Shown: positions 1 through 64,000 of the stretch, piece after piece
How positions within the stretch are numbered: position 1 is the first letter of the stretch
How the letters are laid out: the number at the start of each line of letters is the position of its first letter
Assembly (NCBI RefSeq): GCF_026151205.1
Contig: NC_087082.1
Span: forward strand, 8,440,901-8,504,900
From: Bolinopsis microptera
Taxonomy: Eukaryota; Ctenophora; Tentaculata; Lobata; Bolinopsidae
Reading direction: 5' to 3'
DNA: 64,000 nucleotides
Made by a program: the position numbers and the translations under genes
The notes under the pieces: model-generated
The model's database searches: none
What the model was told of the DNA's origin: nothing
Seen by the model: the letters and a program-made list of their open reading frames with translations, nothing else

Positions 1-170
1 CAGATGTCGTTGCGACATATAGCGCTAGATAGCGTTAGATAGCGCTAAATAGCGTTAGATAGCGCTAAATAGCGTTAGATAGCGCTAAATAGCGAAGAAT
101 TTTGGGTCGTGACAGTCCAGGCTATTTAGCGCTATCTAGCGCTATATGTCGCTGCGTCAGATGTCGTCGC
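1..170. repeat. TAGCG-based palindromic short-repeat array (left copy)
   Basis: The stretch is built from near-10-base modules such as TAGCGCTAGA, TAGCGTTAGA and TAGCGCTAAA. It then turns round: a spacer (about 95-120) separates the modules from their reverse complements (CTATTTAGCGCTATCTAGCG), so the block can fold on itself. It shares the string GTCGTTGCGACATATAGCG with the larger array at 2700-3361. No coding potential is seen. Confidence 0.8.
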
Positions 171-218
171 TACATATAGCACAAGATATCATATCCTATC
201 ACAGTAACAGTAATCCTA

Positions 219-468
<250 letters not shown>

Positions 469-1015
469 ACTGGGACCGTAAGCGCAGCCTGTCTTTTCCC
501 ACCCAATCTTTTTTGTTATTTTTATTTTATATGAAAATTAATTTTTACTGTGTATGAAAATTAATTATAATTTAAGTGAGAATGCAAATGATATAACTAT
601 AAGCTTGCGCGGCTCGTCGAAGTCACCCAACTATTACACTCGATTTATCAAATATTCGGCTGAGTGGAACAAAATATTAAATATCACTTAATCAAGGGGT
701 CGTTTACATATTATAATTATATAAAGGGCCTGATGCCGCCGGCTGGGGTTTTCCAAATTATTACGCTCGCTAGTGTGATTGTGACATAATACTAATAAAT
801 AGCTTAATAGCTATGTATGGAACTGATTACTAACAATGAGGGGTCGTTCACATACCCCGTAATCAGTTTTACCATAGCTATTATATTTATGTCAATATTA
901 CACTAGCGTAATCAATAATCATTTGAATACCCCAACCTCCTCAGCTGATTACGTAATACTAATATGTAAACGACCGTCGACCCTTAACATTTCGGGATCG
1001 GAAGATAGCGGCACG

Positions 1016-1082
1016 TACTATTTCGACGAAATTTATACAAGTTACTAAGTTAGTAACTTGTATAAATTTCGTCGAAATAGTA
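1016..1082. repeat. 67-base perfect palindrome
   Basis: The arms pair base for base around a single central G at 1049. The arm reads outward through TTACTAA, CTTGTATAAATTTCGTCGAA and ATAGT. Upstream sequence (from about 990) resembles the inner part of the inverted arms at 19957-20080 and 20515-20628 (CGAAGAAATTTAGACGAGTAAC there, CGACGAAATTTATACAAGTTAC here, compare in pieces). This is therefore probably a collapsed remnant of that element. Confidence 0.75.
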
Positions 1083-1804
1083 ACTAACATCGTTGATTCA
1101 TGATGCCAATCTTTCACAGCTCAGTGGTGCATTTCGCCGAAAAGCATTATTGAATACCGAGAAGCATTTTTGGATGCGCGGCGCGACACACTCACAGTAA
1201 TGTCAATCCTTCACTGTTCATGTTCACAGCTCGGCGAGGCCCAGTCATGGTGCATATCGCCAATTTAGTAACACTAACATAGTTGGTCAGTTCGTACAAA
1301 AGTCGTAAAAAATTCGTACAGTTCGGCACGTTTTTTCTGTTCGGGATTAGTTTGGGAAAAATTCGCCTCATAAATTTTCGAAATATATAATAAAAAGCTA
1401 ATTGCAAAAATTTGTGTTAAAATGGCGGGAAACGATGACGTGCGGATGCATGTTAATATTTTAAATCTGAAATGTAACCTCCCGGACAAAAATAAAAAAT
1501 TTTTCGGACTGAAGTGATTACTGATTAAAAAACAAAATTTTTTTAAAAAATTCGGTAAAAATTCCTCGACAGCTTTTTAAAATTTGTACAGTTCGACACC
1601 TTTTAAAAGTTCGTACATACAGTAAGGTACTGACCAAGTATGTTTAGTAAAGCACTAGTGGTTGCAAGAAGCATTATATTATTGGCTGCGCGGCGCGGCC
1701 CAGCAGTGCATCGCGCTACAACAAACATCGTCAAATAAATTACTCGAAGCTCAAAGCTGTAAAGTATATATCCAAAATAATTCCGATCCCGAGGATTGTT
1801 ACTA

Positions 1805-1896
1805 GGCCGCGCTCAGCCTGTCATTCCGCCAAATCTTTATTCGCCAAATCTTAATGTTTATGAACATGTACATAATAGCTTGGGTCCCCAGGTAAG
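1805..1896. repeat. Short dispersed repeat, copy 1 (GCTCAGCCTGTCATTCCGCC family)
   Basis: A block of roughly 75-90 bases starting GCGCTCAGCCTGTCATTCCG and ending GGTCCCCAGGTAAG. Similar blocks occur at 11501-11581, 19555-19629 and 20131-20216, the last two on the opposite strand. The best-preserved copies begin and end with CTTAC(C)TGGG-type inverted termini, suggesting a very small MITE. Confidence 0.65.
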
Positions 1897-2368
1897 AGGA
1901 TTGACATAACTTATAAATTTATAATATATTAATTCTAAATACTGAATGCATCGCATTTTAAGGGATTTGGTATTTTCGTAGCTAAATTGCACTAAATAAA
2001 TATAAAGCTTTCGCGCTTGCACTTCACACTTGCGCGTAGTTCGTAAACTGAAAACTCGTGGGTACGATATATGTGATTACTGAACAATAAATTCGGCTCG
2101 ACTCTCATTACATTCTTTTAATAACTTGCTGTGCGAGATTTCAATACTATTAATTTGCAAATGCTAATTTAACATTTAGATCTTTACATCATCTTCTTTC
2201 ACATAGCCATGTGTCTAAGCGTACTACTAGCGAGAGGGCTATGGTTAGAGCATAAACAAGTTATACTGGACGAATCTCACTCGTTAACGGGTGATACTCG
2301 TAATTTACTATCACGCGCCGCTTTTTCTCAAAATATTAGTCTAAGCCTATACCAGCCGGCAAAGTTTT

Positions 2369-2686
2369 TATATGTAACCTACATACAACGTTAAAATTTA
2401 GTTGAGTTTTGAACGTTGCTTATTATATAGTTGATAAGGTAACCTTGATCTAACGTAAAATAATAAACGTTTTGAACGTTAAAAATAAAACCTATAACCA
2501 ACGTTAGATATTTAACGTTTAACAACGTTTTATATGTAACCTACAAACAACTTTAAAATGTAGTTGAATTTTAAACTCTGCTTATAGTTAATAAGGTAAC
2601 CTTGATCTGACGTCAAATAATAAACGTTTTGCAACGTTAAAAATAAAACTTATAACCAACGTTAGATATTTAACGTTTAACAACTA
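2369..2686. repeat. Tandem duplication of a ~160-base unit rich in AACGTT
   Basis: Two diverged copies (about 2369-2530 and 2531-2686) each start TATATGTAACCTAC and end with AACGTTAGATATTTAACG followed by TTTAACAAC. Many AACGTT palindromes lie within each unit. Nothing coding is seen. Confidence 0.8.
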
Positions 2687-2699
2687 TAGCCATAGCTAT

Positions 2700-3361
2700 A
2701 GCTGTCGCCGCGATATCTAGCGCTAGATAGCGCTATCTAGCGCTATCTAGCGTTGACTGTCACAAACCGATATTCTCCGCTAGATAGCGCTATCTAGCGC
2801 TAACAAGCGTTATCTAGCGGAGAATGTCGGTTTGTGACAGTTTACGCTAGATAGCGCTATCTAGCGCTAGCTGTCGCCGCGATATCTAGCGCTAGATAGC
2901 GCTATCTAGCGCTATCTAGCGTAAACTGTCACAAACCGACAGTCTCCGCTAGATAGCGCCAGATAGCGCTAGATAGCGCCAGATAGCGCTGCGTCAGATG
3001 TCGTTGCGACATATAGCGTTAGATAGCGCTAGATACAGCTAGATGTCGCAAAAAAAAGGGCGGAAATTTTATGAAAATAGCGCTATCTGTCGCCTGGCGT
3101 CAGTGCTGCGTGCTTAGCGTCATCTAGCGTCATCTAGCGTCATCTAGCGTCATATAGCGTCATATAGCGTCATATAGCGCTAGATAGCGCTAGATAGCGC
3201 TAGATAGCGCTAGATAGCGACATTCGAAAGGTGCCGTGCACTTAGCGACAATGTCGCTAATTGGCGTCATCTAGCGTCATCTAGCGTCATCTAGCGTCAT
3301 CTATCATCATCTGGCGATATTTCACGCTAGATGACGCTAGATGACGCTAGATGACGTCATA
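2700..3361. repeat. TAGCG-based palindromic array (large copy)
   Basis: About 660 bases made almost wholly of TAGCGCTAGA, TAGCGCTATC and TAGCGTCATC modules in both orientations. A sub-block at about 2701-2790 (GCTGTCGCCGCGATATCTAG...) is repeated at about 2870-2960. The sequence between them contains long inverted arms built around ACTGTCACAAACCGA and TCGGTTTGTGACAGT. A run of GTCATCTAGC repeats follows at 3110-3345. The same module vocabulary appears in the small TIR element at 46538-46638. Confidence 0.85.
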
Positions 3362-4783
3362 TGTCAAATTTCAACTATCAGTAAAGGTCCTTTAATTGGC
3401 GTTTTTGACACCACTTGGGGGTCCACATTTTCGGCTCTAAAATCATTATTCCTTGGCCAATTTTTTATTTTTTCATGCTGATTTGAAGGCCATTAAAGCA
3501 TTTGACCCAGCCAAAAAAGTTCAAGTTGTATATCTTTTACGGTTTTTGCGGAAAGTCGCGTTAAAGTTGATGCCGTGGTGTCAGTAAAATGGCACAGATA
3601 TATATATATATATCGTCTCGCTTTATATATAGTAAGATAATATATATATATATATATATATATTTTGTTGCTGTACTCCTACACATTGTATATATATATG
3701 TATACATATACATTCTATACTTTATAGAATGTTTACATACATTATCTATAATATGTATGTAAACATTCTATGAAATAATATGTGTGTACTGTGTATATAT
3801 GTATCTCATTTGGTTGGATTTATCCAGCGACAGAGGTGCTCAAACCGGAGGAAGCTGGATACAAAATGAAACAACAAAAAACGTAAAGTTTCATGCATTA
3901 CTACTAATGCAATCATCAGTGTTTAGAAAATAATAACAAAAAAATAGCTGTTTCTGTATATAATATATAGTGTATAGAATATTTATATTATATGATATAT
4001 ATACATATATAAATACATCTGTCCGATCTATTGCCCAACACCAAGTCATTGGGAATCACGTGAATAAGTCTCAATTAAAGCAAAAAATGACCCTAGCAAA
4101 GTACATTTAACGAATTAAATACACAATGAACTTACGAGCTTTACCAGACAGCATGTAACTTTAAAGTAAAAGCTGGGTATTCTTGACAACCCTGTTGCTC
4201 ATCACAATAGGAGTTAATTGTTATTCTGATTGCTGATCAAAGGGCAGTTTTTAATGAGCATTATTTGGCTATTATAGATTCCATGAGTGGGAGCCAGATT
4301 AGAATTAGACTATGGATCGTTTTTGCCCACCCCAGATGTGTTATAAATTTGGTATAAAGAGAGAACTATTAGTACTAAGTATTATTAAGCGAGCAATCAT
4401 AATTTCTGTGGAAATTCCGATTTTGTTGTGGAATTTTGGTCGTAGCCCCAGAAAATAAACAAAAAGTAAGCTTCTGGAGTGAAATTTAAAATTTAAAGAT
4501 AACAATATAGCTTTTTTCTAATTATAAACAAAAAAAATATAAGACGTAGTCAATCTCACAAAATATACAATTGTCAGGATTAAGTTAAAAGTCGCAAAAC
4601 CACGTATTTAAGTTTAACGCATTTAAGAATAAAAGACAATAAATAGAGAAAGCTATTTACAAGTCGTTTGTATTTAAAGCAGTTCGAATTGGTATTAGCA
4701 GTCATAATCAACAAGCGAAGTGGACTGGTTCTTTAACTACAATCAATCAGGATGAGATCGCGGTGATGAAATGTTTGGCAGTA
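3362..4783. other. AT-rich spacer with TA microsatellites
   Basis: No exon was recognised. TA-rich simple sequence lies at 3598-3800, and one copy of a dispersed repeat lies at 3948-4290. The end of this spacer would hold the 3' untranslated region of the minus-strand channel gene; no clear AATAAA was identified close to its stop. Confidence 0.6.
3948..4290. repeat. Dispersed repeat, copy A (pair with 9041-9420)
   Basis: It begins GCTGTTTCTGTATATAATAT and ends near AAAGGGCAGTTTTTAATGAG. The copy at 9041-9420 is in the same orientation with substitutions and small indels. The two copies flank the TRPC-like gene on either side, and neither contains an open frame. Confidence 0.8.
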
Positions 4784-7700
4784 TTACCAAATCATATCAC
4801 CGCTTTCAAATTCACTTGATTGACTTTTTGAACTTTTTCGGTCGACTGATAAAAAATTTTCACTTTCATGATTATTTTTTTGATTGATCACACAATGTCT
4901 CTTTGATTTTTGACTTACGGATCTCCTAGCTTCAACAGTGAAGGAGTTGTGTCGCTGAATAGCGATAGCCTTGGCAAATGTTCGATCGTCCCTTTCGCTG
5001 TATAAATCTACAGACGTGTTACTGTTACACATTTCGGAGGTAGCCGTTGATCTTCTGTAACGGTCACAGAGTGTACAGAACAGTTTGTCTCGATCTGTTT
5101 GTCCCTCCAGATTCCCTGATGATGTTGGTTGTCTAAGGGTATCACGAGTCTCGATCTCAGACCGGTACCAGATCGTCACAGGTATCAGAACGATGTGCAA
5201 GGGAAATACGAAGGGTTGTCCGTTTCTGTACTCCTGATTAATATTGTTAATATAACTTACTCAAAGTCTAGGAATGATTTCAAATAAGTTACTTCCAATC
5301 CTTTCTAAGACTTTATCATTGGTATATAATGCTTTCTGTTTCAAACCTTGAGTAGCTGGCTTCTTGCATATTTCCACTCAATGTCACAGTTTCCCTGAAT
5401 TCTCTCGAAGGTGTTGTTGAGAATAGCTATCAACATGTTCAGCATCAGGACAACAGCGAGGATGATGTAAAAAAGGAGAATCACGTAGACCACGTTAGTT
5501 GTCATGCTGTCGTTTTCTACTTTTATGTCCTGTTAAGGTCATTCATTACATGATGTAATTAAATGAGAAGATATGGAATATTTTACATGAATACATGTAT
5601 GTTCATAAATATGTATAAACATTTTTTTTCAAAAATATATAAATTGAAATAACTTTAGATGACCAAAAGGCCAATGTCTGACTTGATGATTTGACTCCAT
5701 ACATAGAAATATATAATGTGGTTTTCTATTTACAAAAACGGTGTCTGTCAATCTAAGTTTGGATGAACCCTTCAGAGTTGGTTAGCAGCAACCATTTTGT
5801 TAGACAAAATAATTGATCAAGCAACTTTCAAGTTATTTTTGTCACTCCAAACACTTACTCCAAATATACCAAATGTGGACCACATCACATTTATAATGCA
5901 CGTCCCGAAGTCCTGGAAAAATGATGAAATTTCCTTTGGTTTGACTCCTGCCTTGGTAAGGTTTGAATTCGCATCCCACCCCTGAAAATAAGATAAATGT
6001 TAATATGAAACACGAACAACAAACATTATAGTTATACTCTAACTCAGCACAGAGATATGCAAATACAGCAGACAAATCAAAGTAACTCTTACCTGACGGT
6101 CGGTGATGGTTTTGTTCTGAGATCTTACAGTGTTCACGACCGAATGGACGGCTATAGCAGTACCCATGACACAAGTGAACAACACGATGAGCACAAATCT
6201 GAACACCTCAGTTATCAGAGTTCTTAAAGCAATCAAGACCGGTCCCAAACCAGGAAAGAACTCAAGGAAGTTTAACCACCGCAGGATCATAATAAACTCA
6301 GTTAAGGCGTACATATAAGTAATCTTTAGAATGTCCTTATGTAGATTATTCAGGTTAATCAAATCGTCATCGGGCTTGTCTTTGTATGTAAAGTACACTA
6401 TTATTCTATAGACAGCTGCTGCCGAGATCATGACACTGGAGAAGAGTTCAGTGATGTTCCACATGTTTGCCAAGTATCGCCAGAGCTCTTGCTCCAACAA
6501 CTGATCAATTTCTATCAAGAGTCTGGATATTGTGCAGAACCATAGAGCTATCTCCGTGTTGCTAGGGATGTGAGACTCTTTGGGGCACAGGCATGTTGCT
6601 ATCAGCAGTCCCAACAGGATCAAATAGTTCAATATATCAGTGAGAAAGCAAATGAATGGGATAAACAGAAAATGAATATGCTGTACCCCCCTTGACAATC
6701 TTGGTGGAATTTTCAGCACTTTCTCAACTACCAAGAACTTGATCAAATACCACGGTAGAAGGAAAGGGCTCAGTATATACTTAGCTGCTATTTTTATCTT
6801 ATCCCAGGTTGATTTGTATGCTTCGTTGCCGTACCATTCTTCTAAAATAATCTGCTGACTAAAAGGATGGCCGACAAACCTCTTCTTCCCCTCATCTATT
6901 GCTTTTTTGAGTATTCCATGTGACTTATCAAGAACCTCCTTAGTCTCCCACATCTTTTCACATTGATCCAACATTTTGTAAGCAAAGACGTCAGCGTCTC
7001 GGATTAGCAATTCAAACTCCATTCTAAACTCGCTTCTGATCTTAACAATTGCCTCTATACTCTTGCTCACTTCGAAAGATGCTGTAAAGGGATCCCTGCA
7101 CTGCAAATAAACATCGTTGGACAAAAGAAATGACAAGGACTTCACGCTGAAGCCCGACTCTGCCTGTTGAACATCAGCATCTGTGCTATTACCAAGATCC
7201 GAAATGAGTTTGGTTACAGCCGCATTGAGGTTAGCTCCTGCTTGAAGGAGTGCGTCTATAGAGTCCCTGTCACCTCGCGCAGCAGCAATACTGAGAGGAC
7301 CATCACCCTTCTTGTTTGTTGCGTTTGGATCAGCTCCGTATTTCAAGACAATTTCTACCATCCTGAAGTTGGTTTTAGATGCTGCGATGAGGACCGTGTC
7401 TCCTTCCTTGTTTTTGATATTTGCAATGTTCGTGATTGTGTTATAGTGGACCTTAGGGCAGCCTATTTTGGGTAGTATTTCCACTTTGTACCCTCTTTCA
7501 GCTAAAGTCGCAGATACCCCATCATAATCTTTCAACTTTATCATATCGAATATCTGACCAGGCAACTGATTCAGGCATATTAGACTTGGGTCTTGGAATA
7601 TTTCCTGACATTCCAGCAGTGAATTTAGATGAAAGGAAAACGGACTTTTATTATGGTTGACATTTCCTTGCTTGCCGAATGTAAATCTTCGGTTAGCCGA

Positions 7701-7874
7701 TCCGATTTTAGAATTAGTAATGGCTTCTGCCCTTTTGTTCTCGAGATCTTTTGCCTTATCGTCCGCGTCCTCTGGTGTACAACTTACTTCGACAACTGGT
7801 AAGTTGTTTGACTGTGCAACAAAGTGATGAGAAAGAGGGTCCTGCTGGCAATATTGGACTGCATCGTTATACAT
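4784..7874 (-). CDS. TRPC-like cation channel with ankyrin repeats (four exons recognised)
   Basis: Spliced coding exons, 5' to 3', are 7874-6093, 5981-5859, 5529-5347 and 5233-4784. All junctions are phase 0 with GT-AG borders, and they give about 845 residues. Ankyrin-type repeats lie at about 104-220 (GADPNATNKKGDGPLSIAAA). Hydrophobic segments run from about 400, with HFLFIPFICF in S1 and LGPVLIALRTL in the S4-S5/S5 region, as in TRPC channels. Exon 2 supplies a pore-helix-like piece (IINVMWSTFGIFG, compare the TRPC FWSIFGL motif). Exon 3 supplies S6 and the post-S6 helix (LMLNMLIAILNNTFERIQ, then EWKYARSQLL), a family signature. The last exon is a Ser-rich, charged tail. The donor of exon 3 (GTTTGA) is weak, although the next exon joins in phase. 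The first ATG is directly preceded by an acceptor-like TTATTTTTAG, so an upstream exon may exist. The family conducts non-selective cation or Ca2+ current at the plasma membrane, usually downstream of phospholipase C. Confidence 0.88.
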
Positions 7875-8004
7875 CTAAAAATAAACGGAAAATTAAGGCC
7901 CAAGCTATAAAACGGTAGCAACTATTAGGAATCCGACTACTTCTCGAAGTAAGATGCAAATACTTTATAGAATATATAATGTACATATATATATATATAC
8001 ATTA

Positions 8005-8725
8005 TACAGGGGGATGGGGGAGGGGAGGGGCCAAAGTCAGTAAAAATATAATGTGTGGGCTTCTTTCTCAGTCACTGAATGCCCGATTGAAATAATGTTT
8101 CTGGTATAACATGCTATTGTCACTCATTTGAGGAATATGTAAAATAAAATAATAACAATGTTAATTTTTTCCGAATGAACGTTTTTAGATGTTTTGAATG
8201 ATCGGAGCAATTCAAATTGTAATGGATTGTGTTTGGCCTTTTAAAATACACTTTCCTTGAAACTGAAATGGGAGCCCTAGCTACTCAGATGACTGAAATA
8301 TCAAGCATAAAAGGTTTATTTAATACGTGGTAACAAATGATTGGGTTGACACATATTGGGGTCCGCATATTTGGAATCGTACATGACAGAAAGCCCAATT
8401 ACGGTTTCCCAGCACGCTATCACATAATTACCCAATCAATTTGGCTAACGAGGTTACTTGATAACTTCATCACTTTTAAACGTTTCAGATCATATTCCAC
8501 CTATTGCGATATTTTAAAATGGAGTTTCGAGCATGTAAGAACATTATAAAATCGAATTTATAAATTTTACAACAGAATCCTCGAATGAGTAGTTACAATT
8601 TATCATCGGAAAAGTTACAGGTTTTAAATTATGAAACATGGAGTGATCCAAATTTATATAAAACATTTGTAAAATTTATTTCGGCTGATCCAAGACAAGG
8701 CAGTTAAACCATAATGACATTGGTG
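8005..8725. mobile_element. Degenerate relative of the 14.1 kb mariner-like MITE
   Basis: It begins near ATTATACAGGGGGATGG and follows the order of motifs seen in the element at 14097-14863: a CTCAGTCACTGAATGC block, TTTCTGGTATAAC, GTGTTTGGCC, then CTCAGATGACTGAAATAT and a TTTAATACGTGGTAAC block. The termini are eroded, so the exact right end is uncertain. No protein is encoded. Confidence 0.6.
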
Positions 8726-9554
8726 CCGACCCTACATAAAATATAGAATTGAAATCATTAATAAATTATCAAGAAATACTTTAGATATTAATACTATACC
8801 CACTCACTATACTACTCAACAGACTTACACAACATATCAACAATAACCATAGTGTAATATATCAATATAGATGGTAAAATATGTATTCCCGGATAGGCAT
8901 TCTAATCAGGCCAACATACGTCAGAAGACCACAGACATTCGGTTAGCTTTGTTTTGAAAATGAATTTTTTTTATTGGACATAGCCACATAGGCTGGCAAG
9001 TCATTCCACAAAAGTAATAGTATTGATCTATAAAAGAGGCTGTTTCTGTGTATAATATATAGTTTATAGAATATTTATATTATACATAGATTATATACAT
9101 CTTTCCGGATCGATATATTGCTCGATCCCAAGCCGTTGGGAAGCTATTGAATATAGGTTTCAATAGGTTTCAATAGCTTTCAATTAAAGAATAAAATAAA
9201 TCTAGCGAAGTACATTTAAAAAATTAAATAAACAATGAACCCTCGAGGTTTGGTAGGTATAGTTTGGCTATTCTTGACAACCCTGCTGCTCATCACAATA
9301 GGAATTAATTGATATTTTGATTGCTGATCAAAGGGCAGTTTTAATGAGCATTATGCCGTTTTTGTGAGTATTACATTGTATAAATGTATGCCATATGGTT
9401 ATTATAAATTCCGCGAGGATTAGAGCCATACTGATACCACTTTCAAAAAGAATAGAATGGGTATCCCCTCAAAATGTAACCTAATTTTTTCGAGTGATCC
9501 TAACACTCCTAAATCTATATTAATATTTTACGTCATTAAGACAGCAGTCGTCTT
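8726..9554. other. Gene-free spacer with dispersed repeat copy B
   Basis: No exon was recognised. The block 9041-9420 is the second copy of the repeat described at 3948-4290. The rest is unremarkable AT-rich sequence that could hide an upstream exon of the minus-strand channel gene; none was identified. Confidence 0.6.
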
Positions 9555-10200
9555 AAAGTCTTAATAGAGGCAACATCTTACTTATAATTCAAAGAATTAT
9601 GTTAGTCTGTATGTACTGTACGACCGCCCACGTGCAAATTAGGTAAAAAGCAAAAGATTACATAGTAACCATGGTAACGAGGGTTATTACACGCACGTGC
9701 ACGTGCAAACATTTGCGAGCGATATTTTCATCGGTTTTGTGGTATGGCAATTACGTTGTGTTTAGTGCGAGCTACATTGTAATCGGCCGTATCTTCGGTT
9801 TTGACTTGTGGCGGATATTTTTTGATGCGATAAAAACTGAATACAAAAGAATACTATTACCTTCCTCCATCTCTCCATGTGACCACGGGTTTTCTAGTCT
9901 TACTTGTAATTCAAAGAATTATGTTTGTAGAATGTATGTACGGCCGCCTACGTGCAAATAAAAGTTGCATAGTAACCATAGTATAACGGTGGTGAACGTG
10001 CACGTGCAAAGATTGGCGAGCGACATTTTGATCGGTTTTGTGGTAATTACATTGTGTTCAGTGCGAGCTACATTCAAATCGGCCGTATCTTCGGTGGGGA
10101 TGAATACTTTTTGATGCCATTAAAACTGACTGCCAAATAAATAGAAAACTACTAGTTTCATCCCTGTTACCACGGTCTTTCTAGTATTATATATAGGTGA
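9555..10200 (+). repeat. Two tandem ~300-base CACGTG-rich units
   Basis: Two successive units (about 9575-9895 and 9896-10200) share this order: AATTCAAAGAATTATGTT, a CGGCCGCCTACGTGCAAAT block, AGTAACCAT, GCACGTGCACGTGCAAA, GATCGGTTTTGTGG, GTGCGAGCTACATT, CGGCCGTATCTTCGG, TTTTTGATGC and a closing TTTCTAG. Three further units lie inverted at 18570-19415. Each unit carries palindromic CACGTG (E-box-like) sites. Confidence 0.8.
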
Positions 10201-11500
10201 GGCAGAATTTTGCAAAAAGTGCGGTATTACTTACCTTAAACTCTTAAATTGCTCAGTGTGTGGCCTAGGTGTGCGGCAAATTTGACGAATAGTGCGGCTC
10301 GAGTGCGGCGAATAATTGCGCAATGTGCAGCAAACGTGCGGCAAATGTCAATGTTTAAACATGAAACTACAATTGCATCAAAGTACAATTACATCTATCT
10401 GTCTATGGCGTTGATTTAAATGTGTACCTAAATAACACACAAGTTAATTAATGTTCAAACCTTGGAATCCAAAAATCGTTTGATCACGAACTTAAGCGAT
10501 GATGGCCGATTACAACATTGCAAGATTTACAAAAAAGGTTTCCCCGTTTTCATACAAGGACGAACTTCAACTAAACTCCTGGGCTGTGAATGAAGTGGAG
10601 ATATCACCTTGTTTGGAGGAAACTTTCGGCCTTTTAAGAGCTGGCAAACTGGCGATGCAAACTTGCGGTGCAGGACGTTTAAAAAACGATTTATGATTAG
10701 CAATCATTATCAATTAGTGTGAAAACAGACGATTTTTCAATAGGCAGATCTAATCACAGTGAATTCGGTAACGTGCTAACAACACATGATAACACGGATA
10801 TCTTTGCATACTTTAGTAATTTTTATCTGAACTCGACCCGGTTGTCTAAACTCAGTCCAGTTTTTGCCAAACTTGAACCAGTTTTCGTCCAAACTTGAAC
10901 CAGTTTTCAGTCTAGTTAGCGAAAAAGTTCGGAAAACGACTGTTAGAGCGAATATGTGCGGGAAACGGCTAAAAGTGCGATTCCGGACTTCCTGCACTTA
11001 TATATTGTCTTGTCTATGTTGCCTCGTCTATTTTGGGTTCACAATAGTACAACGACGTATGGTCGTACGACGGACACAAGCTATCATCCTTACTCTCCTC
11101 ACGTCCGACAATGGCGTTTCTCTCGTCGCTAATAGTATAATATACAAAATAAATAAATATGTCTATTAGACATATTTGCATTATTGGCTTCTGTGTATTA
11201 TATTTATAATATTATGTTGAATGCATTATGCAGCATAAAAGATTAAAGGGTGCAGACTACAAGTACAAATGAACATTTCATCCTTCGAGTTTACATTATG
11301 TACAAAATAACTTAATTCGGGCCCTCTCCGAGTTCCAAAAAATAATTCGTGTGATAACGGGCAACTAAACGGCTTGCTTCAGCTTATAAAATAAATAATA
11401 TAAAAGTTACGAACTATTGCCAAACGATTCGGGCAAATCAATATCAGACATGATTCTGTAAAAGATAGCTGATACGATCGTGAACATCCAGTTCTAAATT
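10201..11500. other. Gene-free stretch with GTGCGGC-type short repeats
   Basis: At 10220-10350 a loose run of GTGCGGCAAA and GTGCGGC words occurs. At 10858-10915 a CAAACTTGAACCAGTTTT phrase is repeated. Short open frames here (for example 10499-10696 and 10864-11169) show no recognisable domain or flanking splice pattern. Confidence 0.55.
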
Positions 11501-11581
11501 ACTGGGCGGCGCTCAGTCTGTCATTCCGCCGCATCTTTTATCTGTTTATTAAACAGAACAAGCCTGAAGTCACCAGGTAAG
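11501..11581 (+). repeat. Short dispersed repeat, copy 2 (CTCAGTCTGTCATTCCGCC family)
   Basis: It begins ACTGGGCGGCGCTCAGTCTG and ends CACCAGGTAA, matching the copies at 1805, 19555 and 20131. It is non-coding. Confidence 0.7.
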
Positions 11582-11832
11582 TTCTAAATAACTAAAGAGC
11601 CGTTTTGTATTGAAAAGCTGAGTGATCGAAAAAATTCCGAATGAAAGTAAATGTGGTTTTGGGAAAAAGTAATTTCCTTTACAGCTTCGTCATTAAATCA
11701 AGCTAAGATTGACAATACGATTTACATATGACGTAGAATGACTCATCATGGCTGCTCACTTGTTGCAGAAAAAATGAACAATTGCGGCTACATGTGATTG
11801 TGTCACAACTGTATTGACATTGTTGTCATAAC

Positions 11833-12324
11833 TCGAGCGTAGTGCGATTAATCACTTAATTACACTCGAACTTCGAGATGTTTCTTAATGTTCAAACCAA
11901 CTTGGTTTGATGCATTTTTGAATGCTGATTCCAAATCACCCCACATGACATGGGTTAAAACGCTCCCCTGGCGAGTTATCGGCGAAAACTGTTTCGGTCA
12001 CGGAAGTTGGCCTAATTTATCGTTAGGGTTAGGCCTAGGCCCTAGGGTTTAGCATATGCATCAGTTATAGGGGTTGGATAACTGGGTAAGGGTTAGGATT
12101 GTGGTCAGAGCAGAGGGTTAGGTTTTTGAATAGTCCCTCAATCAGGACCATCTAAAGAACGTGCTTAAGTTTTTTTTGTGGTTTTCTTTGTTGTTCAGGA
12201 AGCAGGCTTGCCATAAGCAAAAGTCCGAACACGGAGTCTAGGAAATTCCTGTGAACGAAATAAACAGAATCACGTGTTTAAGTAGATCACGTGATAGTCG
12301 AGTGTAGAGTCAATAATCATCACC
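11833..12324. mobile_element. MITE of the 9-bp-TSD family (diverged, long copy)
   Basis: The left end reads TCGAGCGTAGTGCGATTAAT and the right end TCAATAATCATCACC. They are bounded by TGTCATAAC (11824-11832) and CGTCATAAC (12325-12333), a 9-bp target duplication with one mismatch. The interior keeps family landmarks: a GCTGATTCCAAATCACCCC block, GGTTAAAACGCTCCCCTGGC, TTAGGG-rich sequence and a CACGTGATAGTCGAGTGTAG block. No transposase is encoded. Confidence 0.8.
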
Positions 12325-12344
12325 CGTCATAACACGCGATTCGA

Positions 12345-13273
12345 TTTTTACTTACTTGATACTTGATAAGGTCTCCTCAATCATTCGAGTGGCCTGCACC
12401 AAGGAATTGCCGCTTATGTCGTATCATTTCTCTCCAGTGCTTGCGATTTCCTGCCAACTCTCGGACCTTATCAAATACAATGTCTGGATCTCCTGTAAAT
12501 GTTATTGCGTCTTCCAGGACACAGGTTCGCCAATTCTTTCTTGGCCGCCCACGTGATCTTCGGCCGTGAGCAGGTATCCAGTCAAGTAGATACTTTGGTA
12601 GCCTGGTGTCCGGCATTCTAGAAACATGTCCAAACCAGCGAAGACGGTTGGCACTGATGTAGGTTATAACCGGGTTTATTCTTGCCCGCTCCAACACTTG
12701 AACATTGCTCGTCCGGTGGAACCACTTAATTCGAAGGATTCTCCTCAAACAGTTTTGATGGAAAACTTCGAAGCGATGTAGTTGCTTTGAAGTAGTGTTC
12801 CAGACTTCGCTTCCATAAAGTAATATTGTTAGAAGTAGAACCGCTGCAACATATATCCGTATTTTGGTGTTAGTTTGGATATTGCGATTCTTCCAAATAT
12901 TACCGAGCTGATTGACTGCTCCTGAGGCTTTCTGGATCCGTGCAGGCAAGTCCCGGTCAATAGTCCCATCACTTGATATAATCGACCCAAGGTAAGTGAA
13001 GTTGCTGACTTGCTGGATAGCCGTGTCTCCTACTGTAATGTCCACCGTTGATGCTTCAGTATACGGCCTCTGTGATGTATTCTTGCCGATGGCCATAACC
13101 TCTGTTTTCTTCGCATTGATTCTGAGGCCAGCCTGAGCCGCATACTTGCATAAAAGATCAGTCGTCTCCTGGAGACCGTCCTTGGTGTTGTCCATGATAG
13201 CCAAATCATCTGCATAGTCAGTATCCAAGACGACTGTATCCTGACCAAAGCTGGTGGTAGCTCTCTGCAGCAC
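12345..13273 (-). mobile_element. 5'-truncated non-LTR retrotransposon (LINE)
   Basis: This is the 3' part of a LINE inserted on the minus strand. It keeps the C-terminal part of a reverse transcriptase (next entry). Its 3' end, just after the stop, is a short imperfect repeat (TATCAAG, TATCAAG, TAAGTA) instead of a poly(A) tract, as in RTE-like and related LINE groups. The 5' side stops abruptly near 13273, typical of incomplete reverse transcription. Confidence 0.8.
12377..13273 (-). CDS. Reverse transcriptase C-terminal fragment of a LINE
   Basis: An open frame of 298 codons with no internal stop starts just before the catalytic YADD box (DTDYADDLAIM at residues about 18-28). It continues through the thumb region (AGLRINAKKTEVM, FTYLGSIISSDG, LLYGSEVWNTT). 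The C-terminal end carries the LRWFGHVSRMP and HGRRSRGRPRKNW motifs common to one large class of animal LINE ORFs. The fingers, the earlier palm motifs and any N-terminal endonuclease are missing, so it cannot be autonomous. The intact frame suggests a relatively young insertion. The first methionine is probably internal to the original protein. Confidence 0.88.
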   Translation of the reverse strand: MLQRATTSFGQDTVVLDTDYADDLAIMDNTKDGLQETTDLLCKYAAQAGLRINAKKTEVMAIGKNTSQRPYTEASTVDITVGDTAIQQVSNFTYLGSIISSDGTIDRDLPARIQKASGAVNQLGNIWKNRNIQTNTKIRIYVAAVLLLTILLYGSEVWNTTSKQLHRFEVFHQNCLRRILRIKWFHRTSNVQVLERARINPVITYISANRLRWFGHVSRMPDTRLPKYLLDWIPAHGRRSRGRPRKNWRTCVLEDAITFTGDPDIVFDKVRELAGNRKHWREMIRHKRQFLGAGHSND

Positions 13274-13399
13274 TGCCGATTTTTAGATATCATTAAAAAT
13301 ATCGTCACAACATCAATAACAAAAGCGTCTAGCAAGGCGGAAGTTTCTTTGGCTCAATTCCAATCCCAAAAACGTGCTAACGTACTGTTGGTCGACAAA

Positions 13400-14096
13400 C
13401 CACTGTTTTGAACGATAATCGATACCATGTTACAATCAAAATCTTTAATACAAATGACAACGTTAAGTTGATACAATAAAATTTACATAAATTGATATGA
13501 ACAGTCAATGTTCATAAAACAAAAGGTATGACAAAATCATGACCAAATTACAGTGGTCATGATATATCCTATAGTGATAATGACCACAGTCCCCTGCGAA
13601 GAAGGAAAATCTGACAATCCGATCGTTGGGTTCAGTTGTCGTATTTCCAATTTAGGTGCAGTTGTGATATGACCTGGGTTCAGTTGTCGTTTTGGGATTT
13701 AAGCTGATTGGTCACCCAATTAAGCTGATTGGTCACCCAATTAAGCTGATTGGGTGCCTGTTAACTGCGTGTGAACTAGGTTTAATTGGGTTCAGTTGTC
13801 GGTCACCTACATTCCTTCTTCATTGTATTTGTCATTTACCGAATACCAGTCTGCCACTGCAATTGCCTGCAGTTCTCGGGCCTTCTCCGCTATGGTTTCG
13901 TGAAGCAAAGAATTAGTACTGACATTGCCTACTTCTCTAAATTTCGGTTAAAATAAAAGATCGTGTGAATCACATACAGTGAAAAATGAAGATGACTCTA
14001 AAGTCTAAATGGATATACAAAATATGTAGGTACGTATATACTTACTCTGTCCTTGTCATACCTACTTTTTCAGCTGAATCAGTTATCTACATTCTA
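13400..14096. other. Gene-free spacer with AAGCTGATTGG repeats
   Basis: A phrase reading AAGCTGATTGGTCACCCAAT is repeated in tandem at 13698-13760, set among three GGGTTCAGTTGTCG words (13628, 13678, 13786). The open frame at 13692-13916 is produced by this repeat. The inverted CCAAT words are a by-product of the repeat and are not adjacent to a gene. Confidence 0.55.
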
Positions 14097-14863
14097 CAGG
14101 GTGGGCCAAAAGTCAGTGTGCAAACGTTGGCCTTAATAGCTCAGTCACTGAGTGCTCAATTGAAATACTTCCTTCTGGTATGACTTAGTACCACTACTGG
14201 TTCGAGGAATTTGTCAACTCGAAAAATATTCGCGTTCATTTTTTTCAAATGGAGGTTCATTTTCACATTTATTTGATAGTTTGGATAGTCGGATCAAGCT
14301 AAATTTTATTGAATTGTGTTTGGCCATTCGAATTACGTTTGTCCTGAAAGAATTAGAACTGTAGCTTCTCAGATGACCGAGATATGAAGCATAACGAGTT
14401 TATTCATTACGTGTGATCAGGTGATTGGTTTACCTAATCACGTGATAAGGTGCCCCCGTTAACTACCCTGTTAAACATTATGGGAATTGTTAAGGGTGCC
14501 CAATTAAGGTGTCGTGTCACGGTGTCACATAATCACCCAGTCAATTTTGTTAACGAGATACACAAAATGCTTGATAACTTCGTCATTTCTAATCCGTTTT
14601 GCCTCATGTTTTCGGATCATATGCAACATTTGATAATCTACCGTCTCTGAAAAAATTAGGCGTTCAGCATGTTCAGAGAAAACAATATAGGTGTTTTAAT
14701 ATTGAATGGGCGTGGTCTAAAATATTCGAATTTTCAAATTTTGACGACGGAATCCTCGAACCAGTAAGTACAGTATGCCATCTGCAAAGCAACAGCTCTC
14801 AAATATAAAACACGGCGGAGGTATAAGACCCAACGTTTGCACACTGACTTTTGGCCCACCCTG
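14097..14863. mobile_element. 767-bp mariner-like non-autonomous TIR element
   Basis: The terminal inverted repeats pair over about 34 bases, starting CAGGGTGGGCCAAAAGTCAG and continuing TGTGCAAACGTTGG on the left, with the exact complement at the right end. Both ends abut a TA dinucleotide (14095-14096 and 14864-14865), the Tc1/mariner target duplication. The interior has no transposase; the open frames at 14450-14808 show no similarity. A decayed relative lies at 8005-8725. Confidence 0.9.
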
Positions 14864-14865
14864 TA

Positions 14866-15467
14866 CATTCTCCCCATTTTTGCTAAAACCTCTAATTAAC
14901 TGAAACTCCAAAGATATATAATTTTGATCATGATGCACGAGTTTAGTCACGTAGTTTTCAAAAACAACGTTAATTGTGATCTATATCTGATATTTGAATC
15001 CTTCAATTATGCTATATCAATATGAAACCACCTTAGAAATTGTAACGAGGTCCTAGCATTCCAAAGGTTTAAGGTATTACAATCTCATTAATCTGAGATT
15101 TTAATGTCTGGCCCTCTGGCTCTGGGTCGAGTGTCATTAAGACAGTTAATTGCGTGCTAAATTTTACAGTCACCTCATTACAGCAAAGGTAATTAAGAGG
15201 TAATTGTGTGTAATTAGCTAATTAGTTATCAAGCACTTCCTAGAAACGTCTACTTAAACCAGCTCTATCTTGAAATTGATTAGATTTGATTGCGTTCATC
15301 ACACCTGTTGCTTTCGAATCTCATATCCGAAATTTTTACATTTTGTTTTACTTGTTTGATGTTAATATGTCCAAAAACATAGCCAGCTTAATAGCGTTAA
15401 TTATTTGTGTTTACGTTTATCCATTTACGTTTTAAATAAAAATTGTTTACTTTACGTATATATAGTA
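14866..15467. other. Gene-free spacer
   Basis: AT-rich sequence with no recognised exon, RNA gene or repeat unit. It separates the mariner-like element from the large TIR element. Confidence 0.5.
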
Positions 15468-18326
15468 TACGGACACGTTCATTTGAGTTTGAGGATATTG
15501 GTAAATATAAGTGACCCTATTAAAAGGCACAGTGTAGTTGACTTTGTCACACTATGAAATTACACAAACCCTTGATGGTTAGGATAATCGTCTCATCCTC
15601 TAGGCTAACTTTGTCACATAACGATATCTTAATCAGGTGATAAGAGTTTGCTTAAATACGGCCGGCACGGAAATGGTTACATTGTCACACTATAAACATG
15701 TGACAGAGTAAATATGGACCCCTTGCTGCCGTTTTTTACCAAAATTTTGAGTGTCCAGTTGATTGGATGGGTACATATGACCATTACCTACATATTTGAA
15801 GACTTTTTTCGTTAGATGGTGCACTCAGGTTTACTCTGTCACACATTTAAGAAAATATGTGAACAATGTTTAGGGAACCCTGATAAGCAATGCTGAGTAG
15901 TGTAGGTTTAGTTAATGGCCTGGAAGTGCTAGGAATTGTTATTATATCATATAGTCGTAAGGAATTAAAACACAGAAGGCACAGACAAGTTTACTTTGTC
16001 ACATAATCTTGATGATATCTGAACATGTGTGAAATTGAACAAATAATGATATACCAGCTTAAACCTTTTGTATTACGTACTATGGATCAAACAACACTGC
16101 TAGTACCATGCACCAGTCACATAAATCATTATCGGGTGGTAATCCGTAATATGGTAACAGTGTCACAATTAAACTACCGCAACATGGTCAAAAATAGGGT
16201 AATTTTGTCACAAAAAAATTATTATAACTCTGTCAGCTCCTTGCTGGCAAAATAACTAGTTTATCGAAATTTTTTTGATGATAAAATTACATAGTATTCT
16301 AATAGAGGTATATAGTTCTTCAAAATAGGGGCAAGACCTGTTTACTTTGTCACATCAGTTATTATAAGAGTTAGGTAATCGTCATCAGATTAACCGATCT
16401 TTTTCGTAGTATGGATCGATTAATATAGGCAATAAAGCATCCTAATTCCTATGCCAATTTTAACACACTGTCTTGATATTGTTGGGGCAGGAAAAGTTAA
16501 TTTTGTCACATTTTTAGTGATTTTGACAAATTTAACCTAAAATTGTTAAACTTGAGCTCTGATGTTCTGGACAATATTCTACCAATCGTTTCTGAAAGAA
16601 TGTTGAATTCTAATACAGTTATAGATCTTCAAAATAGGGGCAAGACATGTTTACTTTGTCACATCAGTTATTATTAGAGTTAGGTAATCGTCATCACATT
16701 AGCATATTACATTCTTTTGTAGTTTGGATTGATTTATTTAGGTAATAAAGCAGCCTATGCTAATTTTTACACACTATCTTGAAATTGTTGGGGCAGGAAA
16801 AGTTAATTTTGTCACATTTTTAGTGACTTTGACAAATTTAACCTAAAATTGCTAAACTTGAGCTCTGATGTTCTGGACAATATTCTACCAATCGTTTCTG
16901 AAAGAGTATTGAATTCTAATACAGTCATAGATCTTCAAAATAGGGGCAAGACATGTTTACTTTGTCACATCAGTTATTATTAGAGTTAGGTAATCGTCAT
17001 CACATTAACATATATTCTTTTGTAGTTTGGATTGATTTATTTAGGTAATAAAGCAGCCTATGCTAATTTTTACACACTATCTTGAAATTGTTGGGGCAGG
17101 AAAAGTTAATTTTGTCACATTTTTAGTGACTTTGACAAATTTAACCTAAAATTGCTAAACTTGAGCTCTGATGTTCTGGACAATATTCTACCAATTTTTT
17201 CTGAAAGAATTTTGAATTCTAAAAGAGTTATAGAATATATAGATCTTCAAAATAGGGGCAAGACATGTTTACTTTGTCACATCAGTTATTATAAGAGTTA
17301 GGTAATCGTCATCAGATTAACCGATCTTTTTCGTAGTATGGATCGATTAATATAGGCAATAAAGCATCCTAATTCCTATGCCAATTTTAACACACTGTCT
17401 TGATATTGTTGGGGCAGGAAAAGTTAATTTTGTCACATTTTTAGTGACTTTGACAAATTTAACCTAAAATTGTTAAACTTGAGCTCTGATGTTCTGGACA
17501 ATATTCTACCAATCGTTTCTGAAAGAATGTTGAATTCTAATAGAGATATAGGTCTTCAAAATAGGGGCAAGACATGTTTACTTTGTCACATCAGTTATTA
17601 TAAGAGTTATTATAAGAGACTATTTCATTATATAATCATTGTTTTTAACCTATTTATGATTTCGTATAATTTTTTGTGACAATGTAAACATCAACTGATC
17701 TTAACTTGCATCAGCTACATTGTCATCATGTAAAGTTTTTCCGCCTTTCAAACCAAAATCAGATATAAATAATTCGCCCAAAATTTTAAATTCCATATAT
17801 TGTGACAGAATTAACCTCATTTCCCAATAACCAAGTGCCTGTAATAGCTAACTATTCAAAGCAACATATTTTAGGGCTATGATTGGTACTCCGTACTTGG
17901 TAGATCAACCATCAAATAATGAGTAAAAAGGGTTTTGAGGACACCTCACAGTAGAATAGAGGTATGGTATTCTGAGTGTGACAAAGTTACCTAAATATTG
18001 CCTTGTAACCGTTCCATCCGTGCCCTTTAACCAATGTTGTATCATAATTGTTAGATTGACCTAATCTACTATGTTTCAGACCTAGGAATGATAATTAGAC
18101 AACTGCAGTTAACTAAGTCACAAAAATGTGACATTTGAAACATTATAGTGCCTAACAACAATAGATTTTCTTTCTGAGCAGTGCATATGGGAGTATGGGT
18201 TACGTGGCTAATGTTCAGAACTTCTGAACGTGCTAGGTTAATAGATGTCAAAATTAAGCCTCTATCGTCAAAAACGCTATTATTTTTGTTTACCAATATC
18301 CTCAAACTCAAATGAACGTGTCCATA
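15468..18326. mobile_element. 2.9-kb TIR element filled with TTTGTCACA motifs
   Basis: The ends are inverted repeats of about 34 bases: GGACACGTTCATTTGAGTTT GAGGATATTGGTAAA on the left (15471-15505) and its complement at 18290-18323. The interior contains no transposase frame. It carries many copies of a TTTACTTTGTCACA-like word, spaced from tens to about 150 bases apart and in both orientations, and an internal tandem array (16315-17580). A second, inverted and shorter member lies at 61463-63044. Target duplication is unclear because TATA sequence flanks both copies. Confidence 0.85.
16315..17600. repeat. Tandem array of a ~306-312-base unit inside the TIR element
   Basis: Units start at about 16315, 16625, 16931, 17243 and 17552 (the last partial), each with CTTCAAAATAGGGGCAAGAC, TTTACTTTGTCACATCAG, GGCAGGAAAAGTTAATTTTG, TCACATTTTTAGTGA and GATGTTCTGGACAATATTCT. 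Units 1 and 4 share ATGGATCGATTAATATAGGC whereas units 2 and 3 share TTGGATTGATTTATTTAGG, so the array has a higher-order pattern. Confidence 0.9.
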
Positions 18327-18569
18327 TACGACATACAATTTAATTGTTTTTTCTAATTTACTGTTTTAGCCTTTATCCTTAGGTTTTATCACTGCTGGAT
18401 CTTGAAATGCGCAGCTAATGTTATGACATTGACAGTTAATGTCATCTCAACAATCCACAGACCGCAGCCTTTGTCATTTCTGCAAAATATAGCTATATAA
18501 GTATATAGCGATCAACAACATTATTGATCCTGGACCAGAGGTGAGTATAATGAAACACGCATTGCACAT

Positions 18570-19415
18570 ACAAATGTCTTTTATTTTATTTGTCTTTGCT
18601 CGCGCTGAACACAACGTAATTCTACGTAACAACCACAAAACCGATCAAAAGACAAAATGTCGCTCGCAAATCTTTGCACGTGCATGTGCGTGTAACAATC
18701 CTCGTTACCATGGTTACTTTGCAACCTTTTGCTTTTTGGCTCATTTGCACGTGGGCGGTTGTACAGACATTCTACATTATACAGAAACTAGAAAGCCCGT
18801 GGTAACAGGGACGAAGCTAGTAGTATTCTTTGAAAGAAAATTGTAATCGCAACAAAAAATATCCATCCCAACCGAAGATACAGCCGATTTAAATATAAAA
18901 CACTTTAAACACAACATAAAAACAACAAAACCGATCAAAATGACGTTAAAACAATCTTTGCACGTGCACGTGCGCATTAAAACACCGTTGCTATGGAACG
19001 TTTTGGTTGTTACCTAAATTCTTATTTTTCATCTAATTTGCACGTGGGCGGTCGTACATACAGACAACAAAAACAATTCTTTGAATTATATACAGAAATA
19101 ATTCTTTGAATTATAACAGAGACTAGAAGTAGAAAGCCCATGGTCACAGGGCACACTGCACAGGGAGGAAGCTTATAATACTAATAGTATTCTTTGGTAG
19201 TAATTTTTATCGCATCAAAAAATATCCGTCACAACCGAAGATACAGCCGATTAAAATGTAGCTCGCACTCATGAACACAACGCAATTACCACAAAACCAA
19301 TCAAAATGTCGGTTGCAAATCTTTGCACGTGCATGTGCGTTTCAACACCGTTGACTGGTTACTATGCAACTTCTTATTTCTCGTCTAATTTGCACGTGGG
19401 CGGTCGTACATATGT
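18570..19415 (-). repeat. Three tandem ~300-base CACGTG-rich units, inverted relative to 9.6 kb
   Basis: The same unit as at 9555-10200, but on the other strand, in about three copies (near 18570-18800, 18801-19140 and 19141-19415). Each keeps TTTGCACGTGGGCGGTCGTA, a TTGCACGTGCA(T/C)GTGCG block and GATACAGCCGATT. The open frame at 18541-18846 arises from this repeat. Confidence 0.8.
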
Positions 19416-19439
19416 TATGTATTTGTAAAACATATGTTT

Positions 19440-19810
19440 TTTTGTTTTTGTGAAAAACTGTCTCGATCACGTGATATATTTTGACCTTATAAGGAAGTTA
19501 GTCTAATTTCTCGTTAGGGTTATATATAATATATAATACATTATAGGGTTTCAGCTTACCTGGGGACCCCAGGCTAGTTCATAAACGAATAAAGATTCGG
19601 CGGAATGACAGGCTGAGCGCCGCCCAGTAAGTGGTAAGGTTTTAGCATATGTTTTTGTTAAGGATTGGGTTAGGGTTTTTGTTAAGGATTGCGTTGGGAT
19701 CAGATTAGAGGGTTCCTGTTAGGGTTTCGAAAAGTCGTTCAGAACCAGCTAGAGAACGGTTTGAAAAAGTCACGTGACAGTCAAGTGTAGAGTAATTAAT
19801 CATCATCCAT
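19440..19810. mobile_element. Left-truncated copy of the 9-bp-TSD MITE family
   Basis: It starts inside the family consensus at GTGAAAAACTGTCTCGATCA and runs to the family right end (GTAGAGTAATTAATCATCATCC). It is interrupted at 19555-19629 by a copy of the short dispersed repeat, so that repeat inserted later than this MITE. Confidence 0.7.
19555..19629 (-). repeat. Short dispersed repeat, copy 3
   Basis: It begins CTTACCTGGGGACCCCAGGC and ends GGCTGAGCGCCGCCCAGTAA, on the minus strand relative to copies 1 and 2. It lies inside an otherwise collinear MITE copy, so its edges show the real size of the mobile unit (about 75 bases). Confidence 0.75.
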
Positions 19811-19956
19811 TCAGTGAACTTAGCATGTAATAATCTTAAACCCACATGCATGAATGCACGCGCTCCCACTGAATATCGCGAATATTTATATTTTATATGT
19901 TAAAGTAGTAGTAGTAGTAAAAAGGCTCTGGTATTATATTATATCAGTGATTATAT

Positions 19957-20628
19957 TGACCATTGTTAATGGTCTGGCCCGGCACGCGCTACTTCGTAGC
20001 ACTTGCCATCGGGCCAGTAACATTTCGAGAAGAAAGCGGCGCGCGCTACTTCGAAGAAATTTAGACGAGTAACATCCGTTAATGATTATATTACCTGATA
20101 TATACCTGATATATATTGCTTGATATAATATGAGGACCTCAGGCTTTAAATTTTCTGTTTATAAACAAATTGAAAATCCGGTGGAATGACAGTGGACGGG
20201 CTGAGCGCCTCCCAGTTTGACATATTACGTTGCATGCGCCATTGGCCATGCCACTTTTCGCGCGCGAAGCCGCCGAAGATATAATATTTGGGATACGTAA
20301 CATGTATCAACGCCCAGTAATCATATATGATATAATCAGAAATATAAACATTGATTTGGTGCTGTGGCATGTGGTATGATCTAGTGGAAAGTAAATTTGA
20401 GATTAATTTGCAATCAGCAATGTTATAATTTTGGATGCTGATTCAAAATGACTCTCGATCCATGACCTATATAATAGGTCTACTACTAGGTCAGAGGCCT
20501 AGGGTCGGTAAAATTTTGACGGATGTTACTCGTCTAAATTTCTTCGAAGTAGCGCGCGCCGCTTTCTTCTCGAAATGGCACGAGCTACGAAGTAGCGCGC
20601 GCCGGGCCAGATCATTAACAATGGTCAA
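19957..20628. mobile_element. ~670-bp element with ~115-bp GC-rich inverted arms
   Basis: The left arm (19957-20080) starts TTGACCATTGTTAATGGTCT and includes CGGCGCGCGCTACTTCGAAG. The right arm (20515-20628) is its reverse complement, apart from an 11-base segment (CGGGCCAGTAA-like) present only on the left and a few substitutions. The arms also contain inner repeats of GCGCGCTACTTCG. The central part is AT-rich and hosts one short dispersed repeat (20131-20216). No transposase is seen. Confidence 0.85.
20131..20216 (-). repeat. Short dispersed repeat, copy 4
   Basis: It begins TGAGGACCTCAGGC and ends GGGCTGAGCGCCTCCCAG; it is more diverged than the copy at 19555. It is nested between the arms of the inverted-arm element. 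Confidence 0.65.
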
Positions 20629-20842
20629 GGTAAAATTATGTATTCCTAAGGAGTAATATATTAATCTATATAAACGCAAACGGATTATATTAATATAACG
20701 CAAACAGCAAAGGGGTAAAATTAAAAACTATTTTGGCCTTAGTCACACTATTCTGCAAAACCGAAAATGGCCATGGAAAAACCATAATTGATAATAATCC
20801 GCACGCGCTGCAATTTGTTGCAGAGCCAGAATTTGGAATTAA

Positions 20843-20964
20843 TGGGTGATACTCGTAAAATATTTGATTAAATTAATTATATTAAACAGTCAACAGTCGA
20901 CGATCGAGTACAACTCGGCGTGCGCGTGGCGTTTTGATAGCATATAGGGTATAGACCTACAAAG
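20843..20964 (+). repeat. GGGTGATACTCGTAAAATAT dispersed repeat, copy 1
   Basis: A ~100-120-base block starting GGGTGATACTCGTAAAATAT and ending near TATAGACCTACAAA, with an internal GTCGACGATCGAGTACAACT phrase. Other copies: 21745-21846 (plus) and 58700-58794 (minus), and a fragment near 2289. The function is unknown and no coding frame is conserved. Confidence 0.65.
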
Positions 20965-21341
20965 CCAAAACACAAAACAAATAAACACATGTGAAATTTT
21001 TTACAAATTTGATATGTTTGACTTAGCTTTGATCATTGATATTACATTTGACGTTACATTTTTCCTTTTTAATTGTTAATTGGCCCTTTTTGCGCGCAAA
21101 AAAGCTAAACCATAAACACTAAACACTAAAGGAAATACAACGTGTATCAAGTAAGCAATTTGTATTCATTTTTAGCTCTAATTTTGGTGCTTATTTTATT
21201 TTTAAAATCATTTAATATCCATATTACGCGGCACTTTTATTAATTTTCAGAACTACAATTTTTTAATCTGCACACTAATAAATAAATTGTGTGGAATAAT
21301 CAGCTATATTAGGTTAAGTTTTTTAAACATGTGCATGTAAC

Positions 21342-21733
21342 CGCTTTTACTAAATCGCTCGCCCAAATTTTAAGAAAATTCTTATGAAAAGGCCCTTTCG
21401 GTATGAAATTAGTCTCGATCGGTGTATTTTTGGACGCTGATTCCGAATCACCCCCCCCCCCCCATGACGCGACGTAGGGTAAAAATGCTTCCCTGGAGAG
21501 TTATGGGCAAAAAACCATTTTGGTCACGTGACAGGCTAGTAAAACATGAATTCGATTGTTTAGGGCTCGGGTTAGGGTAACGGTTGTGGTAAGGGTTATG
21601 GATAGCTAGCTTCGGGGTTATGGTTAGGGTTGGGTTTAGAGTTTATGTAAAACCGTTTTCAGTTTTGTACGGCTGCAATACCATAAAAACCAAAGTCACG
21701 TGAAATTTTTGGGCGAGCGAATTAGTAAAAGCC
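21342..21733. mobile_element. 392-bp MITE, variant of the 9-bp-TSD family
   Basis: The termini are CGCTTTTACTAAATCGCTCG CCC and its inverted partner (GGGCGAGCGAATTAGTAAAA GCC). They are flanked by GCATGTAAC (21333-21341) and GCATGTGAC (21734-21742), a 9-bp target duplication with one mismatch. The core shares the GGACGCTGATTCCGAATCAC and TTAGGG-rich landmarks of the family, but the terminal repeats differ from those at 37.5 and 46.1 kb. It includes a C12 homopolymer near 21453. Confidence 0.85.
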
Positions 21734-21744
21734 GCATGTGACAT

Positions 21745-21846
21745 TAAACGGGTGATACTCGTAAAATATCTGTTCCATATATTCAATATTGGGACCGTCG
21801 ACAAGTCCAACTCGGTGCGCGTCCTGGTAGGTTGTAAACCTACAAA
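21745..21846 (+). repeat. GGGTGATACTCGTAAAATAT dispersed repeat, copy 2
   Basis: It contains GGGTGATACTCGTAAAATAT and then CCGTCGACAAGTCCAACTCG and GTGCGCGTCCTGG. It begins directly beside the target duplication of the MITE at 21342, so the MITE may have inserted at the edge of this repeat. Confidence 0.65.
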
Positions 21847-22194
21847 TGTGACATACGCAGTGATTTAGAGTGCTGATATTGATAAGTAGTGGAAACTGAT
21901 TGCTTAATTTCTGTAATAATATGTTTTATTTCTGACTTCCTCATCAGACTATTATTTATTACTTATATAACTATATTTATTAGCCAGCTACTTATTATAT
22001 TCATTATTGTACGTCATGTCATGTAACATGTAAGCGCCGCGCATTATATTACGCGCGGCTCACAAGATATTGAATAAAAAACGTGTTGCGCAGGAGTGCC
22101 TAACTCGCCCACTAAGGAAGTGCAATTATTCCATATACGGCTCAATTTAGTCACGTGTGTCGAGAGAGCCCTTGCCGTGCTCTCTGTGATTGTG

Positions 22195-22319
22195 CGGCTG
22201 AGTTGTGTTTAGCCAATAGCAGTTTGTAGTTTGTAGTGCATTGTACAATCAGAGTTATTCTGCCCTGGAGGAGGGATATTTGTTTAGATCTGGACAAAAT
22301 TTAGATCGGGTGCAAAGTA
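22195..22319 (+). promoter_or_regulatory. Probable NFYA proximal promoter and 5' leader with a CCAAT box
   Basis: About 100 bases upstream of the NFYA start, AGCCAATAGC (CCAAT at 22213-22217) matches the NF-Y recognition core on the coding strand. A GC-richer run with CACGTG (22152) lies just upstream and no TATA box is evident. Because the downstream gene encodes the NF-Y DNA-binding subunit, autoregulation is possible. The transcription start was not determined. Confidence 0.5.
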
Positions 22320-25300
22320 ATGACAGAGAGCTGTCGAGAAGCTCAACCTCCCGTTAATTACGTCAGAGTCGCCGGGACCGCCGGAACTTTTCAGAATCTC
22401 ACTGCAGTTCAGATAATCGGTAATGGAACTGGGGCTGATCAGTTGCAACTGTTCCAAACAACTGGCAGTGATCCATCACAGAGACAGATCTATGCCATCA
22501 TCGATCCCAACTCAGCCACCGGCCAACAGTTGGCGATGCTAACAGCCTCCAATACCGCCGTGGCCGTTCCTTTGGCGGGAACCATCGATAATAGCCTTAT
22601 TCAGGTGAATAATGGGATAACGGATCCATTAAGCGCAACAGTTAACAGCCAATTGTTTACACGTTTGTGTACGATTTGTAATTCATTGTGTGGGATCTCC
22701 ACTTCACGTTTAACTTTTGTGTCCACGTGGTCAGATATGGCCGAATTGTATCTTGATTCATTTAACCTCCGGACCAGAAGCATGTTAATCATATTCTTTA
22801 TGTTCTGTCAACTTGTCTATACATTGAATGGCAGCACTTTCTTATTCAACCAAGTGTTCATTGTTGATGTTATATTTGGGATATTTTGTACGACGCTATT
22901 CTCAGTTACATCATTCAGATCCAAAAGTGTCCACCTAAAAATCAAAATACATCTCTTATCAAATGTAGTGTTCTTGGATTTCAAAGCCGTCTGCCAACTA
23001 CTCATGAGTATCATTCAAATTGTAGTGTCGTCACACGGCGCCCGGATGTCTCCAATCTTACCTTACTCTTGAACCAAATTGTGTTCTGAGTATGACGTTG
23101 TTCAGTGTGTGAGCTGTAGCAAGCAGGGTACGATTATGTGTGAAATTACGGCATTTTCTGTGACCTCATACTATACAAGCTGGTCACTGAACCGATTATC
23201 TTCGTTTTGGCCTCTGTGGTTTGTCATTTGGTCAAGTGACTTATTGTCTTTGTTTTCTCTTTTGTTTGAATCCTTACTTTGGTTCACCACTGAGCTTTCC
23301 AAAATGCATAATTAAAAGCCAGAACAGCTGTGCTGTTACTCAGAATGTGTGTGTCCCAGAGTTTAAACTTTATCGTATGTGTTTGTAAAATGAAACTTTC
23401 TTCTGGCCCGGTACTCCATGCTTTTTAAACTCTAACACATCCTTGTCAATCTTGAAATGTTAGTTTTAACAATCGTGCACTTTAGCGGTGTATGCTGTAA
23501 TACAATCCTGGCCCGTGCCTGAATTTTCTAGAATGCCAACATATCTCCTTTCTCTAAGGAGAAAATAATCCAACCTGTCTCCTTATTACAAGGAGAAAGT
23601 CCAACCTGTCTCCTTGTTACAAGGAGAAAGTCCAACCTGTCTCCTTATTATAAGGAGAAAGTCCAACCTGTCTCCTTAATATAAGGAGAAAGTCCAACCT
23701 GTCTCCTTATTACATGGAGAAAGTCCAACCTGTCTCCTTATTACAAGGAGAAAGTCCAACCTGTCTCCTTAATATAAGGATTAAGTCCAACCTGTCTCCT
23801 TATTACAAGGAGAAAGTCCAACCTGTATCCTTATTACAAGGAGAAAGTCCAACCTGTCTCCTTAATATAAGGAGAAAGTCCAACCTGCCTCCTTATTACA
23901 AGGAGAAAGTCCAACCTGTCTCCTTATTACAAGGAGAAAGTCCAACCTGTCTCCTTATTATAAAGATTCAAGCTCAGATTGTTCCTGTTTGACACTAACC
24001 TCTTACAAAACACTTACAGTTGCAATATACACAATATTGAGTATATGTGTCATACTGTGCGTGATATTCGAATGATATGATGGTCTTTTTGTCCCAGTTA
24101 ATCGGAGGAGCTCAAGAGGTAAATCTTACTCAGACCCCGAGTATATTTATATTAATTAATTTGTTAATGTAATTAATTACTCAGCTTTACAAGTGGTTCA
24201 GTACCGACTGATACCTTACTCAGTTTTAGGGTATTGGAATTACCCCTCGAATTGACTCCTTATGCAGTATCTTTTACCAACCTGGAAGTTTTACCCGAAT
24301 ATGGTATGATCAAGGCCTGTCCCAACCCAATAACATACCTATTCAGGCATTTTATTCCTTTATCCCCCGTTAATGAAATAGTGGACCATGGGTGTGCATC
24401 ATTTTACTCTAGGATTGCAGTAATACAAAAGGCTCACTATCTTAACTCTTAAGATGGAAAACACTATTGCCTCTTGATGTAACCACGACCTTTGTGAGCG
24501 ACAAGGTAGAACCCGGCCCGTCCCTCACATCTGAAATAGTGAAAAACTATAGCAGACGCGTTAAAAATAACTAAATTATATAGTTTACAATTTACATAAC
24601 ATAATTAACTCTCAATGTCACACACACTCTGTTCTGGAGTGTCTCCGAACAGCTGCACCAGACCACCATCACGGCATCACACAGGTGTTACAGGTGTTGT
24701 GACATCTGGGATATTCCATCAAACAGTGTCTTGTGTTAAAATGAAATGTAATGAAAGTACATTGTGTACAATATCTCTCACGTCTCCCTCCGAGACTGTC
24801 ATGCAATAAAGCAATGTCGCTCTGTACTCTACATGCATATCAAATTTACATGAACTTCTCTTCTACATGCTTATCAGATTAGATTAACTGAAAGTTCACC
24901 TCTATGACAAGTGCATATAAGGGTAATCTTATCTTATAAACTAATTAATATACGGTTAATTGACACTAAACCCCGCAAATTTGGTAACTCCGTCTTTATT
25001 GGTGTGTTATTATTGTTAATGGCGTTATTCGTGGAATAAACCTAGTTCTTCTATTCGACGGCAATCTGACGGAATGTCTTCTTTCCATTATGTTTGGGTA
25101 AGTGCCAGGACAGTGCCAGGACAGTGCCGGAACAGTGCCGGAACAGTGCCGGAAACAGTGCCAGGACAGTGCCGGAACAGTGCCAGGACCCTGGTCCCTG
25201 AAAGTCATTACAATCAAGCTGTTCACTGGTCGAGCTTGTTCCACTTCTGACAGTCCGTTCTTACAACAGGGATCTTTAGACCAGATTTGGACTCTTTATT

Positions 25301-28300
25301 GAATTTGGCTATGAGAGGGATGTGATGCTAGAGATTGATTCGGCATATAATAGCAATTTGTTTATTGTATGGTATGTATCAGCAAAGTATCACTTCCCTC
25401 CCGTAAATCAATATATAGATCTGGAATGTGACCATATTTGTTTCGACACGTGACAGTGATTCTGTGTTTTGATAGGTCAATGCTGGAAGCTGATTGTTAA
25501 TCCCCTCCCATCTATTTAGAATCGCAATTATTCCACGAGCTTCCTTGTAGTTGAATTCAATGACCACCCTTGGTCCACTTTTTCCGAAAAAAATCTCAGC
25601 CTACGATGTGATCTAGAGAATTTCCTGTTAATCTCAGCCGCAGTCTTGTGACAGTGTTTATATTGGTAAATTCCACAGGTCCTCTTATCATACCAGGTAA
25701 CACAGTGCCACTTTCAGAGTAACATCGTATCCAATGTTGATAACGATGAGCCGCTGTACGTGAATGCCAAACAGTATCACCGGATCATGAAGAGGCGACA
25801 ACAGCGTGCCCGGCTAGAAGCTCAGGGCAAGATACCCAAGAGTCGCCAGGTTTATAGTGTAGTTAATTTTGATGGTTTATTTGATTTTTAAGTCGTTCTA
25901 AAAGTCTAAAATAGGTTAATAATTTTACAGATATCTCGCTGCTACCTACTCAAACTACACATTCTAGAGAAACCGAATACATTTAATATTGGATTACATC
26001 AATCTTGGTTTAATATGAACATGATCCCATATTAATATTTACTTAATACAACCTTCTCCACAGAAATACTTACACGAATCAAGACATCAGCACGCACTGA
26101 GAAGAAGTCGGAATAATGGCGGACGTTTTCTAGCTGGGTTACCGGGGTCAGAATCAGAGGCTGGTGGCAGTCCCGAGAAGGTTAGAATTCCTAGGACTGA
26201 GGTTCTTCAGGGTTTTCTTTGAAAATTTTATAGTTCAATATAAGTTAGGAACTTAATTCTTAGGAATGTTTGTTGAAAGATACAGCTAGATAATTATTAC
26301 AATTATAGTTTATAAATTATATAAATTACATCTTAACATGGAACATTTTACACGTTAATCTAAATGCTGATAACTGAGTAGCAGTTGGTCTGTTGTGTAT
26401 CTGTGAATCACTTGAAGGGTTTGCACCGCCTCCCCGTTGGTTTACACATGCTCAATGTTAACACTTGATTACCTCACCGTAGTGGTGTTGAGATGAAGCT
26501 CCTGACTTCTCCTGACTTTAATTCTCCTGGCAAATGTTTGACAAAATCAACCCGAAATACGCGCACACACTTCGGAATGATTGGATGAAATTTTACCCTT
26601 TGATCATTTTAACCTAACTTCACTCTTAGCTATATTTCACTTAATTTCACTGTCTCTCCAGCTATATTTCACCTAACCCAACATTCTCCCCAGCTCTCAG
26701 ACGCCACAATGTCGGGTAACAACAAGTCACCGACCATCTCAGTACAGCGCCCCCTCCAAGTGAGGCCGGAGAACCTGGGTACCCTGGCTGCTGCTGAGGG
26801 TATGAACCAGATCAGTGCTCTCATGACCTCCCAGTTCAGGTGAGATTCGAGGTGGGGGTGGGTGAGACTCCCTTTCTCCTCAATTTAGCAAGTAGTAAGT
26901 AGTAAATCTTACTAGTTGCATGGTTTATTTTGCCAACTTCTTGTAAGTTTAACCTTTGGCCTGGTAACTGGCCTGGTAATGGTTTTTAAATTTTCCTGGT
27001 CTCCTTCAGAGCTGCCTTCGTTAACTGACCTTAACTGACCTTGTAAGTCGAATTACAGAGACTTTAATTAAAGTTGGAATCAGTCTAGTGTTGAAGTGCG
27101 TGCTACATGTGCAATAAGTGCATCCCGTGCCTGTCAGTTTATATCACTTCATGTGGTAAGTGGGTAAGGGCCAATGTCTTAGTTCCACAGAACACAACTG
27201 AGTGCCTTGGAAATAAATATGGGGGCGTTGTAAATTTCTGATTTTAACATATTTTAACTTTGATCTCCCACTGATGCGACTTAAACAACACAATATAATA
27301 GCGTAGACTGGAGTCCCGTGTTATGTGTTAATACCACATTCTTCTATAAAGTATCATAAGTCTCCCTGTTAATTTTATCACTATTAGCATCTCTTCAACG
27401 TCGGAGCCGCTTTCAACGGCTCGCATACGAAATTTTCTAATTTCACTAAGTCCATACTGTCACATATAATGTCATTAGAATCGAATATTTGACATTCCAG
27501 CGATCTGTCATCTGTCAAGTCCCTAAATTTCACCATTAAGCGATACTCAAGGATAACTACATGCTGGTGATTAGTGTGCAGTAATAATTGTAGCTGTAAG
27601 GTTACATTAAGAATAAGATTAATGGTCAGCAGTTTATGAGTCTGTCAAGGCCAAATTAGTGTCAAAATAAGGGACTGTTACGATAATATAATATGTGTAA
27701 ATGTAATGTATTTTTAGTAGAGGGATGGGGTAGTCATGCGATTTTAAATCTTGTAAAATATTTGAATTATATTTCGAATTGTACTAAATTGTACTAAATA
27801 TAACTAAATTATACTAAAAACCCTTGTTTCAGTTCCCCAGCGAGCAGTAGCCTAGCACACACCGTGACTCAGAGCATCGTGCAGGCAATGAACCACACCC
27901 CCAACCCTAACAGTAGCAACAGCAGCAACAACAGCAGCAACAACACGGGGAGACACCTACAGGCCATCAACAACCAGATCTCCAACAACAACCAGAACAA
28001 CAACATCATGGTATGTTAACTGTTAAGATATTATGGTCGGTGTGTTAGAGTAATAGTCCCGTTTAAGTCGTCCAATCAAAGGCTCCGAATCTCACCAATT
28101 GTCCAATCACAGAGCGTTTAAATTTTGTTAGAGAACTACTTTTTTGAGCTGATCAATTGGTTTCGCTATTCGTCTGAGCTAGTTTAGATTTTTTAAATGT
28201 ATTTTTCAAATTTACGAGCGGTTTAACAGTTGAACAGTGGCACGACTTTTTAATGAATGAAGTCACTAAAACGACCTAGACCTGACACTTGTACAACTTT

Positions 28301-31300
28301 TAAAGTTTAAGATGCTAAATGACATAATAAACGTTCCTAATATTCTAAGCCGATTGTTCAACTTGGTGATCTCAGTTTGGGGACCAATTTAGTTTTAAAT
28401 ACGATCCTTTTATTGTCTCATAATAACTGATGACACAAATTTAGTGATTGTTCTAAAAACGAAGTAAACGAACTTTTTAAACGACCACTTACCCTCATTG
28501 TAAGCTACTTAAAGACTTTATCCTACTATACTCGGCTATACTAGTGACTACTGACTCACCACTTATCAACTATTAACTCCGGCCGTTTCAAACAAAGACC
28601 AGATTTAGATTTCACTTTAATGGTTCCCTAATCACCTTGACAACCAGCTTGGCTCTTCTGTTATCTCTTTATCATATTATCTGCCTATTTTAATTAGTCA
28701 ACTCGTTAATTAGCATCAGTAATTAAGTTATTATCGTATTAAAATTGAGTGTAGACTGTTATACTTAGCGGGCATTTTGTGTGACTTGATGTTTCACAAT
28801 GCTATTATGTAAATTTCTGTATAATGGTTTTTAAACGTTGCATATTATTGCATATTTTGGGTAAGTCCGCATAAGTATTAATGATATTTCAATCAATAGT
28901 TTAGCCATCAAACTAAAAGCTAACAGCTATGATATGCTGTATAAAATCACAACAGATCATCTCAACATGATAAAACTGATTTACACAGAGAGCAGCTGTG
29001 TGCCAGTCTCCCACTAGAACGCGAGATATCGTTGTGATATTTAATGAACTTTAGAACATCTGTCATTAATATTACTACATGTCATTAATATGACTCGGTA
29101 TTATTAAACTGAACATTGTCCCTATTACTACACGGGACCAGAGAACACTGTTTATAATACATCTTACAGATCACCGCCTTTGTTCTTTGCTTTTTATAGA
29201 GTACAGAAGAATTAAACTCGGTTGTGAGGTAGTGACGTAAATGTTAAAATATTAAATAGATATCAGTAAAAGATGGTTAGTGTTACTGCGGGGGTACACA
29301 AAACGTGAGTAGTAATTGTAAAGAGAGTCGAGAGAGGGGTATGTAAGAGGGGGTTGTAAGAGGGGGTTGTCACTTGTCATCATCAGCTTCGTCACTGATT
29401 TTGTTACCGATGTTGGTTTCATATTCATATAGCACGTTACCCTGCAATAGATAGATTTGTTACAGTTACTATCATAGTAACACCATGCAAATTGTAAATA
29501 AACTCCGGTCACTATGCTGGCAAATTGTAAAGTAACTCCGGTCACTATGCTGGCAAATTGTAAAGTAACTCTGGTCACTATGCTGGCAAATTGTAAAGTA
29601 ACTCCGGTCACTATGCTGGCAAATTGTAAAGTAACTCTGGTCACTATGCTGGCAAATTGTAAAGTAACTCCGGTCACTATGCTGGCAAATTGTAAAGTAA
29701 CTCCGGTCACTATGCTGGCAAATTGTAAGGTAACTCTGGTCACTATGCTAGCAAATTCCCAATTCCCACCCTAAAATTGTTACGTAGGTGTCGAAATTGA
29801 CAACGACACTCTCCCAGAAGGGATTACATTACTACATATTACATAACTAGAACAGATAACACTATCTCTACGTACGGGCCGATAATATCTACTTACAGGT
29901 GGATAGTATCTGCAGACTACATATGCACCATGTGCCCCCTGTGCCACAGCACATCCCACAGCTGTTGTTTCTCTCCACACTAGTGCTGTAAAGTGACCCA
30001 CCTGTCGAAGAGCAACAATTCAACTGCATATCTCATTACAGCTTAAATAGAGTCCTTATGTGTTAATTTGAATAAAAAACTGATGTCTATAATGGCAGAC
30101 TGCGAAAAGTGTTGTCTCAAATCAAATACTCCTGATAAAGTCCAATTTAAAAAACATATTCCTGCCATATAAAATCCCTTGAAAAACCCCCCAGAAATGC
30201 CCCCCTGAAAACCCCCCAGAAATGCCCCATTTGCCCAACACTCACAGTTTCAGTAGGGTTGAACTGCTCCTCCTTGAACATGTAGTTAAAGAGTGGCTCC
30301 TCGTCCGAGTACCAGGCGTTAGTGCACTTCTCCACGCAGTGTGCTGCTCCCTGATGTAGCAGCATTTTCTTGTTCACTCTACACAGGTTCTCTCCTGCAG
30401 GCATTTCTCTGTTAGTCTGCACGTGAGGAGGGGGTTTCTCTTTCAGCACGTGCAATTATGCAGATTGTGTGAAACAAGAGGCATTCTTGTGTGGGACAGT
30501 AAACTTAATGAAAACGTAACATTATGACGCCATGGTAACGTAACATTATGACATCGTAACTTGCAAACCTTCTAGCATATTAGTGGGATCATGTTGGAAA
30601 TAGCTTATGTCTGTTGCCTGAGAGTCTAGTTCAGCCAGGGTATTTGCGTAAGTTTCTGCCGAATCTTTCTGAAATTTAGATATTCCAAATGTTCACGAAT
30701 TTTAAAGTTAAAAGTTAGAAAAATAATTCCTTGACCTGTAATGATATGTTATTGATATGACTTGGACTCTTGTGCCCTTGCATAATGCCTCATTTCATGA
30801 TTTAAGATAATGATATGTAAATGACAAATTAAACATCCAGCCAAGTCAAAATGAAGGCTCACCAGTTCCTGATTGATACATAGATCGCTTGTGTTATCAT
30901 GATAAGCCCTGAACTCGTTATGAATATGGAGGGTTACATTATCAAAAGTAGAGGTGGTATTCATGCAGGAGTAGCTCATCAGATCCACACTACCAACCCC
31001 CTCCACCAACACCACAACCAAGAACAGTAACATGGCTAAACCTGGCATTGTTACACTAACTCGGAACTTGTTACACTAACTCGGAACTTGTTACACTAAC
31101 TCGGAAAAGTCAGTTGGCGTGTGTGAGGGAGTCCTGGTTGGGTTGGTTGTCCTTAAAATATGGTTAAACAGTTTGTTATGTCTGGTTAAGTTTAACTGTC
31201 GAGTACGGGAATAGTGGGTTGTTGTAATACGTGTCTTTTATTCTGCAGAATAAATGTATTGGCTCAGAACACAAATTTAAATAAACATGCCAGTTTTATT

Positions 31301-34300
31301 GTACAGGAATATAAACGTTTTCGATTTGTTCAAAAGTTGAAACTACTATTCACGATGTATAATGAGTAGTATGTATAATGCATAAAATATCAAGGATACT
31401 ATTGTTGCCTAACGTACGTATCCATTACTGACATCTCTTAATACTTTGACCAACCATATCAATATACAGCACCACTAATACTCCACGATAAGTATAACTT
31501 ATTAACTTAAATCCATTTAAATGTATTTAAAATTCGTTACACCCATTTAGTTTTCTGAAACAGTGTTTCAGAATTCCCCCACTTTTCTGAAACAGTGTTT
31601 CAGAATTCCCCCACATTAAGTACCACCACAATACTCACAACTTCTAGAGAAGTCTTATATTCGTTATCTAGAACATTTAAAATGTGTAGTACACAACATT
31701 ACACCTTTATGTTAGACAGACGCACAAACAGTCATATAATGTTATTTTATTATATACTAACGATGTGCTAACATAATATGTAAATGTGATATCTCTGTGT
31801 CAATAAGTTAATTTAGCTGCCGGTTCACCGGTTAAGGACTCTACTATACAAATGTGTTGTGTCGACATATTATTATCACACATACCATTATAAATCAAGA
31901 GGCTTGCATATAATGAACATATTGACACGGGTGCAGAGTTATATATAATATACCGATTTAGCAGGGGGTGTAACTACCATATTAATGTATAAATAATTAC
32001 TTAATTCTCAATAATTAATCGTGTGTATGATAGTGTAAGTGTGTAATTACTTATAATTTATTCATTTCAGGGTCTGAGGATAATGCCGGCTGATCGGAGC
32101 AAGCTGAATCACATGACCCATTCTAACAACTCTCTTGTTCATCTGCAACCTGTAGCTACACAGATGTTCAGACAGGTAACTTATAAATTAGTCAATTAGT
32201 TAATTAGTTAATTGGTAGACTTGGCAGATCATAGTTAATAGCCGATTTTTATTCCTCTCAATATTTTTGATTATTCAACGAAACTTGGCGTGTAAAATGC
32301 ATGTGTACTCTCTAGCATTAGATGCATATGAACCATTCAAATCATCTTAACAGTTTAACACACGTTAGATTTAGAAGTTAACACACGTTTAAACCACTGT
32401 TGTGACAAAATTCGGATAATAAATGTAACATTACAAATGATTACCGACATTTGGGTAAATTGGGTTTAAACCTCATCGAGCAATGTCTTCATCAAACTAA
32501 TTATAGTGCCGAAATTTTACTTTAAACTCACACTAACTGGCCCCTGCGGCATATGTCACATACTCCAACTATTCATACATATTAAGTTATTACATAGTAA
32601 TAACATAGTAACTTGGAAAAAAATTTGGTATTCATGAATACCAAATCTAATCTTTCCACGTTTTAATGCCATGTGTAATATACACTATATAGTATATACA
32701 TTATACAACATATACACTGTATAGTGTATAGATTTGCATTTTTACACGTGTTTAGTTTACACATTGTTAATACACTGTATACACTTTGTATACTGTATAC
32801 ATTGTGAAGAGTGTATACACTATACACTAGTGTACACCGCTATCTGTATACATTGTGAACAGTGTATACACTATACACTAGTGTACACCGCTATCTGTAT
32901 ACATTGTGAACAGTGTATACACTATACACTAGTGTACACCGCTATCTAACATAACCTTGTATTACAGCCGGCCTCTGACAGGTACACTGTCACACAGACC
33001 CAACCTCAACCAGTTTACTACAGTACTGTAGCTTCAGAGAATAACAGTACTGTTCCCTCTCCTTCTCTCGTTATCAGGTAACTGCTAGTATTTCACTATT
33101 TCACTATTGTTTCACTATTGTTTCACTAGTATTTCGCTATTATTTAAATTATCTGGCGACTATTTCTGCCCCCGCAAAACATAATGCACTTAAGAACTTA
33201 CAAGTACAATGTACATATTTGTCATTTACTGGTATTTTACATTATTTGACCGTAAAGAATACATTGTATTTGTAATAGTGTAGGATATACATTGTGCGTG
33301 TATATTGTCTGTCTTATTAATAATAATATGTACGTGCAAAATATGCTCAAAATGTCAAAACGGTGCGAGTAATGTGGCTCAATACAAAATGTTGCATTTG
33401 TTCATATTTAAACCCAATTTATCACAGTTTAGTTTAATGCAAAGCTTACTGCTGTTCAATTTACATATTACGGTTGTGATAAAGCGCGATTTTATTTAGA
33501 AAAGATAATGAAATTGTTTCTAGAGGGGTCTCTAGTATATTACAGTATGTTACAGTTCAGTTTACATTGTACTATTTCACTATTATTATATAACACTATT
33601 TCATTAAACAATTTCATATTAAATAATAAATACACTATTGTATTATACACTATTATATTACAGTGTAGTGCAATCCTGACTTGTTATTGTTTGTTAAGTG
33701 GGTGTAGTATAATCTGTAAGGAAATTAACACACGAGCATCGCACGCCGCTGTAGCTGGATGTTTATGAAATATGCATGCCTCCAATTGTAAATACTATTG
33801 ATTTCCGGCATATTTTAGCGCACTGAAAGGAAAATAAAGATTCGAGCAGGCTGTAAAGTGCCGTCAAACTTAGTGACTTATGATTGTTATCATTATTTCA
33901 GCAACTCATCACTCTTATTTCAGTAACTTATTATTCATTTTATGTCTTGATAATATTGTTATTTCAGCAATTTATTGTTGAACTTATTTTTCAGCTCAAC
34001 TTACTATTATTATTTCAGCAACGCAAAGCACGTGCGACAAGATGACCCCGTGTTCGCGCACAAAGGTGTAAAACAATACGGTTCTAAAGACGTGAACAAG
34101 TCTATACCAGTGAGTCCCAGTCTTTATTTTCCAGCATTCGCGTTGTTCTTATCTGCACGTGTATTTTAACACGTGCATTTAGATTAAAATCTTGATGCTT
34201 GTTTTTAAGCTCTTGTTTTGCGGTTGTAGCTGAAATTTACCTGCACACAACACACATGGTACCTTAAAGTGGATGTTGATCTAAGGTACCAGCGCGTCGC

Positions 34301-34425
34301 CCAATTAGTGTTGATATGTTTAAGTTAGTGTGAAATAACTATTCCTTTTGTTTTGGAAGTAAGCTATTCAATTTAACAACCCCCATTTTCAGAGCCGTTT
34401 AGCGTGGGAAGATTTTGGAAGATAA
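22320..34425 (+). CDS. NFYA: Nuclear transcription factor Y subunit alpha (CCAAT-binding)
   Basis: Exons: 22320-22604, (24098-24118 candidate), 25718-25849, 26064-26180, 26694-26839, 27833-28010, 32071-32175, 32968-33077, 34019-34109, 34393-34425. All have GT-AG borders and compatible phases; the spliced protein is about 398-405 residues. Exon 25718 carries the NF-YB/NF-YC-contacting helix (EPLYVNAKQYHRIMKRRQQR), and exon 26064 the CCAAT-contacting part (KYLHESRHQHALRRSRNNGG). The N-terminal ~95 residues are Q/T-rich, as in the family activation domain. The C-terminal ~260 residues are S/N/Q-rich, with an Asn/Ser run in exon 27833. In vertebrate NF-YA the core is near the C-terminus; here it is central. 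NF-YA joins the histone-fold pair NF-YB/NF-YC in the nucleus to bind CCAAT promoters. The start is the first ATG of exon 1, followed by an open 95-codon frame to a good donor (CAG/GTGAAT). A CAP gene lies antisense in the intron 28011-32070. Confidence 0.92.
23566..23972. repeat. 31-bp minisatellite in NFYA intron 1
   Basis: About 13 copies of a 31-base unit (TCCAACCTGTCTCCTTATTA CAAGGAGAAAG). Each unit can fold, because CTCCTT and AAGGAG are complementary around TATTAC or AATATA. The unit also contains pyrimidine-rich tracts. The open frame at 23714-23992 is produced by the repeat (31 bases shift frame each unit) and is not a gene. Confidence 0.95.
24098..24118 (+). other. Candidate 21-nt NFYA microexon
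   Basis: A TTTTTGTCCCAG acceptor and a GAG/GTAAAT donor bracket 21 bases encoding LIGGAQE. The block is phase 0 on both sides, so it can be included or skipped without shifting the frame between exon 22320-22604 and exon 25718-25849. There is no other evidence that it is used. Confidence 0.45.
25099..25190. repeat. CAGTGCCRGGA short tandem repeat
   Basis: Seven to eight copies of an 11-12-base unit alternating CAGTGCCAGGA and CAGTGCCGGAA. It lies in the NFYA intron before exon 25718. GTGCC-rich relatives occur at 44680-44760. Confidence 0.85.
29370..31048 (-). CDS. Secreted CAP/SCP-domain protein (five exons, nested in an NFYA intron)
   Basis: Exons, 5' to 3', are 31048-30863, 30668-30569, 30394-30246, 30001-29897 and 29441-29370; phases agree (0, 1, 0, 0) and all borders are GT-AG. 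The protein is about 203 residues. Residues 1-20 are a signal peptide (MPGLAMLLFLVVVLVEGVGS). CAP landmarks follow in order: HIHNEFRAYH, ETYANTLAELDSQ, the GENLC block built across the exon 2/3 junction, NAWYSDEE, then GHFTALVW, VGCAVAQG and VVCRYYPPGNV. The length suits a single-domain CAP protein with little C-terminal extension; it ends with an acidic DEADDDK tail. CAP proteins are extracellular and include allergen-, CRISP- and PR-1-like members with diverse roles; none can be assigned here. It lies wholly inside the NFYA intron 28011-32070, on the opposite strand. A 33-bp minisatellite fills its last intron. Confidence 0.9.
29498..29752. repeat. 33-bp minisatellite in the last intron of the CAP gene
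   Basis: About eight copies of a 33-base unit (CTCCGGTCACTATGCTGGCA AATTGTAAAGTAA). Units alternate CTCCGG and CTCTGG. Because the unit is a multiple of three, it leaves open frames on both strands (for example MLANCKVTPVT); these are artefacts, since the CAP reading frame splices around it. Confidence 0.93.
31049..31106. repeat. 20-bp triplet repeat abutting the CAP start codon
   Basis: Three copies of TTACACTAACTCGGAACTTG (plus strand) end exactly at the CAP ATG. On the transcribed strand each reads AGTTAGTGTAAC, so the repeat would form the immediate 5' leader or core promoter of the CAP gene. Confidence 0.8.
32690..32945. repeat. TGTATAC-rich repeat including three 51-base units
   Basis: After a run of TATACACTGTATA words, three near-identical 51-base units occur, each with CTGTATACATTGTGAACAGT and GTATACACTATACACTAGTG. 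Most words are self-complementary. The array ends about 20 bases before the NFYA exon at 32968. The open frame at 32734-32949 is an artefact. Confidence 0.88.
33888..34018 (+). other. Cluster of repeated TTATTTCAG acceptor-like motifs before an NFYA exon
   Basis: Five acceptor-like motifs end near 33901, 33923, 33967, 33994 and 34018 (TTATTTCAG or TTTTTCAG). Only the last joins exon 33077 to 34019 without an early stop: use of 33901 or 33923 brings in-frame stops. The upstream motifs look like duplicated decoys. Confidence 0.65.
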
Positions 34426-36544
34426 AGTATCGAAGCAACGGCGCCTCCCTCGCTAGAGGGACACATTCCTCACACTCTACAGAGTTCAAGATATTTCAGA
34501 GATAAGATAAGGATTGTACAGTGTACAAGATGTTCTCTACACATGATGACATTATGGGTTACACGTGCTGCGTCGCGTGTGAAATATTGGTCAGATTGTC
34601 ACGTGCTGCGTCACGTGTGACAAATTAGATTTGGTCAGATTGTCAGTGTTTCTGATGATGAAACGGGAATCTAAACGTATGGATTGATATATCAGAAACC
34701 GGTCTAAATTTTCAGACATTAAATAGACGTTTTATAGTTATCTGTGTTGATTATAATAATATATTTTATCTGTAACCATGTGTTTTGAGCTGTTATTTAA
34801 ACATAATTATTAAATTGGTAACAGTAATGATTACGATACCGACCATGTTTTATTAGCATATTATTTGTTAAACGTGTGAAAAAGATTCTTTACTTTTAAA
34901 TTATTGCAGAGACCGGAACCGTGTACTTTGATAAGGCATTGTTAAAAGGTTAAATTTATTGATGTTTTGTAATATCTCTTAAATCCTTGTAATTATGTTG
35001 ACCAAGTTTCCCCTTTTTGAGGTACTAAAACGCCAGGATTTGCAAATTTATTAAGTACATACATTACTGGGATTTTCTAATTTTTTTGCCGTTAATTATC
35101 AGTTATAGAGTATTAGAAGGTCATTTGACCAAATTATTGATACAGACTTTCTTGAAACAGCCAGTAAAATCTTAATTAATGCAGCATACGTCATCTTAAT
35201 GCAGTGCCCATGATGCGATCACAACTTTTATTTATTTTTTATAATCTTTTTACAACATTTTAAATCGATTTGTAACGCGCATGTTACGTTTCCCAATCTC
35301 GAAGTTTGGCCTGCTTCACTGCTCTGATAATGATTTATTCCCACGACACATATTATGACGTCACTAATTTACCCGATTGAGAGAGAGCCTAACTCATTAA
35401 ATATATGTTTTTCAGGGAGTAGCATTAGTTTATTAATTCTCAGCACTTCGTAAAATGTTTTACTCACAAGCCTGTATCATTTTATTTTGAATTAAATTTC
35501 TCCATATTATGTGGTGCTACGCGGAGATTTTTTAAAGGAAGACACTGGGCCTAACAAAGTTTCCTGGATTGATAATGGCAGTTATGGACCGTTCTAATTT
35601 GATTGAAACTTTTATTTTTAATGAATCACAGAAAACCTTGTCTCTTTGAAGTATTTGTTATCAAAAATCGTAGAACTCATCGACCATCGTTAATTAAAAC
35701 GAACCTTGTCTCTCTCTCTGTGGATAATATAAGTTTTTCTGGTTGGCGACGTAATAGTTCAGATAAGATCTCAGTGGGTGTTTTTAGTGCTCCTGTCGGC
35801 TCCCACATGTACCAGAATACACTACTCTCACTGGCACATCACACTGCCTGAATTAATACCAATCAAATTAGCGAACTCGCCCACGTGCTATCAGGTAACC
35901 AATGGTAACGTGAGAGTTGGTCACGTGTACTAATTTCTTTAATTACTCCTGTACACGTGATATTTCCTCCTCTCCTCTGCATGTAATGTGGATCACGTGC
36001 TACATGAGTGCTGCCGGAGGCGCTCTGTTACTTGCCACTCTTAATTTAATGTATTTTCTTCGGTTTCCATATTCCCAAGAACAGTTCCCTCTCATCACAT
36101 GTTTTATCACTCTTTAGAATGTTGGAAGGGACTCTCGAATAGGGCGGCTTTCACTCTGAACAAAGGCACGTTCATGTAATTTGAGCTACGGAGGCGGGCT
36201 ATTGGCTGTTCGCGAAATTTGAGCCTAATTTTCGGTGTTGTTGAGCGCGCGCTGAGCTTTATCGATAAACATGGCGTATTCTTGAACCTAGCTAGCTAGC
36301 CCGGCCGCGCACCTACGACCAGTACGCGCTCTATGTAGCCCAGATTATTAACTGAATCCATAGCATCAATCGACAATCATCTCCGCAGTCAACTCCATGT
36401 TCCTTATTCCTTAAATTTATAATATTTTATTCTCTTGAATGAAGACTATACTGAACTCTGGCCTAATCTGGATAATGATTCCAAAATCTTCTACTCACAC
36501 CTATAATACTGCAGCTATTGTTGAACCTATCGAGAACAGTGGTG
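34426..36544. other. NFYA 3' untranslated region and intergenic spacer
   Basis: The NFYA 3' untranslated region must begin here; no unambiguous AATAAA was found nearby. At 34560-34650 a phrase with CACGTGCTGCGTC(G/A)CGTGTG and TTGGTCAGATTGTCA is duplicated. CACGTG words recur at 35880-36000. No exon was recognised. Confidence 0.5.
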
Positions 36545-36915
36545 AGTGGCGTAACGTTAGTGGCTGATTTAACTTGGCGCCCCCCGGTGGCTCGAAAAAG
36601 TCGCCCAAATTTTTTGTGTCCCTAAAAAAAATTAAAAAAAAAAAGGTCGGGTACCTTTTTTGGCGCCCCCTACAGCTTTTTTGCGCCCCTGGAGCAAAAA
36701 AAGGACCCCAGAAATTTTTTTCACACCGACTGAGCGCTAAATTGGACAGGGGAATACACCAAGGCGTTATTTTCAGTGAGAGGTCATAAAATTCAAGAAA
36801 AATTCAAGAAAAAACCTAGGGGCGACTTTTCGTTGAGAAAGGGCGCCTTTTTGGCGCCCCCTGAGGGTGGCGCCCCCCGGCGTAGCCGGGGTGGCCGGGG
36901 CAGCGTTACGCCACT
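36545..36915. mobile_element. 371-bp TIR element with GGCGCCCCC-rich interior
   Basis: The termini AGTGGCGTAACG (36545-36556) and CGTTACGCCACT (36904-36915) are exact inverted repeats. The interior has several GGCGCCCCC words and polyA/polyT runs and no transposase. Termini of the (C)AGTGGCGTA type are common in animal hAT and related elements. No clear target duplication was found. Confidence 0.75.
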
Positions 36916-37114
36916 GAATTCGAGAAGTTTAGAAGTATGAAATAGGCATCTTCACGATCAACAATCTGTGGACCACTTCCTTCACTGCACCTAGCCTTAT
37001 ATGGATCTGGATACTGGCAGGGAGTTCAGAGTTGACTAAGGAACCATATTTGATTTGAGTACATATCGAGCTCGGAGCTGTTGAAAATTGAATCACAATA
37101 CGGGCATATACACT

Positions 37115-37345
37115 CAGTTTGTTTTATAAAAACGCCCTTTATCATTTATAAAGACGGAGCCTTTAAACGGGGGAAAAAAAATTTAGACGCCACTACAGGT
37201 CTCAAAATTGAAAATAGATCGGATGTAAACCAGAAAATTTGATGAATTTAAGACGGTGCAGCCTTCAAAATGGTCAAAATTAAATACGCGGACGCCTTCG
37301 CCAAAATGAACCGTCATTATAAAACAAACTGGGTGTAATGTCAAT
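37115..37345. repeat. Dispersed repeat pair member (with 58325-58650)
   Basis: Shared words in order include TTTATAAAGACG, AGCCTT, GGTCTCAAAAT, ATCGGATGT, GCCTTCGCCAAAAT and the AAAAC..GGGTGTA end. The two copies are same-strand and diverged. Nothing coding is seen. Confidence 0.6.
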
Positions 37346-37490
37346 GACCTAGCGGCTAGTGCATGGGGTATTGTGTAGGAGACGCTTCACGCTTAATAGG
37401 TATTTGAGAGGTCACCGACTCTCAGATACTGAGGATTGGGATCACATGGACCAGTTGGACCTGTCGGCTGTCTATATAACGCGTTTTTTC

Positions 37491-37865
37491 CGAGCGTGCT
37501 AAATCACTCTACAGTCGATCTTTGAGATTGTTCTAAAAGGGCACCCGACAGTTGAAACCAACTTCGATCGATGTATTTTCGGACGCTGATTCCGAATCAA
37601 CCCCCATGACATAGGGTTAAAATGCTCCCCTGACGAGATATTGGCGAAAAACTGTCTCGATCACGTGATATGACTGTATAAGGAAGTTAGTCTAATTTCT
37701 CGTTAGGGTTAGGGTTTCAGTGTATGCTTTTCTTAAAGATTGGGTTAGGGTTAGGGTTGGGATCAGATTAGAGGGCTAGGATTTCGAAAAGTCGTTCAGG
37801 ACCAGCTAGAGAACGGGTTGAAAAAGTCACGTGACATTCGACTGTAGAGTGATTAATCATCACCC
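37491..37865. mobile_element. 375-bp MITE with exact 9-bp target duplication
   Basis: CGTTTTTTC at 37482-37490 and 37866-37874 flanks the element. The left end is CGAGCGTGCTAAATCACTCT ACAGTCGA; the right end, read inverted, is GGGTGATGATTAATCACTCT ACAGTCGA, so the best-paired part of the TIR is internal (about 18 bases). The interior has TTAGGGTTAGGG runs and two CACGTGA words. There is no coding capacity. The 9-bp duplication suits a Mutator-like or Merlin-like transposase acting in trans. Confidence 0.92.
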
Positions 37866-38401
37866 CGTTTTTTCTATACCGTGGACTTTCGTTTCCCCCG
37901 AGAGGCCCAGTATATGGAGGTTTGACTGTACTATGTTTTAAATTTATCTTAATTCTTACTGCTATGCATAGAAGATGCCTTGTAATTACTGAAAGTACAG
38001 GAAAATAAAAAGTTTAACACTATAAACAGCTGCGATCAGCAACCTAAAATTTAAATATGATGTTGTTCCGTAATTATTTACTATTACATTTACACAACTT
38101 TAAATCAACATACATTTTTATTGTCAAGATCTAAATCAACGTTTAAATGGAGCGAACATGCAATATCATGTAATAAGCACTGCAGCCTGCAAAAAAAATT
38201 AATTTTCTGGTAATCGGCAAAATAGCAAGAAGAGTTCCATGTACATTATAATCGACTGTCGATCATCGCGTATATCATCGACATACGCGCTATTCAATGC
38301 CAATAGTAAAAAATGCAAAAGGTGCTACCCAATCTATTTACCATATAATAAAGTATTAAAAATGATCTAAATTCTGATTCTTTCAATAAAAACAAAGCAT
38401 T

Positions 38402-41400
38402 TCAATTCGTTTCAAACCCTTTCCTGCAATCTGACAATTCCATCTTCATACAGTAATCTTTAACACTAATAAACATCAAGTTCACCACCACTTGGATCGC
38501 TATAAGATCTAAACCTAATAGATAACTTTCCTCCGGGCAATCTTCAGATTTAGAGGAACTAATTTTGGAGTCCGTCAAACTAATGCATGTCTCTATCTTA
38601 GGTAAAACCTTCAAGTGTTGACGCTTATCATAATCGGAGTTCGTTTCAAGGACATTTTTAGAACTGGATGTAAACTTAAAGCCGGATTGTTTGAGCTGGA
38701 TTGGACTACAATCCTGTTTCAGTTTAGTGTCAGTACTGTGGATCAAGGGGTTAGGAGTAGGTTTTGAGAGAATTAGTTGTGGTTTGGAGGGAATTAGTTG
38801 TGGTTTGGAGGGAATTAGTTGTGGTTTGGAGGGATGACAGAAGCCGCTGGTCCTTTTCCTTCCAAGGTCGATGATACAGCTTCGTGAATTCATATCATTA
38901 CGAGCAGATTCGTCAACTTTTATTGTGATATCGTTTCTGAAACAAACAAAATAGTGTGAGTATAATTTGTTAAAAGGACAAATTGGGCTGTCTGGCTCCA
39001 AAAATTAGGTCCAAAAGCCGAAAGAAACATTTAACTTGAATTACAATGAGCATTTTAAACGTTAACTCACAAGTCATAAATGTATCTAAGGTTGAACACC
39101 CTTGATAGTTAGTCATATAAGACCACACAGCTAACATTAACACTGTCTAAATAAATACCTGATAGAAGGAATGATGTGGTGACTGCTGATCAGGTGGTTG
39201 AGGAGATAGGATTCTGATCTGAAGACCACTCCACACTCCGAGCAAGTTTGGTTTCGGACCTTCTCGTGGTAGCGTTCATGTCGCTTTAGAGTCATGGAGT
39301 GTTGGAATACACGGCCACATTCCTTGCAACCTAAATCTGAGGAGAGGACCAGGGTTAGGAGGGTTCAGAAATTAACATTTTTGTTTTTGTAGAATCACAT
39401 ATTGTTATTGTATGTACTATTTGTAGAATCACATATTATTATCACAATGCTGGCAAGCATTACCGTCGCCCTTATATTCACAATACTATTTACCCCCTAT
39501 ACTATTATATCCCCTTTATTGTTTTCCAGGCATTAAGACTCATCGAAAGTAGTTCAGCAGGTATATTTAAGTTCAAAACATTCTAATTCAATGTTAAAGA
39601 TGACAGGAATAAGAAATAGTGATATGGAGGTTTTTAAGAAATTTGCGCAAAATACGCGCCAGCATGTTATACGAAATTAGGTAAAAAACCCAAAATCGCC
39701 ATATTCAGGTGCCTTAAAAACCATGTTAAAATTGAGTAAGAGATCTGAAACTTTGCAGGGCGTCTAGACCTTGTCCAAATCGACTGTAAACAAAATTTCA
39801 TGTTTCAGCAGTATCGGCAAGTGGGTTTTCTGGAACCCCTGTTTTACAACAGATTGTCGTGAAGTATATATCACAATGCTGGCAAGCATAACCGTTGCCC
39901 TTATATTCACAACACTATTTACCCCCTATACTATTATATCCCCTTTATTGTTTTCCAGGCATTAAGACTCATCGAAAGTAGTTCAGCAGGTATATTTAAG
40001 TTCAAAACATTCTAATTCAATGTTAAAGATGACAGGAATAAGAAATAGTTATGTGGAGGTTCTTAAGAAATTTGCGCAAAATACGCGCCAGCATGTTATA
40101 CGAAATTAGGTAAAAAACCCAAAATCGCCATATTCAGGTGCCTTAAAAACCATGTTAAAATTAAGTTAGAGATCTGAAACTTTGCAGGGCGTCTAGACCT
40201 CGTCCAAATCGACTGTAAAATTTTTTTCATGTTTCAGCAGTATCGGGAAGTGGGTTTTCTGGAACCCCTGTTTTACAACAGATTGTCGTGAAGTATAGTA
40301 TAGACGCTTTGGCAGTCAATTGGCAGTCAATTGTAGCCTACATTTAAGTGTCCGTAGATTCAAAAGTATAAACGATACAGTCATCTCGAACCACAGGTTT
40401 TAAAGATAATCGTTTCAACTTTAGTTTTCATTATATTTTAAAATAATTTAACGCCATCATCATCACTTGATGACGTCATCAAATTAAGTGTTTTTAAAAC
40501 TTGATTTTTGACAAAGTAAGAACTTTTCAAATCGATTTTACACCATTAAGGAGTAATTTTATTCAAAATCTGAGGACATTTTCATCTTAGATAATTGTTC
40601 AAGCATTCCGAAAATCTACCGGAAAATTTTCCTACCTTGCTCCTTCATAAAGATATTTGCTATTGAAGTTAGTGCTTTTTTGAAGAATAATTTTATAAAA
40701 ACACAAAAGTTGTGAATTAGTATTCTCTGGTGTTGGGCCATCCCTTGGGTTGTGGAGCTCAATTTTGCTTCTTAAAGGTCTAAATTGTGTTATAGGCTAG
40801 TTTTAAAGTTAAAAATCGAAAAGTTGCACACGTGGGGACACGCCCAAATTCATTTAAAATAGCTAAAATCACTAAAAATTTTGATTTTCACGATTTTTAT
40901 CAACTTTGGAGTCCCGTTGTGATCCAAGTTCTTAATGAAATCTTCTGAAACTTTGCATGCTTATCAAACTATATATTAAATACCACTATGCAAAAATTTA
41001 TGGTGATTCAATATTGGATGCGCACGCAACGTCCGCTCAAAGTTTGCACGTGCGAAAGGTGAGAATTTTGCTCATTCGTGATTTCGAATATATTCTGCTT
41101 TCCCACAATATTTAAAATTTAAATGGCATTATATATGAATTTAATGCCAACTTGAATGAGTAAAAAGTGCCATATTCAGTCGGTTATCGACAGATATACC
41201 TACCTAAACACAAGGAAACGTTTTCAAAGGCAGAATTTCGAAATCGTTGAAATTACCTCTTTATTAATGAAGTTTCGACTGTGTAAATTATCCTGACATT
41301 ATAATCAAAAAGAGATGATATTTGACCAAAACCCATAATCATGGGTAGAGTGAACCGCTGCCAGTGTCTCTCTTTTCCAAACAAAAGGAAATGATATTAA

Positions 41401-43920
41401 TTTGAGGAACCGTCCGCAAATGCAAATTGATACCGAGAATGAAATCGGTCGCTCGCTTTTCCCATTCAATAAGCTTTATTACAATTCGTAAGCCGTGAAT
41501 GAATGGGAAAAGCGAGCGACCGATTTCATTCTCGGTATCAATTTGCATTTGCGGACGGTTCCTCAAATTAATATCATTTCCTTTTGTTTGGAAAAGAGAG
41601 ACACTGGCAGCGGTTCACTCTACCCATGATTATGGGTTTTGGTCAAATATGTATATATGTATATATGTATGTATAGACGCTTTTGGCAGTCAATTGTAGC
41701 CTACATTTAAGTGTCCGTAGATCCAAAAGTATAAACGATACAGTCATCTCGAACCACAGGTTTTAAAGATAATCGTTTAAGCTTTAGTTTACATTGTATT
41801 GAAAAATAATTTAACGTCATCATCATCACTTGATGACGTCATCAAATTAAGTGTTTTTAAAACTTAATTTTTGACAAAGTAACAACTTTTCAAATCGATT
41901 TTACACCATTAAGGAGTAATTTTATTCAAAATCTGAGGACATTTTCACCTTAGATAATTGTTCAAGCATTCCGAAAATCTACGGGAAAAGTTTCCTACCT
42001 TGCTCCTTCATAAAGATATTTGCTATTGAAGTTAGTGCTTTTTTGAAGAATAATTTTATAAAAACACAAAAGTTGTGAATTAGTATTCTCTGGTGTTGGG
42101 CCATCCCTTGGGTTGTGGAGCTCAATTTTGCTTCTTAAAGGTCTAAATTGTGTTATAGGCTAGTTTTAAAGTTGAAAATCGAAAAGTTGCACACGTGGGG
42201 ACACGCCCAAATTGATTTAAAATAGCTAAAATCACTAAAAATTGTTATTTTCACGATTTTTTTCAACTTTGGAGTCCCGTAGTGATCCAAGTTCTTTTTG
42301 AAATCTTCTGAAACTTTGCATGCTTATCAAACTATATATTAAATACCACTATGCAAAAATTTACGGTGATTCAATATTGTATGCGCACGCAACGTCCGCT
42401 CAAAGTTTGCACGTGCGAAAGGTGAGAATTTTGCTCATTCGTGATTTCGAATATATTCTGCTTTCCACGATATTTAAATGGCATTATATATGAATTTAAT
42501 GCCAACCTAAATGAGTAAAAAGTGCCATATTCAGTCGGTTATCGACAGATATACCTACCTAAACACAAGGAAAAGTTTTCAAAGGCAGAATATCGAAATC
42601 GTTGAAATTATCTCCTTATTTATAATTATGTTAATGAAGTTTCGACTGTGTAAATTATCCTGACATTATAATCAAAAAGAGATGATATTTGACCAAAACC
42701 CATAATCATGGGTAGAGTGTACCGCTGCCAGTGTCTCTCTTTTCCAAACAAAAGGAAATGATATTAATTTGAGGAACCGTCCGCTAATGCAAAATGATAC
42801 CGAGAATGAAATCGGTCGCTCGCTTTTCCCATTTAATAAGCTTTATTACAATTCGTAAGCCGTGAATGAATGGGAAAAGCGAGCGACCGATTTCATTCTC
42901 GGTATCATTTTGCATTAGCGGACGGTTCCTCAAATTAATATCATTTCCTTTTGTTTGGAAAAGAGAGACACTGGCAGCGGTACACTCTACCCATGATTAT
43001 GGGTTTTGGTCAAATTGTATGTACTGTTTGTAGAATCACATACTATTATTGTATGTACTGTTTGTAGAATCACATATTATTATTGTATGTACTGTTTGTA
43101 GAATCACATATTATTATTGTATGTACTGTTTGTATTCTTCTTGTCTATCACACTGCCCCAAAGACGGCCCAAGAACAACTGCACAACTTTTGCAACGTGT
43201 TTTGGCCTATTGACAGTTGCGCCCCCTTCAGATCTACGACATTGCTCGTATACTTATTTTATCGCTGGATTTTAGAATAATTACTTATGTAATAGAATTA
43301 AAATTACCTGGAGTTGTAGTTTTCAGAATCCCTCTTCTTATCTTGGCGGTTCCATGTTGTCTTTTATACGCCTGCGATAAAACAAATATTATTCACAAAT
43401 TTCGCCCACGTTATTCAGAAACGAGACGTATTCATATAGTTAATTATAATACGTTTGTAAACGAATTATCTTAAGCTTCTAAAAGTAAACGGTAAATTCA
43501 ACAGCTACGCCACGGCTGCAAAATCTCGAGCTTATGATACAACTAAAATGTTATTTTAATTGTAATTTCAAGTTTTTGCGGCCAGCTATTCGGGGCTGTG
43601 ATATATGCTCATCCCTATCCATCCCGCTTAGCCCTTACCCACTACACATTCCTTGTTCCGCTATGTAGGACATTGATAACTTTAAATAAATACAGTAAAA
43701 CAACGTATCTTACCTGCTTGTGGGCTGAGTTGTGACGGCGGAGACGGGTAATATCGGGTAGTACCTTCTGACAGTATTCACACGTCAAATCACGGAAACC
43801 GTCCGCTTCCATATTGGCAAATCTTTCCATATTGGCAAATCCTGGCATATTGGCAAATCTTTCCATATTGGCAAATCCTGACATATTGGCAAATCCTTCC
43901 ATATTGGCAAATCCTGACAT
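38402..43920 (-). CDS. C2H2 zinc-finger protein, three fingers (four exons)
   Basis: Exons, 5' to 3', are 43920-43714, 43371-43308, 39336-39159 and 38936-38402; phases 0, 1, 2 agree at every junction and give about 327 residues. A hexapeptide array (FANMER/FANMSG) fills residues 1-40. Finger 1 (CEYC, 12 residues, HNSAH) is in exon 1. The 64-base second exon encodes AYKRQHGTAKIRRGILKTTT. Fingers 2 (CKEC, 12, HERYH) and 3 (CSEC, 12, HLISSH) sit in exon 3. The C-terminal ~175 residues are S/K-rich with a SKPQLIP repeat and have no known domain. An alternative acceptor 6 bases downstream of 39336 would drop two residues. Nucleic-acid binding is likely from the fingers; targets are unknown. The start is uncertain: the frame is open just upstream of 43920. 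The 3.97-kb intron 43307-39337 contains the hairpin-ended duplications. Confidence 0.8.
38758..38836 (-). repeat. Coding 21-bp repeat (SKPQLIP) in the zinc-finger gene
   Basis: Three to four copies of a 21-base unit encode the heptapeptide SKPQLIP (the last variant SKPQLIL, then SKPTPNP). The unit is a multiple of three and keeps frame, giving a Pro/Lys-rich, probably disordered segment. Confidence 0.85.
39398..39440. repeat. 31-bp minisatellite, left remnant
   Basis: One to two copies of the ATTGTATGTACTRTTTGTAG AATCACATATT unit. The same unit resumes at 43014, on the far side of the duplicated block, which suggests the block inserted into one minisatellite. Confidence 0.8.
39440..40298. 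repeat. Direct tandem duplication of a ~429-base unit
   Basis: Copies 39440-39868 and 39869-40298 differ by few substitutions. Each starts TATCACAATGCTGGCAAGCA and ends with CAACAGATTGTCGTGAAGTA. No conserved open frame is longer than about 60 codons. They lie directly before the 1.35-kb units and may be part of the same mobile structure. Confidence 0.93.
41318..41650. repeat. Perfect 151-bp inverted repeat with 31-nt loop (hairpin 1)
   Basis: The arm 41318-41468 is the exact reverse complement of 41500-41650; the loop is 41469-41499 (ATAAGCTTTATTACAATTCG TAAGCCGTGAA). The arm includes ACCCATAATCATGGGTAGAG and GAAATCGGTCGCTCGCTTTT. The opposing open frames at 41339-41566 and 41499-41699 are simply the two strands of these arms. 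Confidence 0.97.
42687..43015. repeat. 149-bp inverted repeat with 31-nt loop (hairpin 2)
   Basis: The arm 42687-42835 pairs with 42867-43015 with one mismatch, close to the loop. Compared with hairpin 1, three substitutions in the left arm (within AGTGAACC/AGTGTACC, CGCAAATG/CGCTAATG, CAAATTGA/CAAAATGA) are each matched by the complementary change in the right arm. The loop is identical. Confidence 0.97.
43014..43135. repeat. 31-bp minisatellite, right part
   Basis: Three to four copies of ATTGTATGTACTGTTTGTAG AATCACATATT, continuing the array interrupted at 39440. The last copy breaks off at TGTTTGTATTCTTC. Confidence 0.88.
43808..43920 (-). repeat. Coding 18-bp repeat at the zinc-finger protein N-terminus
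   Basis: Six to seven copies of an 18-base unit encode the hexapeptide FANM(E/S/P)(R/G). Units alternate GGATTTGCCAATATG and AGATTTGCCAATATG types. All three frames stay open because the unit is a multiple of three, so the reading frame is chosen by its continuity into finger 1. Confidence 0.88.
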
Positions 43921-46124
43921 CAGAAGGCAAATGTTTAGTATAAAACTCAGAATTAAAACAACGATCCCTAATAGTAATAGTAATACACAAAGTAACGGTT
44001 AAACATAAATCGGACAGTTCACCATCAATATACATTATCATTTGTAAGCTTCTTCGTTGATAGGGCGCGGAAGCAAACTACTGAAACTAATCGAGAATAT
44101 GTAGTAAATATGGGGTCACAGAGACGAGTGCTCATGGGTTCTATCGGTTCACTTGTAAAGTGCCTCATGAGGCTAGTGCAGTGTGTGCGATTGCTTAGTT
44201 TAATAGTTAGCATCGATACGATTATTAAATATCGATATATTCTTCCGCCTTTTGTTTGTGTCAGCAAATGTTATGACCCGATCTGTAAACAATAGATCTA
44301 GAAGTAATTGAGCTATAAACAATAAAACTAGAAGTGTAACACGATAGTTTACGACTATAAACTATAATAAATGTAGAAGTAAAGCCCGACTAAAAACTAT
44401 AAAACAGAAGTTTAATCTTCTGTGACGTGGGACTCGTTATTGCTATGTGATACCTAAGTGTATCCTGCAGGAATGTTATCGCAACGCCAATAAGCTGATA
44501 GCATGTGACACGTCACCAGATCAGGATTGTAAATCACAATTGGCTTCGACAAGGCTAGTAAATAAAGGGTAATGCTTTTATGACACCGTGGTTATTGTGA
44601 AAAGATAACAATGAAGGTATATTTATAATGATTGTCTTATGCTTTTGAACGAACATGATTGAAAGTTGGCACTATGCCTCCAGAGTGCCGCCATAGCGCC
44701 ACGACAGTACCACGAGGGTGCCACGATCAGAGTGCCGCGACAGTGCCATCGGATGTATGACCCTTGGAGGACTTCGCCGCTTCGACGCGCCGCGCAAACT
44801 AGCATTCTTGCTTCGCAACGATCTGGAAGGGTTGACAACGTCAATCAAGTATGACCCAGGCAAGCTTACAGTCGGCACCGACCAATATAACTCAATAAGA
44901 AGAAACAATAAAACTAGAACTTCAAAGTAAAGCCCAACAACCCGGAGTGATGTGCCGGGTGATCACGCTGCAGAGAAATCCCTCACAGAACCTTGTCGAC
45001 TGTATAACAGTGACCCAATGACATGTCAGAGAGGTAATTACATTTCTACTTATAGGCTGGACAGAGGTAGTAATGTGAAAGTTAAGGCGGGTAGTTAGGG
45101 CACTAAAGTGACATGACTTCGATCTAGATTCTAGGTGCTGCGTGACGTGGGTAGATTGCTGGGTGTAAATATGGTGCACGTGTGCTTAGTGCACGTGGGC
45201 GCAGTACACGTGTGATCATGAGAACAAGTGGTTATAATTGCTCCCTGGGGCCACTAAGCTTGCTCAGAACAAAACCTGATGTGTGGCCTAAAAATACAAA
45301 ATCTTAATGAGATTAGAGTAAGGTTATTTAATGAATGGACGAACTAATTGGGTTGGTTCGATTTTAAATTGATTTAGCATATAGTAACTGTGGAACAAGA
45401 ATTGCGACTATTTTTTGAGATGGACCACCGATTTTAATCCGACACTGCTAGTTGCTACCACTTTAAATTATTATGTAAAATGTTCCCCTCAAATCAGTCT
45501 ATCGTCCACAACATCAGCTGGTTAATAAAATATCACTAAGGTAAACAAACAAACAAAGCAATAATCAAATAGATTTAAGTGGAAGATGACGGCAATTAAC
45601 TTCAGAATATGTAAGCGAACCGGCAACAACTTCCTCAACATTCAACGCTGGTCGCTGAACACTAGCTAGTGGGAATACTCATGTATTTGGTTCCTCAAAC
45701 TGATCAAACTGTGGGCATTATTTAAACTTTTGAAGGGGGCCTCATTGAAATTTTAAATTCAAACGTTACCACGAACACAAAGGAGTAAAAACATTTTGCG
45801 ACAAATTAATATTAATATTATGTGTAAGTCATTGAATTTCAATTACTTACACATTACTTAAATGGGTAAATGTAAAATGCTGTGGAGCAAACTCTCCTAT
45901 ATCTTGTTAATTTATCGTAACAATTTAATAGCAAAATTCGAACTTTTCTCTCTCGACGTTTTGGGACTAATATAAAGGGACTGAGTGTTTCTATAGTGCT
46001 ATTAATACAGGTAACAGTTAAAGCTTAAAGCTTTAAAGGGCGCCACGTTTGTCGTTTCTATTGCACAGTATTACTATTAATATGTATAATACATACATCA
46101 AAAACAGGACACTATTTATGAAAC
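43921..46124. other. Gene-free interval upstream of the zinc-finger gene
   Basis: It should contain the promoter and any untranslated first exon of the zinc-finger gene. GTGCC-rich imperfect repeats lie at 44680-44760. A cluster of GTGCACGTG words lies at 45174-45212. No exon was recognised; the overlapping short frames at 44622-44930 follow the GC-rich repeat. Confidence 0.5.
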
Positions 46125-46493
46125 CGAGCGTGCTAAATCACTCTACAGTCGATCTTCGAGATTGTTCTAGAAGAGCCCCCGACAGTAGAAACCAACTTCA
46201 ATCGATGTATTTTCGGACGCTGATTCCGAATCACCCCTCATGACATAGGGTTAAAATGCTCCCCTGACGAGATATTGGCGAAAAACTGTCTCGATCACGT
46301 GATATGACCGTATAAGGAAGTTAGTCTAATTTCTCATTAGGGTTAGGGTTTCAGCATATGCTTTTGTTAAGGATTGGGTTAGGGTTGGGATCAGATTAGA
46401 GGGTTAGGGTTTCGAATAGTCGTTCAAGACCAGCTAGAGAACGGGTTGAAAAAGTCACGTGACAGTCGAGTGTAGAGTGATGAATCATCATCC
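46125..46493. mobile_element. 369-bp MITE with exact 9-bp target duplication
   Basis: TTATGAAAC at 46116-46124 and 46494-46502 flanks the element. Left end CGAGCGTGCTAAATCACTCT, right end GTGATGAATCATCATCC. It is collinear with the copy at 37491-37865 along its whole length, including the TTAGGG-rich middle. No open frame of note. Confidence 0.93.
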
Positions 46494-46537
46494 TTATGAA
46501 ACACCCTGTATAATATGTTAATAGCAATAACATACTT

Positions 46538-46638
46538 GGTTCTTTTGCGATAGTCTGAATGCGATAGCTAGCGGTAACTAGCGCTTACTGTCGCTAAAAC
46601 AGCGCTAGCTATCGCATTTCGACTATCGCAAAAGAACC
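46538..46638. mobile_element. 101-bp mini-MITE with 17-bp TIRs and TAGCG-rich core
   Basis: TIRs GGTTCTTTTGCGATAGT (46538-46554) and ACTATCGCAAAAGAACC (46622-46638) are exact complements. Flanks ACATACTT and GCATACTT give an 8-bp target duplication with one mismatch, as in hAT-type insertions. The core is made of GCGATAGCTAGCGG, CTAGCGC and TGTCGCTA words like those in the arrays at 1-170 and 2700-3361. Confidence 0.8.
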
Positions 46639-47968
46639 GCATACTTTATGTAGACAAAATGACAATCTTGATAAAAAAGCGGATTTCAGTTTTCGAGGTG
46701 AGCTCCAGTTACAGCAACGGATAAGAAATAGAGACTGGTCCACACTCCACTTGGGATTTCGATCTTAACGAATAAATAAAATCAACGATCAGCGCACCTC
46801 CAATGACCATTAACAATAGTTCGACTTTAATGGAAATAACTCAGTACTTTTCGCATGATGACTGAATAAGCAAGATGGGGTGTCATGGGGTTGAGACTTG
46901 AGAGTCCCATTCATCGCAGCCCGCTAGTTTTACTGCCTCTTAAAGTATAGATAAATGATATATATTATATATATATGTGATATATATATATTAAGTACAT
47001 AATTATTGACTACACATATATTAATCTGTTATATTAGAACAATCATATCAGAATCAAGATGAAAAGTGACATGGATAACACGAAGATAGAACAATGAGGA
47101 CCACATCGCAGCGTCCAGAAACAGAGCACGGTAATTAACCACTAGATTAGAGCAATACGGCTTACTGTCTGCTTCGATGTAATGGTCAGGACAACTGCGG
47201 CTACTTTTACTGTTCCGGCTCTTTAAGCTTGGGCGCAGAAATTTATATTGTTTGATTTTTAGCGCACGTTTCTCGTTAGGTTTGAGAAGTAACTATCGGA
47301 AGCTGGTTTATAAGGTGAACCGACTACTTTTAATTTGAGTGTATCACCTCATTATCGGTTAATATCTTCTGTAATGAGGGTGCTTAAATCTATCGGGAAG
47401 GGCTAGTGTGTAGTGGTGAACAAATGAAATTAACAGTACTATTAACTCAAGATTCGGTTTTAATAAACTCACAGTGAAATATCGTTTTAAACACCTCATT
47501 GAACAAATAATATGAGGTTGGACACGAAAACATCGGTATTAATGATAGCAGGATACTGTATTAGTGTATTGTTATCACATACGCTATCTGAATTCATTTT
47601 TAATTTGTAGATCCTCAAAATCTCATTAACTGGTTAGCCAACACGTAACGAACAATTCCATGAAAGATTTTACAGATACGAAGGAAAGTTAGCTTCGAAT
47701 TAATTCATATGTCTTATAAAATTGATTTTTCTAAATTGAATACTTCAAATAACTATTTCGCGGAGTAAAATTTACAAAAATTGATATTTCAAAATACAAG
47801 ATCCCCGTCAGTCAAAGAATCAAAAATATGTTATTAAATTTCAAGTGTCGGATATGGGTCATATGTCAATTGTCATAATAAAGTCAATGGCGGCAGTGTT
47901 GTGATAAGGTCGTGTCTCACTCCCACTAGTATCAATATGTCGTGGTCAACTGTCGTGGTAGTTTACCT
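46639..47968. other. Spacer containing the 3' end region of the SH3 gene
   Basis: No exon was recognised. A TATATA-rich tract lies at 46955-47000. The minus-strand SH3 gene ends at 47969; an AATAAA overlaps its stop codon (see that entry), so the 3' untranslated region may be very short. Confidence 0.5.
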
Positions 47969-50900
47969 TTATTTGATCTTCTGGAGGAAAGAAGAAGGTA
48001 TCCATCCTTCCTTCTTACCTACACTACCATACCACCAGTCACCGTTTGATGTCTGGTCGGTGATCAGAACAGTCTGTCGAAGGGATGATTTATCAAAAAT
48101 TGTTAGTCAGTTATTTTATCGTTCAATTGTCATGGAACGACCAACTAATTGTTGCAGTGTTTTGATAAATAAAATTTGTCAACTACCGTAATCCGCAAAA
48201 ATTGTTACAACATTATGTTGGGGCACGAATATTCTTTTATATTAATAGAGTGTTTTTGTTATTCGATTTACACGGAGCCTGTAATGAATTTTATAGAAAA
48301 CTTTATAAGAATTGGTGACTAGATACATAATATATTAGTAAGTAAAAGTATATTCAACTTTTACCCCACAAAATAGCACCCAATTTTCCCAAAAATGGTG
48401 ATAGGAAGTATGTACTAATCCAATTGTCAATATTGGACGAGAATCATCTCATGCTCAAAATTCAAAGAAAACCAAGATCCAGAGATTTTGGTCGGCAAAA
48501 TTGTTGGGCGGGTGTTAGTCCACCAAAAATGTGGGTGTCGAATAACGTTTACGATAAGTATGGGCGAGAGTGCCCCCCAAATTTGTCAAACAGGTATCAA
48601 TAAAGTAAGACAAGAAAAATTAGCTGCCAGACCACAAAGAAAAGTGGCATCTATGAAAACATTATCAAGAAATGCTGACTGGCGCTGCAGAGGAGATTGG
48701 TCCTGAAGAGGATACGGTCAAATGGTCTCCGGAAGTCTATTGTTCTTATAGTTTTCTACTGTTGGTATCTCAGGAATTTGTCAGCTCATTGTTTGCGGTG
48801 AAGACGTTTGGCGTGAAGACTGCTGTCCCTAGATTCCTCAAGTCTCCTCTGGTCTGCAGTTATTTAACAGGGGCAAGTATAAACAATGGCGGGTGCCAAA
48901 CAATAGCAGGTGCCAATAGCGGGTGCCATTAAATCTACAAGTATAAACAATACTACCGGACGCCAGTAATCTACCGAGTATCAATTGAGCTTCTCAAACA
49001 AAGCAATTTCAATTTGAATCTTTGCCAGCACTGTTGAGTTCAAGGAAGGTAGGCCACAACACTGCCTGTCATGGCCGATGAGGTAGTCCTGTTTAGACTT
49101 TATGCCTTCCTCATGAGCGACGTGAGGAGTTCGGGGCAGCCAAGTCAGCATAATGGTTGTCTGCCTTCAAAATGATATGGAGTAGTCTGACAAGGTGTAG
49201 CAGTGACATCATTAGACTAGTCCATGTCTTAGTCAATTAACTTAAATCCATGAATCGCATCATCAATTAATCGTCTCTAAATTATACCTCATTAAATCTC
49301 AATTAATCGATCTCTTTGGGAGCTAACTTGCCCATAAAATTGAGATTGGAAGTCTGTTGTTAATTCAAGAGTCGATCTTGAACGAGAGAAAGAAAATTAA
49401 AGCTAGAGATTTTGCTCGACAAAATGATTGGGACACTGAAAATTTTGGCGTCACTTGGGCGAGAGTTCTGTCCAAATTTTTTGCTGCCCAAATTTTCGGA
49501 AGGTATCGTCAATAAAGCAAGACAGATGAAAAATCACGTTTCAAAATATCTTTGTATCACATCCACGTTCCCTGCGTAGTGCGTAGTGAAATTTACGTGC
49601 CAATTAACGAAGATTATTAAAATTTAGCGTATTAAAGTAGGTATTATTACTATTAATAATGATTTAAATAAGTAATATTAGAAAGTGTGTTCAAGTAAAT
49701 GTTTTTTACCTGTCCTTTTTTGGCTGCCAACTCTTGCGCACTGGCAGCCTTGTAATCGGATATAACCTTAAAACTTTCAGGTTTTTTAATCTCATTCTCG
49801 TCCATGAGAAACGCAGCTGGAAACCACCCCTGAGAAGAAAATATTTGTTATTTAAATATTTAGGTCAAGCAATTTTACAGGTATGCTTACAGGAGTTTTT
49901 AATATTAAATTTATATGGCGTAACCTTAAACGTTAAAGTGAGTAAGTTATGAATAAAATCGTCTTTCTGAATTTCAATCAAGTATACTACTGTAGTACTG
50001 TCTCATAATCATATAATCGATTCGAAAATGCGAATCAGTGAATACACATCACCTCATGAACACATCGTCCTTGAACTAATTGACAATGTTGATATGTTAC
50101 TATAAATCTATAATAATAATATACTATTGGTTAACGGCTCAACACTAACACTGTAAACTGTTAATTACAGTTACACTTTTTGACGTAGCAACCCCGCCTG
50201 CAGACTGCAGAGGGGCGCCCGCCTCAATATTCCCTCATTTTTTATTTTCAATTATATCAGTGTTCTATGTCTAATGTCTATTGACTTTTCTAAAATTTAT
50301 CGAACATATTAGATGTGGTTCCGGTTGATCACACTTGCACTTGTGTCAACATTTTAAAATATTTAATCGGTGATTCGGTATTATCAAATAAGACGTTAAT
50401 TAATCAATCACAGAAGAAAGATTATTATAATTACCTGCTTAGTGTCTTTCCAAACATACCACCATTCATCCTTTTCCTGATTAGTGACTATAACCCTGTC
50501 TCCAACTGACAGAGACATCTGACCAACTCCTGACGCCTGGGTATTAAACAGTAAACACAGGTGAAATAAAGGTGAAATAAAGGTGAAACACAGGTCAAAT
50601 ACAGGTGAAAAACAGGTGAAACACAGGTTAAATACAGGTGAAACACAGGTGAAATACAGGTAAAACACAGGTTAAATACAGGTTAAACACAGGTTAAATA
50701 CAGGTGAAACACAGGTTAAATACAGGTGAAACACAGGTTAAATACAGGTGAAACACAGGTTAAATACAGGTGAAACACAGGTTAAATACAGGTGAAACAC
50801 AGGTTAAATACAGGTGAAACACAGGTTAAATACAGGTGAAACACAGGTTAAATACAGGTGAAATACATGTGAAATACAGGTGAAACACATGTGAAACACA

Positions 50901-53900
50901 TGTGAAATACAGGCGAAACACAGGTGAAATACAGGTGAAATACAGGTGAAACACAGGTTAAATACAGGTGAAACACAGGTGAAATACAGGTGAAACACAG
51001 GTTAAATACAGGTGAAACACAGGTTAAACACAGGTGAAACACAGGTTAAATACAGGTGAAACACAGGTTAAATACAGGTGAAACACAGTTTAAATACAGG
51101 TGAAACACAGGTTAAATACAGGTGCTATACAGGTGAAATACAGGTGAAACACAGGTTAAATACAGGTGAAACACAGGTTAAATACAGGTGAAACACAGGT
51201 TAAATACAGGTGAAACACAGGTTAAATACAGGTGAAACACAGGTTAAACACAGGTGAAATACAGGTGAAACACAGGTTAAATACAGGTGAAACACAGGTT
51301 AAATACAGGTGAAATACATGTGAAATACAGGTGAAACACATGTGAAACACATGTGAAATACAGGTGAAACACAGGTTAAATACAGGTGAAATACAGGTGA
51401 AACACAGGTTAAATACATGTGAAACACAGGTTAAATACAGGTGAAACACAGGTTAAATACAGGTGAAACACAGGTTAAATACAGGTGAAACACAGGTTAA
51501 ATACAGGTAAAACACAGGTTAAATACAGGTGAAACACAGGTTAAACACAGGTGAAATACAGGTGAAACACAGGTTAAATACAGGTGAAATACAGGTGAAA
51601 TACAGGTGAAACACAGGTTAAATACAGGTGAAACATAGGTTAAATACAGGTGAAACACAGGTTAAATACAGGTGAAACACAGGTTAAATACAGGTGAAAC
51701 ACAGGTTAAATACAGGTGAAACACAGGTTAAATACATGTTAAACACAGGTGAAACACAGGTTAAATACAGGTGAAACACAGGTTAAATACAGGTGAAACA
51801 CATTAATTCGAGGATCACTAAAATCGTACAATTGCTGACAAAGAAGAGCCTATCAGAGAAGTAGAAACCATTAAAACCTGGTCAATAGATGAATTGATAA
51901 GGTTATCGAAAAGTGCCAGCTACCTAGCGCCCAATTGATCTACCGATTATATTTCATGTGGGTGAGAGTACTTGTGCTGCATACAAACTGTTACCAGAAG
52001 GCCAGTTCAACAGCAAGCTACTGACAGATGAGAAGGTACAACAACCAAATAATGCAATTTTTGAGCTTTGAAGAAATTTACCCGAAAACTGCCAAGAACT
52101 GTGACCTGATGTTAGCTATAAAAAGGATGATTGTACAAATGGTATTCGAAGTGACTTCAAATTTTTGCAGCCCACAACAATAATTTGCCTTGAATGTTTT
52201 TCGAGATAATTACTCAGCATTCGTCCCATAAACGATTTGCAACATCGAAAACATTACCGAGAAATACTGACTGGTGTTGACTGCCGAATGATTGATGTTC
52301 AAAAAGATAAATCCCCTCCGCGCCGGATAGTTTTTTTGTGAAAGTCTATGGAATTCTATTCTATATAGACGTTTAAATTGTTCTTAAAGCTTTAAAACAA
52401 AGTTGACACTTGACAACTGTTGGTATTTTAGGAATTTGTCAGTTCATTGTTTGTCTATTAGCTGGCTTGAACCACGGTTTGAGCGCTATCTTTAAATATT
52501 TGTGTAAGATTGCTGTCCCTAAATTCCTCAAGTCTCCTCTGATCATTGAACAAGTGTAAACTAGAAAAATTTAGCTTATAGTTATACACACAATGTGTTG
52601 TAAAGTTAAAATATTGTAAAGTTACATCAGGAATATCCTGCCTCGATCACGACCAGCTCAACTAACCCCAGTTATCCTGGCAATCTATTATCTAATCGCA
52701 AAAACTTCTACGAGGTTAATTCTAGATTTGTACATCTTAAATTGTCAGGAAACTCAGTGTATGATATTAACCTAGTGAAAGTTAATTGTTGTGTTAATCT
52801 CAACGATAGTGTAAGGCAGCATCATATACTACGCTGTTGACTAATCCAACCTGAAATTGCCGAAATGCTGCAAATTCTGAGAATCGTTCAGCTTAATTGC
52901 GGTTTTTTTGTATCCAAATTTTCCGCATATAAAAAAAATCCACCTGCACTATTTGCAAAATATTATCGCAAACCATAGTAACGATGAATGGACACAAACA
53001 GTTTCCCAGCTAATACCTGGTATTCCTCCAGAACAACCATCTCGTCACCTTCGGGGATTGCAGCGGGAATGTTGGCAGCGTCTGCAAATAGGAATTTACT
53101 TTTGAGAATGCTGGAAGTTTAGTTATTAGTTTAGTTGTCGTGCAAAAACACGAACGGTGATCACGTGATACAGGAACTATTACAGAGGTGTATCCCAATA
53201 CAAAGATTTCATGATTTTGTATATCACACGGATAGTATGTGCATTATGTATAATGTATACACTACATGTATAATGTATACACTACATGTATAATGTATAT
53301 ACTACATGTATAATGTATACACTACATGTATAATGTATACACTACATGTATAATGTATACACTACATGTTTATGTACGTACTACTACTAGAAACCAGCTG
53401 GTAAAAACGGACATAATATATCAAAGGATTTTAATTAATTCAGTTATTTCAAGTTCAAGTTCTTTTCAATTTTCCTCGTACAGCACCACTGACAACTATG
53501 AGCTTAAATTGTGCAAAGTTCTATAAGTACTCCCTATCCCTACCATTTAATACATCCGAGAATATTGATTACAACAAGTTATGAACAGTTATAACTGTTC
53601 CTATAAATAGGATGTGAGATATAGTAAGTGCTTTATAATAAATCTATTAAATGAACTTCATTGGACCGAAATTTCACAGTTTTTACACAATTTCTGTACA
53701 GTGACCAGTTAGTGAGGTAGCTGTGAGTAGCACAATACATAATTGAGGTACTAGAAGCTAGAATTCCAGAGAAAGCCAAGATGGGACGAAAATGGAACAC
53801 ATTGGGAACCTTTTTCAACAACTTATGACGTTGCCAGGGAGATTTTGTCAATTTAAAAATATATGTATAGATATATTTAGCTTTGATTTTGAAAACTTGA

Positions 53901-56900
53901 CAAGTGACTCAAGAAAGAAAACGACATAATTATTTATAAAATTATGCATCCAAAAGGAAAAAATATAAATGTCCGCTGAGTTATTTGAGCCAATCCCTCC
54001 TAATCAATATGAAAAGGAATGTCATAGAAAACAACACGTGGTAAGATCAGAATTATTTAAATTAAGAGCAAGTTTCTTAACATGAACCCAAACTGTGCAT
54101 CACATATAGGCGTCGTCCACCAGAACGACTTCCATGCGCTGCCTCCCGAACCCATGATGAGTCCATCCGCCAGTTAGTCTCGCGTGAGGAAATGGAGTAA
54201 TGTTATCCCGTTCCAGTGATGATTTCAGTAAGGCGAACTGGTTGAAGTACTCAGGATCCTCCCTGTAACCTCCAAACGCCCGGGAGTAGATTTTATAGTC
54301 AGGATATTCACTGACCCACACTTTCTTGGTAGTGGATGCCGGAGGGTTGTTCTGGAACTGTTGAGGAATGTAAACGGACATTACAGCGTTCACAACTTTG
54401 GAGTTCTGGTCGAGCCAGTATGTCTCGACGACGGGTGAGAGGAAGGACATCTTTTCTCCACGATCGTTGTTAGCTCCACTGCTGTAGCGGTACAGGCGAA
54501 TGTACGCCTCTCTTAACCCCTCTGGTCTGTCCAGGTCGACCGTTGTAACGGTCCAGTTTGCACGTGCAAGCAGTCTCGTTTCATACCCGCATCCTGAAGA
54601 CTCGAGTTTCTCAAACACCGGGCACTCCTTCTTGTTGCAAATTTGTTCAACCGGCTTCGGTTTGTGACGCTTCAGCAGATGATGCTGTCCATTAGGAGCA
54701 GTATTAGTTTCGTTTGCAGCGTTTTCGTAAAGATCTTCGTTATCTGGATCAGTCAGGTACTCCTCGCATTCCTTGTAGCCATCCGCCTCTTCACGGGTAA
54801 AATTCCCTTGTGCCTCTTCTTCTATGCTGAAATGTTGCCTGTACTTTGGAGACTTGTACCGGTGCGCTTCAACAAGTTTGAGAAGTGAAACAGTCAGTAG
54901 TCCTAGCACCACGAATAGTTGAGACATTTTAGTCAATCTAGATATTATGTATATTATTAAGTAAATCAATGTTGAAACAATTAAGTATAACATAAATCAT
55001 TTATCGCGAATAGATAACCGTACAGAGAATTTAATTTACAGATGTCAAGTGTTAGGGAAAGTTATAGAAAAGTAGCAAAGTGTTTCTCTTAACACACAAA
55101 AAAGGAGACCGTACTTCAATAATACAGTGCAATTATACGAATTCTTTGGACACTGCTTCTTTTATACCGTTGAGAACTTGTTTGAGCCTAATAGTACGTT
55201 GCCTAACCATAATCGAACGATGCAAAATATGAAAGTAAAAGTTCAGGAAATTGAATAAAATTGGGTTCGTTCTTCATCGAGGAAAATTCGATTTAGTGGC
55301 TAAAGAGGGGGAAAACTTAATTTAACGGATACTTGTATATTGTATAATTAGGCTCAAAGCGATAAGCTCTCTTCTGATTATATTTCTATCCTCTTAATCA
55401 GAGAAATAAGAATTTTCACCCGAATTTGTCTTGATCTGTCCCCAATCCCCATGACGTATATGGCTTGGGAGTATTTTAATTGTTTTTGCACTTTATCCCT
55501 CCCTGATATCAAGACACCATTTACTTGAGAGATAACAGTTATCAGTTGCCGGTCATTATTGAAGTCCCAGACGGAAAATGATAAAACAAAACAAAAAGTC
55601 CTCAATAGGAAATTAAACTTCCAGCTCAGTACTAAATAAGAACTGTACTTACTAGGAGCAGGTCGTTTAGAGCGCATGCTCTTCCTAACTAGTACTAAAT
55701 AAGAACTGTACTTACTAGGAGCAGGTCGTTTAGAGCGCATGCTCTTCCTAACTAGTACTAAATAAGAACTGTACTTACTAGAAGCAGGTCGTTTAGAGCG
55801 CATGCTCTTCCTAGCTAGTACTAAATAAGAACTGTACTTACTAGGAGCAGGTCGTTTAGAGCGCATGCTCTTCCTAACTAGTACTAAATAAGAACTGTAC
55901 TTACTAGGAGCAGGTCGTTTAGAGCGCATGCTCTTCCTAACTAGTACTAAATAAGAACTGTACTTACTAGAAGCAGGTCGTTTAGAGCGCATGCTCTTCC
56001 TAACTAGTACTAAATAAGAACTGTACTTACTAGAAGCAGGTCGTTTAGAGCGCATGCTCTTCCTAAATAGTACTAAATAAGAACTGTACTTACTAGGAGC
56101 AGGTCGTTTAGAGCGCATGCTCTTCCTAACTAGTACTAAATAAGAACTGTACTTACTAAATAAGAACTGTACTTACTAGAAGCAGGTCGTTTAGAGCGCA
56201 TGCTCTTCCTAAATAGTACTAAATAAGAACTGTACTTACTAGGAGCAGGTAGTTTAGAGCGCATGCTCTTCCTAAATAGTACTAAATAAGAACTGTACTT
56301 ACTAGGAGCAGGTCGTTTAGAGCGCATGCTCTTCCTAACTAGTACTAAATAAGAACTGTACTTACTAGGAGCAGGTCGTTTAGAGCGCATGCTCTTCCTA
56401 ACTAGTACTAAATAAGAACTGTACTTACTAGGAGCAGGTCGTTTAGAGCGCATGCTCTTCCTAACTAGTACTAAATAAGAACTGTACTTACTAGAAGCAG
56501 GTCGTTTAGAGCGCATGCTCTTCCTAACTAGTACTAAATAAGAACTGTACTTACTAGAAGCAGGTCGTTTAGAGCGCATGCTCTTCCTAAATAGTACTAA
56601 ATAAGAACTGTACTTACTAGGAGCAGGTCGTTTAGAGCGCATGCTCTTCCTAACTAGTACTAAATAAGAACTGTACTTACTAAATAAGAACTGTACTTAC
56701 TAGAAGCAGGTCGTTTAGAGCGCATGCTCTTCCTAAATAGTACTAAATAAGAACTGTACTTACTAGGAGCAGGTAGTTTAGAGCGCATGCTCTTCCTAAA
56801 TAGTACTAAATAAGAACTGTACTTACTAGAAGCAGGTCGTTTAGAGCGCATGCTCTTCCTAACTAGTACTAAATAAGAACTGTACTTACTAAATAAGAAC

Positions 56901-59900
56901 TGTACTTACTAGGAGCAGGCCGTTTAGAGCGCATGCTCTTCCTAACACGTCTGGTTGACGTTCTCTTGTGCTGGTTAGACCGTGGTACCAAGCTGCTCGC
57001 ATCTGGTGTTGAAATTTTGGGGTATGTTTATTCTTGAATTTATCATGGCTTAACCAAGAGAAACAGAAAACACAGAGAATTCGTTTTCAGGGAGAGATAG
57101 AACCTACTAAGAACCTACTAGCTTTTGATGTCTGTTCTGGATCAAGAGCAGGAGGGTTTTCTATCAGATCTTCTAGCAGAAGATCTCCCTCTACCTGGTA
57201 CGATAAAGTTATTAAGTTTAAACAACTATACTGCTATTTTTCTAGGACTCACATCTCACAGTCAAGAAAAACTCTGAAAAGTTACACGACTATCATGCAT
57301 AGAAGGAAAAAACGCCAAAAGATGAGCACTCTAAAAATACTTGAAGCTAGCCTCCTATCTCTGAGATACCTTTTTAAGAAACTGGGCGGGACCAAGCCCT
57401 TTCTTTCCACCGACGGTAATGTACCACCATCCGTCGTGAGACATAAGTTCCACTGTTGTTATCTCACCTGTGCAATCCAGTGTTAACAAGGGTACAGGTT
57501 AGATAGCAAGTTCAATCGTAAATTTGTGTATTTTGTGGTTTTCGAAGGGGATTTATTTTATTATTTTTGTGTGTAGATAATAACGTGCTCTTAAAAAAAA
57601 AGAATTTTCAAGTGATGTTTTATACATTTTTGTAAATATTTTACCTTTGGAGAACGATACTTCATCTCGACTAGAAGCTTTAAAATTAGAAACACACTGA
57701 TAGAAGCTACCTGAAATGAAGAAGGGTAGTATCGCATAAAAATACTGATATAATCCTGTATCTGGTTACAAACACATGCACAACTGAGCTCTCATCAATC
57801 GTTGTGAAACGCTCAGTCGGCCATTATCAGGTCGATTTGATTCTTGGGACGATATTTCCATTTAACACAACATGGCAACAAACAATCAACTTCCATATCG
57901 GGCCCATAACAAAAGAAAAATCAGCGACTGGTTGCACTAAGCCTCATAGAGTCTCAGAGCAGTGAATACGTTGGAACGTGTTCAGCATCTGATTCGTTCT
58001 TGTGACTCACACCTAACATTTCGAGGGATACCCCGGCCCTGCCCTCATAGCCCCAGCGTGTGGCTCTTTATTGACACTATGAATCAGCTATATTATAACG
58101 CTCTTGCAACTAATGTAAACGTATGTTAGCGTATGGGCAGCAAATTGCGGAACACGATGTTATCATTGCAGAAAATCAGCGCGATTAGTTTTGTAATTGC
58201 ACCGACTATGTTTTCGGTTGTTCTCATAAAACTGCGATTACTTTTGGTTATAACATCCTAGTCCCCAGAGGTCTCCCTGACAACAGCTCAGATGCGTACT
58301 AGTAACGAAGTTGCACTCTGTATATTTTATAAAGATGCCCTGTTTATAAAGACGATCAAGGATGAAGCCTTCAAGTGAACAAAATTAAAGACAGGTCTCA
58401 AAATATATCGGATGTTTCATATTGTTCTCATTATGACAATTGTTGGTCAAATTGATAAGAGAGTTGTCTTAACTGACTTTCGTACACTTAATTTTGCTCA
58501 TTTATATTGATTACTGAAGTTTGTAATGTAAACTTAGGATTCTTGCACGTTGAATATGGTGAAGCCCTTAAAGTGGACAAAATTAAAGATACTGAAGCCT
58601 TCGCCAAAATTAACCACCTTTATATTGTAAAACGGGTGTATCACTTTGAGTAACTCTGAACTCCAGTACTATATACCTACTTGAAACAAATTAAACTGTT
58701 GTAGGTTTATGACATACCAAGACGCGCACCGAGTTGGACTCGTCGACGGTCTTGAAACAAATATTTTACGAGTATCACCCGTTAAATGAAGCTGTAACTG
58801 ACGGTTAGTTCAGCCACTGAGCTAGGTTGCACTCTATTTTCTGGTTGCGGCCAAACTGCAAGCGGCGGTCATGCACACCATGTGGTTCCGGGAAAACGCG
58901 CGTGCGCGATGCTTCTCCAATGTCTTCGCGTGTTACGTAAAGTAGCCATAACAAGTAACCAGTTCGCAAGGTCACATCAATTCAAGTTGCTTCTTCTTTT
59001 CACCAATCAAGACAGAAGACGTTTCCCTGAAATGTGTATGCGATTTTGTATGCGATTTGCGAGCCGCACGTACGTTAAAATATTTATATTTGTAGAATTT
59101 ATTACGGTAACCCTTCAGAAGTCAAAAAAATCAAGATAAGAGATTGCAGACCAATTCGATCTATATTTTTTTCAAAAAGTTTCAATTTATTTTTCTTTAC
59201 TTAGTTAAAGAAGCTGAAATAACCAACGATTTAATGTTTAGACCTATAATATGTAAAACAATGATAGAAACCTGTCATGTCACTACACAATTTACGTGCA
59301 ATGTTTTCATAGCTTTGTTTACCTAGGCAACTTATACTGAAGTGTCAAACATTACTACAGTTTGTGTAGACATTACGTAAGCATCCGGAGACCAATTCAA
59401 CGGTGAACAGGTCAGAAATTGAGACTTCATGGTCTGAATAGTCTAAACTGAACCAAACTCGATTATAAACACAATACCAACATAATACCGAATAGACGTG
59501 GGTAAAAGATGGGATGTCGTGCAAGTTTTTTTTTAAGAAGATGGACCAATTAGATTGTTATCTTGCAGAATCAATCAGTCAAGTCCCAATAAGCCAAAAT
59601 TGCAGTCCCATGTCAAAACAAACCTGTTTCAGAGTATAATTAGAGAGTATAACTTATAAGTATTAATATTAAAAATTAACTGTGTATCATACAAATTTTG
59701 ATATAGACGATATATTGATAGACAGTGTATGACGATATACAGTGTGATTACCCTACTACAGTAAAAGCCCGATTTACCGCGGGTTTGGGAGAAAGAAAAG
59801 AGCAGCAGCAAATCGGGGTGCGGTAAATCGGTGCACGGTAAATCAGGGCGCGGTAAATCGGGGCGCGGTAAATTGGGGCGCGGTAAATGGGAGCACAGTA

Positions 59901-60779
59901 AATCGGGGCACGATAAATCGGGGTTTTACTGTATAATCCACGCTCATTAATTAAACTGAAGTTTTACTGAACTCTCCAACAACACTAAAGCACCCCTGCA
60001 GATTTCGTCGATTTCAGGTGCCGTCGGCACCATAAAAATTAAAAGCAAACATAAATTTTTTCCCCTAAAATCGAACGCTTTCTGCGCAAAAAATTGACCT
60101 CAACAGAAAAAATTAAACATGGCTTCAAAGTTCAAATCCAAATTTGAACCAGAGATTTTTCACTTCCTCTCGATAAACTTAATTTTCAGCCCAAAATAAA
60201 GTCTCAAAGGGGTAAATTACTCAGGTCAGGATTGTAGGCAATGATTATGCCAAACCATACATTTTTGTAAATTCATTAAACTTTCAATTTAGCCTAAAAC
60301 ACCCTATTTCGCAAAAATTTTCCGGGGGGCTGCGCCCCCCTAGCCCCCGCCAATGTGGTCCGCCCCTTACCTGGACCCCGCTGGGGGCCGCGCCCCCAGA
60401 CCCCTGCCACAGCTTGCAGCTTCGCTCGCCGACAGCCCCCCCCCCCCAAGGAAAATCCTGGCTACGTGCCTGAGCAAAATATAGGTTAAGGGCTTTTCAG
60501 ATGATTTGGCTCCTCAACAGATACCGACGTACATAACTGTCAATATGTAGTTTAGGTTTACCTGGCCCGTAGGTTACGAATGTGCCCGAGGAGGAAAAAA
60601 AAGCAAACTTATGAAAATTTCTCGGGAACTTAAAAGTTCACCTCAAAACGAAATCTGCACCTATGCACTAAACGTACCTGCTTGACAGGCTATCATGTCG
60701 GGCACTCCACCATCCAGAGGACGCAGGTAGTTAGCTGGAACCCACCCGATACCACCTGACCAGGATATGTACCACCAAC
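47969..60779 (-). CDS. Multi-SH3 adaptor, Tks/p47phox-like (3' part, nine exons)
   Basis: Exons, 5' to 3': 60779-60678, 57710-57645, 57467-57370, 57194-57119, 57002-56910, 53081-53017, 50536-50435, 49829-49710 and 48073-47969 (stop). Every junction is phase-compatible (1,1,0,1,1,0,0,0). They encode the C-terminal half of SH3-A (WWYISWSGGIGWVPANYLRP), SH3-B (YQCVSNFKASSRDEVSF, then DGWWYITVGG, LGPAQFL), a basic linker (RRVRKSMRSKRPAP), SH3-C (VVLEEYQ, MSLSVGD, EWWYVW, GWFPAAFL) and SH3-D (FKVISDYKAASAQELAAKKG, DWWYGSVGKKEGWIPSFFL). The protein ends four residues after SH3-D. A tandem SH3 pair followed by a basic segment and more SH3 domains resembles SH3PXD2/Tks scaffolds and p47phox organisers, which bind proline-rich partners of NADPH oxidase or podosome complexes. 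The SH3-A start and any PX domain were not found upstream. AATAAA overlaps the stop (AAATAAAGG). A SOUL gene sits in intron 56909-53082. Confidence 0.85.
48590..48870. repeat. Dispersed repeat, pair with 52230-52550
   Basis: Shared words in order: AGAAATGCTGACTGG (AGAAATACTGACTGG in the other copy), TGTTGGTATCTCAGGAATTTG TCAG, TCATTGTTTG, and GCTGTCCCTAGATTCCTCAA GTCTCCTCTG. The two copies are same-strand, lie in different introns of the SH3 gene, and differ by indels. The open frame at 48672-48932 is not conserved between them. Confidence 0.7.
50549..51803. repeat. 22-bp (2 x 11) minisatellite in an SH3-gene intron
   Basis: About 57 copies of a 22-base unit, CAGGTGAAACACAGGTTAAATA for each pair of 11-base halves (quoted in two parts: CAGGTGAAACA and CAGGTTAAATA). 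The array stops only about 12 bases before the acceptor of the exon at 50536 on the minus strand. Translated, it yields (M)FHLCFTCISPV-type frames in several phases, all artefacts. Confidence 0.95.
52230..52550. repeat. Dispersed repeat, pair with 48590-48870
   Basis: This is the second copy of the block described at 48590-48870, with an inserted segment between the GTCAGTTCATTGTTTG word and the GCTGTCCCTAAATTCCTC word. Non-coding. Confidence 0.65.
53235..53372. repeat. 20-21-bp TAATGTATACACTACATG minisatellite
   Basis: Six to seven copies of a unit reading ATGTATAATGTATACACTAC. The unit is largely self-complementary (GTATAC, TACATGTA). It lies in an intron of the SH3 gene, upstream of exon 53081-53017. 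Confidence 0.9.
54100..54927 (-). CDS. SOUL-family heme-binding protein, secreted, single exon
   Basis: An intronless frame of about 275 codons starts at ATG 54927 (context ACTAAAATGT). The first ~21 residues (MSQLFVVLGLLTVSLLKLVEA) form a signal peptide. A longer in-frame start at 54993 would add a hydrophobic stretch and seems less likely. After an acidic, low-complexity region, the SOUL fold runs from about residue 100 to the end: a CNKKECPVFEKL opening, GYETRLLARANW, the LYRYSSGANNDRGEKMSFLS strand-turn, MSVYIPQQFQNNPP, AFGGYREDPEYFNQ and a closing RQRMEVVLV strand. SOUL proteins bind heme or porphyrin with modest affinity; secreted members are often in body fluids. The start to the C-terminus is unbroken. 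It lies inside an intron of the SH3 adaptor, on the same strand. Lack of introns fits either an old single-exon gene or a retrocopy; no poly(A) tract was seen. Confidence 0.88.
   Translation of the reverse strand: MSQLFVVLGLLTVSLLKLVEAHRYKSPKYRQHFSIEEEAQGNFTREEADGYKECEEYLTDPDNEDLYENAANETNTAPNGQHHLLKRHKPKPVEQICNKKECPVFEKLESSGCGYETRLLARANWTVTTVDLDRPEGLREAYIRLYRYSSGANNDRGEKMSFLSPVVETYWLDQNSKVVNAVMSVYIPQQFQNNPPASTTKKVWVSEYPDYKIYSRAFGGYREDPEYFNQFALLKSSLERDNITPFPHARLTGGWTHHGFGRQRMEVVLVDDAYM
55660..56940 (-). repeat. 63-bp array of an SH3-gene exon end plus its splice donor (20 copies)
   Basis: Twenty copies of a 63-base unit; the first on the minus strand (near 56940-56880) contains the true 3' end of exon 57002-56910 and its donor (CCTGCTCCTA/GTAAGTA). 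Each later unit repeats TTAGGAAGAGCATGCGCTCT, AAACGACCTGCTCC and TAGTAAGTACAGTTC. A 20-base TAAATAAGAACTGTACTTAC insertion occurs after three units. The intact frames within it (RKSMRSKRPAPSKYSSYLVLV per unit) stay open because 63 is a multiple of three. Confidence 0.93.
57034..57486 (+). other. Open frame antisense to SH3 exons (not a gene)
   Basis: A 150-codon plus-strand frame here covers three minus-strand exons of the SH3 adaptor and their short introns. It has no recognisable domain, whereas the minus strand reads a clear SH3 core across the same bases, so it is listed only to prevent misannotation. Confidence 0.7.
58325..58650. repeat. Dispersed repeat pair member (with 37115-37345)
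   Basis: It shares TTTATAAAGACG, GCCTTCAAGTG, GGTCTCAAAAT, ATCGGATGT and GCCTTCGCCAAAAT in the same order as the copy at 37.1 kb, with a longer middle. It lies in the SH3-gene intron 60677-57711. Confidence 0.6.
58700..58794 (-). repeat. GGGTGATACTCGTAAAATAT dispersed repeat, copy 3
   Basis: The reverse complement of the block at 20843 and 21745, ending in ATATTTTACGAGTATCACCC. It includes ACGCGCACCGAGTTGGACTC. It lies in an intron of the SH3 gene. Confidence 0.7.
59759..59931. mobile_element. 173-bp Tc1/pogo-type MITE with internal CGGTAAATCGGGG repeat
   Basis: The termini CAGTAAAAGCCCGATTTACC and (inverted) CAGTAAAACCCCGATTTATC pair with few mismatches and abut TA on each side (59757-59758, 59932-59933). 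The interior is a run of about six 15-base GCGGTAAATCGGGGC units derived from the terminal sequence itself. Non-coding. Confidence 0.85.
60300..60482. repeat. GC-rich dispersed repeat with GGGGGGCTGCGCCCCCC palindrome
   Basis: An island of G/C in AT-rich DNA: CCGGGGGGCTGCGCCCCCC, GGGGGCCGCGCCCCC, CAGCTTGCAGCTTCGCTCGC, a C14 run and a terminus TGGCTACGTGCCTGA. Such compositions and termini are typical of MITE-like repeats in many marine invertebrate genomes. The left end was not defined. Confidence 0.6.
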
Positions 60780-61011
60780 CTGCACAAACACAGTTAGTGG
60801 GGTATTTAGGGTGGGCGGTGAAGGAATGTGGGTTGTGGGGTATAGGTCCCACAGCCTCCAGCCAAAACTAGCCTTAACCGTAGACATGATCGTACCTAAA
60901 ATCACTTCTGTGAAAATCCGATCAAATTAGAGCTTCTACAGCCCCCCTTCTTAATCAGAATCACGAATTGCAAAGACTGCAGCACCAAGCACCAAGTTTA
61001 ATGTATATTAG

Positions 61012-61095
61012 AATAATGTATAATGTATAATGTATAATGTATAATGTATAATGTATAATGTATAATGTATAATGTATAATGTATAATGTATATTG
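61012..61095. repeat. (ATAATGT)n-type short tandem repeat
   Basis: Eight to ten copies of an 8-base-like TATAATGT word in a row. It produces the frame at 60961-61155, which is not a gene. Confidence 0.9.
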
Positions 61096-61462
61096 TATAT
61101 GTATATTAGAATACGTGTTATTGATGTCATGTAAAAACGACGTATCCCGAGGCATGCCGCTTTTAACTCGACAAGTTTCGGCTTTTTACGGCCATCCAGA
61201 AGGGACTATCACCTCAATAAATGTAATAGACTTGTAGTGTTGTAATTAGTTTAAAACGTGTGAAGTCATTCATCCAAATTAGTAGCATACACACGCCTCG
61301 GTGAACGCTTTTTGTTTCTTGTTTCTTCTGCAGATAGCACGATGATCGTTTTGCCAATAAAAAGTTGGTCAAATTTTATGACGAACCGTTCTGATTATTA
61401 ATTTGATTAATTGTTAATTTATTGTTAATTTACTGTATTATATATATGTATAATGTATATAT

Positions 61463-63044
61463 ATGGATACATTCAATTGAGTTTGAGGATATTGGTAAAC
61501 AAAAATAATAGTGTTTTTGACGATAGTGCCAGTGGCTTAATTTTGGCATCTATTAACCTAGCGAGTTCAGAAGTTCTGAACATTAGCCACGTGACCCATA
61601 CTCCCATATACAGTGTATATTTTATTTCTGAGCAGTGTATATTATACACAGATCAGAAATAAAATGTATTGTTGTTAGGCACTATAATGTTTAAAATGTC
61701 ACATTTTTGTGACTTAGTTAACTGCAGTAGCTGCCCAATTAACATTCCTTGGTCTTAAATACAGTAGATTAGGTCAATCTAACAATTGTGATACAACATT
61801 GGTTAAAGGGCACGGATCGAGCGGCTATACGGCAATATTTGGATTACTTTGTCACACTCATAATACGATACCTCTTTTTTACTGTGAAGTGTCCTCAAAA
61901 CCCTTTTAACTTATTATATGATGGTTCTTCTATCAATTGCAGCCCTAAGATATGCTGTTTTGAATGGTTGCCTAATACACGCACTTGGCTATTGGGAAAT
62001 GAGATTAATTCTGTCACATTTTATAGAATTTTCAATTTTGGGTGCATTGCCGAAATCATTTATATCTAATTTTGGTTTGGAAAGCGTATGGACAATACAG
62101 GAGTATGGACGATACAGTCGATTCAAGAGAGGGCAGTTCATGTTAACATTGTCACAAAAATGATGTGACGAAGTCAACATTGCTTGCCCTATTTTGAAGT
62201 TCACCATACCTCTATTAGAGTTCAATATTCTTTCAGAAATAATTGGTAGATTATTGTCCAGCACATCAGAGCTCAAGTTTAATATTGTTAAGTTAAATTT
62301 TGCTAAGTCACTAAAAATGTGACAGAATTAAAATTTTGTGCCCCAACAATATAAATTTAATGCAGCAAACTGGTATGGGCTGCTATATTTCTTGTATTAA
62401 TCAATTCCAACCATATAATAATAAGAATGTTAATGTGAATGAAAAATTATCAAACGTTTAAAAAAACTTATGTTACGAAATTAACATTGCTTGCCCTATT
62501 TTGAAGTTCACCATATCTCTATAAGAATTCAATATAACTTTATCATGCTAAAAATTTCGATAAACAAGTTATCTTCCAGCGCAAGGAGCAAACAGAGTTA
62601 TAATATTTTTTTGTGACAAAATTAATCTATTTTTTACCATGTTGCGATGTTTCAATTGTGACACTGTAAACATATTACTACCATATAATAATTTATGTGA
62701 CTGGTGCGTGGTTGTAATAGTGTTGATTGATCCAGTATATAGTAAGTAATATAGGGTGTTTAAGCTGGCATATCAATATTTGCTCAATTTCACCAAAATT
62801 TGGTCAAACACAGCAGCAAGGGGTCCATATTTACTCCGTTACATGTTTGTAGTGTGACAAAGTAAACATTTCCGTGCCGGCCGTATTTAGGCGATATCTT
62901 ATCACCTGATTAGGATATCGTTATGTGTCAAAGTTTGCCTAGAGGATAAATAATTTCATAATGTGACAAAGTCAGCTACACCGTGCCTTTTGATAGGGCC
63001 ACTAATATTTACCACTATCCTCAAACTCAAATGAACGTGTCCAT
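61463..63044. mobile_element. 1.6-kb TIR element, inverted relative of 15.5-18.3 kb
   Basis: The left end TTCAATTGAGTTTGAGGATA TTGGTAAA and the right end (complement of TGGACACGTTCATTTGAGTT TGAGGATAGTGG) are the same TIRs as at 15468-18326. Its right half is the reverse complement of the other element's left half (for example GATATCGTTATGTGTCAAAG against CTTTGTCACATAACGATATC). It lacks the 310-base tandem array. TGTCACA/TGTGACA words recur throughout. No transposase. Confidence 0.85.
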
Positions 63045-64000
63045 ATAAACACAAAGTATCAATGTGCGTTTCGTTGCTTTATGATAATAATGTCCATCGC
63101 ACGATAAGCTGAAATTTTCGTTATGAATGTGCTATAACCGTAAACTATCACATTTGCTGGAAATTTTTGACATGAGAATCTTCTGCCCGCTCTCGAGATT
63201 TTATGCATCACTGATCTTAGTTGGAACTAATGTCTGACATTGTTCTTTTTTCTAAATCTTAGCGTTATTGAGCGCTATGGAATTATTGCACTTTTTAGAT
63301 TTGTCTAAAATTAGAATATTCACCCAGATCCATTACTATCGCGGGAAATTATCAGCGCTCAGTCTTCACGACTTTTCGGGGATAAAAGAGAAAATAGAGA
63401 CGTAAAATATTGATTAGGGAATATTTAGAACTTTATTATTATCGACGAATAAAACTGCGTACGGTTTATACTGGTAATATATGACGAATAAGGACATTGT
63501 ACTGATATTAAAAGTTGGAACTAGTGCTTTGAAAAATGTCTGACATTGTTCGTTTTCCTATATCTAAGCGTTGATGGGCGTTATTAAATTATAATACTTT
63601 TTAAATTTGTTAAAAATTAGAAAAGATTATTCACTCAATGACTCCGCAATCCATTTTTTTGAAAAAACAAAATTAAATAATAATCACGAGGAGTACACAA
63701 ACACACGCTAAATATAACAATTATGGAATTGGTAGTTATGTATTAATTTGGTATTCCATAATGATCGGAATCTGTCGAACAAAATTGTGATAAAGTGATT
63801 AAAGACACATTTCATATAGAAACATATATTATCATGACAGTCAAACGAAAAAGGAGAAATAATAATTCTGACAGTTAATTTTAAAGATATAACAAACATC
63901 TTCTTTCAAGGCGATATTGTCTTTTTCGTAAAATAATTCACAAAATAGAAATGCATTCGAATATCAATCGAGCAAATTTAATTTTTGTTGATCATCTTAA
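63045..64000. other. AT-rich stretch with one diverged duplicated phrase
   Basis: The phrase TTGGAACTA..TGTCTGACAT TGTTC..TTCCTAAATCTTAG CGTT occurs twice (about 63220-63320 and 63515-63620). No exon of the SH3 gene, including any PX domain, was recognised here. Confidence 0.5.

Follow-up and report, generated by a model that had tools for sequence, protein, structure and literature searches.

An abundant family of non-coding, Helitron-like elements in the genome of Bolinopsis microptera ends in a giant hairpin with arms of about 150 bp, and the two arms have been homogenised with each other across the family. The loop between the arms is found in both orientations, which is a new observation of this work. 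The elements have defined ends, go in between A and T without duplicating the target and nest within each other. We consider fold-back template switching in the hairpin of a Helitron-like element to be the best explanation of these features, and probably the right one. The analysis started from two copies in a window of 64,000 nucleotides (contig NC_087082.1, positions 8,440,901 to 8,504,900), which is the whole stretch of DNA that was analysed, and was extended to related copies elsewhere in the same genome.

Two nested elements and their hairpins

The outer of the two elements in the window has a total length of 1796 bp and is divided into a left piece (39442..39870, plus strand), composed of module A (422 bp, starting TCACAATGCTGGC) and the start of a TA-rich spacer, and a right piece (41648..43014, plus strand) with the remaining spacer, module B and hairpin 2. 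The inner element (39871..41647, plus strand) is complete at 1777 bp and carries module A, spacer, module B and hairpin 1. Both start TCACAATG and end GGTCAAA, and a small 5' hairpin is also present in the element. When 39871-41647 is removed the resulting 100-nt junction is matched exactly in locus L027, and an 80-nt version of it is also found in L022 and L037; when 39442-43014 is removed the resulting 34-nt stretch has two exact occurrences in the adjoining 34-bp tandem array, which lies to the left (39386..39441) and to the right (43015..43151) of the outer insertion. These exact empty sites show that both insertions occurred between A and T without target duplication, and that the 1777-bp element sits inside the TA-rich spacer of the 1796-bp element. 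What the initial annotation had described as two tandem units of about 1.35 kb are in fact parts of two complete nested elements of about 1.8 kb, and a tandem duplication of the 1.35-kb unit is ruled out, since A-A-B-B is a nested order for which an exact empty site exists.

Hairpin 1 has two arms of 151 bp (41318..41468 and 41500..41650, plus strand) with no mismatches and a 31-nt loop in forward orientation (41469..41499, plus strand); the final three bases of its 3' arm lie past the end of the element, in the flanking TA-rich spacer. Hairpin 2 has arms of 149 bp (42687..42835 and 42867..43015, plus strand), where the final base of the 3' arm may be that of the target site, and a 31-nt loop of the same sequence (42836..42866, plus strand). 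Its arms have a single mismatch, at stem position 148 adjoining the loop, and this position is also an unmatched difference between the two hairpins. At stem positions 34, 99 and 108 the hairpins differ as well, each time with the change present in both arms. The arm lengths, the single mismatch, the identical loops and the three matched differences had all been annotated initially and are confirmed. As single DNA strands the hairpins have folding energies of -196 (hairpin 1) and -192 kcal/mol (hairpin 2). Inverted repeats of about 150 bp without a mismatch lie far outside what chance would produce, and hairpins of this structure were seen again at many other loci.

The insertions plausibly lie inside an intron, as had been proposed. 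A C2H2 zinc-finger exon is present on one side (39140-39364, minus strand; Pfam E 1.7e-9), but the second exon is represented only by a weak C2H2 hint near 43.7 kb on the other side of the insertions (E 0.06). An open frame adjoining this hint contains 18-bp tandem repeats (43789-43932). Elsewhere in the window, all on the minus strand, there are an RVT_1 reverse transcriptase fragment, probably of a LINE-type element (12380-13282; E 4.2e-7), a SOUL heme-binding domain (54103-54996; E 3.3e-21) and long open frames made of tandem repeats that have KYSSYLVLVRKSMRSKRPAPS as their unit (55381-56905).

Matched arms and inverted loops across the family

Searches of the element's own genome (264.65 Mb) returned at least 176 matches to the unit (from the best 40 of 2008 first-look candidates scored), at least 79 to one arm (best 40 of 953 candidates) and at least 59 to the 422-bp module A (best 40 of 1674 candidates). 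Module A precedes module B in most mapped loci, and the modules mostly follow a nested-bracket order such as A A B B or A [B A reversed] B, with partial pieces also present in some loci. The region C1:8643000-8656000 (L019 and L020) holds a deep nest of these elements, some in one orientation and some in the other. Element starts in the sampled loci are preceded by A in 53 of 55 cases, this number being what is left of 66 matches after 10 internal to module A and one unrelated match were sorted out by reading, and GGTCAAA ends are followed by T in 84 of 87 cases, a list which also takes in the palindrome's inner mirror ends.

The window and the sampled loci provided 95 two-armed hairpins, which became 94 after one overlap duplicate was taken out; 19 single or partial arms were left out of the set. 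Since 62 of the 94 come from unit-similar and 32 from arm-similar places, the sample is biased toward relatives of the window copies. Module-B sequence, detected with a short marker, lies beside 93 of the 95 hairpins, the exceptions being L015_4946, which is the middle unit of an inverted triplication, and L063_70; the idea that the hairpin is an independent element is for this reason not supported. Loop sizes fall at about 31, 36-38, 62-72 and 183-224 nt (L015_4017, L019_4156, L039_3873, L013_1860 and others), and the occurrence of long loops on more diverged bodies suggests that the loop of 31 nt may have arisen by shortening. At L019 4697-7195 one long-loop hairpin is common to two convergent elements, as if two hairpins had fused.

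Across the 139 filled columns of the core stem the 94 hairpins contain 258 matched and 60 unmatched variant cells, which are counts of copies and not of events. Only eight of the 60 unmatched cells are common to two or more hairpins and the other 52 are not shared. When 3' arms were dealt to other hairpins, 200 such shuffles gave a mean of 455 unmatched cells (range 392-511). Alternative matched pairs, each in at least two hairpins and with transversions among them, were found in 19 columns. The situation is reversed next to the loop, where six columns hold two matched as against 101 unmatched cells, 98 of the latter being shared, so that homogenisation ends sharply about six bases from the loop. 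At the outer stem base (columns 3-6) one matched cell stands against eight unmatched ones, none of them shared. Raw pairwise counts on the first 63 hairpins look much weaker (10,161 matched against 8,552 unmatched) because loop-proximal and flank columns are included in them, and, many copies having identical or near-identical arms, the partner arm is nearest or tied nearest in just 12 of 63 hairpins. Arm-to-arm copying across the family is supported by these data. The initial annotation had called for arm-to-arm conversion, a fold-back copying step or selection for pairing; one of the first two is indeed needed, as the family-wide matching is far beyond chance. It had also named frequent unmatched differences in other copies as the result which would speak against it, and such differences were found only in the six loop-proximal columns, among private changes and at the outer base of the stem.

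The timing of this copying was addressed with 45 young copies. Their bodies show 132 singleton changes in 44,183 sites and their arms 14 unmatched and six private matched changes in 12,418 sites, where about 37 unmatched changes are expected at the body rate. The unmatched changes number 9 and 5 in the two arms (of the 14, one is strictly speaking not private); singletons in non-overlapping 149-bp windows of the body number 16-24, with a sliding-window minimum of 8. Among the six private matched changes, one (column 80) is found in more than one of the 94 hairpins of the larger set. These figures hint that arm-to-arm copying continues after insertion, but some arm changes may predate insertion.

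Orientation of the loop was determined relative to the adjoining module B. Of 82 short-loop hairpins, 40 are forward, 40 are reverse and two are without orientation; these equal numbers do not estimate the population, the unit query itself having had a forward loop, and by sample there are 43 forward, 18 reverse and one undetermined in the unit-based set and 8 forward and 24 reverse in the arm-based set. Among 12 long-loop hairpins 11 were called forward and one was without a call, two of the forward calls being doubtful: L019_5676, first called reversed, is common to two convergent elements and ambiguous, and the body of L027_4746 is aberrant. Forward loops number 12 and reverse loops 13 in the commonest arm haplotype (25 hairpins), and other arm haplotypes occur in a single orientation (11 forward; 8 reverse; 5 reverse; 5 reverse; 5 forward; 5 forward). 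In standard-type hairpins the loop-proximal mismatch switches arm together with the reversal of the loop (L036_1918, L045_1624). Among the 40 reverse hairpins one equals a forward hairpin exactly when reverse-complemented and 13 come within 2 nt of such identity; for 5 of the 40 there was no equally long forward hairpin to compare. Without reverse-complementing, even the nearest forward hairpin is different at 24 positions or more. Loci L047 and L081 have opposite loops on bodies which differ at one of 719 sites. At least eight orientation changes are needed on a tree of 58 bodies, many forks of which are weak, and some of these changes may represent hairpin exchange between copies, since one class of reverse-type hairpins occurs on bodies inside a forward-type clade. 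The hairpins L039_2488, L041_1198 and L042_1414 are of a type which disagrees with that of their body on the tree, again suggesting exchange.

At C3:5791499-5793995 (L015 4500-6001 and L095 1-995) two convergent elements face each other, and in the assembly the 447 bp between them appears three times in +,-,+ order (100, 99.55 and 99.55% identical to the query); both facing hairpins are repeated there once more, inverted, between the triplicated segments. About 110 bp of the 447 bp is part of another dispersed repeat. This arrangement fits template switching at inverted repeats, a process to which triplications of this shape have been ascribed (ODIRA-type; PMC10766183), but it could also be an assembly error.

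Origin of the matched arms

For yeast genes with short arms it has been described that template switching homogenises the arms and inverts the spacers, and that it is recurrent and reversible (PMC8604942), and stems of RNA genes have been reported to be maintained by template switching with loop inversions (PMC8794818). Arm homogenisation and loop inversion are both present in our family, which therefore matches the published signature. In this element the hairpin region would become single-stranded, either as part of a rolling-circle intermediate or where a replication fork passes, and the growing strand would jump from arm to arm and copy the other arm. A switch inside one folded strand would place a new mutation in both arms or erase it, and a switch that starts on the partner strand, in the first arm, would also turn the loop around. 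The bases next to the loop would escape, being synthesised before the switch or left unpaired. A homogenised version could then spread by transposition, with private mutations accumulating after insertion. By analogy with Helraiser, where a 19-bp palindrome acts as terminator of transposition (PMC4778049), the hairpin may be the 3' terminator of this element.

It should be noted that chromosomal recombination between the arms would leave nearly the same marks, with non-crossover conversion evening out the arms and crossover inverting the loop, and we regard it as the main rival even if an unlikely one. It accounts for homogenisation and inversion alike, and the deficit of unmatched private arm changes hints at post-insertion copying, as it would predict; the test on private changes does not, however, fix the timing, and one of the six matched changes was the shared one in column 80. 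The arms are just 150 bp long and 31 bp apart, and a stop of homogenisation about six bases from the loop is simpler with a folded intermediate, but neither point is decisive. The outer stem base, with eight unmatched cells to one matched, the lack of a mobilising protein among the sequences searched and the non-canonical 3' end also weigh against template switching in a Helitron-like element, as do the far shorter arms of the published cases, the chance that some orientation changes stem from hairpin exchange and a possible misassembly of the triplication. A different possibility, which we consider improbable, is that the hairpin is re-copied and sometimes inverted in each transposition cycle, by fold-back priming or hairpin transfer in a single-stranded intermediate. 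That shared changes are matched and many private ones are not (52 of the 60 unmatched core cells), as if matching took place mainly in the moving lineage, is in line with this, as is the extension of the stem to the 3' terminus of the element. Against it, unmatched private arm changes are below the prediction from the body rate, and inversion in every cycle is ruled out by the arm haplotypes fixed for one orientation (11 forward to none reverse, 8 reverse to none forward, and others).

Selection to keep the arms paired, through compensatory changes in an RNA or DNA hairpin, would also yield matched changes, transversions included, but intermediates, wobble pairs among them, should then be common and shared, and the shared unmatched cells in the core are just eight beside 258 matched ones; since it also leaves loop inversion unexplained, selection, one of the options in the initial annotation, is very improbable and is not needed. 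Least credible of all is an assembly or library artefact, in which the second arm would derive from fold-back chimeric reads. Such errors are typical of perfect inverted repeats and of places like the triplication at C3:5.79 Mb, but the 94 hairpins are spread over many loci, with shared subfamily changes, inherited loop-proximal mismatches and differing outer flanks.

Template switching stays the preferred reading, and the hairpin might in addition be a working part of the transposition cycle, in which the folded 3' hairpin primes or switches, re-copies an arm and occasionally transmits the inverted form. We hold this to be quite unlikely; if true, the family would be an animal example of rolling-circle transposition in a variant primed by a hairpin, and its flip/flop ends would be reminiscent of those of parvoviruses. 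The hairpin has been replicated many times in one genome because it sits inside a transposon family, and these natural replicates of one long inverted repeat make homogenisation, its stop at the loop, inversion and perhaps inverted triplication countable, so that how often and in which direction strands switch at long hairpins can be measured outside the laboratory. The family also serves as a warning that a perfectly covarying stem need not imply selection on RNA.

Relation to known systems

The canonical Helitron starts with TC, inserts between A and T without duplication and ends in CTRR, with a palindrome of 16-20 nt about 11 nt upstream (PMC4067079). Both window elements have the 5' TC and the A|T insertion; the CTRR end is absent, the elements ending GGTCAAA|T, and so is a short palindrome some 11 nt from that end, in place of which the stem of 149-151 bp reaches the end. 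Insertion was into A|T in both empty sites and not into TT as in Helentrons and HINEs. Foldback or terminal-inverted-repeat transposons do not fit either, both arms being at the 3' end and target duplication being absent. The element is thus regarded as Helitron-like in the way it works and is not filed as a Helitron. The genome contains 41 Helitron_like_N (Rep) matches, many of them in large open frames, and six Rep loci with 1.5-kb flanks, together with the 3' side of two of these, showed no clear similarity to the family; a 36-bp match of 86% to module B near a Rep locus (E 1.5e-5) was judged to be chance. At C6:16068364-16075400 (L097 and L102) one Helitron gene has a 1466-codon open frame, after which come a short hairpin and CTAG, the arrangement expected of a canonical Helitron; related copies are found elsewhere.

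In the literature consulted, mostly titles and the openings of abstracts, no Helitron with such a hairpin and no spacer inversion in a transposon were recognised. The statement in the initial annotation that no element class is known with this layout holds for the 3' end, which differs from what is described; for the rest the element is Helitron-like, and homogenisation of arms by template switching is published (PMC8604942, PMC8794818). With the canonical Helitron (PMC4067079) and Helraiser (PMC4778049) it shares the 5' TC, the A|T insertion without duplication and a 3' hairpin, but the hairpin of Helraiser is much shorter, and the CAAA end, the stem of about 150 bp running to the last base and the failure to find a coding partner set it apart from the canonical Helitron. 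Helentrons, HINEs and DINE-1 (PMC4067079) and the Helitron2-like FoHeli (PMC5148889) resemble it in being non-coding, in their internal microsatellite, in hairpins near both ends and in self-insertion; it differs from them by inserting into A|T instead of TT and by a 3' hairpin many times longer, and subterminal inverted repeats of the Helentron type were not noticed on inspection by eye. The triplication resembles ODIRA-type events (PMC10766183) in its +,-,+ segment with inverted repeats at the junctions, and differs in being one locus of 447 bp bordered by transposon hairpins, perhaps through assembly error. With template switching at inverted repeats (PMC8604942) the family has in common that the arms are alike, the spacer is inverted and the process is recurrent and runs in both directions. 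The footprint of strand switching at inverted repeats is known, and it is the scale which is unusually large, with arms of 150 bp here against about 7-16 bp in the published cases (PMC8604942), within a Helitron-like element that has a hairpin of about 150 bp as its 3' end.
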